DNA from: Carnobacterium viridans
Lineage (GTDB): Bacteria > Bacillota > Bacilli > Lactobacillales > Carnobacteriaceae
Direction of reading: 5' to 3'
Assembly: GCF_900102725.1 (NCBI RefSeq)
Contig: NZ_FNJW01000008.1
Coordinates: 124,001 to 188,000 of the forward strand
Length of the DNA stretch: 64,000 nucleotides
Under the pieces are notes generated by a model. It searched no databases, was not told the DNA's origin, and saw nothing but the letters and a program-made list of their open reading frames with translations. The translations under genes and the position numbers were made by a program. This document shows positions 1 to 64,000 of the stretch, piece by piece (position 1 is the stretch's first letter; each line of letters begins with the position of its first letter).

Positions 1-1
1 A

Positions 2-379
2 TACAATAGTGGTGTTCAACCTCCTATTGATGTATTGCCATCACTTTCTCGTCTGAAAGACAAAGGAACTGGAGAAGGTAAAACAAGAAAAGATCATGCG
101 GCAACAATGAATCAATTATTCGCTGCTTACGCTCAAGGAAAACAAGCTAAAGAGTTAGCAGTTGTTTTAGGAGATTCTGCATTATCAGCAGAGGATAAAA
201 TGTTTGCAGAATTTGCAAATCGTTTTGAAAAAGAATATGTAAACCAAGGGAACTACACAAATCGTACAATTGAGGAAACATTGGACCTAGGATGGGAATT
301 GTTATCTATCCTTCCAAGAACTGAATTGAAACGTATTAAAGACGATATGTTAGACGAATACCTGCCGAAAGGGGAGTAA
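2..379 (+). CDS. ntpB: V-type ATP synthase subunit B, C-terminal part
   Basis: The window opens inside this gene; only the last 125 or so codons are present, read in frame from base 2 to the TAA at 377-379. Subunit B is the non-catalytic nucleotide-binding subunit of the cytoplasmic A3B3 head of V/A-type ATPases, which in this group of bacteria usually move Na+ or H+. The visible residues include [18 protein letters not shown], typical of the conserved P-S-L-S-R-L block of the B subunit, followed by the helical C-terminal domain. Subunit D follows after 6 bases, as in Enterococcus-type ntp operons. The ATG/TTG at base 35 is internal and is not the start. Family assignment is firm; the coupling ion cannot be read from this fragment. 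Confidence 0.95.
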
Positions 380-385
380 GTCTAA

Positions 386-1012
386 ATGGTGAAATTAAAT
401 GTAAATCCGACAAGGATGGAATTAGCGTCACTAAAAGGAAAGCTAAGTACAGCAAACCGTGGCCATAAATTATTAAAAGATAAGCAAGATGAACTTATGA
501 GACAATTTATCTTGCTTATTCGTAAAAATAACGAGCTGCGTGCAGAAGTTGAAACAAAATTAACGAAGGCTATGCAATCTTTTGTAATGGCAAAAGCTTT
601 ACTGAACGAAAAATTTATTGAAGAATTAGTGGCTATCCCTCCAAGAAGTGTCAGCCTTAATTTACACGAAAAAAACATTATGAGTGTGAAAGTACCCGTA
701 ATGAATTTTAATTATACAGATAATGGGAAATCAGACGAATTGAGTTATGGCTACCTTAACTCCAATAGTGAGCTGGATACGTCAATTGAACAAATGGCTG
801 ACGTTATGGCGCAACTGTTAGAGTTATCTGAAATAGAAAAAACGTGTCAATTGATGGCAAATGAAATAGAAAAAACGCGTCGTCGAGTAAATGCTCTTGA
901 ATATATGACGATTCCTCGTTATGAAGAAACCATCTACTTTATTCAAATGAAATTAGATGAAAGTGAACGAGCAGCGATTACACGTTTGATGAAAGTTAAA
1001 GACATGGGTTAA
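386..1012 (+). CDS. ntpD: V-type ATP synthase subunit D
   Basis: This 208-residue protein is the central-shaft subunit D of the V-type ATPase; it couples rotation of the A3B3 head to the membrane ring. The N-terminus ([20 protein letters not shown]) and the long N- and C-terminal helices rich in K, E, R and L are diagnostic, and the length is normal for the family. The ATG is preceded by GGGGAG inside the end of the B gene, six bases upstream, so the two genes are probably translationally coupled. A strong terminator follows at once, so D is the last gene of this operon here. In some relatives further genes follow D (ntpH, ntpJ); they are absent at this place. Confidence 0.96.
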
Positions 1013-1018
1013 GAAAGT

Positions 1019-1064
1019 AAACGTTAGATCAAGGATAGGATTCTTGATTTAACGTTTATTTTTA
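1019..1064 (+). terminator. Terminator of the V-ATPase operon
   Basis: A 15-bp stem (AAACGTTAGATCAAG at 1019-1033 with CTTGATTTAACGTTT at 1043-1057, one G-U pair) is followed by a T-rich tract. It lies 7 bases after the ntpD stop. Confidence 0.88.
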
Positions 1065-1232
1065 GCGTGAAAAATAAATTAGTATACACAGAAAATGGAA
1101 ATGAGTAAGTGGAAAAATATGTTTTGCAAATAAAAAGCTATAAGAAAATGGCATTTTATGCTAAACTGGAGAATAAGTTATCTTTAACAGATAAAAATTA
1201 GAAGTAGCTAAAGATTGTTGAGGTGTTTATAA

Positions 1233-1448
1233 ATGGAACAAAAATTTTCTTTTGAGATTGTTGAAGAATTAGCCGTACTTTCTGAGAATGCTAAAGGGTG
1301 GCGCAAAGAATTAAATTTAGTTTGTTGGAACGGAAACCCGCCTAAATTTGATATTCGTGAGTGGAGTCCTGACCACGACAAGATGGGAAAAGGCCTTACA
1401 TTCACAAATGAAGAAATGGACACTCTTAAACAATTTTTAACAACTTAA
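1233..1448 (+). CDS. YdbC-family PC4-like single-stranded nucleic acid binding protein
   Basis: A 71-residue protein resembling Lactococcus YdbC, the bacterial homologue of the eukaryotic coactivator PC4 that binds single-stranded DNA or RNA as a dimer. What is visible is a short beta-rich chain with W-N-G-N-P-P-K-F-D-I-R-E-W, then H-D-K-M-G-K-G-L-T-F, and a C-terminal helix; this fits the PC4 fold of four strands plus one helix. The ATG at 1233 is preceded by TTGAGGTG. It stands between the V-ATPase terminator and gmk, where Bacillus has remA; I do not infer a functional link. The role in the cell (transcription, replication or repair) is not established by the sequence. Confidence 0.75.
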   Translation: MEQKFSFEIVEELAVLSENAKGWRKELNLVCWNGNPPKFDIREWSPDHDKMGKGLTFTNEEMDTLKQFLTT

Positions 1449-1523
1449 ACAAGTTGGAATTTGTTAGATTTTGATAATAGGCAACGAATAGTTGAACATT
1501 TTGATGATAGGAAGGATTTTGAC

Positions 1524-2138
1524 ATGACTGAACGTGGACTTTTAATTGTTCTTTCTGGACCATCTGGGGTAGGAAAAGGGACAGTAAGACAGGCAATATT
1601 TGAGAGCGGCGATAATGATTTTGATTATTCGATTTCAATGACAACTCGAAAGCAAAGAGCAGGAGAACGTGATGGAATAGATTACTTTTTCAGGACAAAA
1701 GAAGATTTTGAAGCCTTGATTGAAAGTGGAGGATTATTGGAATATGCTGAATATGTAGGAAATTATTATGGAACTCCTCTTGAATATGTTGAAAAAACGC
1801 TACAGAGCGGTAAAGACGTATTTTTAGAAATTGAAGTTCAAGGAGCTCTTCAAGTTCGCGAAAAAATGCCTGAAGGAATATTTATCTTTTTAACACCGCC
1901 AGATTTAAAAGAATTAAAATCACGTATTGTTGGTCGTGGAACAGATGAAATGGCTATAATCGAACAACGCATGACAAAAGCGATTGAAGAAATTGATTTA
2001 ATGCGTTATTATGATTATGCGGTTGAAAACGATAAAGTTGAAAATGCTGTTAGGAAAGTCAAACAAATCATTGAAAGTGAACACTTAAAAGTTTCACGTG
2101 TTATACAGCGTTATAAAAAAATGATCGAGGAGTTGTAA
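1524..2138 (+). CDS. gmk: Guanylate kinase
   Basis: This 204-residue enzyme converts GMP to GDP with ATP, a step in GTP/dGTP and (p)ppGpp metabolism. The P-loop [11 protein letters not shown] is at residues 9-19, followed by the GMP-binding T-T-R-x-x-R-x-G-E block ([17 protein letters not shown]) and Y-x-G-T-P-L. Length is normal. An open frame extends upstream, but the ATG at 1524 aligns with family starts ([15 protein letters not shown]) and has AGGAAGG eight or so bases upstream. rpoZ follows after 5 bases, the common Firmicutes gmk-rpoZ pair. Confidence 0.97.
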
Positions 2139-2143
2139 AAATC

Positions 2144-2359
2144 ATGATGTTAGAACCATCTATTGATAGCTTATTAGAAAAAATTGAATCTAAATATTCT
2201 TTGGTTACATTAGCAAGCAAACGTGCACATGAACTGGACGAAGGTTCTATGCCAATGCTAGAAAAATACCGTTCACACAAAAATGTTGGACGTGCATTAG
2301 AAGAAATTAATAATGGCGATTTAGTTATTGATCCAATAACAGTTGGACCAGAAGAATAA
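2144..2359 (+). CDS. rpoZ: RNA polymerase omega subunit
   Basis: A 71-residue omega subunit, which helps assemble RNA polymerase by holding the beta-prime C-terminus. [20 protein letters not shown] and the A-x-x-R-A-H-E-L block are typical of the Gram-positive form. Two adjacent ATG codons (2144, 2147) could each serve as start; the first is listed. GAGGAG at the end of gmk acts as ribosome binding site. The gene is closed by a terminator at 2371, ending the gmk-rpoZ unit. Confidence 0.95.
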
Positions 2360-2370
2360 GCCACATAAAC

Positions 2371-2417
2371 AAAAGTGCTTCAAAGTAATGGTTTTCTTAC
2401 TTTGAAGCACTTTTGTT
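2371..2417 (+). terminator. Terminator after rpoZ
   Basis: An 18-bp perfect stem (AAAAGTGCTTCAAAGTAA at 2371-2388 with TTACTTTGAAGCACTTTT at 2397-2414) is followed by GTTTTG. The A-rich 5' arm would let it work on both strands. Confidence 0.9.
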
Positions 2418-2477
2418 TTGAAATCCAGCTATATTAAACAGGATAGATTTATTAATACTAAGAATTGGTGGATAGTT

Positions 2478-2506
2478 AAGACAAATGCTTTTATTTCTAG
2501 TAAAAT
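2478..2506 (+). promoter_or_regulatory. Candidate promoter for coaBC-priA-def-fmt-rsmB
   Basis: AAGACA (2478-2483) and TAAAAT (2501-2506) are 17 bases apart, about 50 bases upstream of the coaBC start and just after the rpoZ terminator. The -35 box matches 4 of 6 consensus bases. Confidence 0.4.
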
Positions 2507-2556
2507 AAGAAAGAGAAGCAACATTAATTTCACGGTTTTGTCAGGAGGAATGCCAG

Positions 2557-3762
2557 TTGTTAAAAGGAAAAAAAGTTGCTGTATATGTTACCGGGGGTAT
2601 TGCGGTTTATAAGGCTTGTGATTTGGTGAGACGTTTAATAAAAGTAGGAGCTACTGTTAGAGTAGCGATGACGGAATCTGCAACAGAATTTGTTACCCCT
2701 TTAACGTTTCAAATTCTAAGCAAGCACCATGTATATACAGATACATTTGATGAACGCGAAGGTGACAAAGTCAGTCATATTCATTTGGCGGACTGGTCAG
2801 ATTTAGCCGTAATTGCTCCAGCAACAGCCAATACGATAGCGAAAATAGCATATGGCATTGGAGATAACTTTGTGACGACTGCATTATTGGCTACCACAGC
2901 ACCTGTTTTTATTGTGCCTGCTATGAATGAGCATATGCTTAATAATGCAGCAACAATAAGAAATTTTCAATCGTTAGAAAACGATGGGCATTTCATTATG
3001 GAACCAGATACAGGTTTTCTAGCTGAAGGATACGAGGGAAAAGGCCGTTTTCCTGAACCAGAAAAGATTGTTGAAACCATTCAAGAATTTTTAATCAAAA
3101 AGGAAACCTATTTACCGTTAAAAAATAAAAAAGTTGTGATAACGGCTGGTGGAACTAAAGAAAGAATCGATCCTGTTCGGTACATTACAAATGATTCTTC
3201 AGGCAAAATGGGATACAGTTTAGCTCATGCTGCCCGTGATTTAGGAGCAGAAGTTTGTTTAATCTCCACTTCCAAGACACTAAAGACACCTTATGGGGTA
3301 GCGCTAGTATCTGTTGAGACTGCGGAACAAATGCATCAAGCAATAAATGCTGAATTTAAAGAGGCAGCAATCGTTATTATGGCAGCAGCAGTGTCTGACT
3401 ATCGTCCAGATCATGTTGCGAATAAAAAAATCAAGAAAAGTGAACAAGAAATGACACTGACATTGGTCAAGAATACAGATATACTAGCTACCTTGGGGAG
3501 TCAGAAAAACGACCAATTTTTAATTGGATTTGCTGCTGAAACGCATAATGTTGAAGAGTATGCTCAAGGGAAATTAAAAAAGAAAAATGCAGATATGATC
3601 GTAGCCAATGATGTATCTAAACCCTATGCAGGATTTAATAAAGATACAAATGAAGTAACTATTTTTATGAAAGATGAACAGCCAATAGAATTGAAAGTAA
3701 AGAGTAAGCAAGCAATAGCGGAAGAAATTTTAGCAGTTGCTCTTACTAAAATGAAAAAATAA
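2557..3762 (+). CDS. coaBC: Bifunctional phosphopantothenoylcysteine decarboxylase / phosphopantothenate-cysteine ligase
   Basis: A 401-residue fusion enzyme for two steps of coenzyme A synthesis. The N-terminal flavoprotein half (about 1-185) decarboxylates phosphopantothenoylcysteine: G-G-I-A-V-Y-K near the start, the H-I-H-L-A-D-W segment, and P-A-M-N-E-H-M, the substrate-binding PxMNxxM motif. The C-terminal half (about 188-401) is the ligase: V-I-T-A-G-G-T-K-E-R-I-D-P-V-R, A-A-A-V-S-D-Y, and a KK-rich C-terminal lobe with V-A-N-D-V-S. Start is TTG at 2557, eight bases after AGGAGG; the overlapping frame upstream is not conserved. priA follows closely, as in many Firmicutes. Confidence 0.96.
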   Translation: MLKGKKVAVYVTGGIAVYKACDLVRRLIKVGATVRVAMTESATEFVTPLTFQILSKHHVYTDTFDEREGDKVSHIHLADWSDLAVIAPATANTIAKIAYGIGDNFVTTALLATTAPVFIVPAMNEHMLNNAATIRNFQSLENDGHFIMEPDTGFLAEGYEGKGRFPEPEKIVETIQEFLIKKETYLPLKNKKVVITAGGTKERIDPVRYITNDSSGKMGYSLAHAARDLGAEVCLISTSKTLKTPYGVALVSVETAEQMHQAINAEFKEAAIVIMAAAVSDYRPDHVANKKIKKSEQEMTLTLVKNTDILATLGSQKNDQFLIGFAAETHNVEEYAQGKLKKKNADMIVANDVSKPYAGFNKDTNEVTIFMKDEQPIELKVKSKQAIAEEILAVALTKMKK

Positions 3763-3776
3763 AGGTGTGAGAATGA

Positions 3777-6191
3777 GTGGTTTCAATTGCTAAAGTAATT
3801 GTGGATGTTCCAACAATGCAGACAAACAAACCTTATGACTATCGTATTCCTCCTGAATTCGAACAAGATATTGTTCAAGGAATGCGCGTGGCTGTTCCGT
3901 TTGGTCAAGGAACTAGGCAAGTCCAAGGCTTTGTTGTGGAGATTACTCACTCAACAGATTATGAAGGCGAGTTAAAACCCATTGTTGGTCTAATGGACCT
4001 AACAGCGGTACTTGATGAAGAAATGCTGTTGTTAGGTAAAGAAATGGCACGCAAAACGTATGCCTTTCAAATAACGTGTTACCAAACGATGTTGCCAGCC
4101 ATATTGAAAGCAAAATACGGAAAAACAATTAGACTCATTGATGAGATTTCGGAAGACTTATTTTTCGATCTTTTCAAAGGAAAAAATGAAATCAAATGGG
4201 AAGAAGCGGAAGAAAGAGCTATATTACCGCAGCTGATTGAATTGAAGAAAAAAGATGCTGTTGAAGTGATATATGAAGTTAAAAACCAAGCAAAGACTAA
4301 GAAAAAAAGAATGGTTCGAGCGAATTTATCTTTTGAGCAATTTGAAGATGAAAAACTAACTTTAGGCAAACGTGGTCCAAAACAACACCTTCTTCTAGAT
4401 GTATTGCAGTCCTTAAATGAGCAAACGGTCAGTGTGAATGAACTCACTAAAAGTACCGAACTTACAGCAACAGATATTCGAACAGGTGAAAAAAAAGGTT
4501 GGCTAAAGATTGAAGAAGTCGAAGTTTATCGTGATCCATTTAAAGATAAGACCTTTAGACAAACCGTATCCTTTCAACTGAATGAAGGACAAGAAAATGC
4601 TATTCAGCCTATTTTGAAAGCTGTAACAGAAGAAAGAACGGAAGTTTTCTTGCTGAAAGGGGTAACCGGAAGTGGGAAGACAGAAATTTATTTGCAGACT
4701 ATTGCTCAGACACTTCAGAACAATAAAAGTGCGTTGATGCTTGTACCTGAAATAGCGCTGACTCCACAAATGGTGAATCATTTTAAAGGTCGATTTGGAG
4801 AAGAAGTAGCTGTTCTGCACAGTGGTTTGTCTGTTGGGGAAAAATACGATGAATGGCGAAAAATTGAACGTGGCGAAGCTCGAGTAGTCGTAGGAGCTCG
4901 CTCATCAATTTTTGCACCGGTTAAAAATATCGGAGTGATAATTATTGATGAAGAGCATGAGGCTACGTATAAACAAGATGAAAACCCTAGGTATCATGCT
5001 AGGGATGTAGCAATATGGAGAGCAAATTACCATAACTGTCCTGTTATTTTAGGAAGTGCTACTCCTTCATTAGAGTCGAGAGCAAGAGCGCAGAAAAAGG
5101 TTTATACATTGTTGGAGTTGCCAACACGAGTCAATCAAAAAGACTTACCTGAAGTTGAAGTTGTCGATATGAGAGAAGAATTGAAAAACGCTAATCGCAG
5201 CAGTTTCTCCATTCTTTTACAAGAAAAGATACAAGACCGAATAGCAAAAAAAGAACAAATCGTTTTGTTATTGAATAGACGAGGTTATTCTTCTTTTGTG
5301 ATGTGTCGAGACTGTGGATTCGTCTTGCCTTGTCCCAATTGCGATATCTCCTTAACGTTGCACATGGATACAAAAACAATGAAATGCCATTATTGTGGTC
5401 ATGAAGAAAATATTCCACATACTTGTCCAAGCTGCAGAGGAAGTAAGATACGCTATTATGGAACTGGAACACAGAAGATTGAAGAAGAATTAAGAGCTGT
5501 TTTGCCTGAAGCAAAAGTTATTCGTATGGATGTAGATACAACACGTAAAAAAGGGGCACATGAAAAGTTGTTAGCTTCTTTTGGAAATGGCGAAGCGGAT
5601 ATTTTATTGGGCACGCAAATGATTGCAAAAGGGTTAGATTTCCCCAATATTACTTTGGTGGGTGTTTTGAATGCAGATACTGGATTAGGCTTACCTGATT
5701 TTAGAGCGAGTGAGCGAACGTTCCAATTGCTGACACAAGTGAGCGGGCGGGCTGGAAGAGCTGAACTAACCGGTGAAGTAATTGTTCAAACTTTTAATCC
5801 TGAGCATTATGCGATTCAGCTAGCTAAAGAACACGATTACGATACATTCTATAAACAAGAAATGTTGTTACGACATCGTGGAAATTATCCGCCTTATTTC
5901 TATACAATTTTGATCACAACTAGTCATGAAGAAGAAATAAAAGCTGCCAAGAAAATGCACCAAATCGTTCAACAGATTAAGCCACAGTTACAACCGGAAA
6001 CCATTGTTTTAGGACCAACGCCAAAAGCAGTTGCTCGTATGAACAATCGCTATTATTACCAAACGATTATTAAATACAAAAGCGAACCGCATTTGAAGGC
6101 TGTTTTACAAACGATCTTAGTGGAATCTCAAAGAGAAATGGCTAAAGGGTTACAGATTGCTATCGACTCAGAACCAATGAATTTTATCTAG
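3777..6191 (+). CDS. priA: Primosomal protein N' (replication restart helicase)
   Basis: An 804-residue PriA that reloads the replisome at stalled or repaired forks, acting as 3'-5' helicase. The N-terminal DNA 3'-end-binding domain is followed by a winged helix, then the helicase core: Walker A GVTGSGKTEIY at about residue 295, DEEH at about 391, and GSATPS. Between the helicase lobes lie the zinc-binding cysteines (CRDCGFVLPCPNC, CHYCGH, CPSC) at about 510-550. Length is normal. The GTG at 3777 fits the family N-terminus (V-S-I-A-K-V-I-V-D-V) and has a weak GGTGTGAG upstream. Only 14 bases separate it from coaBC. Confidence 0.97.
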   Translation: MVSIAKVIVDVPTMQTNKPYDYRIPPEFEQDIVQGMRVAVPFGQGTRQVQGFVVEITHSTDYEGELKPIVGLMDLTAVLDEEMLLLGKEMARKTYAFQITCYQTMLPAILKAKYGKTIRLIDEISEDLFFDLFKGKNEIKWEEAEERAILPQLIELKKKDAVEVIYEVKNQAKTKKKRMVRANLSFEQFEDEKLTLGKRGPKQHLLLDVLQSLNEQTVSVNELTKSTELTATDIRTGEKKGWLKIEEVEVYRDPFKDKTFRQTVSFQLNEGQENAIQPILKAVTEERTEVFLLKGVTGSGKTEIYLQTIAQTLQNNKSALMLVPEIALTPQMVNHFKGRFGEEVAVLHSGLSVGEKYDEWRKIERGEARVVVGARSSIFAPVKNIGVIIIDEEHEATYKQDENPRYHARDVAIWRANYHNCPVILGSATPSLESRARAQKKVYTLLELPTRVNQKDLPEVEVVDMREELKNANRSSFSILLQEKIQDRIAKKEQIVLLLNRRGYSSFVMCRDCGFVLPCPNCDISLTLHMDTKTMKCHYCGHEENIPHTCPSCRGSKIRYYGTGTQKIEEELRAVLPEAKVIRMDVDTTRKKGAHEKLLASFGNGEADILLGTQMIAKGLDFPNITLVGVLNADTGLGLPDFRASERTFQLLTQVSGRAGRAELTGEVIVQTFNPEHYAIQLAKEHDYDTFYKQEMLLRHRGNYPPYFYTILITTSHEEEIKAAKKMHQIVQQIKPQLQPETIVLGPTPKAVARMNNRYYYQTIIKYKSEPHLKAVLQTILVESQREMAKGLQIAIDSEPMNFI

Positions 6192-6239
6192 CACCTGTGC
6201 TTTATAGCATTAAATAGTTTAAAAGAAAGAGGGTCAATC

Positions 6240-6734
6240 ATGTCCGTATTACCAATAGTAACTTACCCAAATGCACTACTGACTACTCCAACAAAAGAAG
6301 TAGAGGAAATTACAGATGAAATTATCCAATTGTTAGACGATATGCATGATACCATGATTGCAAATGATGGTATTGGCATTGCAGCTCCACAAGTAAACAG
6401 CAACCTTAGATTAGCTTTAGTAGAAATTGACGAAGAATCAGGATTGTTTGAAATGATCAATCCAAAAATTGTGCAATCAGCTGGTGAAACGATTGATGTA
6501 GAAGGTTGTTTGAGTTTTCCTGAAGTATACGGGACAATAAAAAGAGCCGACACTATCGTATTAAGATTTTATGACCGTAATGGAGATGAATTTGAAGTGG
6601 AAGCTGATGATTATCTTGCACGTGCATTCCAGCATGAATTGGAACACTTAGATGGAAAGTTATTTACAGATAAGATTATTCAAAAAATTAAACCGGAAGA
6701 CTTAGAAAGTTATATGGAGGCGAATCTAGAATGA
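6240..6734 (+). CDS. def: Peptide deformylase
   Basis: A 164-residue metalloenzyme that removes the formyl group from new polypeptides. All three motifs are present: GIGIAAPQV (motif 1), EGCLSFPE (motif 2, with the metal-binding Cys) and QHELEHLDG (motif 3, the HExxH zinc/iron site). Motif 3 reads HELEH rather than the commoner HEIDH; the catalytic Glu and both His are retained. Length is that of type 1 enzymes. The ATG overlaps with fmt by four bases (ATGA), so deformylation and formylation enzymes are co-translated. AGAGGG lies upstream of the start. Confidence 0.97.
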   Translation: MSVLPIVTYPNALLTTPTKEVEEITDEIIQLLDDMHDTMIANDGIGIAAPQVNSNLRLALVEIDEESGLFEMINPKIVQSAGETIDVEGCLSFPEVYGTIKRADTIVLRFYDRNGDEFEVEADDYLARAFQHELEHLDGKLFTDKIIQKIKPEDLESYMEANLE

Positions 6735-7684
6735 TAAAAATCGTATTTATGGGAACTCCTGCATTTTCCGTTCCAATTTTAGAAGCATTGATTGATTCAG
6801 AGTATGAAGTGGTTGCAGTAGTCACACAACCGGATAGACCAGTAGGGAGAAAGAAAATCTTAACAGCTTCACCTGTTAAGGCTGCTGCGGTCCAGCACGA
6901 TTTACCCGTTTTTCAACCAGAAAAAATTTCAGGTTCTCCTGAAATGGAGACACTGATTGCACTTGAACCAGATCTGATCGTTACTGCAGCGTTTGGTCAA
7001 TTTCTACCACAAAAATTATTATCTGTTCCTAAATATGGAGCAATCAATGTACATGCTTCTTTGTTGCCTAAGTATCGTGGTGGTGCTCCAGTCCACTATG
7101 CTCTTATGAAAGGCGAAAAAGAGACAGGTGTTTCTATTATGTATATGGAGAAAAAAATGGATGCAGGAGATATACTCGCACAAAAATCCTTAGATATTAC
7201 CCGTAACGATGATGTTGGAACGTTATTTGATCGTTTAAGTGCTTTAGGTAAAGACTTATTAATGGACACTTTGCCTAAATTATTGGCTGGAGACATCACG
7301 CCAGTAAAACAAAACGAAGAGGAAGTTACTTATTCGCCAAATATTAAACGTGAAGAAGAATTAGTGGATTGGACTAAAACAGCAGCTGAAGTCGATTATC
7401 AAGTTCGTGGCTTGCGTCCTTGGCCAGTAGCGTATACTTTATTAGAAGGAAACAGACTTAAGTTATGGGATGTGACACCTACTGAAGAAAAAACAACAGC
7501 CGTTCCGGGAACCATTATACGGATTGAAAAAGAAGCAGTCTATATAGCTTGTGGAGATCAGACAGTTGTAAAAATAAATGAAGTTCAACCAGCTGGGAAA
7601 AGTAAAATGACTGTCATGGCTTTTTTAAGTGGAGTAGGCAGCCAACTAAAAGTTGGAGAAAAGGTAGGGTCAAATGGAAACTAA
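6731..7684 (+). CDS. fmt: Methionyl-tRNA formyltransferase
   Basis: This 317-residue enzyme formylates Met-tRNA(fMet) with 10-formyl-THF so that translation can start. The N-terminal catalytic domain shows M-G-T-P-A-F-S-V, the formyl-THF signature HASLLPKYRGGAPV, and G-V-S-I-M-Y-M with the catalytic Asp in M-D-A-G-D-I-L. The C-terminal OB-like domain (about 205-317) has VRGLRPWPVAY. It overlaps def by 4 bases and rsmB by 11 bases, which indicates a tightly coupled operon. Confidence 0.97.
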   Translation: MIKIVFMGTPAFSVPILEALIDSEYEVVAVVTQPDRPVGRKKILTASPVKAAAVQHDLPVFQPEKISGSPEMETLIALEPDLIVTAAFGQFLPQKLLSVPKYGAINVHASLLPKYRGGAPVHYALMKGEKETGVSIMYMEKKMDAGDILAQKSLDITRNDDVGTLFDRLSALGKDLLMDTLPKLLAGDITPVKQNEEEVTYSPNIKREEELVDWTKTAAEVDYQVRGLRPWPVAYTLLEGNRLKLWDVTPTEEKTTAVPGTIIRIEKEAVYIACGDQTVVKINEVQPAGKSKMTVMAFLSGVGSQLKVGEKVGSNGN

Positions 7685-9050
7685 TCAAACACCTGAAAAA
7701 AGAAATGTTAAGAAAACAAGTCGTTATTTAGCGATGTCGATTTTGGAACGAACAGATAAAACGGGTTCGTATTCGAATTTATTAATCAACGAAGCCATTC
7801 AAAAAAATAAACTAAGTGCAGCTGATGCGCGCTTATTAACAGAATTGGTATATGGTGTTCTGCAGCGTAAATTAACACTGGACTTTTACTTGTCTCCATT
7901 TTTAGATGAAGGCAAGAAAATTGATGTGTGGGTACGAAATCTACTAAGATTGTCCATTTATCAAATGATTTATTTAGATAAAATTCCAGTTCATGCCATT
8001 TTATTTGAAGCTGTTGAAGTAGCTAAGAAAAAAGGTCACGTTGGAATCAGTAAATTTATAAATGGAGTTCTAAGAAATGCTGACCGTAAAGGATTCCCTA
8101 GCGTTGAAAAAATCGCAGACCCAATTGAACGTTTAAGCATTGAATTGAGCATGCCAAGATGGCTAATAGAGAAATTCACTGCAGATATTGGATTAGAAGA
8201 AACGAGAAAAATGGGTGAGTCGTTACTCCGTCCGAGCCATTCAAGCGCACGAGTAAATAAGAAGTTTTTGACCGTTGAAGAAGCGTTAGAAGCTATGGAA
8301 GAAGAAGGATTCGATGTTCGTGAAAGTGTTATTTCTCCAGTTGGTATCATCAGTGATGGTGGGCACTTTGCTTCTTCACCATTGTTTCAATCTGGACAAT
8401 TAACAATTCAAGATGAGTCTTCTCAATTAGTTGCACCAGCTTTACAACTTGAACCACATCATCAAGTATTAGATGCTTGTGCTGCTCCAGGTGGTAAAAC
8501 AACCCATATCGCTTCTTACTTATCTGCTGAAGAAGGCGGAAAAGTAACGGCGCTTGATCTTCATGAACACAAAGTGGCTTTGATTACAGAAAATGCCAAA
8601 AGAATGCATGTAGAAGATGTAGTGACAGCAATGAAATTAGATGCCAGAAATGTAGATCAAGAGTTCTCAGACGAACAATTTGACCGTATACTAGTAGATG
8701 CGCCGTGTTCTGGTTTAGGTTTAATGAGACGTAAGCCTGATATCAAGTACACTAAAAAAGAAAAAGATATGTTGAATCTTCAAAAAATACAACTTGGTAT
8801 TCTAGAACAAGTAGCTCCAAAACTAAAAGTAGGTGGACTTTTAGTTTACAGTACGTGTACAATAGCAAATGAGGAAAATAAAGAAACGGTTGAGAACTTT
8901 TTAGCGGCACATGCTGATTTTGAAAAAGTTCCTGTTAGAACTGAAGAATCACTATCAGGTTGCCTGAAAGACGGATTTCTTCAACTTTATCCGCATGATT
9001 TTGGAACAGACGGCTTTTTTATTAGCTGCTTAAGAAAAATACAGAACTAA
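7674..9050 (+). CDS. rsmB: 16S rRNA (cytosine967-C5)-methyltransferase
   Basis: A 458-residue fusion of an N-terminal NusB-like RNA-binding domain (about 15-150) with a C-terminal Sun-type m5C methyltransferase. The SAM-binding motif reads LDACAAPGGKTTHIA, and the two catalytic cysteines are in DAPCSGLG and YSTCT. Length matches RsmB. The ATG at 7674 lies inside the end of fmt and is preceded by AGGTAGGG. It is the last gene of the coaBC-priA-def-fmt-rsmB series; no classical terminator follows directly, but a structured region starts at 9089. Confidence 0.96.
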   Translation: METNQTPEKRNVKKTSRYLAMSILERTDKTGSYSNLLINEAIQKNKLSAADARLLTELVYGVLQRKLTLDFYLSPFLDEGKKIDVWVRNLLRLSIYQMIYLDKIPVHAILFEAVEVAKKKGHVGISKFINGVLRNADRKGFPSVEKIADPIERLSIELSMPRWLIEKFTADIGLEETRKMGESLLRPSHSSARVNKKFLTVEEALEAMEEEGFDVRESVISPVGIISDGGHFASSPLFQSGQLTIQDESSQLVAPALQLEPHHQVLDACAAPGGKTTHIASYLSAEEGGKVTALDLHEHKVALITENAKRMHVEDVVTAMKLDARNVDQEFSDEQFDRILVDAPCSGLGLMRRKPDIKYTKKEKDMLNLQKIQLGILEQVAPKLKVGGLLVYSTCTIANEENKETVENFLAAHADFEKVPVRTEESLSGCLKDGFLQLYPHDFGTDGFFISCLRKIQN

Positions 9051-9088
9051 ACTTAGGTTAAATCAACGAGAATAAAACAACTAATATT

Positions 9089-9246
9089 GGGAATGAGAGA
9101 ACAAATCTTTGGACTTGAATTAGTCGATACAGACTTTCTCTTTACTATTTCAGGGTAGGAGAGGTCTAAAACTGAAAAATGGTTAGTCGATCATTAAGAT
9201 ACAGGTTTGATATTTTCTTTCATTCCCTTTTGTGTTGTCTTTTTTA
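9089..9246 (+). ncRNA. Candidate structured RNA in the rsmB-stp gap
   Basis: The 329-base gap between rsmB and stp holds no plausible gene. Bases 9089-9100 (GGGAATGAGAGA) can pair with 9216-9227 (TCTTTCATTCCC) over 12 bp with one G-U. The inner strands 9102-9107 and 9204-9209 extend this by 6 bp after a bulge. Inside is a second helix (AGACTTTCTC 9131-9140 with GAGAGGTCT at about 9160-9168, one bulge). The closing stem is followed by TTTTGTGTTGTCTTTTTT, so the 3' end looks like an intrinsic terminator. The 8-mer TTAGTCGA occurs twice inside. No known RNA class was recognised. It could be a small RNA or the 3' end of the rsmB transcript. Confidence 0.45.
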
Positions 9247-9268
9247 TACTTGTTGTGTGTTTAAATTT

Positions 9269-9320
9269 CTGTATCATTTCACTAAGGCTTGCTTATTCAA
9301 GCCTTAGTGAAATGATACAG
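9269..9320. repeat. Perfect 23-bp inverted repeat upstream of stp-prkC
   Basis: The left arm 9269-9291 (starting CTGTATCATTTC) and right arm 9298-9320 (ending GAAATGATACAG) are exact reverse complements around a 6-base loop. Neither side is followed by a T-tract on its reading strand, so it does not look like a terminator. It lies 60 bases before the stp start. Confidence 0.85.
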
Positions 9321-9379
9321 ATCGTTGATGGTCAGTAAAAAATAATGGAATGATTTATTGAAAGGTATGTGGTGGAACA

Positions 9380-10141
9380 ATGGAAGTTGTATTTCGCAGT
9401 GATACCGGCAAGAAGAGGAAAAACAATCAAGATTTCGCCGGTTATTTTATAAATAAACAAAATGTTACATTGGCAATTTTGTGTGATGGGATGGGTGGAC
9501 ATCGAGGTGGAGATGTGGCTAGTGAAATGGCCGTTTCGCATTTAGGTCATTCATGGGAAGAATCTGATGTTCAAAATGCTGAGCAGATCACACAATGGAT
9601 GTTAACACGCATCAGTCGAGAAAATAAACGCATCCTTGAAAAATCACGCAAATTTTCTGATTTAGAAGGAATGGGAACAACACTTGTTGCTACAGCACTT
9701 GTAGAACAAGAATTTGTGATAGCGAATATTGGCGACAGTAGAGGGTACCACTATACTGGAGGGCGTTTAAGCCAAGTGACAGAAGACCATTCATTGGTCA
9801 ATGAATTGCTTAAAAGTGGAGAAATCTCTTCAGAAGACGCTGAAAATCATCCTAGAAAGAATGTGTTGACTCGTTCTTTGGGTGTTACAGATGAGATAGA
9901 TATTGATGTAACCATTTTACCAGCCTTACCTAACGACCAAATGTTGCTCTGTTCAGATGGATTGACAAATATGGTTGAAGATGAAGCGATAAAGGAAGTT
10001 TTAAGTACTCAAAAATCACTAGATGAAAAGGTTGAAACGCTAATTACTATGGCTAATGAGCATGGAGGTTATGACAATATAACCATTATATTAGTTCATA
10101 CAAATGCAGAAGGGAGGGGTAGCATTCATGGAAATAGGTAA
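9380..10141 (+). CDS. stp: PP2C-type Ser/Thr protein phosphatase
   Basis: A 253-residue Mg/Mn-dependent phosphatase of the PrpC/Stp family that reverses phosphorylation by the adjacent PASTA kinase. The metal-binding motifs are visible: R-S-D-T-G near the N-terminus, CDGMGGHRGGDVAS, ANIGDSRGY, CSDGLTNMV and GGYDNITIILV at the C-terminus. Length is typical. The ATG has GGTGG upstream. prkC starts inside the end of this gene (14-base overlap), so the pair is co-translated. Targets in relatives include cell-wall and division proteins; none can be named from here. Confidence 0.95.
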   Translation: MEVVFRSDTGKKRKNNQDFAGYFINKQNVTLAILCDGMGGHRGGDVASEMAVSHLGHSWEESDVQNAEQITQWMLTRISRENKRILEKSRKFSDLEGMGTTLVATALVEQEFVIANIGDSRGYHYTGGRLSQVTEDHSLVNELLKSGEISSEDAENHPRKNVLTRSLGVTDEIDIDVTILPALPNDQMLLCSDGLTNMVEDEAIKEVLSTQKSLDEKVETLITMANEHGGYDNITIILVHTNAEGRGSIHGNR

Positions 10142-12146
10142 AAAATTAAACGGACGTTACAAAATAATTGGTACAGTCGGTTCAGGCGGTATGGCAAATG
10201 TTTATCTTGCAAGAGATTTGATTTTGGAAAGAGATGTAGCTGTTAAGGTCTTGCGTTTTGATTTCAGAGATGATCAAGATACCATTCGTCGCTTTAAACG
10301 AGAAGCACTAGCTGCGACCGAATTGATTCATCCTAATATTGTTAGTGTGTATGATGTCGGGGAAGAAGAAAATAACCAATACATTGTTATGGAATATATT
10401 AAAGGAATGGATTTGAAGCACTATATCCACAGCAACTTTCCTATTCCTTATCAAAAAGTTCTTGATATTATGAGACAAATTTTGGCAGCTGTAGCAGAAG
10501 CGCATAATAATAGAATCATTCATAGAGATCTTAAACCGCAAAATGTTTTGATCGATGAATCAGGCGTCGTAAAAATAACTGATTTTGGTATAGCAGTAGC
10601 GTTGTCACAAACATCGATCACTCAAACAAATTCTTTGTTAGGATCGGTCCATTACCTTTCTCCCGAACAAGCAAGAGGAGGAATGGCAACTAATCAATCC
10701 GATATCTATTCATTAGGGATTATTTTATATGAGTTGCTAACAGGAAATGTTCCATTTGAAGGCGAATCAGCTGTATCAATCGCATTAAAACATTTTCAAG
10801 AATCTCTCCCTTCAGTGAAGGATTTTGATCATCGAATTCCACAACCTTTAGAAAATGTTGTTCTTAAAGCTACAGCAAAAGAAACAATTGATAGATACCG
10901 TTCGGTGCAAGAAATGGCTTCTGATTTAGCGACCTCGTTATCGCCACAAAGAATCAATGAACCAAAATTTGCTCCAGCGAGTTTAATGGAAAAAACAAAA
11001 GTATTGGAACCGATTGTTCCAGTAGCCCCTACTAGTCTAGTAGAAGGTAAAAAACTAGAAGATAAAGAGCAACAAATGGATAAACCAAAAAATGAGACGA
11101 TAAAAGAGAAAAAGCCTAAGAAGAAAAAGAGAAAAATTATTTGGCTGACACTATTATTGCTTTTATTGGTTGTTGCCGGTAGTGTGGTCGCATTTACACT
11201 TACAGCTCCAAAAGACGTCTCAGTCCCAGATGTAGTAGGTCTATCGGAAGATGAGGCTGAAGAGGTCCTTTTAGAAGCTAAATTACAAGTCAGTAAGACA
11301 ATTGTAGAGACAAGTGAAGATGTTGAAGAAGGAATGGTCACTAGAACCGATCCTGAAACAGGTTCTAGTGTTAAAGAAGAGACCGATGTTAATCTATATA
11401 TCAGTTCTGGAAAAGAGACGGTTTCTTTTAAAGACTATACAGGTGAGCCTTATGAAGAAGTTCGAGCAGAACTGATTGATCAAGGATTCAAAACTGAGCG
11501 AGTTGATGCCAGCAGCGATACTTACCCAGAAGGTACGATTATTGAACAAAGTGTAGCTGAAGATGAAGAAGTGGTTCCGAGTGAAACAACTGTGACATTG
11601 ACTGTAAGTACCGGAGAAGCTATGATTGAAATGATAGATTTGGCTGGGTATTCTGAAAAAGGTGTACAAGTTTATGCTAGTGAAAATGGCTTAACGGTTA
11701 CGATTAAGGAAGAGTATTCTGAAGAAACATTAGAAGGTCAAGTGATATCACAAAACCCTTCTGCAGGAACATTGTTATCGAACGGATCGTCATTCTCCGT
11801 AGTTATTTCGTTAGGAAAAACACCGGAACAAAAATTTTCTAAGACGGTAACCATACCGTATGCTGAACCAGAAACTGAACCAGAAGCAGAAGCAGAAAAA
11901 GAAAAATCTGATGAATCAAGTTCTGAAAGTAGTTCGCAAGAATCAAAACCCGTGCCGAATGAAATTGTTATTTATATCCAAGACAAAGAGCATTCTTTGG
12001 AAAATGAATTTCAAAAATTCACTATCACCGAAGATTTTGAAACAGTTATACCGTTTGTTCTTCAAGAGGGTGAAGTAGGTACGTATCGAATTGAACGTGA
12101 TGGAAAAGTGATAGAAGAAAATACCAATGTAACAACACCAGAATAA
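10128..12146 (+). CDS. prkC: PASTA-domain Ser/Thr protein kinase
   Basis: A 672-residue membrane kinase that senses muropeptides or lipid II outside and signals to the cytoplasm. The kinase domain spans about 1-270 (G-S-G-G-M-A-N-V glycine loop, HRDLKPQN catalytic loop at about 131, DFGIA, S-P-E-Q-A). A lysine-rich linker leads to one membrane segment at about 337-360. Three PASTA repeats follow (about 362, 428 and 498 on), then an acidic/serine-rich linker and an extra C-terminal domain containing VGTYRIERDGK. The start ATG at 10128 (MEIGKKLNGRYK) follows GGGAGGGG; the frame is open further upstream but without homology. It overlaps stp by 14 bases. Confidence 0.96.
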   Translation: MEIGKKLNGRYKIIGTVGSGGMANVYLARDLILERDVAVKVLRFDFRDDQDTIRRFKREALAATELIHPNIVSVYDVGEEENNQYIVMEYIKGMDLKHYIHSNFPIPYQKVLDIMRQILAAVAEAHNNRIIHRDLKPQNVLIDESGVVKITDFGIAVALSQTSITQTNSLLGSVHYLSPEQARGGMATNQSDIYSLGIILYELLTGNVPFEGESAVSIALKHFQESLPSVKDFDHRIPQPLENVVLKATAKETIDRYRSVQEMASDLATSLSPQRINEPKFAPASLMEKTKVLEPIVPVAPTSLVEGKKLEDKEQQMDKPKNETIKEKKPKKKKRKIIWLTLLLLLLVVAGSVVAFTLTAPKDVSVPDVVGLSEDEAEEVLLEAKLQVSKTIVETSEDVEEGMVTRTDPETGSSVKEETDVNLYISSGKETVSFKDYTGEPYEEVRAELIDQGFKTERVDASSDTYPEGTIIEQSVAEDEEVVPSETTVTLTVSTGEAMIEMIDLAGYSEKGVQVYASENGLTVTIKEEYSEETLEGQVISQNPSAGTLLSNGSSFSVVISLGKTPEQKFSKTVTIPYAEPETEPEAEAEKEKSDESSSESSSQESKPVPNEIVIYIQDKEHSLENEFQKFTITEDFETVIPFVLQEGEVGTYRIERDGKVIEENTNVTTPE

Positions 12147-12152
12147 CCAAAA

Positions 12153-12198
12153 AAGGGCTTGAAAGACTGTTTTTTTCAGTTTTATAAGCCTTTTTTTG
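12153..12198 (+). terminator. Terminator after prkC
   Basis: GGCTTGAAAGACTG pairs with CAGTTTTATAAGCC (one mismatch, G-U pairs) around a U-rich loop, followed by seven T. Confidence 0.8.
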
Positions 12199-12293
12199 CT
12201 AGTCATGAAACCTATTAACTAGCATTAAAATCTTGCTTTCTTGGGTTTCATTCAGTAGAGTATAAAAGAGAACACATCATAGGAGGGGTTTTA

Positions 12294-13196
12294 TTGCCGG
12301 AAGGTCAAATCAGAAAAGCGTTAAGTGGTTTTTATTATGTCTATTATCAAGGAGAAACCTATCAAACAAGGGGAAGAGGGAATTTTCGGAAAAGGGAACT
12401 AACGCCTTTGGTTGGTGACTATGTCTTGTTTGAAAGTGGCAATTTAAAAGAAGGTGTGGTACAGGAGCTCTTACCTAGAAAAAATGAATTGGTCCGTCCA
12501 CCTGTAGCTAATGTGGACATCGGTATTGTAGTGATGTCAGCTATCGAACCTAGCTTTTCAACAAACTTATTGGATCGTTTTTTGGTCACTTTAGAGAGTA
12601 AAGGAATCCAAGCTATCATCTACATAAGTAAAATTGACTTGTTAACGGATGAACTACTGCAACAGCTAAAAGAAAAAGAGCGAGCCTATGAAAAAATTGG
12701 GTACCCCATTATCGTTCCTGAACAAACGGACAACAAGAAATCTTTAGAGGAATTAACTTCTTATTTCCCTAATAAATTATCTGTTTTCATGGGCCAATCT
12801 GGTGCAGGGAAATCGACATTACTGAACAGTATTGCACCTGATTTAGAACTGAAAACAGCTGAAATTTCAAATTCTCTTGGCAGAGGGAAGCATACGACTA
12901 GACACGTTGAATTGCTGCCTTTATACGGCGGATTAGTGGCAGATACTCCTGGTTTTAGTTCAATTGATTTTTTAGAACTAGAACCAGAAGAATTATCTGC
13001 ATGCTTTCCTGACTTTGTTGAAGTTCAAGATGACTGTCGATTTAGAGGGTGTATGCATAAAAAAGAGCCAGGGTGTCAAGTGAAAAAAGAAGTAGAATTA
13101 AATACAATACCAACATACCGTTACCAACACTACTTGCAGTTTTTAGAAGAAATTGAAAGTCGTAAACCAAGATACAACAATAAACATAAGAAATGA
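12294..13196 (+). CDS. rsgA: Ribosome small-subunit biogenesis GTPase
   Basis: A 300-residue circularly permuted GTPase that checks late 30S maturation. It has an N-terminal OB fold (about 1-70), then the G motifs in permuted order: ISKIDL (G4), GQSGAGKSTLLN (G1), and DTPGF (G3). The C-terminal zinc finger shows CRFRGCMHKKEPGCQV, with C-x4-C-x-H-x5-C spacing. Start is TTG at 12294, five bases after AGGAGGGG. It lies in a unit with rpe (10-base gap) and thiN, the same order as in Bacillus. Confidence 0.96.
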   Translation: MPEGQIRKALSGFYYVYYQGETYQTRGRGNFRKRELTPLVGDYVLFESGNLKEGVVQELLPRKNELVRPPVANVDIGIVVMSAIEPSFSTNLLDRFLVTLESKGIQAIIYISKIDLLTDELLQQLKEKERAYEKIGYPIIVPEQTDNKKSLEELTSYFPNKLSVFMGQSGAGKSTLLNSIAPDLELKTAEISNSLGRGKHTTRHVELLPLYGGLVADTPGFSSIDFLELEPEELSACFPDFVEVQDDCRFRGCMHKKEPGCQVKKEVELNTIPTYRYQHYLQFLEEIESRKPRYNNKHKK

Positions 13197-13206
13197 GGAT
13201 GAAAAA

Positions 13207-13857
13207 ATGAAATTAGCACCATCTATTTTAAGTGCAGATTTTGCAAACTTAGCAAGAGACATTCAGTTAGTTGAAGATGGAGGGGCAGATTACATTCATA
13301 TCGATGTAATGGATGGACATTTTGTACCGAATATTACATTTGGTGCAGATACGGTAGCTGCTATTCGTCCGGTAACGAAATTACCATTGGATTGTCATTT
13401 AATGGTAGAGTATCCTGAAAACTACATTAAACAATTTGCTGCAGCAGGTGCAGATATCATCACTGTCCATCCTGAAAGCACACCTCATATTCATCGTGTC
13501 ATCCAGTTGATAAAAGACCAAGGTGTTAAAGCAGGGATTGCTGTGAATCCAGGAACACCGATTGAAACAATGGAGCATGTATTAGGAATAGTAGATTTAG
13601 TTTTAGTAATGACAGTTAATCCTGGTTATGGCGGACAAACCTTTATTCCTGAAATGGTAAAAAAAATAAAAAAAGCAAAAGAAATAAAAGATAGAGAAGG
13701 CTATACTTATGAAATACAAGTTGATGGAGGGATAGCTGAGCAGACCGCTAAACAATGTAAAGAAGCGGGAGCGACAGTTTTTGTTGCGGGTTCATACATT
13801 TATAATGCAGAAAATCCATTGAACCAACTAAACTTATTAATGGATGCGGTAAGATAA
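13207..13857 (+). CDS. rpe: Ribulose-phosphate 3-epimerase
   Basis: This 216-residue TIM-barrel enzyme interconverts ribulose-5-P and xylulose-5-P in the pentose phosphate pathway. Visible are L-A-P-S-I-L-S-A-D-F-A-N-L, the metal-ligand segments H-I-D-V-M-D-G-H-F-V-P-N and C-H-L-M-V, VNPGYGGQ, and V-D-G-G-I. The ATG at 13207 has GAGGATG upstream; an in-frame extension lies inside rsgA and is not conserved. Confidence 0.96.
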   Translation: MKLAPSILSADFANLARDIQLVEDGGADYIHIDVMDGHFVPNITFGADTVAAIRPVTKLPLDCHLMVEYPENYIKQFAAAGADIITVHPESTPHIHRVIQLIKDQGVKAGIAVNPGTPIETMEHVLGIVDLVLVMTVNPGYGGQTFIPEMVKKIKKAKEIKDREGYTYEIQVDGGIAEQTAKQCKEAGATVFVAGSYIYNAENPLNQLNLLMDAVR

Positions 13858-13858
13858 G

Positions 13859-14506
13859 ATGGGACACTTAGCAATTATGGTCGGCGGACCTTATGAGCGC
13901 ATTCCAGCAATAAAAAATAGGCAGTCAAAAGAACTCATTTGGATTGGTGTTGATAGAGGGGCCTTGCGATTATTGGAGCACGGAATTGTTCCTAAAATTG
14001 CCCTTGGAGATTTTGATTCAGTCACAAAGGAAGAATTAAAAACAATAAAAAATGAAGTTGCGGATGTTCGAGTTTACAAAGCGGAAAAAGATGAGACTGA
14101 TACAGAGCTGGCTGTCCGAATAGCTTTTGATGAATTCAAACCGGATAGTGTTTCTATTTATGGAGCAACAGGTGGAAGAATGGATCATTTTTTAAACAAT
14201 ATCTTTATGGTATTCCAGCCTAAGCTGCTCGATCATGCTGCTAAAATACGTCTAATAGATGTCCAAAATACCATTATGTATTTTTTGCCAGGTAGCCATA
14301 CCCTATCAAAAGAGCAAGACAAGAAATACCTTGCATTTACTTGTCTATCTCCTGTAGAAAAATTAACTATACAAGACGCTAAATATCGATTAGCTGATGC
14401 GGATTTTACTCATCCCATTTCGTTGGCAAGCAATGAGTTTATTTCAGATACCGTAAATTTTTCTTTTATATCTGGAATGATAGCCGTTATTCAAAGTAAA
14501 GACTAA
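13859..14506 (+). CDS. thiN: Thiamine diphosphokinase
   Basis: A 215-residue enzyme that transfers pyrophosphate from ATP to thiamine to make the cofactor TPP. The N-terminal catalytic domain has W-I-G-V-D-R-G, LGDFDSV and KDETDTELAV, followed by YGATGGRMDHFLNN, all conserved in the family; the C-terminal half is the beta-rich thiamine-binding domain. It starts one base after the rpe stop, so the two are translationally coupled. Rsg-rpe-thiN order matches Bacillus (yloQ-rpe-yloS). Confidence 0.93.
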   Translation: MGHLAIMVGGPYERIPAIKNRQSKELIWIGVDRGALRLLEHGIVPKIALGDFDSVTKEELKTIKNEVADVRVYKAEKDETDTELAVRIAFDEFKPDSVSIYGATGGRMDHFLNNIFMVFQPKLLDHAAKIRLIDVQNTIMYFLPGSHTLSKEQDKKYLAFTCLSPVEKLTIQDAKYRLADADFTHPISLASNEFISDTVNFSFISGMIAVIQSKD

Positions 14507-14519
14507 AAAAGAATAAACA

Positions 14520-14561
14520 AAAAAGAACCTTTTCCATGATGTCGGGAAAGGTTCTTTTTTT
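14520..14561. terminator. Bidirectional terminator between thiN and rpmB
   Basis: AAAGAACCTTTCC-type stem (14522-14536 region with GGAAAGGTTCTTT ending at about 14559), with A-run on the left and T-run on the right. It serves both convergent genes. Confidence 0.87.
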
Positions 14562-14568
14562 AGTAAAA

Positions 14569-14757
14569 TTATACGCGTGCAACTTTACCAGATTTAAGTG
14601 CTCGAGCAGATACCCAAACTTTCTTAGGTGATCCGTCAACCATGATACGAACTTTTTGTAAGTTAGCACCCCAAGTACGTTTTGTTTTGTTCATAGCGTG
14701 AGAGCGGTTATTTCCGCTTCTTGCTTTACGTCCTGTAATTACACATTCTTTAGCCAT
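14569..14757 (-). CDS. rpmB: 50S ribosomal protein L28
   Basis: A 62-residue L28 ([17 protein letters not shown]...). The Gly/Arg/Ser-rich N-terminus and the [19 protein letters not shown] segment are typical. The start at 14757 has AAAGGAGG upstream on the minus strand; an in-frame ATG at 14799 would add 14 non-conserved residues. The N-terminal cysteine pair of the zinc-binding L28 type is not present: there is a single Cys. Monocistronic and divergent from the asp23-fakA unit, as in Bacillus. Confidence 0.97.
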
Positions 14758-14818
14758 TAGTCTTTCCTCCTTTGCCGATATATCGAAGCAAAGCTTCAAT
14801 CAATACTCATACTTCAAT

Positions 14819-14847
14819 AATTTATCACAATTTAGTTGCCTTTGCAA
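14819..14847 (-). promoter_or_regulatory. Promoter of rpmB
   Basis: On the minus strand, TTGCAA (14847-14842) and TAAATT (14824-14819) are 17 bases apart, about 60 bases upstream of the L28 start. It is divergent from the promoter at 14871. Confidence 0.6.
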
Positions 14848-14870
14848 GAACTTCTTTCAAGGAAATTTAC

Positions 14871-14899
14871 TTGACAGTCTTTTATGGTTTTCTTAGTAT
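14871..14899 (+). promoter_or_regulatory. Promoter of the asp23-fakA unit
   Basis: A consensus TTGACA (14871-14876), 17-base spacer and TAGTAT (14894-14899). The untranslated leader to 15005 would be about 100 bases. Confidence 0.7.
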
Positions 14900-15004
14900 T
14901 AGTTAAAAATGAGGAAACTTAGTTTTTCTTTTCTTATTAGGTCTGCTATGATAAAATGTAGAATAGTAATTTATGGCTTGCTAGCCAAGAGGAGGATTTT
15001 TAAC

Positions 15005-15367
15005 ATGGCAGTTAAAATCAAAACACAATTTGGAACAATCGATATCTCAAATGAAGTTATTGCGACCGTTGTTGGTGGTGCTGCAACAGAAATTTTTGGA
15101 ATCGTTGGTATGGCAAGTAAAAGCCAAATACGTGATAATTTAAATGACATACTAAAAAAAGAAAACTATTCACGTGGAGTAGTCGTTCGTCAAGAAGATG
15201 ACGGTGTTGCAATTGATATTTATATTATCGTTAGTTATGGAATAAAAATCTCTGAAGTTAGTCGGAATGTGCAAGAAATCGTAAAATACAATTTGGAAAC
15301 CATGTTAGGTGTTACAGCTAACACTGTAAATATTTATGTTCAAGGTGTTCGCGTATTAAACGATTAA
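15005..15367 (+). CDS. Asp23/Gls24 (DUF322) family protein, YloU type
   Basis: A 120-residue Asp23-family protein. In Firmicutes such a gene stands directly before fakA, as here; its role is not well defined, though relatives are linked to the cell envelope and alkaline stress. Visible are I-S-N-E-V-I-A-T-V-V-G-G-A-A-T-E-I-F-G-I and the alternating beta/alpha C-terminal half ending in N-I-Y-V-Q-G-V-R-V. The start at 15005 follows AGGAGG by eight bases; an upstream ATG in frame (14909) lies at the expected transcript start and lacks a binding site. Confidence 0.88.
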   Translation: MAVKIKTQFGTIDISNEVIATVVGGAATEIFGIVGMASKSQIRDNLNDILKKENYSRGVVVRQEDDGVAIDIYIIVSYGIKISEVSRNVQEIVKYNLETMLGVTANTVNIYVQGVRVLND

Positions 15368-15435
15368 AAATGATTAGTCAAAGAAGAAATAGTTACTAAG
15401 TAGGTATTAAAAAGTAACTAAGGAGGATATATGTA

Positions 15436-17109
15436 GTGAAAGTTACAAAATTAGAAGGTAAGCAGTTTCGATTAATGGTAGCAACAGGAGCTAATCGTTT
15501 AGATAAGAATGCGGAATATGTGAACTCATTGAATGTTTTTCCGGTTCCAGATGGCGATACAGGTACCAACATGAATTTATCTTTAGCAAGCGGTGCTAAG
15601 GCAGTTGCTAATACAACTTCTGAAAGTGTTGGTGATTTGTCAGCGGCCCTTTCTAAAGGATTATTGATGGGAGCTCGTGGAAATTCTGGGGTTATTTTAT
15701 CTCAATTATTTAGAGGATTCGGCAAAGCTATTGAAAATAAAGAAACGGTATCTTCTAAAGAATTTTCAGAAGCATTCACTAAGGGTGTTGAAACAGCCTA
15801 TAAAGCTGTTATGAAACCTGTTGAGGGAACCATTTTAACTGTAGCTCGTGAATCAGCTAAAGTTGGTGAAAAAAAGGCAAAAGAAACAGATGACCTTGTT
15901 GAAGTTATGGAAGCCATTGTTCGTGGAGCAAAAAAATCTTTAGCTAAAACGCCTGATCTATTGCCAGTACTTAAAGAAGTTGGAGTTGTAGACAGTGGTG
16001 GACAAGGACTTTTATTTATCTATGAAGGATTCTTAGAAGTATTGTCTGGTAAAATTGTTGAAGAGGATATTTATCAACCTTCTGCTGAAGAAATGACAGA
16101 GTTGGTTAATGCTGAACACCATAGAAGTGTATCAAATCATATTCATACTGAAGACATCAAATTCGGTTATTGTACTGAAATTATGGTTCAAATTGGTAAA
16201 GGCGAAACTGTTGATAGTGAATTTGATTATGATAAATTCCGTAATCACTTAAACGAAATTGGAGATTCTTTATTGGTGGTTTCTGATGACGAGATCGTGA
16301 AAGTCCATGTTCATACAGAACATCCAGGAGAAGTAATGAATTACGGACAAAAATTTGGTTCATTGCTGAAAATTAAAGTTGATAACATGCGTGTTCAACA
16401 TGAAACGATTCTTGAAAATGAAACTCCTCAGCCTGTTAAAAAAGCGGCTAAAACGCCTTATGGTATCATCGCAGTTGCAGCAGGAGAAGGTATTCAAAAC
16501 TTGTTCAAAAGCTTAGGCGTAGATTATGTCATTAGTGGTGGACAAACAATGAATCCAAGTACAGAAGATATTCTTAAAGCAATTGAAGAAGTAAATGCTG
16601 AGAAAATTATTATCTTGCCAAACAACAAAAATATTTTTATGGCGGCTGATCAGGCTGCAGAAGTAAGCGAATTGTCAGTGGCAGTTATTCCTAGTAAGAC
16701 GATTTCTCAAGGTATGACTGCAATGTTAGCATTTAATGAGTTGAATGACTTAGATACTAATAAAGCTGAAATGATGAATGAATTAAAAAATGTTGTTAGT
16801 GGACAAGTAACAAATGCTGTAAGAGATACAGAAATCGATGGGATGGCAATCAAAAAAGACGACTTTATGGGGATTATTGAAGGAAAAATCAAAGTATCTC
16901 AATCCAACCGTAAAAATGTTACGATTGAAACCTTGAAAAAAATGATATCAGAAGATAGTGAGATTGTAACTATTTTACTTGGAGAAGATGGAGACAAAGC
17001 TGAAGCTGCTGAGATTGCCGCTGAGATCGAAAATCTCTTTGAAGAAGTAGAAGTTGAAATTCATGACGGACAACAACCAGTTTATCCGTACATCTTGTCA
17101 GTAGAATAA
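15436..17109 (+). CDS. fakA: Fatty acid kinase ATP-binding subunit (DAK2 domain)
   Basis: A 557-residue FakA. With a separate FakB lipid carrier it phosphorylates fatty acids to acyl-phosphates, the substrate used for phospholipid synthesis with PlsX/PlsY. The N-terminal DhaL-like domain shows NVFPVPDGDTGTNM (Mg/ATP aspartates) and GARGNSGVILSQ; the central and C-terminal parts are the FakA-specific domains. Start is GTG at 15436 after AGGAGG. plsX and acpP, the next steps of the same pathway, lie 2.3 kb downstream. No fakB is in the window. Confidence 0.94.
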   Translation: MKVTKLEGKQFRLMVATGANRLDKNAEYVNSLNVFPVPDGDTGTNMNLSLASGAKAVANTTSESVGDLSAALSKGLLMGARGNSGVILSQLFRGFGKAIENKETVSSKEFSEAFTKGVETAYKAVMKPVEGTILTVARESAKVGEKKAKETDDLVEVMEAIVRGAKKSLAKTPDLLPVLKEVGVVDSGGQGLLFIYEGFLEVLSGKIVEEDIYQPSAEEMTELVNAEHHRSVSNHIHTEDIKFGYCTEIMVQIGKGETVDSEFDYDKFRNHLNEIGDSLLVVSDDEIVKVHVHTEHPGEVMNYGQKFGSLLKIKVDNMRVQHETILENETPQPVKKAAKTPYGIIAVAAGEGIQNLFKSLGVDYVISGGQTMNPSTEDILKAIEEVNAEKIIILPNNKNIFMAADQAAEVSELSVAVIPSKTISQGMTAMLAFNELNDLDTNKAEMMNELKNVVSGQVTNAVRDTEIDGMAIKKDDFMGIIEGKIKVSQSNRKNVTIETLKKMISEDSEIVTILLGEDGDKAEAAEIAAEIENLFEEVEVEIHDGQQPVYPYILSVE

Positions 17110-17112
17110 TTT

Positions 17113-17167
17113 AAAAAGACAAAAATAGAACCGGATGTTATTCCTAGCCTATTTTTGTCTTTTTTAG
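17113..17167 (+). terminator. Terminator after fakA
   Basis: A 16-bp stem (AAAAAGACAAAAATAG with CTATTTTTGTCTTTTT) starting 4 bases after the stop codon, likely bidirectional. Confidence 0.87.
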
Positions 17168-17204
17168 TCAGTTTAAAGAAAATAAATAAAGTAATTATTA
17201 CGCT

Positions 17205-17265
17205 AAAGGGAGGTAAGTGACAGATTAAAAAAGCTGAAGCTGTTTAATCTGTTTAAAAAATTATG
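17205..17265 (+). promoter_or_regulatory. recG leader: Shine-Dalgarno separated from ATG by a hairpin
   Basis: A strong AAAGGGAGGT stands at 17205-17214, but the recG ATG is 48 bases further on. Between them CAGATTAAA (17221-17229) pairs with TTTAATCTG (17243-17251), capped by AGC-TGAA-GCT. If the hairpin forms, the effective spacing to the ATG falls to about 13 bases. A GTG at 17217 five codons short (GTG-ACA-GAT-TAA) is the only start-like codon at normal spacing. Confidence 0.6.
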
Positions 17266-19311
17266 GCTAAATCAATTTATGATTCTGTTTCGGTCCTCCC
17301 TTACGTTGGGGAAAAGCGGTTAGAGGCTTTGCATCAATTAGGTATTCATACTATATCTGATTTGCTTTCTCATTATCCGATTCGTTATGAGGATATTCAA
17401 GAAAAAGATTTATTGGAGATAGAAGACCAAGAAAAAGTAACGCTAAAAGGAAATGTGGTTTCAGAAGCAGTAGTCAGTCGTTTTGGACCAAAAAAAAATC
17501 GATTGTCTTTTCGTTTAATCATTGAGCATGCAGTAATAACGGTAACTTTTTTTAATCAAGCCTACTTAAAAAGTAAAATCGCTACTGGAGAAGAAATTGC
17601 TGTATTTGGAAAATGGGATGCAAAAAGAAAAAGTTTAACGGGCATGAAAATTTTAGGCACCAAATCAGGTTCTGAGCAGGGAGATTTTGAGTCAGTCTAC
17701 AGTGCAAATAAACACATTAAACAAACTACAATACTGCAATTGGTCACAGAAGCTTTTAAACTCTATCAAGAGCATATTCCAGAGGTTATTCCTGCAGAAT
17801 TAAGAACAAAATACCGTTTGATCTCTCATCATGATGCTGTTTATGCAATGCATTTTCCAGCTTCAGAAGAACAAAAAAAGCAAGCCAGAAGAGAAGTTGT
17901 TTTTGAAGAATTCTTATTGTACCAAATGCGCATGCAGATTGTGCGCAAAAAGCAAAAAGCTATGGGTAAAGGAAATAAACTGAATTATAATGTGAATGAT
18001 TTGAGAAATTTTATTGAGACCTTGCCTTTTGAACTAACAAAAGCACAAAAAAGAGTAGTGAATGAAATCTGTAGTGATTTAAGGCAACCGATTCACATGC
18101 ATCGTTTACTCCAAGGAGATGTTGGGAGCGGAAAAACAATCGTAGCTGCGATTGCTTTATACGCTGCCACGAACGTTGGCGTTCAATCGGCCTTGATGGT
18201 GCCTACAGAAATTCTTGCTGAACAGCATATGGAGAGTTTAACAGAATTATTCGACCCACTTGAAGTGAGAATTGCATTGTTGACAGGTTCAACAAAAACA
18301 AAAGAGAGACGTAATATATTGGAACAATTAGCTAATGGTGAATTAGATGTTCTTATAGGCACGCATGCATTGATTCAACAAGATGTTTATTTTTCTCGCT
18401 TAGGGTTAGTTATTACCGATGAACAACATCGTTTTGGCGTAAATCAACGGAAATTATTAAGGGATAAGGGAAAAGATGCGGATGTTTTATTTATGACGGC
18501 TACCCCTATACCTCGTACCCTAGCGATTACGACATATGGCGAAATGGACGTTTCCATTATTGATGAAATGCCTGCAGGAAGAATTCCGATTCAAACCACA
18601 TGGATTAAACCGAAAAATTTTGAAAAAACGCTAGAATTTATTGAAATTCAGTTAAAAAAAGGATCACAAGCCTATGTAATCTGTCCGTTGATTGAAGAAT
18701 CGGAAAGCATCGATGTTAAAAATGCGACTGATATTTATGAAAAATTGACAGCTTATTATGGTGATCGTTTTCAAGTAGGCTTGTTGCATGGAAAAATGAA
18801 GTCAGCCGATAAAGAAAGCATTATGGAAAATTTTAAAGAGAAAAAACTACAAGTTCTTGTTTCTACTACAGTAATCGAAGTAGGTGTAAACGTGCCGAAT
18901 GCAACGACTATGATTATTTACGATGCAGATCGATTTGGATTGTCTCAATTGCATCAGTTAAGAGGTCGGGTTGGTCGAGGAGATAAAGAATCCTACTGTA
19001 TCCTTGTTGCAAATCCAAAAACTGAAAATGGAATGGAACGTATGAAAATCATGACGGAAACAACAGATGGTTTTTTACTAAGTGAAAAAGATTTAGAACT
19101 TAGAGGTCCTGGAGATTTATTTGGCAATAAACAATCTGGGATACCTGATTTTAAAATTGGAGATATCGTGGGAGATTTTGGAGCTTTGGAAGCAGCTAGA
19201 CAAGAAGCCGTTCAATTGATCAATCAAAAAGACTTTCTAACAAACGAACTGTATCAACCGATTAGAGAAGCGGTTGGGTTTAATGAACTGGAAGGACTAG
19301 ATTTTAATTGA
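17263..19311 (+). CDS. recG: ATP-dependent DNA helicase RecG
   Basis: A 682-residue branch-migration helicase that processes stalled forks and Holliday junctions. The N-terminal wedge (OB) domain spans about 1-150, followed by the helicase lobes: LLQGDVGSGKT at about 285, DEQHRFG at about 385, MTATPIPRTL, and the motif VI region QLRGRVGRG. Length is normal. The ATG at 17263 gives the family N-terminus (S-I-Y-D-S-V-S-V-L-P-Y-V-G). The ribosome binding site is unusually remote (see the entry for 17205). plsX follows after 81 bases. Confidence 0.97.
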   Translation: MAKSIYDSVSVLPYVGEKRLEALHQLGIHTISDLLSHYPIRYEDIQEKDLLEIEDQEKVTLKGNVVSEAVVSRFGPKKNRLSFRLIIEHAVITVTFFNQAYLKSKIATGEEIAVFGKWDAKRKSLTGMKILGTKSGSEQGDFESVYSANKHIKQTTILQLVTEAFKLYQEHIPEVIPAELRTKYRLISHHDAVYAMHFPASEEQKKQARREVVFEEFLLYQMRMQIVRKKQKAMGKGNKLNYNVNDLRNFIETLPFELTKAQKRVVNEICSDLRQPIHMHRLLQGDVGSGKTIVAAIALYAATNVGVQSALMVPTEILAEQHMESLTELFDPLEVRIALLTGSTKTKERRNILEQLANGELDVLIGTHALIQQDVYFSRLGLVITDEQHRFGVNQRKLLRDKGKDADVLFMTATPIPRTLAITTYGEMDVSIIDEMPAGRIPIQTTWIKPKNFEKTLEFIEIQLKKGSQAYVICPLIEESESIDVKNATDIYEKLTAYYGDRFQVGLLHGKMKSADKESIMENFKEKKLQVLVSTTVIEVGVNVPNATTMIIYDADRFGLSQLHQLRGRVGRGDKESYCILVANPKTENGMERMKIMTETTDGFLLSEKDLELRGPGDLFGNKQSGIPDFKIGDIVGDFGALEAARQEAVQLINQKDFLTNELYQPIREAVGFNELEGLDFN

Positions 19312-19392
19312 GGTTCAATCACGATTAGTGGTAATATCTATTAGGAACGTAAAGTTTAGAAATGTTGGAAGTTAACTAGGGAGGCAAATGAT

Positions 19393-20403
19393 TTGAAAAT
19401 TGCAGTAGATGCTATGGGCGGAGATAACGCTCCAAAAGCAATTGTTGAAGGTGTCATGATGGCAGCTAAAGAATACAATGATATTGAATTTCTTTTATAT
19501 GGAAAAGAAGATTCGATAAGAAAATACTTAACAGATGAAACGAATATTACGATTATTCATACAGATGAAAAAATAGCGAGTGATGACGACCCTGTTCGTG
19601 CAGTTCGTCGCAAAAAGAACGCTTCTATGGTTTTAGCAGCGCAAGCTGTAAAAGATAAAGAGGCAGATGCTTTATTTTCAGCAGGAAATACAGGCGCATT
19701 ATTAACTGCTGGATTATTGATTATTGGAAGAATCAAAGGAATTGATCGACCAGGATTGTTAGTTTCATTACCCGTAATTGGAACAGAAAATGGAACATTT
19801 AATTTAATGGATGTTGGTGCAAATGCAGACACTAAGCCAGAAAATATTCACCAATATGCGATACTGGGAAGCTATTACGCTCAATTCGTTCGAGGAATCA
19901 AAAATCCGAAAGTGGGATTATTGAATAACGGAACAGAAGAAAACAAAGGAAACGATGTAACCAAAAGAGCTTACCAATTGTTGGCAAACAATGCAGATAT
20001 TAACTTTATTGGAAACGTTGAAGCACGTGAGTTGTTAAGCGGAGCAGCAGATGTAGTTGTTACGGATGGTTTTACTGGAAATGCTGTATTAAAAACAATT
20101 GAAGGTACAGCTATGTCCATGATGAAACTTATTAAAAATGCTGTATATGAAAATGGCACAAAAGCTAAATTAGGTGGTCTTTTATTAAAAGATAGTTTTT
20201 CGAATATGAAAGATGTTATGGATTACTCAAAACATGGCGGAGCAGTGTTATTCGGAGTTAAAGCTCCAGTTGTCAAGACTCACGGATCAACAGAAAAAGA
20301 TGCTGTGTACCATACAATCAAGCAAATTCACGAAATGCTGGAATCCCATGTTATTGATGACTTGGTTCACTATTTTGAAGCAAAAGAAACTCTAGCTGAA
20401 TAA
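19393..20403 (+). CDS. plsX: Phosphate acyltransferase
   Basis: A 336-residue PlsX that exchanges acyl-ACP and acyl-phosphate, the entry to phosphatidic acid synthesis. The sequence has [11 protein letters not shown] at the N-terminus, SAGNTGAL, and [12 protein letters not shown], and VTDGFTGN, all typical. Start is TTG at 19393 after GGGAGG. It sits before acpP, as in Bacillus plsX-fabD-fabG-acpP, but without the fab genes. It links functionally to fakA upstream. Confidence 0.96.
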
Positions 20404-20443
20404 AGATTTTTGAACAAAGAAAAAAGGAAACACTAAAAAATAG

Positions 20444-20473
20444 TTGGACAATGTTCGTGAATATCGTTAAAAT
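20444..20473 (+). promoter_or_regulatory. Candidate promoter of acpP
   Basis: TTGGAC (20444-20449), 18-base spacer, TAAAAT (20468-20473). It lies about 60 bases upstream of the acpP start, allowing expression separate from plsX. Confidence 0.5.
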
Positions 20474-20531
20474 GTATAGAGTAAGAGTCGTTTATCCTTA
20501 ATTACAAAGTCGAATACGGAGGTGTAACAAA

Positions 20532-20774
20532 TTGTCTACTAATGAAACTTTCGAAAAAATAAAAAAAATTATTGTTGAAAGATTTGGTATTGATGAAGAA
20601 AAAGTAACAAAAGAACTTACTTTTAAAGATGATTTAGGTGCTGATTCTCTTGATGTTGTAGAATTAGTTATGGAATTAGAGGATGTTTTCGGAACAGAAA
20701 TTTCTGATGAAGATGCTGAACAAATCGCTACGGTTGGAAATGCAGTAACGTATATTGATCAACACAAAAACTAA
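20532..20774 (+). CDS. acpP: Acyl carrier protein
   Basis: An 80-residue acidic carrier protein. The phosphopantetheine attachment site is DDLGADSLD, with Ser39 as the modified residue; helices II and III ([17 protein letters not shown]) are conserved. Start is TTG at 20532 after GGAGGTG. It carries acyl chains for plsX and fatty acid synthesis. It is closed by a terminator at 20786. Confidence 0.96.
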
Positions 20775-20785
20775 CAGTGTTATCC

Positions 20786-20827
20786 AGAGTCGCTTAACTT
20801 ATTTTAAGTTTAGCGACTCTTTCTTTT
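20786..20827 (+). terminator. Terminator after acpP
   Basis: A 15-bp stem with one mismatch (AGAGTCGCTTAACTT with AAGTTTAGCGACTCT), followed by TTCTTTTT. Confidence 0.87.
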
Positions 20828-20959
20828 TGGAATAAATGAGAGGAAGAGTTCTTGCTCTTATTAAACGGTAGAGTGTAAACCTAGAAATGGTTTATTTTTA
20901 TGACTAAACAAAGTATAATGAAAGAGCATGGAGAAATTTTTATAGAAAGGAAGAACACA

Positions 20960-21655
20960 ATGGATGACGCATTTTTAAAACAGTTAAAAACTAAGTTTGA
21001 TTTGGTTTTTCACGACCTTTCTTATTTAGAAGAAGCATTCACCCATTCATCATATGTGAATGAGCACAGGAATCTTGAATTAAAGGATAACGAAAGAATT
21101 GAATTTTTAGGAGATGCGGTACTGGAATTAACCGTATCAAGATTTTTATACGAATTATATCCTAACTTGCCTGAAGGAAAATTAACACGATTGAGAGCGA
21201 CTATTGTTTGTGAAGCGAGTTTGAGTCAATTTGCAAAAGAATACGAATTCGATCAATTTATCCGTTTAGGCAGAGGCGAAGAACGTATGAATGGACGAAA
21301 ACGTCCAGCATTACTTTGCGATTTATTTGAATCCTTTATTGGAGCGTTATATTTAGATCAAGGAATAGATAGCGTATTATCTTTTCTTGAACAAACGATT
21401 TTTCCAAAAATCAAGTCCGGTGCTTTCTCACATGTGATGGATCATAAAACTAATTTACAAGAGTTTTTACAACAAAAAGGCGAAATTGGCATCGACTATC
21501 AATTAGTTGATGAAATTGGGCCAGCACATCAAAAGGCTTTTGTGGTAGAAGTACGTGCTGAAGGGCAAGTACTTGGACAAGGGCAAGGAAAAACAAAAAA
21601 AGCAGCTGAACAAGTGGCTGCAGAAAATGCATTACTTGCTTTGCAAGAAAAATAG
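20960..21655 (+). CDS. rnc: Ribonuclease III
   Basis: A 231-residue double-strand-specific RNase acting in rRNA processing and mRNA turnover. The signature NERIEFLGDAVLEL with catalytic Glu/Asp residues lies near residue 45, and the second acidic cluster is in LCDLFESFIGALYLDQG. The C-terminal dsRNA-binding domain (about 155-231) has T-N-L-Q-E-F-L-Q-Q-K-G and GQGKTKKAAEQVAAENAL. The ATG at 20960 follows GAAAGGAAG; a longer in-frame reading from 20900 adds non-conserved residues. It precedes smc by 24 bases, the standard rnc-smc order. Confidence 0.96.
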   Translation: MDDAFLKQLKTKFDLVFHDLSYLEEAFTHSSYVNEHRNLELKDNERIEFLGDAVLELTVSRFLYELYPNLPEGKLTRLRATIVCEASLSQFAKEYEFDQFIRLGRGEERMNGRKRPALLCDLFESFIGALYLDQGIDSVLSFLEQTIFPKIKSGAFSHVMDHKTNLQEFLQQKGEIGIDYQLVDEIGPAHQKAFVVEVRAEGQVLGQGQGKTKKAAEQVAAENALLALQEK

Positions 21656-21679
21656 GACAAGAGAAAGGAGCCAGTAGTT

Positions 21680-24600
21680 GTGCAATTAAAAAGAATAGAC
21701 ATCGCTGGTTTCAAATCATTTGCGGATAAAACAACAATTGAATTTCATGATGGTGTGACAGCTGTAGTAGGTCCAAACGGAAGTGGAAAAAGTAATATAA
21801 CAGAAGCCATCCGTTGGGTTTTAGGTGAACAATCAGCAAAGAACCTACGTGGTGGAAGAATGAACGATGTTATTTTTTCAGGATCTGATACAAGAAAACC
21901 AGTCAATTTAGCTGAAGTTACGCTAATACTAGAAAATGAAGATCATTTTTTGCCTTTAGACTTTAGCGAAATAAGCATTACAAGACGATTGAATCGAAAC
22001 GGTGAGAGTGAATTCTATTTGAATAAACAAGCTTGTCGTTTGAAAGATATTGTGGATCTTTTTATGGATTCGGGATTGGGAAAAGAATCTTTTTCGATTA
22101 TTTCTCAAGGGAAAGTTGAAAGTATTTTCAACAGTAAACCAGAAGAAAGAAGAGCAATTTTTGAGGAAGCAGCCGGTGTACTAAAATACAAAACACGTAA
22201 GAAAAAAGCTGAACAAAAATTAACGGAAACCGAAGAAAATCTAAATCGTGTCCAAGATATTGTCTATGAACTGGAAGGGCAAGTTGAACCTTTGAGAGAA
22301 CAAAGCAGTATAGCGAAAGACTTTTTATCTTACAAGGAACAATTAACCGAAATGGACATTGCTTTAACAGTTGTTGAAATCGAACGTTTGAAAGTGAAAT
22401 GGGATGAAAGCAAACGCGAAATGAGTTCTTTTGAGAAAAACTTAGTTAAAAAGCAGCTAAGTTTATCCGATTGTGAAACGCAATTGAAGCACAAAAGGAA
22501 ACAAAAAGCTGAATTGACTGATGAAATTGAAAAAACTCAACAAAATTTGGTTGAAACCATTCAATTATTTGAACAGACTGATGGTCAAAACAATGTTTTA
22601 TCTGAACGCAATAAGTACGCCACTGAAAATCTGCAACAACTTGAAGCTACTAAAGAGCAAGCAAACCAAAGAGTGGTTCAATTAGAGCAACAATTAGAAG
22701 GAATCGATGAAAGCCTTGCTGAGAAAACAAAACAAGAACGACAATTAAGGTCAGAACTTTTAGCTGTTGAAAAAGAAGCTTTGTCTCTTTCTGGAAATTC
22801 AAAAGAAACAATTGAAAGTTTGCGAGATGAATATGTTGATTTAATGCAAAAAGAAACTAGTTTGCGCAATGAGCAAACCTATCTTGAGCGAAGCTCTTAT
22901 CAAATGGCGCAAAAGAACTTAAAATCAACTGCATCAGTCAAGGAACTTGAACAAACGATTGAAAAAATTACAGAAGATTTCACACGTATTGCTGAAGAAT
23001 TAACGACTACACAACAAGAGATTGCTCAGAAATTGTTGTTTTATCAAGAGAAACAAGCGAGCATTCAAACCAAACGACAAGAATTAGAAGCGAACGAGAC
23101 ACGTATGTATGACGCTTTAAAAGTTGTACAGCAGGCAAAAGCAAAAAAAGAAAGTCTAAAAGAATTAAATGAAGATTATGCTGGTTTTTATCAAGGGGTA
23201 AAAGAAGTTTTGAAGCGTAAAAAAGACATTGGTGGAATTATCGGAGCCGTTGCTGAATTGATTGAAGTACCCAAACAAGCTGAGTTAGCTATTGATATTG
23301 CACTCGGTGCAGCAAGTCAAAATATTATCGTTCAAGATGAGCAAAGTGGACGTAAAGGTATCCAATATTTAAAACAAAAACGTATTGGTCGAGCAACATT
23401 TTTACCTTTAACCACAATAAAAGCTCGTTATCTGCCAACGTCTGTAGAAAATAAGGCTAGCAGTTGTGATGGTTTCTTAGGGATTGCAAGTAAATTGATT
23501 GCTTATCCTGAAGCTGTTTCAACAGTTATACAAAATTTATTGGGAACAACCATTGTTGCCAGAGATTTGTCCTCTGCTAATACCATTGCACGTGAAATTC
23601 AATTTAAGTACCGTGTAGTGACTCTTGAAGGCGATGTGATGAATGCCGGGGGTTCAATGACTGGTGGAGCGAGTAAGTCTGGTAATCAAGGGAGTCTATT
23701 TGCTCGGAAAAATGAATTAACAAATTTAACTAAGCAAATCGCTCAAATGGAAACAACCTTGACAGAAAAAGAAATAGAAGTTCGCACGATGAAACAAATA
23801 ATAAAAAAAGAAGAAACAACCTTAAACGAATTACGTGAACTTGGAGAAAAACAACGCTTGAAAGAACAAGAATTAAAAAATCAAGCGGAAACATTAGAAG
23901 AAAAACAAATTCGGTTAACCAGAGAGTTAAAAGCTGTCCAATACGAATACAAAGAAGCAAAAGAAGAAGTAGAATCCTATGAGTTGAAAAAAATGGAGTT
24001 AACGGAATCTTTGCAAACGGTCAAAAAAGAAATGGAACACATCAATCATCAGATTTTACTAGCTTCTTCTCAAAATGAAGAGCGTGAAAAAAATCATACA
24101 TTGGTTAATGAAAAGCAACAGCAACTACGAACGAGATTGGCTGCTTTAAAAGAGCAATTGCTTAGTTTGAAAAAAGAACAAAAAGCGATTTCGAGTCAAT
24201 TAGATGAACAACAAAAAGAGATTGCGACCATTATTAGCCGTATGGAACAAATGACGCATTTTGATGGTACACATCAGATGACAAAAAAAGAATTAAGCGA
24301 TCAGTTAACGCAATTATCAGCTACAAAGCAGACGCTAGAAAACCAATTATCAAAAACAAAAAAAGAAAAAGCGCTTATTGAAGAGCAACTGAATGAGATT
24401 GAACAATTAACGACACAAACGAATAATCAAAAGCATTATCTGTTAGAAGAAAAGACAAAAGCTGAAGTTTTAATGAATCGTACAGATGTTTCAATTGAAA
24501 ACCGCTTAACTTATTTAAATGAAGAATACAGTATGACTTTTGAAGCGGCTAAAGAAAGCCATTTGCTTGAGGTTTCTTTAGAAGAAGCGACACGTAAAGT

Positions 24601-25252
24601 AAAACTTCTGAAACAAAGTATTGAAGAGCTGGGTTCTGTTAATCTCGGTGCTATCGAAGAATTTGAACGTGTGAATGAGCGGTATTCTTTCCTTGTGGAT
24701 CAACGTGAAGATTTGATAGAAGCAAAAATTAGTTTATATACCACGATGAATGAAATGGATGAAGAAGTGAAGATTCGTTTTTCTGAAGTGTTTGAAGATA
24801 TTCGATTGAAATTTTCCGATGTTTTTCCGCAGATGTTTGGCGGAGGATCAGCTGAATTACGGTTAACAGATCCTAAAAACTTGTTAACGACAGGTATTGA
24901 AATCATCGCTCAGCCTCCTGGGAAAAAACTACAGCAGTTAAGTCTCTTATCTGGAGGTGAAAGAGCATTTACAGCGATTGCTCTAATGTTTTCTATTATA
25001 CAAGTCCGACCAGTACCTTTTTGTATTTTAGATGAAGTTGAAGCTGCACTAGATGAGGCTAACGTCATCCGATTTGGACGATATTTAAAGCGATTTGATG
25101 GAGATACTCAGTTTATCGTCATTACTCATCGTAAAGGAACAATGGAAGAAGCGAATGTTCTTTATGGCATAACCATGCAAGAATCTGGTGTCTCTAAAGT
25201 TGTCTCAGTTCGTTTAGAAGAAATAACAGAAGCTCATGTGGGAACAACCTAG
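21680..25252 (+). CDS. smc: Chromosome segregation protein SMC
   Basis: A 1190-residue SMC ATPase, the core of the condensin complex with ScpA and ScpB (encoded at 54917-56264). The N-terminal head has GPNGSGKSN at about residue 32; long coiled coils run to the hinge (about 510-670, with [12 protein letters not shown]) and back. The C-terminal head has the signature [13 protein letters not shown] at about 1090 and the Walker [14 protein letters not shown]. Start is GTG at 21680 after AAAGGAG. Length is normal, with no intein. Confidence 0.97.
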
Positions 25253-25267
25253 AAACGATAGTGGAGG

Positions 25268-25296
25268 AAAGGTCGATTAGTGTCGGTCTTTTTTTC
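25268..25296 (+). terminator. Probable terminator after smc
   Basis: AAAGGTCGAT pairs with GTCGGTCTTT (several G-U pairs) around a 4-base loop, followed by a T-run. Confidence 0.6.
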
Positions 25297-25333
25297 CCTT
25301 TTATGTAGTTATTAAAAAGATTGGAGTCAAAGC

Positions 25334-26143
25334 ATGATTAAATTAGTTGCAATTGATTTGGATGGAACATTATTAAATGGAAAACATGGCATATCGGATG
25401 AAAATAAAGAAGCAATCAAACAAGCAAAAGAACAAGGTGTGAAAGTAGTCCTTTGTACCGGCCGCCCATTGTTAGGAATGATCGCCTATTTAGAAGAGTT
25501 GAATTTAAGAGAAGCTGGAGATTATGGCATTACTTACAATGGTGGACTAGTACAACGTACAGATACTGGTGAAGTGTTATCTAAGACAACACTGACAAAA
25601 GCCGAAACAGAAGAAATTTTTAAATTAAGCAAACAAATTAATCTCCCTTGTAACTTCATTGATTTAGAAAAAATTTATGAACCTCCATACCCTAAAGGGA
25701 GAGAATCGCTCTATCCAACAGTTATGTCAGCATTGCCATATGTTCCAATAGCAATGGAAGAAGTACCAGAAGATATTGCCATTAATAAAACAGTGTTTTG
25801 TTACGCTCAAATGGATTTAGATGAAGCCATCAAAAACATCCCCGTTCATTTTTATAAAAAATATACGATAATGAAATCTCGACCAATACTATTAGAGCTA
25901 ATGCCTAAGGGTGTAGATAAAGGCAGTGGAATAGCTGTTTTAGCTGATTTACTAGGTTTTAAAGCATCAGAGGTAATGGCATTGGGAGATGAAGCGAATG
26001 ATGCAGCAATGATTGAATATGCAGGTGTGGGAGTAGCCATGGGAAATGCTACGGATGACATTAAATCGATGGCTCAGTACATTACCAAAACAAATGAAGA
26101 ACATGGTGTGGCACATGCCTTTCAAAAATTTGTACTCAATTAA
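25334..26143 (+). CDS. Cof-type HAD family phosphatase
   Basis: A 269-residue haloacid-dehalogenase-like phosphatase of the Cof/YidA type, probably acting on sugar phosphates or similar small molecules. The nucleophile motif is AIDLDGTLL near the N-terminus, the Thr motif is L-C-T-G-R-P, and the Mg-binding motif is ALGDEANDAAMIEYAG near the C-terminus; a C2-type cap lies between. The true substrate cannot be told. Genes of this type stand between smc and ftsY in many Lactobacillales, so the position is not odd. Confidence 0.9.
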   Translation: MIKLVAIDLDGTLLNGKHGISDENKEAIKQAKEQGVKVVLCTGRPLLGMIAYLEELNLREAGDYGITYNGGLVQRTDTGEVLSKTTLTKAETEEIFKLSKQINLPCNFIDLEKIYEPPYPKGRESLYPTVMSALPYVPIAMEEVPEDIAINKTVFCYAQMDLDEAIKNIPVHFYKKYTIMKSRPILLELMPKGVDKGSGIAVLADLLGFKASEVMALGDEANDAAMIEYAGVGVAMGNATDDIKSMAQYITKTNEEHGVAHAFQKFVLN

Positions 26144-26175
26144 ACAGTGACAATTCTAAGAAAAGAGGGTGTAAA

Positions 26176-27174
26176 ATGGGATTATTCGACAAAATAAAAA
26201 AAGCTTTTACAGGTGAAGAGAAAGTTGAAACCACAGAAGTAACTGAAAAATATGAAAAAGGGCTTGAGAAAACGAGGAAAACATTTTCTCAACGCATGAA
26301 TGAATTGTTTGCTAATTTTAGAACAGTCGATGAAGACTTCTTTGATGAACTTGAGGAAGTTTTAATTGGAGCAGATGTTGGTTTTGAAGCGACAATGGAA
26401 ATCACAGACGCTTTACGTCAAGAAGTAAAATTGAAAAATGCAAAAGCTTCAAATGAAGTTCAACAAGTGATTATTGAAAAAATGGTTGAAATTTATGAAA
26501 AAGGGGATACTGAAAAGCCGGAAGTTCATATAAATCCTGATGGGTTAACCGTGATTTTAGTGGTTGGTGTAAACGGTGTAGGGAAAACCACAACCATCGG
26601 AAAAATGGCTCATCTTTACCAACAAGAAGGAAAAAAGGTACTCTTAGCAGCTGGCGATACTTTCAGGGCCGGTGCGATAGAACAGTTGCATGTTTGGGGT
26701 GAGCGTGTTGGCGTAGAAGTAGTCAGTGGTAAAGCTGGCGGTGATCCAGCAGCTGTAGTGTTTGATGCAATTAAAGAAGCTAAACGACAAGAAGCGGATA
26801 TTTTATTCGTAGATACAGCTGGACGTTTACAAAACAAAGTAAACCTGATGAATGAGTTAGAAAAAATGAAACGTATTATAGAACGTGAAATACCAGGTGG
26901 TCCACATGAGGTGTTGCTTGTATTAGATGCTACAACTGGACAAAATGCGATGAATCAAGCTAAACAATTTAAACAAACGACTAATGTAACTGGAATCGTA
27001 TTGACTAAATTGGATGGTACAGCAAAAGGTGGAATTGTTTTAGCTATTCGTAAAGAGTTGGACATTCCTGTGAAATTTGTTGGATTAGGTGAAAGCATGG
27101 ATGACTTGCAGCTATTTGATCCAAATGAATATATTTATGGATTATTCAGCGAATTAATTCAACAGTCGATTTAA
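26176..27174 (+). CDS. ftsY: Signal recognition particle receptor FtsY
   Basis: A 332-residue SRP receptor GTPase that docks ribosome-SRP complexes at the membrane translocon. A short acidic/lysine-rich A region (about 1-35) precedes the N domain and the G domain: GVNGVGKTTTIGK at about 131, DTAGRLQNK, TKLDGTAKGG. The partner Ffh is encoded at 30043. In Bacillus and most relatives ftsY is followed closely by ylxM-ffh; here a PTS gene and a repeat stand between. The ATG follows AGAGGGTG. Confidence 0.96.
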   Translation: MGLFDKIKKAFTGEEKVETTEVTEKYEKGLEKTRKTFSQRMNELFANFRTVDEDFFDELEEVLIGADVGFEATMEITDALRQEVKLKNAKASNEVQQVIIEKMVEIYEKGDTEKPEVHINPDGLTVILVVGVNGVGKTTTIGKMAHLYQQEGKKVLLAAGDTFRAGAIEQLHVWGERVGVEVVSGKAGGDPAAVVFDAIKEAKRQEADILFVDTAGRLQNKVNLMNELEKMKRIIEREIPGGPHEVLLVLDATTGQNAMNQAKQFKQTTNVTGIVLTKLDGTAKGGIVLAIRKELDIPVKFVGLGESMDDLQLFDPNEYIYGLFSELIQQSI

Positions 27175-27183
27175 TAAAATTGG

Positions 27184-27355
27184 CTCTTCGTAAAATGGTG
27201 TTGATAGAAGAAAATAAAATTTCTTCTGGAATAGACGGGTTTGCTTGTGGAGAGCCAAGGGGAAAGTCTGAAGCCTTAGACATGGCTACAAGCAGCCCTT
27301 ATTCCTCCAGAAATAACCTGTATTCGATTTAACGAATCCACACTAAAAAGTTTAG
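27184..27355 (-). repeat. Hairpin repeat family, copy A (inverted, shortened)
   Basis: Copy A of a three-copy intergenic repeat, in the orientation opposite to copies B (36698) and C (60741). Its start matches the reverse complement of the right end of B and C (ATGGTGTTGATAG, then the GAAGAAAATAAAATTTCTTC and GGAATAGACGGGTTTGCTT blocks). Its far end matches their left end (ATTCCTCCAGAAAT, then CACTAAAAAGTTTAG). It is about 85 bases shorter, having lost most of the centre. It fills most of the 355-base ftsY-PTS gap, with a terminator, cre site and promoter after it. Confidence 0.88.
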
Positions 27356-27374
27356 AGCCCTAAATTTCTTATAG

Positions 27375-27413
27375 AGTAGCCTTTTAAGTAAAATTAAAGG
27401 GCTGCTTTTTTTA
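27375..27413 (+). terminator. Terminator upstream of the PTS gene
   Basis: AGTAGCCTTTTAA pairs with TTAAAGGGCTGCT (two G-U pairs), followed by T-run. It would end transcripts from ftsY after they pass through repeat copy A. Confidence 0.8.
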
Positions 27414-27420
27414 TTGAACA

Positions 27421-27435
27421 TGTGTACGTTTACAT
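27421..27435 (-). promoter_or_regulatory. cre site (CcpA operator)
   Basis: Read on the minus strand this is ATGTAAACGTACACA, an exact match to the catabolite-responsive element consensus WTGNAANCGNWNNCW. It ends two bases upstream of the -35 box of the PTS promoter, at about -44 from the expected transcript start. CcpA is known to act at such sites; whether it activates or represses from this position is not settled by sequence. Confidence 0.75.
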
Positions 27436-27436
27436 T

Positions 27437-27465
27437 TTGAAACTGGTTCACCAATGTGATACTAT
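27437..27465 (+). promoter_or_regulatory. Promoter of the PTS permease gene
   Basis: TTGAAA (27437-27442), 17-base spacer, TACTAT (27460-27465), about 65 bases before the GTG start. Confidence 0.7.
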
Positions 27466-27529
27466 TGCAAAGTATGCTGTTATTTTACAGACATACAAGC
27501 ACTTATTTAAATTTTAAGGAGGAAAAAAA

Positions 27530-29419
27530 GTGAAAGATAAAATTTTTGAAGGTCTGCAAAAAATGGGTAAAACCTTTATGCTGCCTATTGCATTACTTCC
27601 AGTAGCAGGTTTGCTATTAGGAATAGGGTCATCTTTTACTGGAGATTCATTTGTAAGTCTATATGACTTAGAGTGGTTACTAGGGGAAGGTACTGTTTTA
27701 TACGGTATTTTAACAGTGTTAAAAGATTGTGGAACGATTGTGTTTGATAATTTACCACTGCTCTTTGCAGTTGGGGTTGCTTTAGGAATGGCTAAAGCTG
27801 CCAAAGAAGTTGCGGCTTTATCAGCTGTTGTAGCGTACTTTATGATGTATGCATCTTTAACAAGTACCATTACAAACTTTGGAAATATAGAAAAGTTGCA
27901 ACAAACACCAGGTTTAATTGCTTCGGTACTTAGTTTTGATGCCACAATGAATACAGGTGTATTTGGCGGAATCATTATGGGATTAATCGTTGCTGCCTTG
28001 CACAATCGCTTTTATAAAATTGAATTACCAGACGCTTTATCGTTCTTTTCTGGAACGCGTTTCATACCAATCGTATCAGCATTTGCAGCTGTAATCGTAG
28101 GAATGTTTCTTGCATTTATCTGGCCATATGCGGGTGCCGGGATTGCATGGTTAGGTTCAGTTGTAGCTGAACTTGGGTACATTGGAACTTTCTTGTATGG
28201 TTTTATTTATCGTGCATTGATTCCATTAGGTTTACATCACGTATTTTATCTTCCTTTCTGGCAGACAGCACTTGGGGGAACGGCTGAAATTAATGGAACA
28301 ATTGTTGAAGGAGCTCAAAACATTGTTTTTTCTCAACTGAGAAATGGACAAGTTGTGGATCCTGAAGCGGCTAAATTCTTCTCTGGAATGTTCCCATTCA
28401 TGATTTTTGGTTTTCCAGCAGCAGCATATGCTATGTATCAAACGGCCAAACCAGAACGTAAAAAAGATGTTAAGGGACTTATGATGTCTTCTTCATTAAC
28501 GTCAATTTTTACAGGAATTACAGAACCGCTTGAATTTTCATTTTTATTTGCTTCACCGTTCTTATACTTCGGAGTACATTGTGTATTAGCTGCATTCTCA
28601 TTTGTAATTATGCACTTCTTGAATGTGGGAGTAGGGTTGACTTTCTCAGGTGGCTTACTTGACTTTGTATTGTATGGTATCTTACCAGGACAAGGAATAA
28701 CCAACTGGATACCAGTTGTCTTAGTAGGAATTGTTTATGCGCTAGTTTACTATTTTGTTTTCCGTTTCTTTATTACAAAATTCGATTTGAAAACACCAGG
28801 TCGCGAAGATGAAGTAGCTGAATCAAAAATGTATACAAAAGCAGATTACCAAGCTAAAAAAGCTGGTGGAACTACATCTAATGAACCCGTTCAAGATGAA
28901 ATGTCACATGATATTATAGAAGGACTGGGTGGAAAAGCAAATTTAGTCGATGTTGACAATTGTGCAACACGCTTAAGAGTAACGATCAAAGATGGTCAGT
29001 TGGTTGATCAAGCTAAGTTAAAATCAACTGGTGCAGCTGGAGTCGTTGTAAAAGGAAATAGTGCCCAAGTTATTTATGGACCAAAAGTTTCAAATATTAA
29101 ATCAAATATAGATGAATATTTAGCTAGCTCAACAAGTAACGCATCTGCATCTCCTGTTAAACCTTCTAATCCTGCTGATGAAATGTCTGCAGATATTATT
29201 GAAGGACTTGGCGGAGAAGAAAATCTAATCGATGTTGACAATTGTGCAACACGCTTAAGAGTTACTGTTAAAGATGGTCAATTAGTTGATCAAGCTAAAT
29301 TAAAATCAACTGGTGCAGCTGGAGTTGTTGTCAAAGGTACTAGTGCTCAAGTCATTTATGGACCAAAAGTAGCAAACATTAAATTAAATATTGAAGAATA
29401 CCGTAATGGTAAACTTTAA
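27530..29419 (+). CDS. PTS sugar permease, glucose/maltose-type IIC with two tandem IIB domains
   Basis: A 629-residue PTS transporter of the glucose family that imports and phosphorylates a sugar. The IIC membrane domain (about 1-430) has M-L-P-I-A-L-L-P-V-A-G-L-L-L-G-I-G, G-L-H-H, G-I-T-E-P-L-E-F and FDLKTPGRE. Overall it resembles MalX/PtsG-type proteins; glucose or maltose is the best guess. Two nearly identical IIB domains follow (about 456-540 and 550-629). Each has DNCATRLRV with the phosphocysteine and ends in Q-V-I-Y-G-P-K-V. A IIA domain is absent, so an outside IIA is needed. Start is GTG at 27530 after AAGGAGG. The gene has its own promoter, cre site and terminators. Confidence 0.92.
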   Translation: MKDKIFEGLQKMGKTFMLPIALLPVAGLLLGIGSSFTGDSFVSLYDLEWLLGEGTVLYGILTVLKDCGTIVFDNLPLLFAVGVALGMAKAAKEVAALSAVVAYFMMYASLTSTITNFGNIEKLQQTPGLIASVLSFDATMNTGVFGGIIMGLIVAALHNRFYKIELPDALSFFSGTRFIPIVSAFAAVIVGMFLAFIWPYAGAGIAWLGSVVAELGYIGTFLYGFIYRALIPLGLHHVFYLPFWQTALGGTAEINGTIVEGAQNIVFSQLRNGQVVDPEAAKFFSGMFPFMIFGFPAAAYAMYQTAKPERKKDVKGLMMSSSLTSIFTGITEPLEFSFLFASPFLYFGVHCVLAAFSFVIMHFLNVGVGLTFSGGLLDFVLYGILPGQGITNWIPVVLVGIVYALVYYFVFRFFITKFDLKTPGREDEVAESKMYTKADYQAKKAGGTTSNEPVQDEMSHDIIEGLGGKANLVDVDNCATRLRVTIKDGQLVDQAKLKSTGAAGVVVKGNSAQVIYGPKVSNIKSNIDEYLASSTSNASASPVKPSNPADEMSADIIEGLGGEENLIDVDNCATRLRVTVKDGQLVDQAKLKSTGAAGVVVKGTSAQVIYGPKVANIKLNIEEYRNGKL

Positions 29420-29446
29420 TTTATTTCTTAAGTAATTAAACTAGTG

Positions 29447-29499
29447 AAGAATTCCTTTAACGGACAGTGATTGTCTTGTCGTTAAAGGGGTTCTTTTTG
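29447..29499 (+). terminator. Terminator after the PTS gene
   Basis: A 16-bp stem (AAGAATTCCTTTAACG with CGTTAAAGGGGTTCTT) around a 17-base loop, then TTT. The rest of the gap to 29680 is AT-rich and must hold the ylxM-ffh promoter; no clear one was chosen. Confidence 0.85.
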
Positions 29500-29680
29500 T
29501 GTGTTAGGCAATAACCTTATAAGTTAATAATTAAAAATAGTGAAAGCGACTTAATAGATTTAATAAATGTTTGTAAAAACAAGACAAACTATTGATTATT
29601 TAGGCAAAAACAGGTACGCTATTAAGGTGTGTAAACGTGTTTTCCTTGACAGTTGTTAAGAAAAGAAAGAAGGGTTACGA

Positions 29681-30025
29681 TTGGAAATTGAAAAAACAAA
29701 TCAAATGAACGCCTTGTTCGATTTCTATGGCTCTTTATTGACGGACAAACAAAAAAGTTATATGCAATTATATTATGCAGATGATTTTTCTCTGGGTGAG
29801 ATTGCAGAAGAATTTGAAGTTAGTCGTCAAGCAATTTACGATAACATCAGGCGAACTGAAAACAGCTTAATCGAGTATGAAAAAAAACTACATTTATTAG
29901 AAGATTTCAATACAACAAAAGCCGTCATAGAGGACATGTCTAGTTACATTAAAAGTCATTATCCAAAAGATGAGGTACTAGAACAGTTTATTGAGTTATT
30001 AAAAAAAGACAGAGATGAGAAATAA
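29681..30025 (+). CDS. ylxM: YlxM/p13 family helix-turn-helix protein
   Basis: A 114-residue YlxM-type protein, which in relatives binds or modulates the SRP. It has a sigma-70 region 4-like fold: [13 protein letters not shown], then [10 protein letters not shown], and the recognition helix [14 protein letters not shown]. Start is TTG at 29681, with AGAAGGG upstream. ffh follows after 17 bases, the usual pair. Confidence 0.92.
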
Positions 30026-30042
30026 AGGAATGGTGAAGTAGA

Positions 30043-31470
30043 ATGGCATTTGAAGGTTTAACTGAACGTCTCCAAAATGCAATGACAAAAATGCGTCGTA
30101 AAGGGAAAGTATCAGAAGCTGATGTAAAAGAAATGATGAGAGAAGTACGTTTAGCTTTATTAGAAGCTGACGTTAACTTTAAAGTTGTAAAAGATTTTGT
30201 TAAAACGGTGAGTGCTCGTGCAGTAGGTTCTGAAGTATTGGACAGCCTTTCTCCTGGACAACAAGTCATTAAAATTGTTAATGAAGAATTGACCGAGTTG
30301 ATGGGTGGAGAACAAGCCACAATTCAAATAGCACCTAAAGCACCTACAGTTGTCATGATGGTTGGTTTGCAAGGGGCAGGTAAAACGACTACAGCTGGTA
30401 AATTAGCTAGCTATTTACGCAAAAATCAAAACAAACGACCTTTATTGATTGCTGCCGATATCTATCGTCCAGCAGCAATTCAACAATTGGAAACCATTGG
30501 TAAGCAATTAGACGTTCCTGTATTTTCTATGGGAGATCAAGTCAGTCCAGTTGAAATTGCAAGACAAGGGATTGAAAAAGCAAAAGCAGAACACTTAGAT
30601 TTCGTGTTGATTGATACTGCTGGTCGTTTACAAATTGATGAAACATTGATGCAAGAGTTAAGCGATATTAAAGAAACGGCACAGCCAACAGAAATTTTCT
30701 TAGTTGTTGATGCAATGACTGGGCAAGAAGCTGCAAATGTTGCTTCATCTTTTAATGAACAATTAGATATCACCGGTGTCATCTTAACGAAATTAGATGG
30801 AGATACTCGTGGAGGAGCAGCCCTTTCTATCCGTGCTGTCACTGGTAAACCTATTAAATTTACAGGTTCTGGTGAAAAACTAGATGCTTTAGAACCCTTC
30901 TACCCAGATCGTATGGCCAACCGTATTTTAGGTATGGGAGATATGTTAACTCTGATTGAAAAGGCTCAAGAAGATTTTGACGAAAAGAAATCAGAAGAAA
31001 TGATGACAAAATTACGTGAAAATAGTTTTGACTTTAATGATTTCATTGAACAAATGGATCAAGTCAGCAATATGGGGCCGATGGAAGACCTTTTAAAAAT
31101 GATTCCAGGCATGAGCAATGTTCCTGGATTAGATAAACTTCAAATCGATCCAAAAGATACTGCTCGAATGAAAGCTATTGTTTTGTCTATGACACCGCAA
31201 GAGAGAGAAAATCCTGATCTTTTATCTCAAAGCCGACGTCGCAGGATTGCTCGAGGATCAGCTCGTCCAATAGCCGAGGTCAATCGATTGATCAAGCAAT
31301 TTAATGAATCGAAAAAAATGATGAGTCAAATGTCTAAAGGAAATATGAACGGTATGGAAAATCTGTTTGGGCAAGGTGCAAAAGGCAAGCTTGGAAAAAT
31401 GGCTATGAATTCTATGGTTCGTAAAAACAAGAAAAAAATGAAGAAAAAGAATAAAAAAAGTCGCAAATAA
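30043..31470 (+). CDS. ffh: Signal recognition particle protein Ffh
   Basis: A 475-residue SRP54 homologue that binds signal sequences and the 4.5S/scRNA. The NG domain has GLQGAGKTTTAGK at about 108, DTAGRLQ, TKLDGDTRGG and the T-G-S-G-E-K-L-D loop. The methionine-rich M domain (about 300-475) has S-R-R-R-R-I-A-R-G-S for RNA binding and ends in a lysine-rich tail (KKKMKKKNKKSRK). The scRNA gene is not in the window. Confidence 0.97.
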   Translation: MAFEGLTERLQNAMTKMRRKGKVSEADVKEMMREVRLALLEADVNFKVVKDFVKTVSARAVGSEVLDSLSPGQQVIKIVNEELTELMGGEQATIQIAPKAPTVVMMVGLQGAGKTTTAGKLASYLRKNQNKRPLLIAADIYRPAAIQQLETIGKQLDVPVFSMGDQVSPVEIARQGIEKAKAEHLDFVLIDTAGRLQIDETLMQELSDIKETAQPTEIFLVVDAMTGQEAANVASSFNEQLDITGVILTKLDGDTRGGAALSIRAVTGKPIKFTGSGEKLDALEPFYPDRMANRILGMGDMLTLIEKAQEDFDEKKSEEMMTKLRENSFDFNDFIEQMDQVSNMGPMEDLLKMIPGMSNVPGLDKLQIDPKDTARMKAIVLSMTPQERENPDLLSQSRRRRIARGSARPIAEVNRLIKQFNESKKMMSQMSKGNMNGMENLFGQGAKGKLGKMAMNSMVRKNKKKMKKKNKKSRK

Positions 31471-31498
31471 TATCTTGAAATAGTAAATAACTACTTTA

Positions 31499-31540
31499 TA
31501 AAAAAAAAACAAGCTGTAAAGAAAAAACACTTTACAAGCT
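31499..31540 (-). terminator. Terminator-like hairpin reading on the minus strand
   Basis: AGCTGTAAAG (31512-31521) pairs with CTTTACAAGCT (31530-31540), and the run of A at 31500-31509 becomes a U-tract only on the minus strand. No minus-strand gene stands upstream of it. See findings. Confidence 0.5.
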
Positions 31541-31595
31541 ATAAATAAACTGGTAAACTACTTATTGTGAGATAGTTAATGGAGGTGTAAGAAAT

Positions 31596-31868
31596 ATGGC
31601 AGTAAAAATTCGTTTAAAACGCATGGGATCTAAAAGAAATCCTTTTTACCGTATCGTAGTTGCAGATTCACGTTCTCCACGTGATGGACGTTTCATCGAA
31701 ACTGTAGGAACATACAACCCAGTTGTTAATCCAGCAGAAGTAAAAGTGGACGAAGAAGCAGTATTAAAATGGTTAGCAAATGGTGCTCAACCTTCTGATA
31801 CAATTCGTAACATCCTTTCAAAAGAAGGCATTATGAAAAAATTCCATGAATCAAAAAACATTAAATAA
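31596..31868 (+). CDS. rpsP: 30S ribosomal protein S16
   Basis: A 90-residue S16 ([20 protein letters not shown]). ATG follows GGAGGTG. It heads the rpsP-khpA-rimM-trmD-rplS series found in most Firmicutes. Confidence 0.97.
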
Positions 31869-31882
31869 AAAGGATGTTTTCT

Positions 31883-32125
31883 ATGGCTGACATAAAAGAT
31901 TTAATTCTTACAGTTGTAAGTCCTCTTGTAAGTCATCCTGATGAGTTGACAATTGATGTAGTAGAAACTGAAGAGTTTTTAGAATATCAATTGTCTGTTC
32001 ACCCTGATGATGTTGGACGAGTAATTGGAAAAAAAGGTCGCGTAGCAAAAGCTATTCGTACAATTGTTTACAGTGTTAGAGTTCTTGGACCCAAACGTGT
32101 AAGATTGACAATTGCCAATAGCTAA
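31883..32125 (+). CDS. khpA: KH-domain RNA-binding protein KhpA
   Basis: An 80-residue KH protein (YlqC type) with the G-x-x-G loop in [14 protein letters not shown]. With KhpB it forms an RNA-binding pair that affects cell elongation and division in streptococci. The ATG at 31883 (MADIKDLI) follows AAAGGA at normal spacing; the ATG three codons earlier overlaps that binding site. Position right after rpsP is standard. Confidence 0.92.
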
Positions 32126-32133
32126 ATTCCGGA

Positions 32134-32173
32134 AAAGAAATCATTTCTTCAATAAGAGATGGTTTCTTTTTTT
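32134..32173 (+). terminator. Terminator after khpA
   Basis: AGAAATCATTTCTT pairs with AAGAGATGGTTTCT with G-U pairs, followed by TTTTTTT. Confidence 0.72.
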
Positions 32174-32247
32174 ATAAATGATTTTATTAGACATCCAGCT
32201 AAATAGATACTTAAATGAAAAAAATTAATTGTAAATGAGGGAACGCA

Positions 32248-32763
32248 ATGAAAACATTGTACAATGTAGGAAAAATTGTTAACACACAAGGGATAAAAGG
32301 TGAAGTTCGAGTTATTTCAAAAACTGACTTTCCCGAAGAAAGATACAAAAAAGGGTCTACGTTATCCTTATTTCAAGATGGTAAGTTAGTAACGGATTTA
32401 ACTGTTGCAAGCCATCGTAAACACAAAAACTTTGATATCCTATCTTTTGAAAACCACCCAAATATCAATGATGTAGAAAAATACCGTGATGGCATCCTAA
32501 AAGTTAGCGAAGACCGCTTAACAGAATTACCACAAAATGAATTCTATTTGCATCAAATTGTTGGATTGACTGTACAAGACGAAGAAAAAAATACTATTGG
32601 AAAAATCAGTGAAGTAATGTCACCTGGTGCTAATGATGTATGGGTAATTGAACGTCCGAAAAAGAAAGATCTGCTGATTCCATATATTGAAGAAGTCGTA
32701 TTAGATGTTGATTTAGAAAACCAACTGGTGACGATTCATATGATGGAAGGATTAGATGATTAA
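32248..32763 (+). CDS. rimM: Ribosome maturation factor RimM
   Basis: A 171-residue 30S maturation factor. The N-terminal beta-barrel has [18 protein letters not shown], and the C-terminal PRC barrel has F-Y-L-H-Q-I-V-G-L and [10 protein letters not shown]. The stop codon overlaps the trmD start by one base, the typical rimM-trmD coupling. Confidence 0.96.
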
Positions 32764-33512
32764 TGAAAATTGATGTTTTAACTTTGTTTCCACGAATGTT
32801 TCAAGGACCATTGACCGAATCCATTATTGGAAAAGCAATTGATAAAGACCTGCTACAAGTAAATGTGATGAATTTTAGAGACTATACAGATAACAAGCAC
32901 CAGAATGTAGATGATTATCCGTATGGCGGCGGTGCAGGAATGTTATTAAAAGCGCAGCCTATTTTTGCTGCCATAGATGCAATCAATGAAGAGGCGCCGG
33001 ATACTAAAAAGCGAGTCATCTTATTGGATCCTGCTGGTGTTCCGTTTACTCAAGCGGTAGCAGAGGAACTGGCAGAAGAAGAACATCTAGTATTTATCTG
33101 CGGACATTATGAAGGTTACGATGAACGAATTCGAACATTGGTAACGGATGAAATTTCGTTAGGGGATTATGTTTTAACCGGTGGAGAACTAGGTGCTATG
33201 GTAATGATCGATGCGACAGTACGTCTGTTACCAGAAGTTCTAGGAAATGATCAATCAGCTAAAACAGACTCTCATTCCACTGGATTATTGGAGCATCCTC
33301 AATACACTAGACCTGCTGAGTACCGTGGTATGAAAGTTCCTGATGTGATCATTAGTGGAAATCATAAAAAAATAAAAGAATGGCAAGACAAAGAATCAAT
33401 TAGACGTACGCTGGAAAGACGTCCAGATATGCTTGAAACGGTCTCATTATCAGCTGAACAACAAAACTATTTAAAAGAACTAAAAATGGAGAGAGAAGCT
33501 TCTAAAGAATAA
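32763..33512 (+). CDS. trmD: tRNA (guanine37-N1)-methyltransferase
   Basis: A 249-residue SPOUT methyltransferase that makes m1G37 and prevents +1 frameshifting. It shows [33 protein letters not shown] and the knot region [16 protein letters not shown], then the conserved Asp-rich [14 protein letters not shown]. It overlaps rimM by one base. Confidence 0.97.
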
Positions 33513-33559
33513 AGAAACCAAGTTTATCAGAGTTTTTTCTGAGAAATAAGGAAATTTAC

Positions 33560-33588
33560 TTTACACCCTTTAGTGCTTATGTTAGAAT
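33560..33588 (+). promoter_or_regulatory. Promoter of rplS
   Basis: TTTACA (33560-33565), 17-base spacer, TAGAAT (33583-33588). The transcript would begin at about 33595, right before the structured leader. Confidence 0.65.
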
Positions 33589-33594
33589 TATTTG

Positions 33595-33680
33595 GTGAGC
33601 GGGTAAAGCCTGCCATTAAAACGATGTTCCGCTGTATCCATATGTGATATATGAAGGTTTGTTGGAAGGAGAAAAACATA
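33595..33680 (+). promoter_or_regulatory. Putative L19 ribosomal protein leader
   Basis: The leader between promoter and rplS holds a small hairpin GCGGG-TAAAG-CCTGC at about 33599-33613, followed by GATGTTCCGCTGTATC and CATATGTGATATATG just before the binding site. Its place and layout fit the L19 autoregulatory leader known from Bacillales, in which the L19 protein binds its own mRNA. I recognise it from memory of the family, not by a model search. Confidence 0.55.
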
Positions 33681-34028
33681 ATGAGTAATTTAATTGAATC
33701 AATCACTAACGAACAATTACGTGAAGACATCCCAGCTTTCCGTCCAGGAGATACTGTACGTGTTCATGCTAAAATCGTTGAGGGTACTAGAGAACGTATC
33801 CAATTATTTGAAGGTGTTGTAATCAAACGCCGTGGTGCTGGAGTTAGCGAAACTTATACAGTTCGTAAAATTTCTAATGGAATCGGCGTTGAACGTACAT
33901 TCCCATTACATTCACCACGTGTTGCTCAAATCGAAGTTGTTCGCTTTGGTAAAGTACGTCGTGCTAAATTGTACTACTTACGTGCATTACATGGTAAAGC
34001 AGCTCGTATTAAAGAAATCCGTCGTTAA
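33681..34028 (+). CDS. rplS: 50S ribosomal protein L19
   Basis: A 115-residue L19 located at the 30S-50S interface. It has [35 protein letters not shown] and [11 protein letters not shown] near the end. The ATG at 33681 follows GGAAGGAG; an earlier in-frame start at 33651 lies in the leader. Confidence 0.97.
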
Positions 34029-34041
34029 GATGAATTTTTTT

Positions 34042-34074
34042 AGTTCTAACTCTCCTGAGTTAGAACTTTTTTTG
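34042..34074 (+). terminator. Terminator after rplS
   Basis: AGTTCTAACTC / GAGTTAGAACT, a perfect 11-bp stem with a TCCT loop, followed by seven T. Confidence 0.92.
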
Positions 34075-34166
34075 TTTTCTTAAATACGCTGTTAATTATG
34101 AATAGAGTAGGTTATAATTGAAAATGAAAAAGTGATTAGAACTAAAAAAAAGTGGGGTATTGTAGA

Positions 34167-34598
34167 GTGAATAAAGCATTAGTAAACTTTGAAGCCATCT
34201 TGAAGGCGAAGCATGTGCCTTTAGCTAAAAAAGAAATAAAAAATGGACAAATTTTGTATAATGGTAAATTTAAATTAAATGATCAGCAAGCTTTGCCATT
34301 TGGGGTTGTTTTTGATAATAAAGAAGAAGGCATCATTGATTTTCAAATTGTGTACCATAAACTAGCTTATGTAACAAACTTTGATGCAAAACAAAAAGTG
34401 TTAGAAGTTTTAAATGAATTAAATGAAATGAAAACAGGTTACTATCGTGTTTGTCTTGCTGGAGATGGGGAAATTTATATGAGACTTCTTTCACGGACAA
34501 CAGAAGATGTAAGAGCAGCTTATGAAATGATGATCGTAGGATCAACAATCGCTAAAAGTATTCTTCCTAAAATAGAAGAAGCTGTAGGGAAAAAATAG
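34167..34598 (+). CDS. Hypothetical protein, possibly YbjN-like
   Basis: A 143-residue soluble protein without signal peptide or membrane segment. The second half (T-G-Y-Y-R-V-C-L-A-G-D-G-E-I-Y-M-R, then an alpha-helical end A-A-Y-E-M-M-I-V-G-S-T-I-A-K) has the alternating pattern of YbjN-type domains found in chaperone-like and sensory proteins; this resemblance is weak and uncertain. GTG at 34167 is preferred because AGTGGGG lies at proper spacing; the frame stays open for five codons upstream. It stands alone between the rplS terminator and an OsmC gene 41 bases downstream. Confidence 0.75.
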   Translation: MNKALVNFEAILKAKHVPLAKKEIKNGQILYNGKFKLNDQQALPFGVVFDNKEEGIIDFQIVYHKLAYVTNFDAKQKVLEVLNELNEMKTGYYRVCLAGDGEIYMRLLSRTTEDVRAAYEMMIVGSTIAKSILPKIEEAVGKK

Positions 34599-34639
34599 AT
34601 TCAATAGAATCGTTATCATGAAAAGAGAGTAGGGATTTC

Positions 34640-35062
34640 ATGAAAGACCGCAAACCGTTATTTCATGCTGAGATAGTTAACGAAACAGGCGTGAATGGTC
34701 AAGCATTTGTAAAAAATGGCGGACTGAATGTTAAACTGTCCAGTCCCTTAAGTGATGAGGAAGGTACAAATCCTGAAGAATTACTTGGATTATCGTTTAG
34801 TACATGCCTTAATGCTACGATTCAATCCTTGCTAAAAGCAAGAGGAAAAGAGAATGAAAGCCGCGTTGAAGTTCATGTTGACTATATGCGTGAACCTAGT
34901 GGAATCGGATTTTTCTTTAATGTAGAAGCTTTTGCAAAAATTGAGGGACTACCTTTTGAAGAAAGCGAAAAAATCGTAGAAGAAGCTGAAAATCGTTGTC
35001 CTGTATCTAAATTATTGGCAGGAAGCCAGACAGTTTCTGTAACAGCAGTTGAACAATTTTAA
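34640..35062 (+). CDS. OsmC/Ohr family peroxiredoxin-like protein
   Basis: A 140-residue protein of the OsmC/Ohr family, thiol-dependent reductases of organic hydroperoxides. The two conserved active-site cysteines are present, in S-F-S-T-C-L-N-A-T and E-N-R-C-P-V-S-K-L-L, and the N-terminal F-V-K-N-G-G-L-N-V-K-L-S segment fits Ohr-type members. The role in organic peroxide defence is inferred from the family. The ATG follows AGAGAGTAGGG. A bidirectional terminator separates it from yajQ. Confidence 0.9.
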   Translation: MKDRKPLFHAEIVNETGVNGQAFVKNGGLNVKLSSPLSDEEGTNPEELLGLSFSTCLNATIQSLLKARGKENESRVEVHVDYMREPSGIGFFFNVEAFAKIEGLPFEESEKIVEEAENRCPVSKLLAGSQTVSVTAVEQF

Positions 35063-35074
35063 ATAAAAAAAGCT

Positions 35075-35110
35075 GAAAAGACCTTCAAGTTCATATTTGA
35101 AGGTCTTTTG
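35075..35110. terminator. Bidirectional terminator between osmC-like and yajQ
   Basis: AAAAGACCTTCAA / TTGAAGGTCTTTT, a perfect 13-bp stem with a 9-base loop; it serves both convergent genes. Confidence 0.9.
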
Positions 35111-35137
35111 TATTTTACTCACTAAAAAGGTGTTGCA

Positions 35138-35629
35138 CTATCTGTAATTGATAAATTGCAAATCAATTGGGAGATCTGTATCTCTTAATAGAGCAATAAC
35201 TTGTTGTAAATCATCACGATTTTTACCGGTTACTCGTATTTGATCGTCTTGTATTTGAGTTTTAACTTTAATACCAGATTTTTTAATCAGTTGAGTAATC
35301 GTTTTTGCGTGTTCTTTATCGATTCCATTAATTAAGTCAGCGAATTGACGAACATTTCCACCAAAAGCTTTTTCAGTTGCAGAATAGTGGAGATTTCTTG
35401 TGGGAACGCCTCTTTTAACTAATTTGTTAGACAATACGTCTTTTACTTGCTCTAATTTAAAATCATCATCTGAAATTAAAACCAATTTTTCTTTTTCTAA
35501 TTTGATCTCGCTGATGGAGCCTTTAAAATCAAAACGATTGGCGATTTCTTTTGTTGCCAACTGGATGGAATTTTTTATCTCTTCCATATTCATTTCTGAA
35601 ACGATATCAAAACTTGCTTCTTTTGCCAT
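35138..35629 (-). CDS. YajQ family nucleotide-binding protein
   Basis: A 163-residue YajQ/UPF0234 protein. Some members bind cyclic di-GMP, others bind tRNA or nucleotides; the exact role here is unknown. It has the family N-terminus ([11 protein letters not shown]), R-F-D-F-K-G-S, and [18 protein letters not shown] near the C-terminus, ending [11 protein letters not shown]. The minus-strand start at 35629 follows AAGGAGGAAAC. It is one of few minus-strand genes here. Confidence 0.93.
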
Positions 35630-35795
35630 AATTGTTTCCTCCTTCTACATTGTGCTCTTAAATTGTACCACAAAGACGTGTGCAGGAGAAGGAAACGGAT
35701 ACAAATGAGAGTGTAATGAATAAAACTATTTTTTGCTTTCTTTATAAAGAAAAAATTGTTATCCTTGTTTGATTAAGTAAGTAGGGAGTTGCCAA

Positions 35796-36692
35796 ATGAC
35801 AAAATTAAAAACACCAAATTTTTGGATCGAACACATAAAAAAAATCTTTTTTATCTTTTTTGCAGCTATTACAAGTGCAGTGGCATTAAATAATTTTTTA
35901 ATACCTTCTAACATTTATGCTGCTGGTATTAATGGAACTTCGCAATTATTATCAGATGTTCTTAGCAACAATTCAGGAATTCTAATTGATACAGGTGTCT
36001 TGATCCTTGTGTTTAATATTCCAATTGCAATCCTTGGATGGTTTAAGGTAGGAAGAAATTTTACATTATATAGTTTTTTGACCTCTATATTGATTTCGAT
36101 GTTTACAGTTATCTTGCCCATTAACCCGCTGAGTACAGACCCGATGATGAATGCTTTGTTTGGAGGCATTATTAGTGGAGCTGGAATTGGTTTCGCGTTA
36201 AAATATGGGTTTTCAACTGGTGGAATGGATATTATTTCAATGGTGTTAGCTAAAACAACCGGAAGATCAATTGGAACGTTAACATTTGCCATGAATTTGC
36301 TGATTGTTTCGTCAGCTGGTTTTTTATACGGTTGGGAATATGCTTTGTACACATTGGTATCGATTTATGTTATGACTAAAATGATTGATACGATTCATAC
36401 TAGTCATCAAAAAGTGACGGCCATGATCGTGACCAATGAACCAGATGCTTTAGTAAAAGTCATTCATGAAAAATTAATGAGAGGTATCACCATTATTCCT
36501 GCAAAAGGAGCTTATTCAGGAATGGATCGTTCTATTTTAATGGTGGTAATCACTCGCTACGAGATGTACGAACTTGAACAAGCGGTCAGAGAAGCAGATG
36601 CTTCAGCATTTGTTAATTTCATGGAAACGAATAAAGTGTTAGGTGAATTTTGGAGTTCTGATCGACAAAAAGAATCTCAATTAAAAAAATAA
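35796..36692 (+). CDS. YitT family membrane protein (DUF161/DUF2179)
   Basis: A 298-residue protein with five to six membrane segments in the first 190 residues (A-N-N-F/L-I-P-S-N-I-Y-A-A-G-I-N-G-T, G-G-I-I-S-G-A-G-I-G-F, F-S-T-G-G-M-D-I) and a cytoplasmic C-terminal DUF2179 domain (about 205-290, G-I-T-I-I-P-A-K-G-A-Y-S-G and the V-I-T-R-Y-E motif). This architecture is the YitT/YebE family, widespread in Firmicutes, function unknown. The ATG follows GTAGGGAG. Repeat copy B begins 6 bases after its stop. Confidence 0.9.
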   Translation: MTKLKTPNFWIEHIKKIFFIFFAAITSAVALNNFLIPSNIYAAGINGTSQLLSDVLSNNSGILIDTGVLILVFNIPIAILGWFKVGRNFTLYSFLTSILISMFTVILPINPLSTDPMMNALFGGIISGAGIGFALKYGFSTGGMDIISMVLAKTTGRSIGTLTFAMNLLIVSSAGFLYGWEYALYTLVSIYVMTKMIDTIHTSHQKVTAMIVTNEPDALVKVIHEKLMRGITIIPAKGAYSGMDRSILMVVITRYEMYELEQAVREADASAFVNFMETNKVLGEFWSSDRQKESQLKK

Positions 36693-36697
36693 AGAGT

Positions 36698-36955
36698 TCT
36701 ATACTTTTTAGTGTTGATAGCTTAGTTAAATTAAGGACACGAAATTTCTGGAGGAATAAGGTTTGCATGTAGCCATTCAAAGAATTCAATGCGAATTACA
36801 AAGCGTTAGCGCTTCAGCGATTACGCTTTGTTTAAGGCTTGAAAGTCTGAAGACTATGAACTTTAGTCTTCAGGCGGTTCCATGGCTCTCCACAAGCAAA
36901 CCCGTCTATTCCAGAAGAAATTTTATTTTTTCTATTAACACCATTTGACAAAGAG
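36698..36955 (+). repeat. Hairpin repeat family, copy B
   Basis: A 258-base copy of the three-copy repeat. The outer ends are imperfect inverted repeats (TTTTTAGTGTTGATAG near the left, CTATTAACACCATTTG near the right). Next inward, TTCTGGAGGAATAAGGTTTGC pairs with GCAAACCCGTCTATTCCAGAA. The centre has two further hairpins: CAAAGCGT...ACGCTTTG (about 36800-36831) and a perfect CTGAAGACTA / TAGTCTTCAG (about 36847-36873). A 42-base block at 36784-36825 is identical to copy C (60826-60867). A 62-codon frame from the TTG at 36763 has no known homologue that I recognise. The repeat occupies most of the 338-base gap. Confidence 0.9.
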
Positions 36956-36966
36956 TCAAATAAAGT

Positions 36967-37010
36967 AAGACAAGGAACCATTCTTAATGAATGACTCCTT
37001 GTCTTTTTTT
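36967..37010. terminator. Bidirectional terminator between copy B and the HAD gene
   Basis: AAGACAAGGA / TCCTTGTCTT with an inner CATTC / GAATG pairing, T-run on the right; serves the convergent transcription units. Confidence 0.85.
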
Positions 37011-37030
37011 ACGCTTAATTAAGGAAGAAA

Positions 37031-37843
37031 CTAAACTAATTTAAAGTAATTTTCTAAATAATGAGCCAAACCTTCTTCGTTATTGGTTTTTTCCGTTATA
37101 TCATTTGAAATGTGTTTTAAAGTATCAATTCCATTTTTCATGACTACACCATGTCCTGCATATTGAATCATTTCATAATCATTATCTTCATCACCAAAAG
37201 CAATAATATCTTTTTGTTTGATACCATATACTTGAGCAATGCGTTCGACACCTAATGCTTTTTGTACACCTGCTGCTACGATTTCTAAACAAGGTGTTTG
37301 TCCGCCCCAAGTTCTAATCTCGACTGAATCGCCATAACGAGCTGCAATTTTTTCAATGATATAAGCTTGGTTTTCTTTATCCGTAAAGACACAAACAGCA
37401 GTAGGGTCTTCTTTTAAACTAGAAGCTGTTAATTTTGAAGCGCTTTTTTTTCCTTCTGGAAAGAAATCGCTATAAGGGACGAAATAGTTATCTGCAAAAA
37501 CGGTGTCTCTGAGTTCAGCAGCAATTAAGTGGATGTCTAACTCTTTTTTTAAAGTCAGCATATCTAAGGCAATTTCACGATCTAATGTTTTATGGTATTG
37601 CGATTTCCAATTTAATTGGTCTGGCAAATGGCACAACGCTCCATTAAAGTTAACCATAGGCGTTTCCATACCTAATTGAGTATAAAATTGTTTGCTGTTT
37701 CTATAAGGTCTGCCTGTTACGATTGAAACAAGGTGACCCGCATTTCTTAAAGTTGTAAGAACCTTTTGTGTTCTTGCTGAAATTTCTGAACGATTGTTCA
37801 ATGTAGTGCCATCTAAATCAAGAGCAATTAATTTTTTATTCAT
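37031..37843 (-). CDS. Cof-type HAD family phosphatase
   Basis: A 270-residue HAD phosphatase, paralogous to the one at 25334. The nucleophile motif is ALDLDGTTL, the second motif SIVTGRP, and the Mg-binding motif AFGDEDNDYEMIQYAG; the cap domain is of the C2b type. It probably hydrolyses a sugar phosphate or flavin nucleotide; the substrate is unknown. The start at 37843 has GGAGG at 37850-37854 on the minus strand; an earlier in-frame ATG (37867) overlaps that site. It is divergent from the alpha/beta hydrolase gene. Confidence 0.9.
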   Translation of the reverse strand: MNKKLIALDLDGTTLNNRSEISARTQKVLTTLRNAGHLVSIVTGRPYRNSKQFYTQLGMETPMVNFNGALCHLPDQLNWKSQYHKTLDREIALDMLTLKKELDIHLIAAELRDTVFADNYFVPYSDFFPEGKKSASKLTASSLKEDPTAVCVFTDKENQAYIIEKIAARYGDSVEIRTWGGQTPCLEIVAAGVQKALGVERIAQVYGIKQKDIIAFGDEDNDYEMIQYAGHGVVMKNGIDTLKHISNDITEKTNNEEGLAHYLENYFKLV

Positions 37844-37979
37844 CAAAATCCTCCGACTATTCTTCATTTGTCTTTATAAAAGCTTCTATGTTTCTTTTGT
37901 GCTACACTTACTGCATAGAACCTTTACAAATAGTGTACCACAAAGTTCATAAGAATAAATATAGAAAGAGGTTAGATAG

Positions 37980-38741
37980 ATGATAACGGTAAAACAAGAG
38001 AACGTAAATGGTATCCCTATATTAGAAGTTGTTTCAACAGAAAGTATAAATAAAACTTTACCAACTGTTGTTTTTTATCATGGGTGGACAAATTTTAAAG
38101 AAAGTTCTTTAGTTCATGGATATGAAATCGCTAGAAAAGGATTTAGAGTACTGATTCCTGAAGCTTATTTACATGGAGAAAGGAGTCAAGGTGCTCCAGT
38201 AAATGAAAGAAGTATGGAGTTTTGGGATGTTGTCCAACATAGTTTAGTAGAATTTCCAACTATAATCGATTATTATGTAAAAGCGGGATTAACAGATCAA
38301 AATCGCATCGGCGTGTCTGGCCTTTCTATGGGCGGTGTAACAACTTCCGCATTGTTAACGCACTATCCTTGGATAAAAACTGCTGTTGTCTTGATGGGAA
38401 GTCCCGCGCCAATTCCTTTTTCTAAATGGTTATTGACCTCTAAATGGCAACAAGGAGTAGAAATTGATTTTGAGTCAGAACAATTTGCTCCTGCTATCGA
38501 ATCGTTAAAAGCTATTTCACTCGATTTACAACCTGAAAAAATTGATGGTAAATTTGTTCATTTCTGGCATGATGAAGATGATGATTTAGTACCTTATCAA
38601 CCAACTTTTGATTTTTATAAAAAAATAAAAGATCAAGATTATGGACAATATGTGAGTTTTACAACGACGGAAGGACATGGTCATCATGTCCCTTATATGA
38701 TTTCGGTTGAAACAGCTGAATATTTCAATAAACATTTATAA
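37980..38741 (+). CDS. Alpha/beta hydrolase (YitV-type esterase)
   Basis: A 253-residue serine hydrolase. Visible are the oxyanion-region H-G-W-T-N, the H-G-E-R segment, the nucleophile elbow GLSMGGVTT with catalytic Ser, the acidic region H-D-E-D-D-D-L-V-P, and the catalytic His in G-H-G-H-H-V-P. It resembles Bacillus YitV/YtmA-type prolyl-peptidase-like esterases; the substrate is unknown. No signal peptide. The ATG follows AAAGAGGT and stands divergent to the HAD gene, with about 136 bases between. Confidence 0.87.
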   Translation: MITVKQENVNGIPILEVVSTESINKTLPTVVFYHGWTNFKESSLVHGYEIARKGFRVLIPEAYLHGERSQGAPVNERSMEFWDVVQHSLVEFPTIIDYYVKAGLTDQNRIGVSGLSMGGVTTSALLTHYPWIKTAVVLMGSPAPIPFSKWLLTSKWQQGVEIDFESEQFAPAIESLKAISLDLQPEKIDGKFVHFWHDEDDDLVPYQPTFDFYKKIKDQDYGQYVSFTTTEGHGHHVPYMISVETAEYFNKHL

Positions 38742-38768
38742 AAAAATCACAATCTCTCGTTGAAATGA

Positions 38769-38796
38769 TTTACTTCACCTCTTATAAGAGGTAAAA
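38769..38796 (+). promoter_or_regulatory. Candidate promoter with a perfect palindrome in its spacer
   Basis: TTTACT (38769-38774) and TAAAAT (38791-38796) are 16 bases apart. The spacer contains the perfect 16-base palindrome ACCTCTTATAAGAGGT (38777-38792), which would suit a dimeric repressor. It lies 30 bases before the sufT-like start. It could also be a chance hairpin. Confidence 0.45.
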
Positions 38797-38826
38797 TAAA
38801 GTCAAAAATGAGAAGGTGGTTACCCA

Positions 38827-39156
38827 ATGGAACCAACTAGTGAAAATCAAATAGAAGAGCTTAAAGGATGCATAATGACAGCTTTAGAACAAGTTATCGA
38901 TCCAGAACTGAATATTGACATTGTCAATCTAGGGTTAGTTTACGCTATTGAACTAATGGATGAAAATCACTGTGTGATAAAGTTAACGTTAACAACAATG
39001 GGCTGTCCATTAGCAGATACCATTACTAATGATATTATGACAGCTATGCAATCAATCCCTGAAATTACTTCAACCGAAGTTAAGCTAGTCTGGTACCCTG
39101 CTTGGGATACCAGCAGAATGAGCCGTTATGCAAGAATTGCATTAGGTATTAGATAA
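38827..39156 (+). CDS. SufT-like DUF59 (MIP18) iron-sulfur cluster assembly factor
   Basis: A 109-residue DUF59 protein, proposed to help mature Fe-S proteins. The domain shows Q-V-I-D-P-E-L-N-I-D-I-V-N-L-G-L-V-Y, the conserved Cys in T-T-M-G-C-P-L-A-D, and W-Y-P-A-W-D at the C-terminus, where related PaaD/SufT proteins have a similar W-x-P-x-W. Many Firmicutes have such a stand-alone gene apart from suf genes, as here. The ATG follows GAAGGTGG. Confidence 0.9.
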   Translation: MEPTSENQIEELKGCIMTALEQVIDPELNIDIVNLGLVYAIELMDENHCVIKLTLTTMGCPLADTITNDIMTAMQSIPEITSTEVKLVWYPAWDTSRMSRYARIALGIR

Positions 39157-39159
39157 AGA

Positions 39160-39196
39160 AAAGTTTACTCTGTTAAAAGTTAGAGTAAACTTTTTA
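39160..39196 (+). terminator. Terminator after the sufT-like gene
   Basis: AAAGTTTACTCT / AGAGTAAACTTT, a perfect 12-bp stem with a 10-base loop and T-tract. Confidence 0.88.
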
Positions 39197-39278
39197 AATC
39201 TAGTAGTTGAAACAATGTTGAGAGCAAATTCTAATCTCTTAAACCTGCAAATTGAGTTCAAAGATTCAATTGTTTTCG

Positions 39279-39308
39279 TTTGACCTTTACTGATTAATTG
39301 AATATAAT
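39279..39308 (+). promoter_or_regulatory. Promoter of clpB with a possible CtsR half-site
   Basis: TTGACC (39280-39285), 17-base spacer, TATAAT (39303-39308). TTTGACC at 39279-39285 equals one heptad of the CtsR operator, but the second heptad is poorly matched, so CtsR control is only a possibility. Confidence 0.75.
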
Positions 39309-39337
39309 AAGATTAGAAAAATCAAGGAGGGGTTCCA

Positions 39338-41950
39338 ATGGATATAGAAAAAATGACCACAACAATGCAGCAAACTCTTGGTGAAGCTCAAAGTATTGCC
39401 GTAACGAGAAAGCATCAAGAAATTGATCTTCTCCATTTATGGAAAGTGTTTTTGACTCCTGACCATTTTGCACGTGGACTTTATCAATCTCTCGGAATCG
39501 ATACAGATGATTTTGAATTTTTTGTAGACCAAGAATTAGACAATTATCCAACTGTGGAAGGCTCAAATGTTCAATATGGACAAGGAATGAGCCAAAATTT
39601 ATTTCGATTGCTAACGGAAGCTGATACTTTAAGGGCTGAATTTCAAGATGATTTCCTTTCAACCGAAATTATTTTGCTAGCACTTATGAAATTAAAGAAC
39701 CACAGCTTGACAAAGTATTTAAGCAAAAATGGATTAACTGAAAAAGCATTAAAAGCTGAAATTGAAAAAATAAGAGGAGGAGATCGCGTGACCTCACAAA
39801 ATCAAGAAGAAACTTATCAAGCACTTGAAAAATATGGAACTGATTTGGTTAAGGCGGTAAGAAGCGGAGACCAAGATCCAGTCATTGGAAGAGATGATGA
39901 AATTCGTGATGTGATTCGTATTTTATCTCGTAAAACAAAGAATAACCCTGTACTGATTGGAGAACCCGGTGTTGGTAAAACGGCCATAGTAGAAGGGTTG
40001 GCACAACGAATCGTTCGAAAAGATGTTCCCGAAAACTTAAAAGGAAAAACTATTTTTTCATTAGATATGGGCGCGTTGATCGCAGGAGCTAAATACCGTG
40101 GTGAATTTGAAGAACGGTTAAAAGCAGTCTTAAAAGAAGTGAAAAAAAGCGAAGGGCAAATCATCTTATTTATTGATGAGATCCACACTATTGTAGGTGC
40201 AGGTAAAACAGAAGGCAGCATGGATGCAGGAAATCTATTGAAGCCTATGTTAGCTCGTGGCGAATTGCACTGTATTGGTGCAACCACACTAGATGAATAC
40301 CGGAAATACATGGAAACGGATAAAGCGCTGGAAAGACGCTTCCAGAAAGTACTCGTTGATGAGCCAACTGTAGAAGAAACCATCAGTATTTTAAGAGGAC
40401 TAAAGGAACGTTTTGAAATTCACCATAGTGTAAATATCCATGACAATGCTTTAGTTGCTGCTGCAACGTTATCGAACCGCTACATTACGGATCGTTTTTT
40501 ACCGGATAAAGCCATTGATTTAATAGATGAAGCTTGTGCAACGATTCGAGTGGAGATGAATTCACGACCTACTGAATTGGATCAAGTTTCGCGTCGTTTG
40601 ATGCAGCTGGAAATCGAAGAAGCAGCGTTGAAAAAAGAGAAAGATGATGCTAGCATCCGAAGATTAGATATCATTCAAGAAGAATTATCTAATCTTCGTG
40701 AAGAAGCCAATCAGTTGAAAATGAAATGGGAAACTGAAAAAGAAGAAGTCGCTAAATTGCGTAATAAACGTGCTGAAATTGAAAAAGCGCGTCATGAGTT
40801 AGAAGAAGCTGAAAGTAACTATGACCTAGAACGTGCCGCTGTTTTAAGACATGGGCAAATTCCTGCTTTAGAAAAAGAATTGAAAAAGCTGGAAGAGGAA
40901 CAATTAGCTGCCCAAGGCAATTCAATCAGACTTGTGCAAGAATCGGTAACGGATGAAGAAATTGCTGTCGTTATTGGTCGGATGACGGGTATTCCTGTTA
41001 GTAGATTAGTTAAGGGAGAACGTGAAAAATTAATGCACTTAGATACGTCATTAAGTGAACGCGTTATCGGTCAAGATGAAGCGGTACAAAGTGTATCAGA
41101 TGCGGTTATCCGGGCTCGAGCTGGTATACAAGATCCTAATCGTCCGCTAGGTTCATTCCTGTTTCTAGGACCTACTGGTGTAGGGAAAACCGAATTAGCT
41201 AAAGCTTTAGCCGAAAACTTGTTTGACTCGCAAGATCATATGGTGCGAATCGATATGAGCGAATATATGGAAAAACATACTGTTTCAAGATTGATAGGAG
41301 CACCTCCAGGTTATGTTGGATATGATGAGGGAGGGCAATTGACCGAAGCGGTAAGAAGAAGTCCGTATACTATTGTCTTGTTAGATGAAATTGAGAAAGC
41401 TCATCCGGATGTATTTAATATTTTATTACAGGTATTAGATGATGGACGCCTAACCGATTCTAAAGGCAGAATGGTCGATTTTAAAAATACCGTTTTAATT
41501 ATGACAAGTAACATTGGTTCTGATTTATTGTTGGAAGGCACGGATGAACAAGGACAAATAAAAGAAGCGACAAAAGAACATGTGATGTCATTATTAAAAA
41601 CATCCTTTAAACCAGAGTTCTTAAATCGAATCGATGATACAATTTTATTTGCACCACTTAGCATACAAGTTGTGAAGAAGATTGTTCTCAAATTAGTACA
41701 CAATTTGTCAAAACGTCTAGCAGAACAAGATATTGAACTGACTATTTCAAATGAGGCACAAATATGGATAGCGGAAAAAGCTTATGATCCTATGTATGGT
41801 GCGAGACCGTTGAAGAGATTTATTACTAAAGAAGTGGAGACACCTTTAGCTAAAGGAATCATTTCTGGAGAAATCCCACCAAAATCTAAAGTAACAATTA
41901 CACTAAAAGAGGATCAACTATCTTATGAGACAGTGATGTTAAATGATTAA
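39338..41950 (+). CDS. clpB: ClpB disaggregase chaperone
   Basis: An 870-residue Hsp100 that extracts proteins from aggregates with DnaK. It has an N domain (about 1-150), AAA+ module 1 with [13 protein letters not shown] at about 208, a coiled-coil middle domain (about 415-530, the feature that separates ClpB from ClpA/C), and AAA+ module 2 with [14 protein letters not shown] at about 611 and [10 protein letters not shown]. Middle-domain length supports ClpB over ClpC. The ATG follows AGGAGGGG. Monocistronic between two terminators. Confidence 0.97.
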
Positions 41951-41952
41951 AC

Positions 41953-41991
41953 AAAAAAAAGACATTCATTAGAATGTCTTTTTTTTGTTTA
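41953..41991. terminator. Bidirectional terminator between clpB and the DUF2929 gene
   Basis: AAAAAAAGACATTC / GAATGTCTTTTTTT, a perfect stem with a 4-base loop, A-run and T-run on the two sides. Confidence 0.9.
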
Positions 41992-41998
41992 TAAAAGC

Positions 41999-42187
41999 TT
42001 ATTTAGTTGCATGTCCATGTTTTTGATCAGGAAAAGACTTGGCAATTAAAATAACCATAACGCCAATAAATAAGCCAATAGCGGATGCCATAACAAAGTT
42101 ATACGAACCGCTTGATAATGAGCTACCAATGTAATTTACAGCTTGTCCTATAAGGAATCCCCAAAATAATGTCACTAAATATTTCAT
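41999..42187 (-). CDS. Small membrane protein, DUF2929 (YjzD) family
   Basis: A 62-residue protein with two membrane segments (about 2-20 and 30-50) joined by S-S-L-S-S-G-S-Y-N-F, and a short His/Lys-rich tail. The layout W-G-F-L-I-G... S-x-x-Y-N-F matches the YjzD/DUF2929 family of Firmicutes; function unknown. The minus-strand start at 42187 follows AGAGAGG. Only the family pattern supports the call. Confidence 0.75.
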   Translation of the reverse strand: MKYLVTLFWGFLIGQAVNYIGSSLSSGSYNFVMASAIGLFIGVMVILIAKSFPDQKHGHATK

Positions 42188-42322
42188 GATATAACCTCTC
42201 TTCTTTTACACGTTCATTTTAGCACTTTCAAAAACTTTGTAAAGCAAAAGTAAGTAGAACTTTTTTTATTGTAGGTTACTTTGGATTATTGCAACAAGAA
42301 TAAAAAGTTCTTTTTAGAAGGT

Positions 42323-42352
42323 TTGCGTATACGAATCTTAGAAGGGTATAAT
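42323..42352 (+). promoter_or_regulatory. Promoter of dnaE
   Basis: TTGCGT (42323-42328), 18-base spacer, TATAAT (42347-42352), 32 bases before the start codon. Confidence 0.6.
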
Positions 42353-42383
42353 AGATAGTAATGAGTTAGAATGGGGTGACAAA

Positions 42384-45300
42384 ATGTCATTTGTACAATT
42401 GCAAGTTATTAGTTCATATAGTTTATTACAAAGTACAACTTCAATTGAAGAATTAGTGGTCAAAGCAAAAGAACGAGGTTATCAAGCGATTGCTTTAACC
42501 GACCACAATGTCTTATATGGAATGGTTGACTTTTATAAAATGTGCAAAAAACATCAGATCAAGCCCATTTTAGGGTTAACGTTAGATGTTGGGGGCACTG
42601 TAAATAGCGAAGAGACTTATTCAATTATTCTATTAGCTAAGAATGCTAAAGGATATGAAAGTTTGATGGCTCTTTCAAGTGAAAAAATGTTATTACTTGA
42701 AAATGAACGTCTTACATTTAAACAAATAAGTCAATACAGTCAAAATTTAATCGCAGTCACACCTGGGGAAAATGGAGAAGTAGAAACTCTTTTACTTCAA
42801 GATGAAAAAAAATCAGCAGCAACAGTAGTCAAAGAATGGCAAACGGCTTTTCCTGAGCAACAATTTTATCTTGGCATACAGCTGCATCAAAAACTAATGA
42901 CCATCAAAGATGCATTAAATAAACTAGCAAATGAAACGGCCACTTTAACAGTTGCTTTGCAAGATATACGGTACATTGATGCAGTTGACGACTTTAGTAC
43001 TACAGTATTAAGAGCGATTAATAAGGGCGAGACTCTCTCCCCTCAACAGCCTACTGAAGAAGGCGAGTATTATTTGCCTGAAAGCAATCAGGTAGAACAG
43101 TTATTTAAAGATAATGACTTGGAACAAGCTGCTCAACGAACCAACGAGATAGCTGAAATGATTGATGCGGACATATCCTTGCATCAACAATTATTGCCAA
43201 AATTTCCTTTATCTAAAGACACAAAGACAACGGAGTTTTTAAAAGAACAGTGCTTAAAAGGGTTAGCAGTGAGAGTACCTCAATCAGATGAACGATACAC
43301 AAAGCGATTAGATTATGAGTTAGCCGTTATTCAAAAAATGGGGTTTGAAGATTACTTTTTAATTGTGTGGGATGTCATGGCGTATGCTCATAAAGTGAAA
43401 ATTGTTACAGGTGCAGGTAGAGGTTCAGCAGCTGGATCTTTGGTGGCTTATTTACTAGAAATCACAGACGTTGATCCGATTGAGTACAACTTATTATTTG
43501 AACGATTTTTGAATGAAGAAAGGTATACAATGCCTGATATCGATTTGGATTTCCCTGATAATAGACGTGAAGAAATTTTGCTTTATGTAAAAAATAAGTA
43601 TGGTCAAAATCATGTTGCTCAGATAGCTACTTTTGGAACGTTAGCAGCTAAGATGGCTCTAAAAGATGTAGCAAGAGTATTTGGGTTAAGTCCTTCAGAA
43701 GCAAATGTGTGGTCAAAGGCCATTCCCAAAATATTGGGCATCACTTTAGAAAAAGCCTATAAAGAATCAGCAACGCTCAGAAAACTAGTTGAAGAAAATG
43801 ATAAAAATAGTTTGCTCTTTAAAACAGCCAAAAGAATTGAAGGATTGCCTCGTCATATATCGACACATGCAGCCGGAATTGTTATCAGCGATAACCCACT
43901 AACTCAGTATGTCCCTTTGCAAAAAGGTGGAGGAGAAATTCTGTTAACGCAATACCCGATGGGAAATGTAGAAGAAATTGGCTTGTTAAAAATGGATTTT
44001 TTAGGGTTGAAAAATTTAACAATCATTGACAACACGCTAAAACTTGTTCAAAGGAAAACTGGAAAACGCTTGGATCTTTTGACTATTCCAATGCAAGATC
44101 AAAAGACTCTGCAATTATTCCGTCAAGCAGATATGGTGGGAATTTTTCAATTTGAATCTTCTGGAATAAAAAACGTTCTTCGCAGATTAGAGCCTTCTTC
44201 AATCGAAGATATCGCGGCCGTAAATGCTTTGTATCGCCCGGGCCCGATGGAACAAATTGATACGTTTATCAAAAGGAAACAAGGTATCGTTCCCATAGAA
44301 TACCCTCATGAAAGCTTATCAGAAATTTTAGCGGTCACTTATGGTGTAATGGTTTATCAAGAACAAGTCATGCAGGTAGCTGCCAAAATGGGTGGGTACA
44401 CATTAGGTCAAGCAGATATTTTAAGACGAGCGATCGGGAAAAAACAAAAAGCCATTATTGATAAAGAGAGACACCATTTTATTTCTGGTGCGAACCAATT
44501 AGGCTACACTAAAGAAGTAGCCATGCAAGTTTATGATTATATCGAACGATTTGCGAATTATGGGTTTAACCGTTCCCATGCAGTAGCGTACTCATTCATT
44601 GCCTATCAGATGGCTTATCTAAAAGCACATTACCCCAATGCTTTTTTTGTGGCGCTATTAAATTCAGCTCTAAACAGTTCTGCTAAAATGAAAGAATACA
44701 TTATTGAAGCGAAGAAAAGGAAAATAAAAGTTATTCCACCTAATATCAATACGAGTTTCAGTGGATTTACATTAACTGAAAATAATATTTTATTTGGCTT
44801 CAATTCAATCAAAGGTCTAAGAAGAGATATGATTGTCGAAGTGATCCAAAATCGGAAAAATGATGGGAGATACTTAGATTTGATTGATTTTCTCAAAAGA
44901 TTGGATAAAAAATGGTTGAAGCCGGAATACATTAAACCTTTAATTTACGCTGGAGCCTTCGATCAATTTGATTACTCTAGAGGCGCTCTTTTAGCATCGG
45001 TTGATGGAATTGTTCAAAGTATAAAAATGAGCGGAAACAATATTGATTTGTTTGAATTATTAAAACCCAAATATGAATTCGCCCCAGATTTAACGCTTGA
45101 AGAAAAACTAGAAACAGAAGAACAATACTTAGGTACCTATTTGTCAGGTCATCCAACTGAAAAATATGATCAGCTGAGACAATGGAAACAAGTTGAGTAT
45201 ACGAGCGAGTTGGCTGTTGGAAATACAAGTAGAATAATCGGGATGATAAAAAATGTGCATAAAATCCGCACGAAAAAAGGCGAATCTATGGCTTTTGTAA

Positions 45301-45722
45301 CGATCAGTGATACTTCTGGAGATTGTTCGCTCACACTTTTTCCAACAAAATATCGACAATTCATTGATTTGCTTAATAACGGAGGCACTTTATACGTTTC
45401 TGGAAAAGTCGATTCAAAGCGAGAAGATATTCCTCAAATGATTGTCAGTCAAATGGAAGATATTAAGAAAGTAATGGACGGTTATACTACTAAGAAATGT
45501 TTTATACGGATACAAGAGGTACAAAATACCAATGATACATTAGAAAAAATGAAGAAAATAATGATGAAAGCAAAAGGCAATATACCGGTCGTTCTTTACT
45601 ATGTACAAACAAATAAAAAAATTGTTTTAGCAGAAGAAAATTGGATCCATGATACTCCCGAGTTGATGGAACAATTGGAAGAATTACTGGGGAAAGAAAA
45701 TGTTGTGATTAAAAATAGTTAA
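42384..45722 (+). CDS. dnaE: DNA polymerase III alpha subunit DnaE
   Basis: An 1112-residue replicative polymerase. In Firmicutes it extends RNA primers before PolC takes over. The N-terminal PHP domain has A-L-T-D-H-N-V-L-Y-G; the polymerase domain has GRGSAAGS and the catalytic P-D-I-D-L-D-F-P-D at about 383; the C-terminal part includes a helix-hairpin-helix region and an OB fold (about 960-1040). No intein. pfkA-pyk follow, the dnaE-pfkA-pyk order known from Bacillus and lactobacilli. The ATG follows GGGGTG. Confidence 0.97.
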   Translation: MSFVQLQVISSYSLLQSTTSIEELVVKAKERGYQAIALTDHNVLYGMVDFYKMCKKHQIKPILGLTLDVGGTVNSEETYSIILLAKNAKGYESLMALSSEKMLLLENERLTFKQISQYSQNLIAVTPGENGEVETLLLQDEKKSAATVVKEWQTAFPEQQFYLGIQLHQKLMTIKDALNKLANETATLTVALQDIRYIDAVDDFSTTVLRAINKGETLSPQQPTEEGEYYLPESNQVEQLFKDNDLEQAAQRTNEIAEMIDADISLHQQLLPKFPLSKDTKTTEFLKEQCLKGLAVRVPQSDERYTKRLDYELAVIQKMGFEDYFLIVWDVMAYAHKVKIVTGAGRGSAAGSLVAYLLEITDVDPIEYNLLFERFLNEERYTMPDIDLDFPDNRREEILLYVKNKYGQNHVAQIATFGTLAAKMALKDVARVFGLSPSEANVWSKAIPKILGITLEKAYKESATLRKLVEENDKNSLLFKTAKRIEGLPRHISTHAAGIVISDNPLTQYVPLQKGGGEILLTQYPMGNVEEIGLLKMDFLGLKNLTIIDNTLKLVQRKTGKRLDLLTIPMQDQKTLQLFRQADMVGIFQFESSGIKNVLRRLEPSSIEDIAAVNALYRPGPMEQIDTFIKRKQGIVPIEYPHESLSEILAVTYGVMVYQEQVMQVAAKMGGYTLGQADILRRAIGKKQKAIIDKERHHFISGANQLGYTKEVAMQVYDYIERFANYGFNRSHAVAYSFIAYQMAYLKAHYPNAFFVALLNSALNSSAKMKEYIIEAKKRKIKVIPPNINTSFSGFTLTENNILFGFNSIKGLRRDMIVEVIQNRKNDGRYLDLIDFLKRLDKKWLKPEYIKPLIYAGAFDQFDYSRGALLASVDGIVQSIKMSGNNIDLFELLKPKYEFAPDLTLEEKLETEEQYLGTYLSGHPTEKYDQLRQWKQVEYTSELAVGNTSRIIGMIKNVHKIRTKKGESMAFVTISDTSGDCSLTLFPTKYRQFIDLLNNGGTLYVSGKVDSKREDIPQMIVSQMEDIKKVMDGYTTKKCFIRIQEVQNTNDTLEKMKKIMMKAKGNIPVVLYYVQTNKKIVLAEENWIHDTPELMEQLEELLGKENVVIKNS

Positions 45723-45810
45723 ATATAGGAATTTTTTAATAAAACTGATTTTTAAAAAGACAAAACGTTATAAAAATGGTAGAATAGCAGTTGAGCTTAT
45801 GTTTGTAAGT

Positions 45811-45838
45811 TTGAACCAAGAAGTATTTGTGATAGAAT
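45811..45838 (+). promoter_or_regulatory. Candidate promoter of pfkA-pyk
   Basis: TTGAAC (45811-45816), 16-base spacer, TAGAAT (45833-45838). It is about 100 bases before pfkA. Confidence 0.5.
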
Positions 45839-45924
45839 GTATAAGTGTAATGAGTAAAAGATTTTTTAGATGATACTAGTTATGAGTTGTTTAGAAGAGC
45901 TGTTTACTTTAATCTATTTTATGA

Positions 45925-46899
<975 letters not shown>

Positions 46900-46958
46900 A
46901 CGAATTACAAACTTTAAAAAAATTGTAATAAAAAATTGCTGTTGGGAGAGATAATAGA

Positions 46959-48716
46959 ATGAAAAAAACGAAGATTGTATGTACGATTGGTCCAGCAAGT
47001 GAAACAGTTGAACAACTGGTTCAAATGATAGATGCAGGTATGAACGTAGCCCGCTTAAATTTTTCACATGGTGATTTTGAAGAGCATGGTGCACGTATCA
47101 AAAATATTCGTGAAGCCTCAAAACGTACTGGCAAAATGGTAGGAATTCTATTAGATACAAAAGGTCCTGAAATGCGTACGCATAACATGAAAGACGGTCG
47201 TGTGGATTTTGAAGCAGGAGACATTGTTCGTATCTCAATGACAGAAATTGAAGGAACAAAAGAAAAATTCTCAATCAGTTACCCTGAATTAATCAATGAC
47301 GTAAACCCAGGAACTCATATTTTATTAGATGATGGTTTAGTAGATCTTGAAGTAACAGACTTAGACCATGCAAATGGTGAAATTGTTGTTTTAGTTAAAA
47401 ACCCAGGAACATTGAAAAACAAAAAAGGTGTTAACGTACCAGGCGTATCTGTTAACTTACCAGGTATCACTGATAAAGATGCTGCTGATATTCGTTTTGG
47501 TTTAGAAAATGATATTGACTATATTGCTGCAAGTTTCGTACGTCGTGCAAGTGATGTATTAGAAATCACACAAATTCTTGAAGAAGAAAACATGACACAC
47601 GTTCAAATCATTCCTAAGATTGAAAACCAAGAAGGCGTAGATAACATTGACGAAATCTTAAAAGTTTCAGACGGATTAATGGTTGCACGTGGAGACTTAG
47701 GAGTTGAAATTCCTACAGAAGAAGTTCCTATCGTTCAAAAAGCACTTATCCAAAAATGTAATCAAGCTGGTAAACCAGTTATCACAGCTACACAAATGTT
47801 AGACTCAATGCAACAAAACCCACGTCCAACTCGTGCGGAAGCAAGTGACGTTGCAAATGCTATTTTTGATGGTACAGATGCTATTATGCTTTCTGGAGAA
47901 ACTGCTGCTGGGGATTACCCTATTGAAGCTGTACAAACGATGGCACGTATTGCTGTTCGTACAGAAGAAGCATTAGTAAATCAAGATGCATTTGCATTAA
48001 AAGCTTACAGCCAAACAGATATGACTGAAGCTATTGGTCAATCAGTAGGACATACTGCTCGTAACTTGAACATTCAAACAATTGTTGCAGCAACTGAATC
48101 TGGACATACTGCACGCATGATTGCAAAATACCGTCCAAAAGCTAATATTGTTGCGGTTACATTTACAGAACGTCAAATGCGTGGGTTAGCATTAACATGG
48201 GGTGTTTCTCCAGTCGTTTCTGAAAAACCTGCTTCAACTGATGATATGTTTAATCTTGCTACTAAAATCGCTCAAGAAACTGGATTTGCTTCTGCAGGAG
48301 ATTTAATTATCATTACTGCTGGTGTACCAGTTGGAGAACGTGGAACAACTAACTTAATGAAAATCCAATTAATTGGAACTAAATTAGCTAGTGGTCAAGG
48401 TGTAGGATCAGATGCTGTTATTGGTAAAGCAACTGTCGCAACAAGTGCTGAAGAAGCAAATAAAAATGCTGTTGAAGGTGGAATTTTAGTTGTTAAAACA
48501 ACAGATAAAGACTACTTGCCAGCAATTGAAAAATCATCAGCTTTAGTAGTAGAACAAGGCGGTTTGACTAGTCATGCAGCTGTTATTGCTATTGCAATGA
48601 GCATTCCTGTAATTGTGAATGTTGAAAATGCAACAACACTTATTACAAATGATGAATTAATTACTGTTGACTCACGTCGTGGAATTGTTTATCGTGGAGC
48701 TACAACAGCAATCTAA
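46959..48716 (+). CDS. pyk: Pyruvate kinase
   Basis: A 585-residue enzyme converting PEP and ADP to pyruvate and ATP. It has [13 protein letters not shown], the K+/Mg site [10 protein letters not shown] and T-A-T-Q-M-L-D-S-M. The C-terminal extension (about 475-585) is a PEP-utilising mobile-type domain with [11 protein letters not shown], seen in Bacillus and many lactobacilli; its role in catalysis is unclear. The codon bias looks strong, as expected for a glycolytic gene. A terminator follows. Confidence 0.97.
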
Positions 48717-48732
48717 TCACAATTAACTAAAC

Positions 48733-48779
48733 AAAACTCTCTTGAGGATTGATTTTAGATCCGATGGGGAGTTTTTTTT
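48733..48779 (+). terminator. Terminator after pyk
   Basis: AACTCTC / GGGGAGTT outer pairing and GGAT / ATCC inner pairing, followed by TTTTTTTT. Confidence 0.75.
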
Positions 48780-48939
48780 GAGTAATTTATTTGTTAGTTT
48801 ACATAAAAAAAATATGGTAAACTTGCTTTGGATAAATTGTTCCTTACTTTCCATCTCCTTCTTTTTCTTATAAAATGTAGGAGATGGATCAGTAGAACAA
48901 AAATGCAACGATTATTTTGAAACTTATGGAGGAAAAAAT

Positions 48940-49848
48940 ATGAATCAATCATTAGGAAAAGTTATTACAGGTCTTGTTACAGATGTAAACGAGGATGCGT
49001 TTTTTGTACAAAAAGATGGAGTAACCTATAAATTAGACAAAGCAGAAGGAATGGAATACAAACTTGGAGATACAGTAGAAGGTTTTGCTTATATCTCAAT
49101 GGATAAAGACTTTATGTTGACTCAAGATATACCTAAAGCTCAAGTTGGGTATTACGCATGGGGAACGGTTATAGACACACGTAAAGATCTAGGTGTATTT
49201 GTATATGTAGGCTTACCTGATAAAGAATTGGTTGTTTCACTTGACGAGTTGCCAACCATTAAACAACTGTGGCCTAAAAAAGGTGACCGTTTACTGATAA
49301 CAATAAGAGTAGATGACAAAGACCGTATGTGGGGAGAACTAGCAAGTGATGAAGTCTATCAATCGCTAGCAAAAAAAGGAACAGAAGAATTGATTAATCA
49401 AAACATAAAAGGAACAGCTTACCGCCTGAAAATGATTGGAACTTTTATTTTGACTGAAGATAATCAAATTGGATTCATTCATCCTTCAGAACGTAAAGAC
49501 GAACCTCGTTTAGGAGAAGTTGTATCTGGACGTGTCATTGGGGTTAGACCAGATGGTGTTATAAATGTATCCTTAATGCCGCGTGCTTATGAAGCTATCG
49601 GAGACGATGCTGCCATGTTGATGGCCATATTAGAAAGAACCAAAACTGGAAGCTTTCCTTATACTGACAAAAGTTCGCCAGAAGATATTTCTGATCGATT
49701 TGGAATCAGTAAAGGTCAATTTAAGCGTGCCATTGGCAATTTAATGAAACAACGTTTGATTGTACAAGAAGATGGCGAAACAAAACTCGTTGCCCCCTTA
49801 ACTAAAGTAGAAAACGAAGAAGATCATATAGAACTAGATAATGAATAA
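48940..49848 (+). CDS. cvfB: S1-type RNA-binding protein, CvfB/YitL family
   Basis: A 302-residue protein with three S1-like beta-barrels followed by a winged-helix C-terminus. In Staphylococcus CvfB binds RNA and affects virulence gene expression; here the function is inferred only from the family. Visible are W-G-T-V-I-D-T-R-K-D-L-G-V-F-V, L-G-E-V-V-S-G-R-V-I-G-V-R-P-D-G-V-I-N-V-S, and a C-terminal D-R-F-G-I-S-K-G-Q-F-K-R-A-I-G-N. The ATG follows GGAGG. Confidence 0.9.
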   Translation: MNQSLGKVITGLVTDVNEDAFFVQKDGVTYKLDKAEGMEYKLGDTVEGFAYISMDKDFMLTQDIPKAQVGYYAWGTVIDTRKDLGVFVYVGLPDKELVVSLDELPTIKQLWPKKGDRLLITIRVDDKDRMWGELASDEVYQSLAKKGTEELINQNIKGTAYRLKMIGTFILTEDNQIGFIHPSERKDEPRLGEVVSGRVIGVRPDGVINVSLMPRAYEAIGDDAAMLMAILERTKTGSFPYTDKSSPEDISDRFGISKGQFKRAIGNLMKQRLIVQEDGETKLVAPLTKVENEEDHIELDNE

Positions 49849-49851
49849 ACT

Positions 49852-49890
49852 AAAGAAGGCAGTTCACAACGTGTTCTTGCCTTCTTTTTG
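49852..49890 (+). terminator. Terminator after cvfB
   Basis: AAAGAAGGCA / TGCCTTCTTT, 10-bp stem around a 16-base loop, T-tract. Confidence 0.82.
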
Positions 49891-49935
49891 TGTTTCACTC
49901 GAGGTAGCATTTTTAATGAGATAGAGGTGAAGAAA

Positions 49936-50826
49936 ATGAATGAAGATATAGAAGAATATATACGTTTTCTTACAATTGAGCGAGGTCTTTCAAAAAACAC
50001 AATTGAAAGCTATAAAAGAGATATCAGACAATACTTGGTTTTTATTGAGCAAATCAAAGTAACCGAATGGAATCAAATTGATCGCTATACTGTATTGTCA
50101 TTTTTACAGGATTTAAAAGAGAAAGAAAAATCAGCAGGTACGATTATTCGAATGATTTCTTGTTTAAGACAATTTCATCAGTTTTTAAAACAGGAAAAAC
50201 TAGCCCAAAGTGACCCGATGTTACATATTGACACACCAAAGAAAGCACAAAAATTGCCAAAAGTATTGTCGATCAAAGAAGTAGAACGTTTAATAGAAAA
50301 TCCAAATACAGGAGAGACGCTAGGATTAAGAGATCGGGCAATGCTTGAAGTAATGTATGCAACAGGATTGCGCGTTTCTGAGTTAACAGAATTAAAATTA
50401 GATGATTTGCATTTATCGCTTGGATTAATTCAAACAATCGGTAAAGGTGATAAAGAAAGAATCATTCCCTTAGGAGATCTAGCAATCACATGGATTGAAA
50501 AGTATTTGCGTTACAGTCGGACAAAGTTAGAAAAAGAAGGTCAGCGTTCACCGTATTTATTTCTAAACCACCATGGACGTAAATTAACCAGACAAGGCGT
50601 ATGGAAAAATTTGAAAATAATCGTAAAAAAAGCTGGAATCGTAAAAGAAGTAACACCTCATACGTTGCGTCATTCTTTTGCGACACATTTATTAGAAAAT
50701 GGGGCTGATTTAAGAGTGGTGCAAGAGTTATTAGGTCATTCAGATATCTCCACAACCCAAATATATACTCATATTACCAAACAAAGGATGTCGAGCGTTT
50801 ACAAAACCTATCATCCCAGAGCTTGA
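49936..50826 (+). CDS. xerD: Tyrosine recombinase XerD
   Basis: A 296-residue recombinase that resolves chromosome dimers at dif with XerC. The N-terminal SAM-like domain (about 1-90) is followed by the catalytic domain with the Arg in G-L-R-V-S-E-L, TPHTLRHSFATHL (His-x-x-Arg), L-G-H-S-D-I-S-T-T-Q and the catalytic Tyr in I-Y-T-H-I. The ATG at 49936 follows GAGGTGA; an in-frame extension upstream is not conserved. The xerD-deoB-punA order is the same as Bacillus ripX-drm-punA, which supports XerD over XerC. Confidence 0.94.
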   Translation: MNEDIEEYIRFLTIERGLSKNTIESYKRDIRQYLVFIEQIKVTEWNQIDRYTVLSFLQDLKEKEKSAGTIIRMISCLRQFHQFLKQEKLAQSDPMLHIDTPKKAQKLPKVLSIKEVERLIENPNTGETLGLRDRAMLEVMYATGLRVSELTELKLDDLHLSLGLIQTIGKGDKERIIPLGDLAITWIEKYLRYSRTKLEKEGQRSPYLFLNHHGRKLTRQGVWKNLKIIVKKAGIVKEVTPHTLRHSFATHLLENGADLRVVQELLGHSDISTTQIYTHITKQRMSSVYKTYHPRA

Positions 50827-50917
50827 AAAATATGTCCTCAGAGTTTTACTCGCTTTCTTATGTACTTTTTACTATAATGAAACTGTAGAAACCTATTATT
50901 AGGAGGATGAAGAAGGA

Positions 50918-52087
50918 ATGTCATATAAAAGAGTGCATTTAATCGTCATGGATTCAGTTGGTATTGGTGAAGCGCCTGATGCTGATAAGTTTAATGATTT
51001 AGGAAGCGATACTTTAGGCCATATTGCGCAAGAAGCTGGCCTGACAATACCTCATCTAGAACAATTAGGGCTTGGAAATATTAAACCGCTAAAAGATGTT
51101 CGCAGTGTGGCAGATAGCCTAGGGTATTATACTAAATTAGAAGAAGTATCAGTAGGTAAAGATACAATGACTGGCCATTGGGAAATTATGGGACTGAATA
51201 TTCAAACACCATTTCGTGTTTTTCCAGAAGGTTTTCCAGATGATTTATTAAAAAAAATTGAAGACTTTTCTGGCCGCAAAATTGTTGGAAACAAACCAGC
51301 AAGTGGGACAGCTATTCTTGATGAATATGGACAACACCAATTAGAAACAGGAGATTTAATTATCTATACTTCAGCAGATCCTGTGTTGCAAATTGCAGCT
51401 CATGAAAAGGTTATTCCTTTAGAAGAGCTATATCGTATTTGTCAATTTGTCAGAGATATTACGAAAGAAGATCCTTACATGATTGGTAGAATTATTGCTC
51501 GCCCATACATTGGGGAACCGGGTAATTTTTCAAGAACAAGTGGACGTCATGACTATGCATTAGATCCTTTTGGAAAAACCGTCTTAAATCATTTGAGCGA
51601 AGCCGGGAAAGAAGTCATCGCAATTGGTAAAATCAATGACATTTATAATGGAAAAGGTATTACTGATTCTGTACGTACGGAACACAATATGGATGGTGTA
51701 GACAAATTATTGACCGTTATGGGTAAAGATTTTGAAGGGCTTAGCTTCTTGAATCTTGTTGATTTTGATGCTAAGTTTGGGCATCGTCGTGATGTTGCAG
51801 GCTATGGTCAAGCAATAGATGAATTTGATGATCGAATAGATGAAATCGTTGGAAAATTAAAAGAAGACGATTTATTGCTGATTACAGCTGATCATGGAAA
51901 TGATCCGACAGCTCCTGGAACAGATCATACAAGAGAATATGTTCCTTTACTAGCCTATTCCCCATCTATGAAAGGGCATGGCGAAATTCCTAAAGGACAC
52001 TTCGCTGATATTGGAGCAACCATTGCAGAAAACTTCAATGTTCAAGATACAGGTTTTGGGAAAAGTTTCTTAAAAGAATTAAACTAA
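50918..52087 (+). CDS. deoB: Phosphopentomutase
   Basis: A 389-residue alkaline-phosphatase-superfamily enzyme that moves phosphate between C1 and C5 of (deoxy)ribose, for nucleoside breakdown. It has [24 protein letters not shown], and the metal site [16 protein letters not shown] at 50873-50878 stands 40 bases upstream, without a good -35 box at standard distance. The ATG follows AGGAGG. punA follows after 23 bases. Confidence 0.96.
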
Positions 52088-52110
52088 AAAAGAATTAATG
52101 GAGGACGGTT

Positions 52111-52932
52111 ATGACTACCGCAATTTTAAATAAAATAAACGAAGCAAAAAATTATATTCTAGAAAAAGGCGTTCAAGATAGCGAAATCGGCTTGATTTTA
52201 GGATCAGGATTAGGTGAATTAGGCGACGAAGTTGAACATGCAATTGCAATTTCTTACAGTGAGATTCCGCATTTTCCTGTTTCAACTGTAGAAGGTCATG
52301 CTGGACAATTAGTCTATGGAACACTTGGCGGTAAAAAAGTACTCGCTATGCAAGGGCGTTTTCATTTTTATGAAGGCTATTCTTTAGAAGAAGTAACTTT
52401 CCCAATACGTGTAATGAAAGCCTTAGGTATTCATTCGGTAATCGTTACAAATGCAGCCGGTGGAATCAACGCTAACTTTACACCTGGGGAATTGATGATG
52501 ATTATAGATCACATCAACTATACAGGCGTAAATCCTTTAATTGGACCAAATGATGCTTCTATGGGACCACGCTTTACGGATATGAGCCATGCTTACGATT
52601 TAGCTTATCAAGAAACTGTTCGTTCTGTAGCAAAAGATATGAATATCGACCTAAAAGAAGGCGTTTATGTTGGTTTTTCTGGACCTACTTATGAAACACC
52701 TGCAGAGATAAAAATGGTTCGTCTTTTCGGAGCAGATGCGGTAGGAATGTCAACCGTTCCGGAAGTGATAGTAGCAAAACATGCTGATATGAGAGTGATC
52801 GGTATTTCATGTATCACTAATTTAGCAGCCGGCATGCAAGCTCAATTAAATCATGAAGAAGTTGTTGAGACTACTCAACGGGTTAAACATACATTTAAAG
52901 CACTTGTAAAAAATATTCTTTCAGAAATGTAA
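52111..52932 (+). CDS. punA: Purine nucleoside phosphorylase
   Basis: A 273-residue phosphorylase of the trimeric PNP class (inosine/guanosine), from length and motifs: L-I-L-G-S-G-L-G-E, E-G-H-A-G-Q-L-V-Y-G, M-Q-G-R-F-H-F-Y-E-G-Y, V-T-N-A-A-G-G-I-N and GVYVGFSGPTYETPAEI. With deoB it feeds pentose phosphate into central metabolism. The ATG follows GGAGGAC. Both genes are closed by a terminator at 52945. Confidence 0.96.
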   Translation: MTTAILNKINEAKNYILEKGVQDSEIGLILGSGLGELGDEVEHAIAISYSEIPHFPVSTVEGHAGQLVYGTLGGKKVLAMQGRFHFYEGYSLEEVTFPIRVMKALGIHSVIVTNAAGGINANFTPGELMMIIDHINYTGVNPLIGPNDASMGPRFTDMSHAYDLAYQETVRSVAKDMNIDLKEGVYVGFSGPTYETPAEIKMVRLFGADAVGMSTVPEVIVAKHADMRVIGISCITNLAAGMQAQLNHEEVVETTQRVKHTFKALVKNILSEM

Positions 52933-52944
52933 TCAAACAAATAC

Positions 52945-53005
52945 AAAGAGAAACTGTAAAAAATTTATGGTTTATTAACCATAATTTTAATCAGTTTCTC
53001 TTTTC
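52945..53005 (+). terminator. Terminator after punA
   Basis: Outer stem AAAGAGAAACTG / CAGTTTCTCTTT and an inner stem TTATGGTT / AACCATAA, followed by TCTT-rich sequence. Confidence 0.85.
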
Positions 53006-53063
53006 TTCATCTCTTGATTAAGTTGAAGAAGGAAGCAATATAAGATTATTCAAGGTATAGGCC

Positions 53064-53087
53064 TGCATTGAGAAATGCTTTTTTTTG
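53064..53087 (+). terminator. Small terminator-like hairpin ahead of lysA
   Basis: GCATT-GAGA-AATGC (53065-53078) is followed by eight T, 57 bases before the lysA start. A weak promoter (TTGATT 53014-53019, 19 bases, TATAAG 53039-53044) lies just upstream. It could be a leader attenuator or an unrelated terminator; no riboswitch was recognised in the about 60 bases before it. Confidence 0.4.
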
Positions 53088-53142
53088 TGTTAAAGTAAGT
53101 AAAGAAAAAAACAAGAGAAACTGAAATGAGGATAGTTGATTA

Positions 53143-54456
53143 ATGGATGAAAGATTACTAACGGGCACAATGAGAATGAATAAGGCTAACCATTTAGAAA
53201 TTGGTGGCGTAGACACAGTTTCATTGGTTGAAAAATATGGAACACCAGTCTACGTATACGATATTTCTCAAATAAAATACAAAGCACGTACATTTAAAAT
53301 GACTTTTCAAAAACGTAATATCAAAGCTCAAGTTGCCTATGCCAGTAAAGCATTTTCTTGTTTAGCGATCTATCAATTAATGGCAAAGGAAGAGATGTCA
53401 TTAGATGTTGTTTCTGGTGGAGAGTTATTCACAGCTATCCAAGCAGAATACCCAAATAAAAAAATCCATTTTCATGGAAACAATAAATCAGATTCAGAAA
53501 TTATTGCAGCTTTGGATTATGACATTGGTTGTTTTGTTGTCGATAATTTTTATGAATTAAGTAAATTGAATGAATATACTAAACAGCGTCAACAAAAAGT
53601 GTCTATTCTATTACGGGTAACTCCTGGAGTCGAAGCTCACACTCATGAATACATTACTACTGGACAAACCGATTCTAAATTTGGATTTGATCTGGAAAAC
53701 GGCCAAGCGCAGCAAGCTTTAGAAATGTCTTTGGAAATGCCGTATATCGATGTTATGGGTTTGCATTGTCATATCGGTTCACAGATTTTTGAAACAGACG
53801 GTTTTAGTCTAGCGATTGATAAACTAATGATACAATCAAAAGAATGGCAACTACTATTTGACTTTCAATTGCGTGTTTTAAACGTTGGTGGAGGTTTTGG
53901 TATCAGGTATATATCTGAAGATGAGCCGTTGCCAATTGAAGATTATGTAAATAACTTAATTGATGAAGTTCAGTCTGTTTCAGAAAAAATTCAATTGCCA
54001 ATGCCTGAAATTTGGATTGAACCAGGTCGTAGTCTAGTAGGAGATGCAGGGATTACTTTATATCAAGTCGGTTCGCAAAAAAAGATACCAGATGTTCGAA
54101 ACTATCTAGCCATTGATGGTGGTATGACGGATAACATCAGACCTGCCTTATACGATGCGAAATATACGGGAGTTTTGGCGAATCGTGTAGCAGATACAGT
54201 AGAAGAAACTTACTCTATAGCTGGGAAATGTTGTGAGTCTGGCGATATGCTAATTTGGGATTTGCCACTGCCAAAAGCAGATGCCACTGATATTTTAGCT
54301 GTTTTTAGTACTGGTGCTTATGGTTATGCAATGGCAAGCAATTATAACCGTATTCCAAGACCACCCGTAGTATTTGTTGAAAATGGAAAAGATTTTTTGG
54401 CTATTAAGCGAGAAAGTTATGCAGACTTAATGAGATTAGATTGCTCTCTTTATTAA
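53143..54456 (+). CDS. lysA: Diaminopimelate decarboxylase
   Basis: A 437-residue PLP enzyme making L-lysine from meso-diaminopimelate. The PLP lysine is in V-A-Y-A-S-K-A-F-S-C, then L-D-V-V-S-G-G-E-L, G-L-H-C-H-I-G-S-Q, the PLP-phosphate loop V-G-G-G-F-G, E-P-G-R-S-L-V, and G-K-C-C-E-S-G-D near the C-terminus. Length is normal. The ATG follows GAGGATAG. No other lysine genes are nearby. Confidence 0.96.
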   Translation: MDERLLTGTMRMNKANHLEIGGVDTVSLVEKYGTPVYVYDISQIKYKARTFKMTFQKRNIKAQVAYASKAFSCLAIYQLMAKEEMSLDVVSGGELFTAIQAEYPNKKIHFHGNNKSDSEIIAALDYDIGCFVVDNFYELSKLNEYTKQRQQKVSILLRVTPGVEAHTHEYITTGQTDSKFGFDLENGQAQQALEMSLEMPYIDVMGLHCHIGSQIFETDGFSLAIDKLMIQSKEWQLLFDFQLRVLNVGGGFGIRYISEDEPLPIEDYVNNLIDEVQSVSEKIQLPMPEIWIEPGRSLVGDAGITLYQVGSQKKIPDVRNYLAIDGGMTDNIRPALYDAKYTGVLANRVADTVEETYSIAGKCCESGDMLIWDLPLPKADATDILAVFSTGAYGYAMASNYNRIPRPPVVFVENGKDFLAIKRESYADLMRLDCSLY

Positions 54457-54508
54457 TAGATATGCGCTAATAGTTAGTATTGCATGCTTAAAGCGCTAGG
54501 AGGAAATT

Positions 54509-54916
54509 ATGTTACTCGATTACAAAAATGATTATGAAAAAATTTCAATGGGATTGCTCTCATTCGTTCCAGATTTAAAAGACGTTTCTCGTTTGCAAGA
54601 TGAAATGGATTGGTATCAAAGTAAAGAAAATCGTAAACTTTATTTATGGAAAAGTGAGGATACTCAGGATATCATAGGTGTAATAGGCGTAGAAATTGGG
54701 AATGACATGATACTGCTAAGGCATATTTCAATCAACCCTTCATTTAGAAACGAAGGCATTAGTTATAACATGTTAGAAGCTTTAGAACGTCGTTTCCTAC
54801 AAAAAAAAATACTAGGAACATTAGAAACGTCCGCTTTGGTTGCTAAGTGGGAACAAGAAAAAAGCAAACAAAACCAACAGCAGATCTTAGTAACTGATGA
54901 AAAAGGCGAGGGTTAA
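54509..54916 (+). CDS. ribT: RibT-type GNAT acetyltransferase
   Basis: A 135-residue GNAT-fold protein like Bacillus RibT, sitting directly before scpA as in other Firmicutes. It has M-G-L-L-S-F-V-P, R-K-L-Y-L-W-K, R-H-I-S-I-N-P-S-F-R-N-E-G-I-S (acetyl-CoA loop). The conserved loop is usually R-x-x-G-x-G/A; here it reads R-N-E-G-I-S. RibT's substrate is unknown in most species; the riboflavin link comes from its Bacillus operon. The gene ends one base before scpA. Confidence 0.88.
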   Translation: MLLDYKNDYEKISMGLLSFVPDLKDVSRLQDEMDWYQSKENRKLYLWKSEDTQDIIGVIGVEIGNDMILLRHISINPSFRNEGISYNMLEALERRFLQKKILGTLETSALVAKWEQEKSKQNQQQILVTDEKGEG

Positions 54917-55690
54917 ATGTCATCTGATATAAATATAAAAACTGATGCATTTGAAGGGCCGCTAGACTTATTGTTGCACTTGATCAAACACTTAGAGATT
55001 GATATTTACGATATTCCAATTGCTGATGTAACATCACAATATTTGAATTACATTCGAGCAATGAAAGTATTGCAGCTAGATGTCGCGGGTGATTATTTAG
55101 TTATGGCTGCTACATTAATGGCTATTAAAAGCAAACTTCTGTTACCAAAACAGGAAATCGATGCAGCTCAAGATGATGAAGGGTTTTATGATTCTGGTGA
55201 AGACCCCCGAGATGCATTAGTAGGACAATTACTCGAATATCGAAAATTTAAATCAGCAGCCGCTTTATTGAAAGTAAAAGAAGAAGAGCGAAGTCACTAC
55301 TTTTCTAAGGAGCCTGCTAATTTAGAGCTGTTACAAGAAAAGGTTCCTCTCGAACCTCTTCAAATCAGTACATTTGATTTAGTAGCTGCTTTTCAAGAAA
55401 TGGTTAATAAGAAAATGAAAAAAGTTCCTTTGCAAACAAAAATTAAAGCTGAAGAGACCACGATTAATGAAAAAATGAATTTTATCATGGGAAAACTAAG
55501 AAATGTAAAAGCCAGTCAAGGGATTTTGTTTGCAGGTTTTTTTGAAGAGCCAACAAAAAATGAGATGGTAACGACCTTTATGGCTTTACTTGAACTCATC
55601 AAGGAAAAAGATATTTACATTTTACAAGAAATAACTTATGGAGATATTATTGTCTATCCATCAGAAACAGAAGAAATAGGTGACGAGTAG
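54917..55690 (+). CDS. scpA: Segregation and condensation protein A
   Basis: A 257-residue kleisin that bridges the SMC heads. Typical motifs are D-A-F-E-G-P-L-D-L-L-L-H-L-I at the N-terminus, A-T-L-M-A-I-K-S-K-L-L-L-P, and a C-terminal winged helix (F-M-A-L-L-E-L-I-K). SMC is encoded at 21680. It follows ribT with no gap. The next gene scpB starts 2 bases after its stop. Confidence 0.96.
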   Translation: MSSDINIKTDAFEGPLDLLLHLIKHLEIDIYDIPIADVTSQYLNYIRAMKVLQLDVAGDYLVMAATLMAIKSKLLLPKQEIDAAQDDEGFYDSGEDPRDALVGQLLEYRKFKSAAALLKVKEEERSHYFSKEPANLELLQEKVPLEPLQISTFDLVAAFQEMVNKKMKKVPLQTKIKAEETTINEKMNFIMGKLRNVKASQGILFAGFFEEPTKNEMVTTFMALLELIKEKDIYILQEITYGDIIVYPSETEEIGDE

Positions 55691-55691
55691 T

Positions 55692-56264
55692 ATGGATGAA
55701 TTAGCAGTAATTGAAGCACTTCTTTTTGTAGCTGGAGATGAGGGCATGACATTAGAAGAAATCTCAACTCTTTTAGAGTGTTCAACTCAACAAGTCTATC
55801 AATTTTTAATGCGACTTCAAAAAGAGTATGAAACGATGACTGCCAGAGGGTTGATGTTGCTGGAGGTAGGAAATCACTATCAACTTGCGACTAAAAAAGA
55901 GTATGCAGAGGTCATAAAAAAGTATGCTATTTCGCCTTTGACTACTAATCTTTCACAAGCAGCACTAGAAACACTTGCCATTATAGCCTATAAGCAGCCT
56001 TTGACTCGGATGGAGATTGATGAGATACGAGGAGTACAAACAAGCGGAGCACTGCAAAAACTCACGCTTAGAGGATTGATTGAACCAAAGGGTCGAGCAG
56101 AAGGTCCTGGAAGAGCTATTTTATATGGAACTTCGGGCTACTTTATGGATTATTTTGGTCTTAAAGATTTAAATGATCTACCAAAGATAACCGAATTAGA
56201 AACTGAGACTAGCGAAAAAGAGTCAGATTTATTTTTTGAACGTTTTAATCAGCAGTTTGAATAA
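55692..56264 (+). CDS. scpB: Segregation and condensation protein B
   Basis: A 190-residue ScpB that forms dimers on the ScpA kleisin. Two winged helices are visible; motifs: V-I-E-A-L-L-F-V-A-G-D-E, L-S-Q-A-A-L-E-T-L-A-I-I-A-Y-K-Q-P, R-G-L-I-E-P-K-G-R, and G-R-A-I-L-Y-G-T-S. The ATG at 55692 has AGGTGA at 55678-55683; an in-frame GTG at 55680 overlaps that site, inside scpA. rluB follows after 32 bases. Confidence 0.96.
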   Translation: MDELAVIEALLFVAGDEGMTLEEISTLLECSTQQVYQFLMRLQKEYETMTARGLMLLEVGNHYQLATKKEYAEVIKKYAISPLTTNLSQAALETLAIIAYKQPLTRMEIDEIRGVQTSGALQKLTLRGLIEPKGRAEGPGRAILYGTSGYFMDYFGLKDLNDLPKITELETETSEKESDLFFERFNQQFE

Positions 56265-56296
56265 GAATAAAAATAGAGTTGTATGAAGGAGAAATT

Positions 56297-57028
56297 ATGG
56301 AAAGATTGCAAAAAGTTTTAGCTCATGCTGGAGTAGCCTCGCGTCGTAAATCAGAGGAACTTATTTCTAAAGGACATGTTAAAGTAAATGGAAAAGTTGT
56401 TAAGGAAATGGGCATTCAAATCGGGAATTCTGATGTAGTAGAAGTAGATGGCGTTCCGATTTATAGAGAAGAACCAGTCTATTTTTTATTGAATAAACCT
56501 AGAAATATGATCACAGCCGTTTCAGATGATAAGGGACGACCTGTAGTAACAGATTTGTTTGCTAATATCGAACAACGAATTTATCCAGTTGGACGATTAG
56601 ACTACGACACAACAGGGGCATTGATGTTAACAAATGACGGAGAACTTTCTCAATTATTGATGCATCCTAAGTATCAAATAGATAAAACGTATGTGGCTAA
56701 AGTAAAAGGTCTAGTTGATAGAAAAGCACTGAATAAACTTGAAAAAGGTATCATAGTTGAAGGTAAAAAAACGGCACCAGCTAAAGCTAAAATCCTGTCA
56801 TCTGATCGAGCAAAAGACATCACTATGGTCGAATTAACCATACATGAAGGTCGCAATAGACAAGTAAAAAATATGTTTCAAGCTATTGGTCATCCGGTAG
56901 AAAAATTAAAAAGAGAATCTTATGGTACATTGACATTAGATGGATTACAACCAGGGGAGTGGCGTGAATTAAAAACGTTTGAAATCTATCAATTGCGCAA
57001 TTCAGCAACCCAAGAAGAAAATAATTAA
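56297..57028 (+). CDS. rluB: 23S rRNA pseudouridine2605 synthase
   Basis: A 243-residue pseudouridine synthase. An N-terminal S4 domain (R-L-Q-K-V-L-A-H-A-G-V-A-S-R-R-K-S-E) precedes the catalytic domain with G-R-L-D-Y-D-T-T-G-A-L-L/M, where Asp is the nucleophile; HEGRNRQVKNM is also typical. The scpA-scpB-rluB order supports RluB over other family members. The ATG at 56297 follows AAGGAG. Confidence 0.95.
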   Translation: MERLQKVLAHAGVASRRKSEELISKGHVKVNGKVVKEMGIQIGNSDVVEVDGVPIYREEPVYFLLNKPRNMITAVSDDKGRPVVTDLFANIEQRIYPVGRLDYDTTGALMLTNDGELSQLLMHPKYQIDKTYVAKVKGLVDRKALNKLEKGIIVEGKKTAPAKAKILSSDRAKDITMVELTIHEGRNRQVKNMFQAIGHPVEKLKRESYGTLTLDGLQPGEWRELKTFEIYQLRNSATQEENN

Positions 57029-57034
57029 ACGAGT

Positions 57035-57069
57035 AAAGAGCTTGAATAAAAAATCAAGTTCTTTTTTTT
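57035..57069 (+). terminator. Terminator after rluB
   Basis: AAAGAGCTTGA / TCAAGTTCTTT (one G-U), 8-base loop, T-tract. Confidence 0.85.
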
Positions 57070-57160
57070 ATAAACAATAACGATTTAGCTGGTCATTTTT
57101 TAAAATAAGCCCTTTTTTTGAGAACGTTTTAATATTTTAACAAGGAATCATGTCAATTAG

Positions 57161-57190
57161 TTGAATCTTGTAACAAATGTTGTGTATACT
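57161..57190 (+). promoter_or_regulatory. Promoter of the resD-like operon
   Basis: TTGAAT (57161-57166), 18-base spacer, TATACT (57185-57190) with an upstream TGTG. Confidence 0.65.
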
Positions 57191-57249
57191 AATATCAGAC
57201 TAAATTTCTGTAAGTAAGTGCTAAAGGAAAATGATGAGGTGGAAATATA

Positions 57250-57975
57250 ATGGAAAATGATGACATGCACCTATTAGTAGTAGATGACGAAGATCGTATT
57301 CGCCGACTATTAAAAATGTATTTAGAAAGAGAGAATTATGTCATTTTTGAAGCAGATAATGGTGAAGATGCCGTTAAGATGGCTTTAGAAAATGATTATG
57401 ATTTAATTTTGCTAGATTTGATGCTTCCTAAAATGGATGGTATTGAAGTTGCTGAAAAAATACGAGAAACTAAAAATACTCCAATTATGATGTTGACCGC
57501 TAAAGGGGAGGAAGTTAGCCGTATAGAAGGATTTGAAGTAGGTGCAGACGATTATATAGTGAAACCATTCAGTCCCAGAGAAGTCGTTTTAAGAGTATCG
57601 GCTGTTCTAAAAAGAACCCAAAGCGGAAAACCAAAAGCAAAAGCAAATCCTGATTTAATCAAAATGCCTCATTTTGAAATAGATGATCAATCTCATCGTG
57701 TTTTGGCAGATGGCAGTGCTGTCAATCTGACTCCAAAAGAATATGATTTATTATTGTATCTAGCACAATCTCCAGATCAAATTTTTGGAAGAGAACAATT
57801 ATTACGTGAAGTATGGAAGTATGAGTTCTTTGGCGATTTAAGAACGGTAGATACTCATATTAAACGCTTAAGAGAAAAATTAACGAAGCATTCTGAACCG
57901 GCCGCGAAAATGATTGTGACCGTATGGGGTCTAGGGTATAAATTTAATTCTTTTCCAGAAGAATCTGAAAAGTAG
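57250..57975 (+). CDS. Response regulator, OmpR/PhoB type (ResD/SrrA-like)
   Basis: A 241-residue response regulator. The receiver domain (about 5-120) has the acidic pair D-D-E-D, the phosphoacceptor Asp in L-I-L-L-D-L-M-L-P-K-M-D-G, T-A-K-G and the Lys in Y-I-V-K-P-F-S-P-R-E. The C-terminal winged helix (about 140-235) has L-T-P-K-E-Y-D-L-L-L-Y and V-D-T-H-I-K-R-L-R-E-K. In Bacillus resDE also follows rluB, after the resABC genes; the same position and pairing is the reason for the ResD-like name. The targets here are not known. Confidence 0.88.
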   Translation: MENDDMHLLVVDDEDRIRRLLKMYLERENYVIFEADNGEDAVKMALENDYDLILLDLMLPKMDGIEVAEKIRETKNTPIMMLTAKGEEVSRIEGFEVGADDYIVKPFSPREVVLRVSAVLKRTQSGKPKAKANPDLIKMPHFEIDDQSHRVLADGSAVNLTPKEYDLLLYLAQSPDQIFGREQLLREVWKYEFFGDLRTVDTHIKRLREKLTKHSEPAAKMIVTVWGLGYKFNSFPEESEK

Positions 57976-57983
57976 GTCGGAAT

Positions 57984-59780
57984 ATGTTTAAATTAAATAG
58001 CCTTGTAACCCGTACTTGGGTAGTAACAATGTTAGCTATAGGTTTTTGTTTTTTTACCTCAACTCAAGTATATGGAATGATTTATAAAAAAAATATTGAA
58101 GAAAACTATATAAAAGATTTTGAAAGTTCAATGGATGCTATTGCAACCATGTCTGAAGAAGATCCAAATTTTTTAATAGAAAATTTAGATAAAATAAGAG
58201 TTTTTAATTCATATCTTTTTTTGATCATCCAACAACAAGATGAACCTATTGTTTATTCGTCCATTATTGATTTGGATAAACAATTAAAATCTATTGAGAA
58301 AGTCAAAGCGACTAGTCAAGTGAGTGCTGCTTTAAGTAGTGGAGAAGACGCTTTGATTAAAGACGAAGTATCTTTTGATGGAGAATCAAAAATACCTTTT
58401 ATCATGAAAATTCATCATTTTGATCTTAACAACCAAGCTAGTCAACTATACATCTATGGAGATTTATCTTTTTTAAATAAAACCCATAGTAGGATGGCGA
58501 TGTGGTCAGTTGCGAGTTTGATTCTTTATATTGTGATAGGAATTTTATTGTTTTATTATTTCCAACGTAGGCTGGGTCATCCCTTAACTCAATTGAGAGA
58601 TATTGCTTACGATTATGCTAAAAATGATTTTTCAAAACAAACTCAATCGAATTATAAAGATGAGTTAGCTCAATTAGCGCTTGCTATGAATAAAATGGGG
58701 AAATCATTGGAAGTAACAGGAGCAGCAACTAGACAAGAAAAAGAACTATTAGAAAACATTGTGACGTCGATATCAACAGGAGTGTTGTATTACAATCAAG
58801 ATAAAACATTATTGATGTCTAACCCACTTGGAGATGAATATTTACAACACCTGTATCGATCAGATCAAGTAATGAAAACAGTTATACCTGAAGTGCTAGA
58901 ATACAAAATCGATTCTGTTATCAAATTTCCCGAAAAAGTAAGTTATGAAAATAATATTGATGATTATTATTACAATATAACATTGATACCACTTTTTGAT
59001 GAAAATTTAGAAAGTGTCCGTGGTGTTTTGGTTTCTATTCAAAATATTACTAAAGAAAAAAGGCTTGACATTATGAGGAATGATTTTATTAATAACATCT
59101 CTCATGAATTAAGAACACCTTTAGTGATGATTCAAGGCTACAGTGAAGCTATTTTGGATGATGTAGCCGAGACGCAAGAAGAGAAAAAAGAAATGGCTAA
59201 GATTATCGGTGAGGAATCTATTCGAATGAATCGTATGGTTAATGAAATGCTGGATAGTTCTAGAATGGAAGCTGGCTTTATCAATTTGATCAAGCTGGAT
59301 GTTCAGTTAGACGACTTTTTCAATAAATTATTTACGCGATTTGCTACGATGTCTGAAAAAAATAATATTGAAATGAAATTGACGATTGATGCTAATTTAG
59401 ATTCTTATTATATGGATGAAGATAAGATGAACCAAGTATTTGTAAATTTGATTAATAATGCGATTAGACATACTAGTTTGTCTGATAAAGAACATAAAAA
59501 AGTTGAAATTTGGGTTCATTTGGATAGAATCATGGATGAGGTTCTAATCGAAGTAAAGGATAACGGAACAGGAATTTCTGAAGAAGATGTCCCTTATGTT
59601 TTTGATCGTTTTTATAAAGCTGATAAATCACGTACTGTAATGAAAGGCAATAAAACAGGAACGGGTATCGGCTTGTCCATTGTTAAAAATATTATAGAAG
59701 CACATGGTGGCTTTGTCGAAGTGAAAAGTGTTGTGCATGAACACACTGCTTTTATTGTTCATTTACCCTATATTGATTAA
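57984..59780 (+). CDS. Sensor histidine kinase (ResE/SrrB-like)
   Basis: A 598-residue membrane kinase. A membrane segment at about 11-30, an extracytoplasmic sensor of about 130 residues, a second segment at about 172-192, HAMP (about 195-250), a PAS-like region (about 255-350), then the H-box SHELRTP and the ATPase domain with F-V-N-L-I-N-N-A-I-R-H, D-N-G-T-G-I-S and G-T-G-I-G-L-S-I-V. It follows the regulator by 8 bases. A redox role is inferred only from the ResE resemblance. Confidence 0.9.
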   Translation: MFKLNSLVTRTWVVTMLAIGFCFFTSTQVYGMIYKKNIEENYIKDFESSMDAIATMSEEDPNFLIENLDKIRVFNSYLFLIIQQQDEPIVYSSIIDLDKQLKSIEKVKATSQVSAALSSGEDALIKDEVSFDGESKIPFIMKIHHFDLNNQASQLYIYGDLSFLNKTHSRMAMWSVASLILYIVIGILLFYYFQRRLGHPLTQLRDIAYDYAKNDFSKQTQSNYKDELAQLALAMNKMGKSLEVTGAATRQEKELLENIVTSISTGVLYYNQDKTLLMSNPLGDEYLQHLYRSDQVMKTVIPEVLEYKIDSVIKFPEKVSYENNIDDYYYNITLIPLFDENLESVRGVLVSIQNITKEKRLDIMRNDFINNISHELRTPLVMIQGYSEAILDDVAETQEEKKEMAKIIGEESIRMNRMVNEMLDSSRMEAGFINLIKLDVQLDDFFNKLFTRFATMSEKNNIEMKLTIDANLDSYYMDEDKMNQVFVNLINNAIRHTSLSDKEHKKVEIWVHLDRIMDEVLIEVKDNGTGISEEDVPYVFDRFYKADKSRTVMKGNKTGTGIGLSIVKNIIEAHGGFVEVKSVVHEHTAFIVHLPYID

Positions 59781-59805
59781 TTCGCGAATAAAAAGTAAGT
59801 AACCA

Positions 59806-59834
59806 TTGATTTTTCTTTTATTATGGTATACAAT
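59806..59834 (+). promoter_or_regulatory. Promoter of ribU
   Basis: TTGATT (59806-59811), 17-base spacer, TACAAT (59829-59834), 26 bases before the FMN riboswitch. Confidence 0.6.
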
Positions 59835-59859
59835 CAAGATGTTAAAAAAATATAAAGAT

Positions 59860-59978
59860 TCGTCTTCAGGGGCAGGGTGAAATTCCCGACCGGTGGTATA
59901 GTCCACGAGCTAAATAGCATTATTTAGTTGAACTGGTTTAATTCCAGTACCGACAGTAAAGTCTGAATAAAGAAGATG
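59860..59978 (+). promoter_or_regulatory. FMN riboswitch (RFN element)
   Basis: The conserved core CAGGGGCAGGGTGAAATTCC is followed by CGACCGGTGGTATAGTCCACGAG and, further on, AACTGGTTTAATTCCAGTACCGACAGTAAAGTCTG, in the standard order of the aptamer (written here in pieces; the whole runs 59860-59978). Closing stem: GTCTTC / GAAGAT. It controls ribU. Without FMN the aptamer would allow transcription past the terminator at 60007; with FMN the terminator would form. Confidence 0.95.
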
Positions 59979-60006
59979 GAGTTTATTTGAATAGGTCTCA
60001 TTGTTC

Positions 60007-60063
60007 AAGTGCTCTGTTTAGTTATCTGAAGATAATTAGGACGAGCATTTTTATATTGTTTTT
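60007..60063 (+). terminator. Terminator of the FMN riboswitch
   Basis: GTGCTC (60009-60014) with GAGCAT (60043-60048), and an inner TTAGTTATCT / AGATAATTAG stem, then TTTTTATATTGTTTTT. It is the switch-controlled expression platform. Confidence 0.75.
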
Positions 60064-60117
60064 ATTTAAATAGACTCAGTAATGCCTATGCTGATGAATC
60101 CTTTTAGGAGGATTTTT

Positions 60118-60699
60118 ATGCAAACTAGTAATACGAAAAAAATGGTGGGAATCTCCATGTTGGCTGCTTTTGCGACCATTTTGATTTCATTTGGTTTTCC
60201 AATAATTCCAGGAGTCACTTTTCTTAAAGTAGACTTTAGTGATATACCTGTTTTGATTGGAATGTTTTTATACGGTCCGGTTGGAGGCGTAATGGTGGCG
60301 TTTATACGCTCTTTACTTCATTATATCCAAACGGGCGGTGACGCAGGATATCCTATTGGGGATACTGCAAGCTTCATAGCTTCTGTCGCTTACACATTGC
60401 CAATTTATTTAATCATGAAGGCTAAAATTCATGATACGAAAAATATTGTGTTTGCAAATGTGATTGGAACTGCATCTTTAACGGTTGTTCTATCCGTTGT
60501 AAATTATTTATTTTTACTTCCTTTATACTTAAAAGTATTAAACTTTAGTGTAGGGCCTATTAGAGAGTATCTTTTAATGGGTGTTATACCATTTAATATA
60601 ATAAAAGGAGCTATAGTAAGCACGGTATTTATCTTACTCTTTGCAAAATTAAAAACTTGGTTATTTCGTAACCAAATGACAAAAATCAGTGTTAAATAA
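60118..60699 (+). CDS. ribU: Riboflavin ECF transporter S component RibU
   Basis: A 193-residue membrane protein with about six segments that binds riboflavin and docks to the shared energising module EcfAA'T. The pattern M-V-G-I-S-M-L-A-A-F-A-T-I-L-I and V-D-F-S-D-I-P-V-L-I-G-M-F-L-Y-G-P-V is typical of RibU. The FMN riboswitch upstream confirms specificity. The start at 60118 follows AGGAGG; the earlier ATG at 60082 is not needed. The EcfAA'T genes are not in the window. Confidence 0.96.
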   Translation: MQTSNTKKMVGISMLAAFATILISFGFPIIPGVTFLKVDFSDIPVLIGMFLYGPVGGVMVAFIRSLLHYIQTGGDAGYPIGDTASFIASVAYTLPIYLIMKAKIHDTKNIVFANVIGTASLTVVLSVVNYLFLLPLYLKVLNFSVGPIREYLLMGVIPFNIIKGAIVSTVFILLFAKLKTWLFRNQMTKISVK

Positions 60700-60701
60700 A
60701 A

Positions 60702-60735
60702 AAAGAAACCGCAATTTTTGCGGTTTCTTTTTTTA
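60702..60735 (+). terminator. Terminator after ribU
   Basis: AAAGAAACCGCAA / TTGCGGTTTCTTT, a perfect 13-bp stem with a 3-base loop, T-run. Confidence 0.92.
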
Positions 60736-60740
60736 TTGCC

Positions 60741-60995
60741 TCTATACTTTTTAGTGTTGATAGCTTAGTTAAATTAATGTCACGAAAATTCTGGAGGAAT
60801 AGGGTTTGCTTGTAGCTTGCATTGGATTCAATGCGAATTACAAAGCGTTAGCGCTTCAGCGATTACGTTTTATTTGAGGCTTGAAAGCTCTGAAGACTAC
60901 AGGCTTCAGACGTTCCCTTGGCTCTCCATAAGCAAACCCGTCTATTCCAGAAGAAATTTTATTTTCTTCTATATCAACACCATTTTGACAAAGAG
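60741..60995 (+). repeat. Hairpin repeat family, copy C
   Basis: A 255-base copy, same orientation as copy B (36698) and close to it. TTCTGGAGGAATAGGGTTTGC folds against GCAAACCCGTCTATTCCAGAA region on the right; GGGTTTGCTT / AAGCAAACCC is a perfect 10-bp core. The outer arms GTGTTGATAG / CTATATCAACAC are imperfect. The 42-base block at 60826-60867 is identical to copy B. A 63-codon frame from 60817 shares peptide sequence with the frame in copy B but starts out of register with it. The rest of the 453-base gap (60996-61152) is AT-rich with a TATATT at 61083 and no further feature. Confidence 0.92.
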
Positions 60996-61152
60996 CTTTT
61001 TTATTTAACTTATAGAACATGCTCCTTATTTGTTATTTATTAAAATTTACAAAAGAATAGCCTAAAATTAGTTATTTTTGGTATATTAGATTTAACAATG
61101 TATCAGCGTTGCTGTTATGATTGTTAAAGTATCTGAAATGAGGGTGAATGTC

Positions 61153-62223
61153 TTGGAGCAATCGTTATACAGCCAGTTTTTCTGTCTCTCATTATATTCT
61201 AAAGATTACCCGATTAAACCTTCAACGTTGTACCATATTTTAATAGGAAAAAGAACCGCTTCGATTTTATTCAAAGCGCACACGTATCAAGTGATAAAGT
61301 TTTTTTCGATTTTTACTAATCTAAAACGAGAAGAGTACAATCAGATGATTCAACGTTTCATTGCTAAAGGTTGGATTAAAGCAAATAATACAAGTGAAGA
61401 GTTTTATCTTTCTGAACAAGGAAAGACAGAAGTAGAGTTCTATTTTTCTGAACATTTTTACCCTACAAATTTAAATCAATTGCTAAATGGAAAAGCTGTT
61501 AAGGAATTTTGGGGGAAAATGGTATTTTTGACCCAAGTTCTTTCAGAATTAAGGTACCAAAATAAGCATTATTTGCCTCTTAATAAAGAATGGAAAAACC
61601 AACTTTGGGTAAAAAATTGGTTGAAAAATAATCCACTAGATAAACAAGATCTCGCTCAATCTTTCGGAAAGGAATGGATTCAAGCGTTAACTAATTTGGA
61701 TTCATTTTCTGCAGAAGTAGTAGTATCGCAATTGACTGGTCATGAAAAATTTGGAAAAACAATTACTCAATTAGCTTCGATGCATAAAATTGAAGCATTA
61801 GAAATAGCTTTTTTACTTCAAAATGCTATTATTCAAGTAATGGATCAAGTCGTTCGAAAAAAAGAAAACTATCCTTTGTTTTATTTGATTTATCAAGAAT
61901 GTATCGGAGATCCTTACAGCAGTCTAAGCCAAAGTACAAGATTGACCGCATATTATTTAGATCAAGGACTTTCTATTGAAAATATTGCATCAAAGAGGAA
62001 ATTAAAAGCCAATACTATTTCAGAACACGTTATTGAATTGGCTATTATTTTTCCGGATTTCGATGTTTCTAACGTGATACCGGATAGCAAATATCAACGT
62101 TTAATTACAGCATTTCAATCTAATGAAAATATTACCTATGAAGAACTAGAAAAAGATATGCCGCAAGTCCCTTTTTCATGGTATAGATTAATTCAAATTG
62201 AAAGGAGTCGTACTGATGACTAA
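61153..62223 (+). CDS. RecQ-associated helix-turn-helix protein, YpbB type
   Basis: A 356-residue protein resembling Bacillus YpbB, always found just before the recQ/recS gene. An N-terminal domain has I-K-P-S-T-L-Y-H-I-L-I-G-K-R-T-A, and the C-terminal helix-turn-helix part has T-A-Y-Y-L-D-Q-G-L-S-I-E-N-I-A-S-K-R-K-L-K-A-N-T in split form (about 280-310). It may help the helicase load or find substrates; this is inference. TTG at 61153 is preferred because AGGGTGA stands at the right distance; ATG 61138 is an alternative. It overlaps recQ by 8 bases. Confidence 0.85.
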   Translation: MEQSLYSQFFCLSLYSKDYPIKPSTLYHILIGKRTASILFKAHTYQVIKFFSIFTNLKREEYNQMIQRFIAKGWIKANNTSEEFYLSEQGKTEVEFYFSEHFYPTNLNQLLNGKAVKEFWGKMVFLTQVLSELRYQNKHYLPLNKEWKNQLWVKNWLKNNPLDKQDLAQSFGKEWIQALTNLDSFSAEVVVSQLTGHEKFGKTITQLASMHKIEALEIAFLLQNAIIQVMDQVVRKKENYPLFYLIYQECIGDPYSSLSQSTRLTAYYLDQGLSIENIASKRKLKANTISEHVIELAIIFPDFDVSNVIPDSKYQRLITAFQSNENITYEELEKDMPQVPFSWYRLIQIERSRTDD

Positions 62224-63661
62224 TAAAGAACTCATCAAACAAAATTTAGAGAACTATTTTGGGTACACTTCTTTTAGAAATGGTCAGGAAGAAGCCGTTT
62301 TAGCAGCTTTAGAGGGAAGACATACCTTAGTTATGCTGCCAACTGGCACAGGGAAATCAATTTGTTACCAATTAACAGGCTATTGCTTGAATGGACTTGT
62401 AGTAATCGTTTCACCTCTACTGTCATTAATGCAAGACCAAGTAGAACAGTTAAAGCTTAACGGTGAAAAAAGAGTTGCAGCTATCAATAGTTTGATGGAT
62501 GTACAGGAAAAAGAATGGGTTTTAAAGCATTTATCGCAGTATAAATTTATTTTTCTTTCACCTGAGATGCTTCACCAAGAATATGTGATGGCGTACTTAA
62601 CAAAAGTTCCGATTGGTCTTTTTGTCATTGACGAAGCTCATTGTATCTCTCAGTGGGGATTGGATTTCAGACCTGATTACTTAGATCTAGGATTGGTTCG
62701 TACACAATTAAACTTCCCATTAACCATGGCGTTAACCGCTACTGCTACAAAACGTGTACGAGAAGAAATTTTAGCGTCATTGTATATTGATGATAAAAAT
62801 ACAAAGGAAATTGTCTATTCAGTTGATCGTTCAAATATTGCTTTTTCTACTATTATCTGTGACCGAGATAAGAATCAACACCTGATGAATCAAATTGAGA
62901 AATTGAAAAAACCAGGAATTATCTATTTTTCTAGTAAGAAAACAGCCGATGAAATTGCTGAATTGATTCGATCTAAAACAACCATTGTTGCAGAAAGTTA
63001 CCACTCTGATATAGAATCAGAAGATAAGATTAAAATACAACAGCAGTTTGTTCATGATGAAATTGATATTATTTGTGCGACAAGCGCATTTGGAATGGGT
63101 ATCAATAAAAGCAATATTCGATTTGTTATTCATTATCATCTTCCTGGCAGTCCCGAAGCGTATTTGCAAGAAGTCGGAAGATGTGGCAGAGATGGAAAAC
63201 CCAGTCTAGCTCTATTGCTATACGAAAAAGGAGACAGTATGATTCAATTTCGTTTGCAAGAAGATACATTACCGACAGTTGAGATGTTGGAATACGGGTA
63301 TAAAAAAGGCGTGACTCCAGAAGGTAGTTGTAGTCCTTCCCAAAAGCAACTATTAGAAAACTATTTAAAATCTAATTTATCTATTGAAATAGCTAAGCAG
63401 CAAATAAAAAGTAGAATTGTATACAAACAGCAGCAATTGTATTACATGATCGATTATGCGGAAACTTCTAGTTGCAAACGACGTTTTCTCTTGCATTATT
63501 TTGAGGAAAAATTAGAGAGCAAACCAGATAGTTGTTGTTCTAATTGCAATCTTGAGATTGCTGATTATTATGGTGAATCTGATTTGAAACAAAAAATAAG
63601 TTCTCAAAATGAAAAAAACTGGGAAGAAACCTTGAATGCATTATTTTTAATTGGAAAATAA
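62216..63661 (+). CDS. recQ: RecQ family ATP-dependent DNA helicase (RecS-type)
   Basis: A 481-residue 3'-5' helicase. Motifs: F-R-N-G-Q-E-E-A-V-L (RecQ motif 0), M-L-P-T-G-T-G-K-S (Walker A), V-I-D-E-A-H-C-I-S-Q-W-G, T-A-T-A-T, T-S-A-F-G-M-G-I and the arginine motif Q-E-V-G-R-C-G-R-D-G. The C-terminal zinc-binding region has C-K-R-R-F-L-L-H-Y and C-C-S-N-C. It is short and lacks a winged-helix/HRDC end, as in RecS of Bacillus. The start at 62216 follows AAAGGAG inside the ypbB-like gene. Confidence 0.93.
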   Translation: MTNKELIKQNLENYFGYTSFRNGQEEAVLAALEGRHTLVMLPTGTGKSICYQLTGYCLNGLVVIVSPLLSLMQDQVEQLKLNGEKRVAAINSLMDVQEKEWVLKHLSQYKFIFLSPEMLHQEYVMAYLTKVPIGLFVIDEAHCISQWGLDFRPDYLDLGLVRTQLNFPLTMALTATATKRVREEILASLYIDDKNTKEIVYSVDRSNIAFSTIICDRDKNQHLMNQIEKLKKPGIIYFSSKKTADEIAELIRSKTTIVAESYHSDIESEDKIKIQQQFVHDEIDIICATSAFGMGINKSNIRFVIHYHLPGSPEAYLQEVGRCGRDGKPSLALLLYEKGDSMIQFRLQEDTLPTVEMLEYGYKKGVTPEGSCSPSQKQLLENYLKSNLSIEIAKQQIKSRIVYKQQQLYYMIDYAETSSCKRRFLLHYFEEKLESKPDSCCSNCNLEIADYYGESDLKQKISSQNEKNWEETLNALFLIGK

Positions 63662-63662
63662 T

Positions 63663-63691
63663 AGGACAATTCTATATAAAAATGATACAAT
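63663..63691 (+). promoter_or_regulatory. Candidate promoter after recQ
   Basis: AGGACA (63663-63668), 17-base spacer, GATACAAT with -10 TACAAT (63686-63691), 35 bases before the next start. Confidence 0.4.
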
Positions 63692-63725
63692 AATAGCGAG
63701 TTTAGTTTAGGAGGAGTACTAAAAG

Positions 63726-64000
63726 ATGAGTAAAAGAAATTCTAAAAATAACCCTAAAAAAGAAAATGCATGGAATCGTAAATTTGATGATGACGATAGT
63801 TTAGTGGATGATAAATATTCTAGAACAGCAAGGAAAAAATCGAAGAAAAGTGTACACCCTGTTATAACATCGTTGGTTATTTTCTTACTATTGATTATTA
63901 TTTTACCGAGTGTTGCTTATCTTTGGTGGTCTAATGTAGACTCCGATAGTAGTAAAAAACAGAACGAAACGGAAGAAAGAATGACCATAACACAAAATAG
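63726..64000 (+). CDS. Membrane-anchored protein, N-terminal part (probable YpbE/LysM protein)
   Basis: The gene runs off the end of the window; 91 codons are visible from the ATG at 63726, which follows GAGGAG. The N-terminus is very polar and basic (S-K-R-N-S-K-N-N-P-K-K), with D-D-D-D and then R-K-K-S-K-K, followed by one membrane segment at about 43-68. The rest starts outside the cell with a Ser/Lys/Glu-rich linker. In Bacillus and Lactobacillales the gene after recQ is often a LysM wall-binding protein with this same layout (ypbB-recS-ypbE); the LysM domain itself would lie beyond 64000, so this is inference. Confidence 0.75.
   Translation, partial: MSKRNSKNNPKKENAWNRKFDDDDSLVDDKYSRTARKKSKKSVHPVITSLVIFLLLIIILPSVAYLWWSNVDSDSSKKQNETEERMTITQN

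Follow-up and report, generated by a model that had tools for sequence, protein, structure and literature searches.

A probable rsmB-operon terminator with an enlarged, branched loop upstream of stp in Carnobacterium viridans

The structured element found between rsmB and stp at positions 9089 to 9246 of a 64,000-nucleotide stretch of the Carnobacterium viridans genome (hereafter, the window) is probably an intrinsic terminator that ends the rsmB operon, with a branched domain of about 110 nt in place of the usual short loop. The pairing of its closing stem (P1) with compensating changes, the T tract adjoining this stem, and the compact hairpins present at the same place in four relatives were computed here. 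We infer that the element terminates transcription, that its helices form in a given order, and that the exact sequence of the enclosed domain matters little or not at all for function.

The upstream gene (ORF 7674-9050, plus strand, stop codon 9048-9050), which we take to be rsmB encoding a 16S rRNA m5C methyltransferase, from what is known of this family and from the name given in the first-pass annotation, was matched by tblastn at 64-97% identity in 17 other genomes of the family. The downstream gene (ORF 9380-10141, plus strand, ATG at 9380), presumably stp encoding a prpC-type protein phosphatase on the same two grounds, had a match in all 18 family genomes, that of C. viridans included. 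The two genes adjoin each other in each of these 18 genomes, and 329 nt separate the rsmB stop from the stp ATG in C. viridans.

Closing stem, T-rich tract and enclosed domain

On the plus strand, the 5' arm of P1 (9089-9101) is predicted to pair with its 3' arm (9215-9227) over 13 bp, with a single G-U (9097-9219) and 113 nt enclosed. The stem was predicted in C. viridans and in its sister species (G002), whether or not 100 nt of rsmB were included on the upstream side, and pair probabilities were 0.89-1.00. Directly 3' of P1 lies a T-rich tract (9228-9246, plus strand), with 14 T in 19 bases, which was taken as the terminator tail. The first-pass annotation had described a stem of 12 bp with one G-U, bracketing about 115 bases and ending in a U-rich tract; the stem, its G-U, the approximate span, and the tail were all recovered here, but both the fold and a scan for long stems (see below) gave a length of 13 bp.

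The predicted interior consists of P2, a weak P2b, P3, and the hairpins P4 and P5 placed on a three-way junction, in agreement with the at least two more helices that had been perceived inside the stem. P2 (7 bp, 9102-9108 with 9203-9209, plus strand) has a probability of 0.65-0.75 in C. viridans and of 0.39-0.89 in the sister species, and is set apart from P1 by a 5-nt bulge on the 3' side; it is the helix previously seen as a 6-bp extension, one pair longer than had been thought. The repeated sequence also mentioned at that stage is TTAGTCGAT, with copies at 9120-9128 and 9183-9191. Three occurrences were counted in the window against 0.56 expected, and as many were obtained in 2 of 100 shuffles. 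The pairing of these two copies around the self-complementary core TCGA forms P3 (9123-9128, within the first copy, with 9186-9191, within the second, plus strand), whose probability is 0.44-0.50 in C. viridans and 0.84-1.00 in the sister species. The corresponding values for P5 (4 bp, 9170-9184, plus strand) are 0.37-0.43 and 0.93-0.97. P4 (9131-9167, plus strand) is not preserved pair for pair, its C. viridans pairs having a probability of 0.00-0.49 in the sister species, where another register is adopted.

The MFE of the element was -43.6 kcal/mol, compared with -31.1 +/- 3.9 kcal/mol for 200 dinucleotide shuffles (z = -3.21), one of which was as good. Two of 200 shuffles were as good when flanks were included (9080-9260, z = -2.67, dinucleotide shuffles), and the same number for the counterpart in the sister species (z = -2.71). 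In a scan of both strands of the 64 kb for stems 12 bp or longer that have a loop of 60-160 nt and then a T-rich tract, the element was the sole site, with two nested hits. Since the same scan on one strand of shuffled sequences gave at least one hit in 7 of 40 cases (mean 0.2), P1 alone is just moderately surprising and no more than suggestive. Its retention with compensating changes in the sister species is stronger evidence than the rarity of the stem.

Conservation of the pairing and distribution among relatives

The pairs of C. viridans and of the sister species were compared with a null in which the same substitutions (31 in 153 columns) were relocated at random in 20,000 trials, with P values uncorrected for the number of tests. 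All 13 pairs of P1 are kept in the sister species, two of them through double and two through single compensating changes, and random relocation kept 13 P1 pairs in 2.1% of the trials when the C. viridans pairs were used, or 4.0% with those of the sister species; this comparison for covarying pairs shows a conserved P1, but in one relative only. Of the 50 pairs in the whole C. viridans fold, 44 survive (null 37.6, P = 0.0025) and five carry double changes (null 1.2, P = 0.002), and the sister-species fold gave 42 of 47 pairs kept (null 37.6, P = 0.02) and four double changes (null 0.78, P = 0.004). Within the interior, 31 of 37 pairs of the C. viridans fold are kept (P = 0.09), with three double changes versus 0.83 expected (P = 0.039), and 29 of 34 pairs of the sister-species fold (P = 0.24), with two versus 0.56 expected (P = 0.10). 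This excess of double changes makes some structural constraint on the interior possible. The RNAalifold consensus contains 47 pairs, six with double changes and none broken, and was fitted to the same sequences, so it is not independent. The independent free folds (50 pairs in C. viridans and 47 in the sister species) have 30 pairs in common, those of P1, P2, P3, and P5, but not those of P4.

At the sequence level, the interior is 77% identical between the two species (84/109) and the stem arms 77-79%. All 18 aligned bases of the T tail are identical, with one gap, and the five-prime flank is 84% identical (32/38). Because four-fold degenerate sites are identical at 84% in rsmB (147/176) and at 79% in stp (71/90), the interior is no more alike than such sites, and no sequence constraint beyond this neutral yardstick was seen.

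When 98 genomes were searched at the DNA level, 44 of them had matches at E <= 0.1. Among the matches listed, only those of C. viridans and of the sister species extend over the greater part of the query (the latter at 78% identity, query positions 4-176), and the others were fragments of 17-71 nt, which we take as chance matches. A covariance model, R1, was built from these two species, a two-sequence model being insensitive, and was used with strict filters. When 295 genomes of the order were searched, 16 were matched at E <= 1, and scores above 28 bits were restricted to C. viridans and the sister species (180 and 173). The remaining 16 matches listed score at most 27.3 bits; 12 of them span 39-64 nt, too short for the interior, and four span 84-136 nt, with E of 0.3-0.7. 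Under these strict filters, R1 matched none of the four remaining members of the genus. When R1 was applied to the 18 family gaps and the window, full matches on the plus strand were again those of the two sister species alone, and the opposite strand of the element scored 22-28 bits; the stem is near-symmetric, and pairing alone therefore does not fix the strand. The whole element was found in two of the six species of the genus and in 2 of 18 family genomes, and its restriction to two of six species speaks against a riboswitch and against an sRNA of old origin.

The length of the rsmB-stp gap is 183-329 nt in five genomes of the genus and, in G004, 128 nt to the first matched stp codon (residue 43), while outside the genus it is 20-46 nt in 10 of 12 genomes and 125 nt in G008 and G013. 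In each of the six genus members, a hairpin bordered on its 3' side by a T-rich stretch is predicted in this gap. The long stem encloses 113 nt in C. viridans and 110 nt in the sister species, and the terminator-like hairpins of the other four have loops of 4 nt (G005), 6 nt (G001), 4 nt (G004), and 17 nt (G003), that of G003 being longer than the compact hairpins of the three others. MAFFT aligned the G003 hairpin with the 3' half of the long element only, which leaves the history of loop growth uncertain; the alignment of the genus gaps is poor and shows a shared position, but not base-by-base homology. In G004 (L049), the stp match lacks about the first 42 residues and one TGA in frame was reported, so that stp may be disrupted in this genome, or the assembly may contain an error there.

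Conservation within the gap is highest in a feature separate from the element. A perfect 24-bp palindrome with a 6-nt loop (9268-9321) begins 22 nt after the T tract, upstream of stp, and 64 of the 66 bases of its region (9262-9327) are identical in the sister species. Five of the six genus members carry it, each at a single place, in the rsmB-stp gap, and it is absent in G004. The only other matches in the family at E <= 0.01 were seven 29-nt pieces in G010, and a search of plasmids gave no match. Inspection by eye showed a paired exchange of A-T to C-G in the arms in G005 and also in G003, where there is one mismatch as well; the loop in G001 is the reverse complement. The lowest E-values in one of the permissive Rfam searches (0.0014) were those of microRNA-precursor models on this palindrome, which we take as hairpin resemblance. 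As no T-rich tail follows, it is not a plain terminator, and it may protect the 5' end of the stp-prkC mRNA as a hairpin or serve as an operator.

Alternative readings of the element

That the layout is not that of the T-box, FMN, SAM, or lysine elements or of 6S RNA had been proposed from the sequence, and the Rfam searches agree with this view, since no Rfam family matches the element. At the gathering score, nothing was found for it in the whole window, and permissive searches with the element, its flanks, and the sister-species counterpart gave matches far under the gathering scores. The only gathering-score match in the window is an FMN riboswitch (RF00050, 59858-59981, 103.9 bits). 6S RNA (RF00013) is likewise a long rod shut by a terminal stem, but it has no match in the window, and the 6S RNA of this genome is located elsewhere (G000:C8:24508-24695, 76 bits). 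The Listeria sRNA RF01461 (rli24) gave a full-length match over 9089-9235 that was insignificant (13.1 bits versus a gathering score of 100, E = 7.5); it was unlisted when 9085-9246 was searched alone and in the sister species, and was treated as chance.

A 23-codon TTG frame (9087-9158, inner ATG at 9093) lies over the 5' half of the element, and the same length is open in the sister species. By eye, 10 of the 23 residues differ and only two codons change synonymously, and no Shine-Dalgarno sequence was seen at the TTG or at the inner ATG; a short peptide was thus rejected, with moderate weight rather than as a matter of proof. Two further pairings were also discarded. One joins the 3' arm to the stp leader (9220-9226 with 9347-9353, in a repeat); it shows one compensating change and one broken pair in the sister species (by eye), and it would form only once the polymerase is past the T tract. 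The other is the complementarity of GATACAGA (9126-9133) to an arm of the palindrome, which is not kept in the sister species (by eye).

It is unlikely, on the evidence gathered here, that the element is a 3'-UTR-derived sRNA, in which an RNase would free a stable, trans-acting fragment of about 140-160 nt, the terminator role being retained and the interior being functional. The long stem closes both ends of such an RNA, the fold is stable in both species, P1, P2, P3, and P5 are common to the two independent folds, and there is some surplus of compensating changes in the interior, but P4 is not preserved, the interior does not exceed four-fold degenerate sites in identity, and searches of the four remaining genus members did not recover the element. 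Like 3'-UTR-derived sRNAs, it follows a coding gene and has a terminator-like 3' end and a compact fold; its narrow distribution and the level of conservation of its interior set it apart from them. We consider as doubtful the related proposal of a young, lineage-specific, trans-acting sRNA drawn from the rsmB terminator loop, its three-way junction having been gained in the ancestor of the two sister species. If this were true, each termination event would yield a closed, stable 3'-UTR RNA.

An independently transcribed sRNA with its own promoter, which the first-pass annotation had preferred to a plain terminator, is very unlikely. The size and shape of the element would suit such an RNA, and a -10-like TAATAT was noticed by eye at 9083-9088, but this motif is not kept in the sister species and would start transcription inside the stem, and promoter-like sites in 8900-9500 are at the level of shuffled sequences (2 versus 2.0). 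In this interval, the sigma-70 scan reported no site immediately 5' of 9089; the nearest sigma-70-like site on the plus strand is located at 8920-8949, inside rsmB. What remains of the earlier proposal is a structured region whose P1 pairing is conserved in one relative, whereas its independence is not supported, in view of the compact hairpins of the relatives, the result of the sigma-70 scan, the unconserved TAATAT, and the near-neutral interior.

A cis-acting leader or riboswitch controlling stp-prkC expression would account for a position upstream of stp and a terminator-like end, but it is highly improbable, given that the element accompanies the adjacent rsmB and stp genes in only 2 of 18 family genomes, that 133 nt lie between the end of its tail and the stp start codon, that no Rfam match was obtained, and that no alternative antiterminator was noticed in an informal look.

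The sister species has the 9-mer AACTAAAAA twice, at the element's 5' edge and within the interior (L045:1203-1211 and L045:1294-1302), and G003 has it once in the gap (by eye); the copies may lie at the borders of a past insertion or deletion. That the terminator loop simply holds a functionless, decaying or inserted sequence (a small mobile element or a local duplication) is most unlikely: its presence in two sister species only and the AACTAAAAA pattern are as expected from insertion or deletion between short repeats, but the closing pairing is maintained, the DNA search of its own genome gave no second copy apart from one weak 36-nt match, and plasmids and phages gave no match, so that a mobile repeat was rejected. 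A search of viral contigs with one exact 24-letter pattern (two N) also gave no match.

The element as a probable terminator variant

A terminator with an enlarged loop fits what the comparisons show: the stem is kept and the T tract fixed, the interior is near-neutral, and the relatives have compact hairpins. As in intrinsic terminators, a stable stem, held here by compensating changes in one relative (G002), is directly followed by a T-rich tract 3' of a gene, and compact hairpins are found in that gap in four related species; the difference is that the element encloses 110-113 structured nt and not a short loop. In an excerpt of one published study, more than 90% of the identified hairpins have loops of fewer than 13 bases, and rare stem-loop combinations were discarded (PMC8355165). 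With 113 nt, the loop of the element departs from the usual short-loop property as given in that excerpt (under about 13 nt); since a short loop is a usual property and no strict definition, the element was classed as a terminator variant. It was not reported by a simple terminator scan with a loop limit of 3-8 nt, and nothing on an rsmB-stp element was found in the literature titles and abstract openings searched.

In such an enlarged-loop terminator, the interior would fold locally during transcription (P4, P5, P3, and P2), and the folded interior would draw the distant arms of P1 together. P1 would then zip as its 3' arm emerges from the polymerase, and the RNA would be released in the T-rich tract. 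The terminator may leave a stable 3'-UTR RNA, and the excess of double changes in the interior, a feature of the two-species comparison, would be the sole hint that the 3' end, once released, functions as a separate RNA.

If the element is an efficient terminator, a loop of more than 100 nt would be tolerable when the enclosed RNA folds first, and scans with short loop limits, like the one used here, would miss terminators of this type. New small RNAs could then also arise from such a terminator; otherwise, the element is an ordinary 3' end. These observations also call for caution, as a striking intergenic fold seen in just one genome may be a terminator that has become elaborate.
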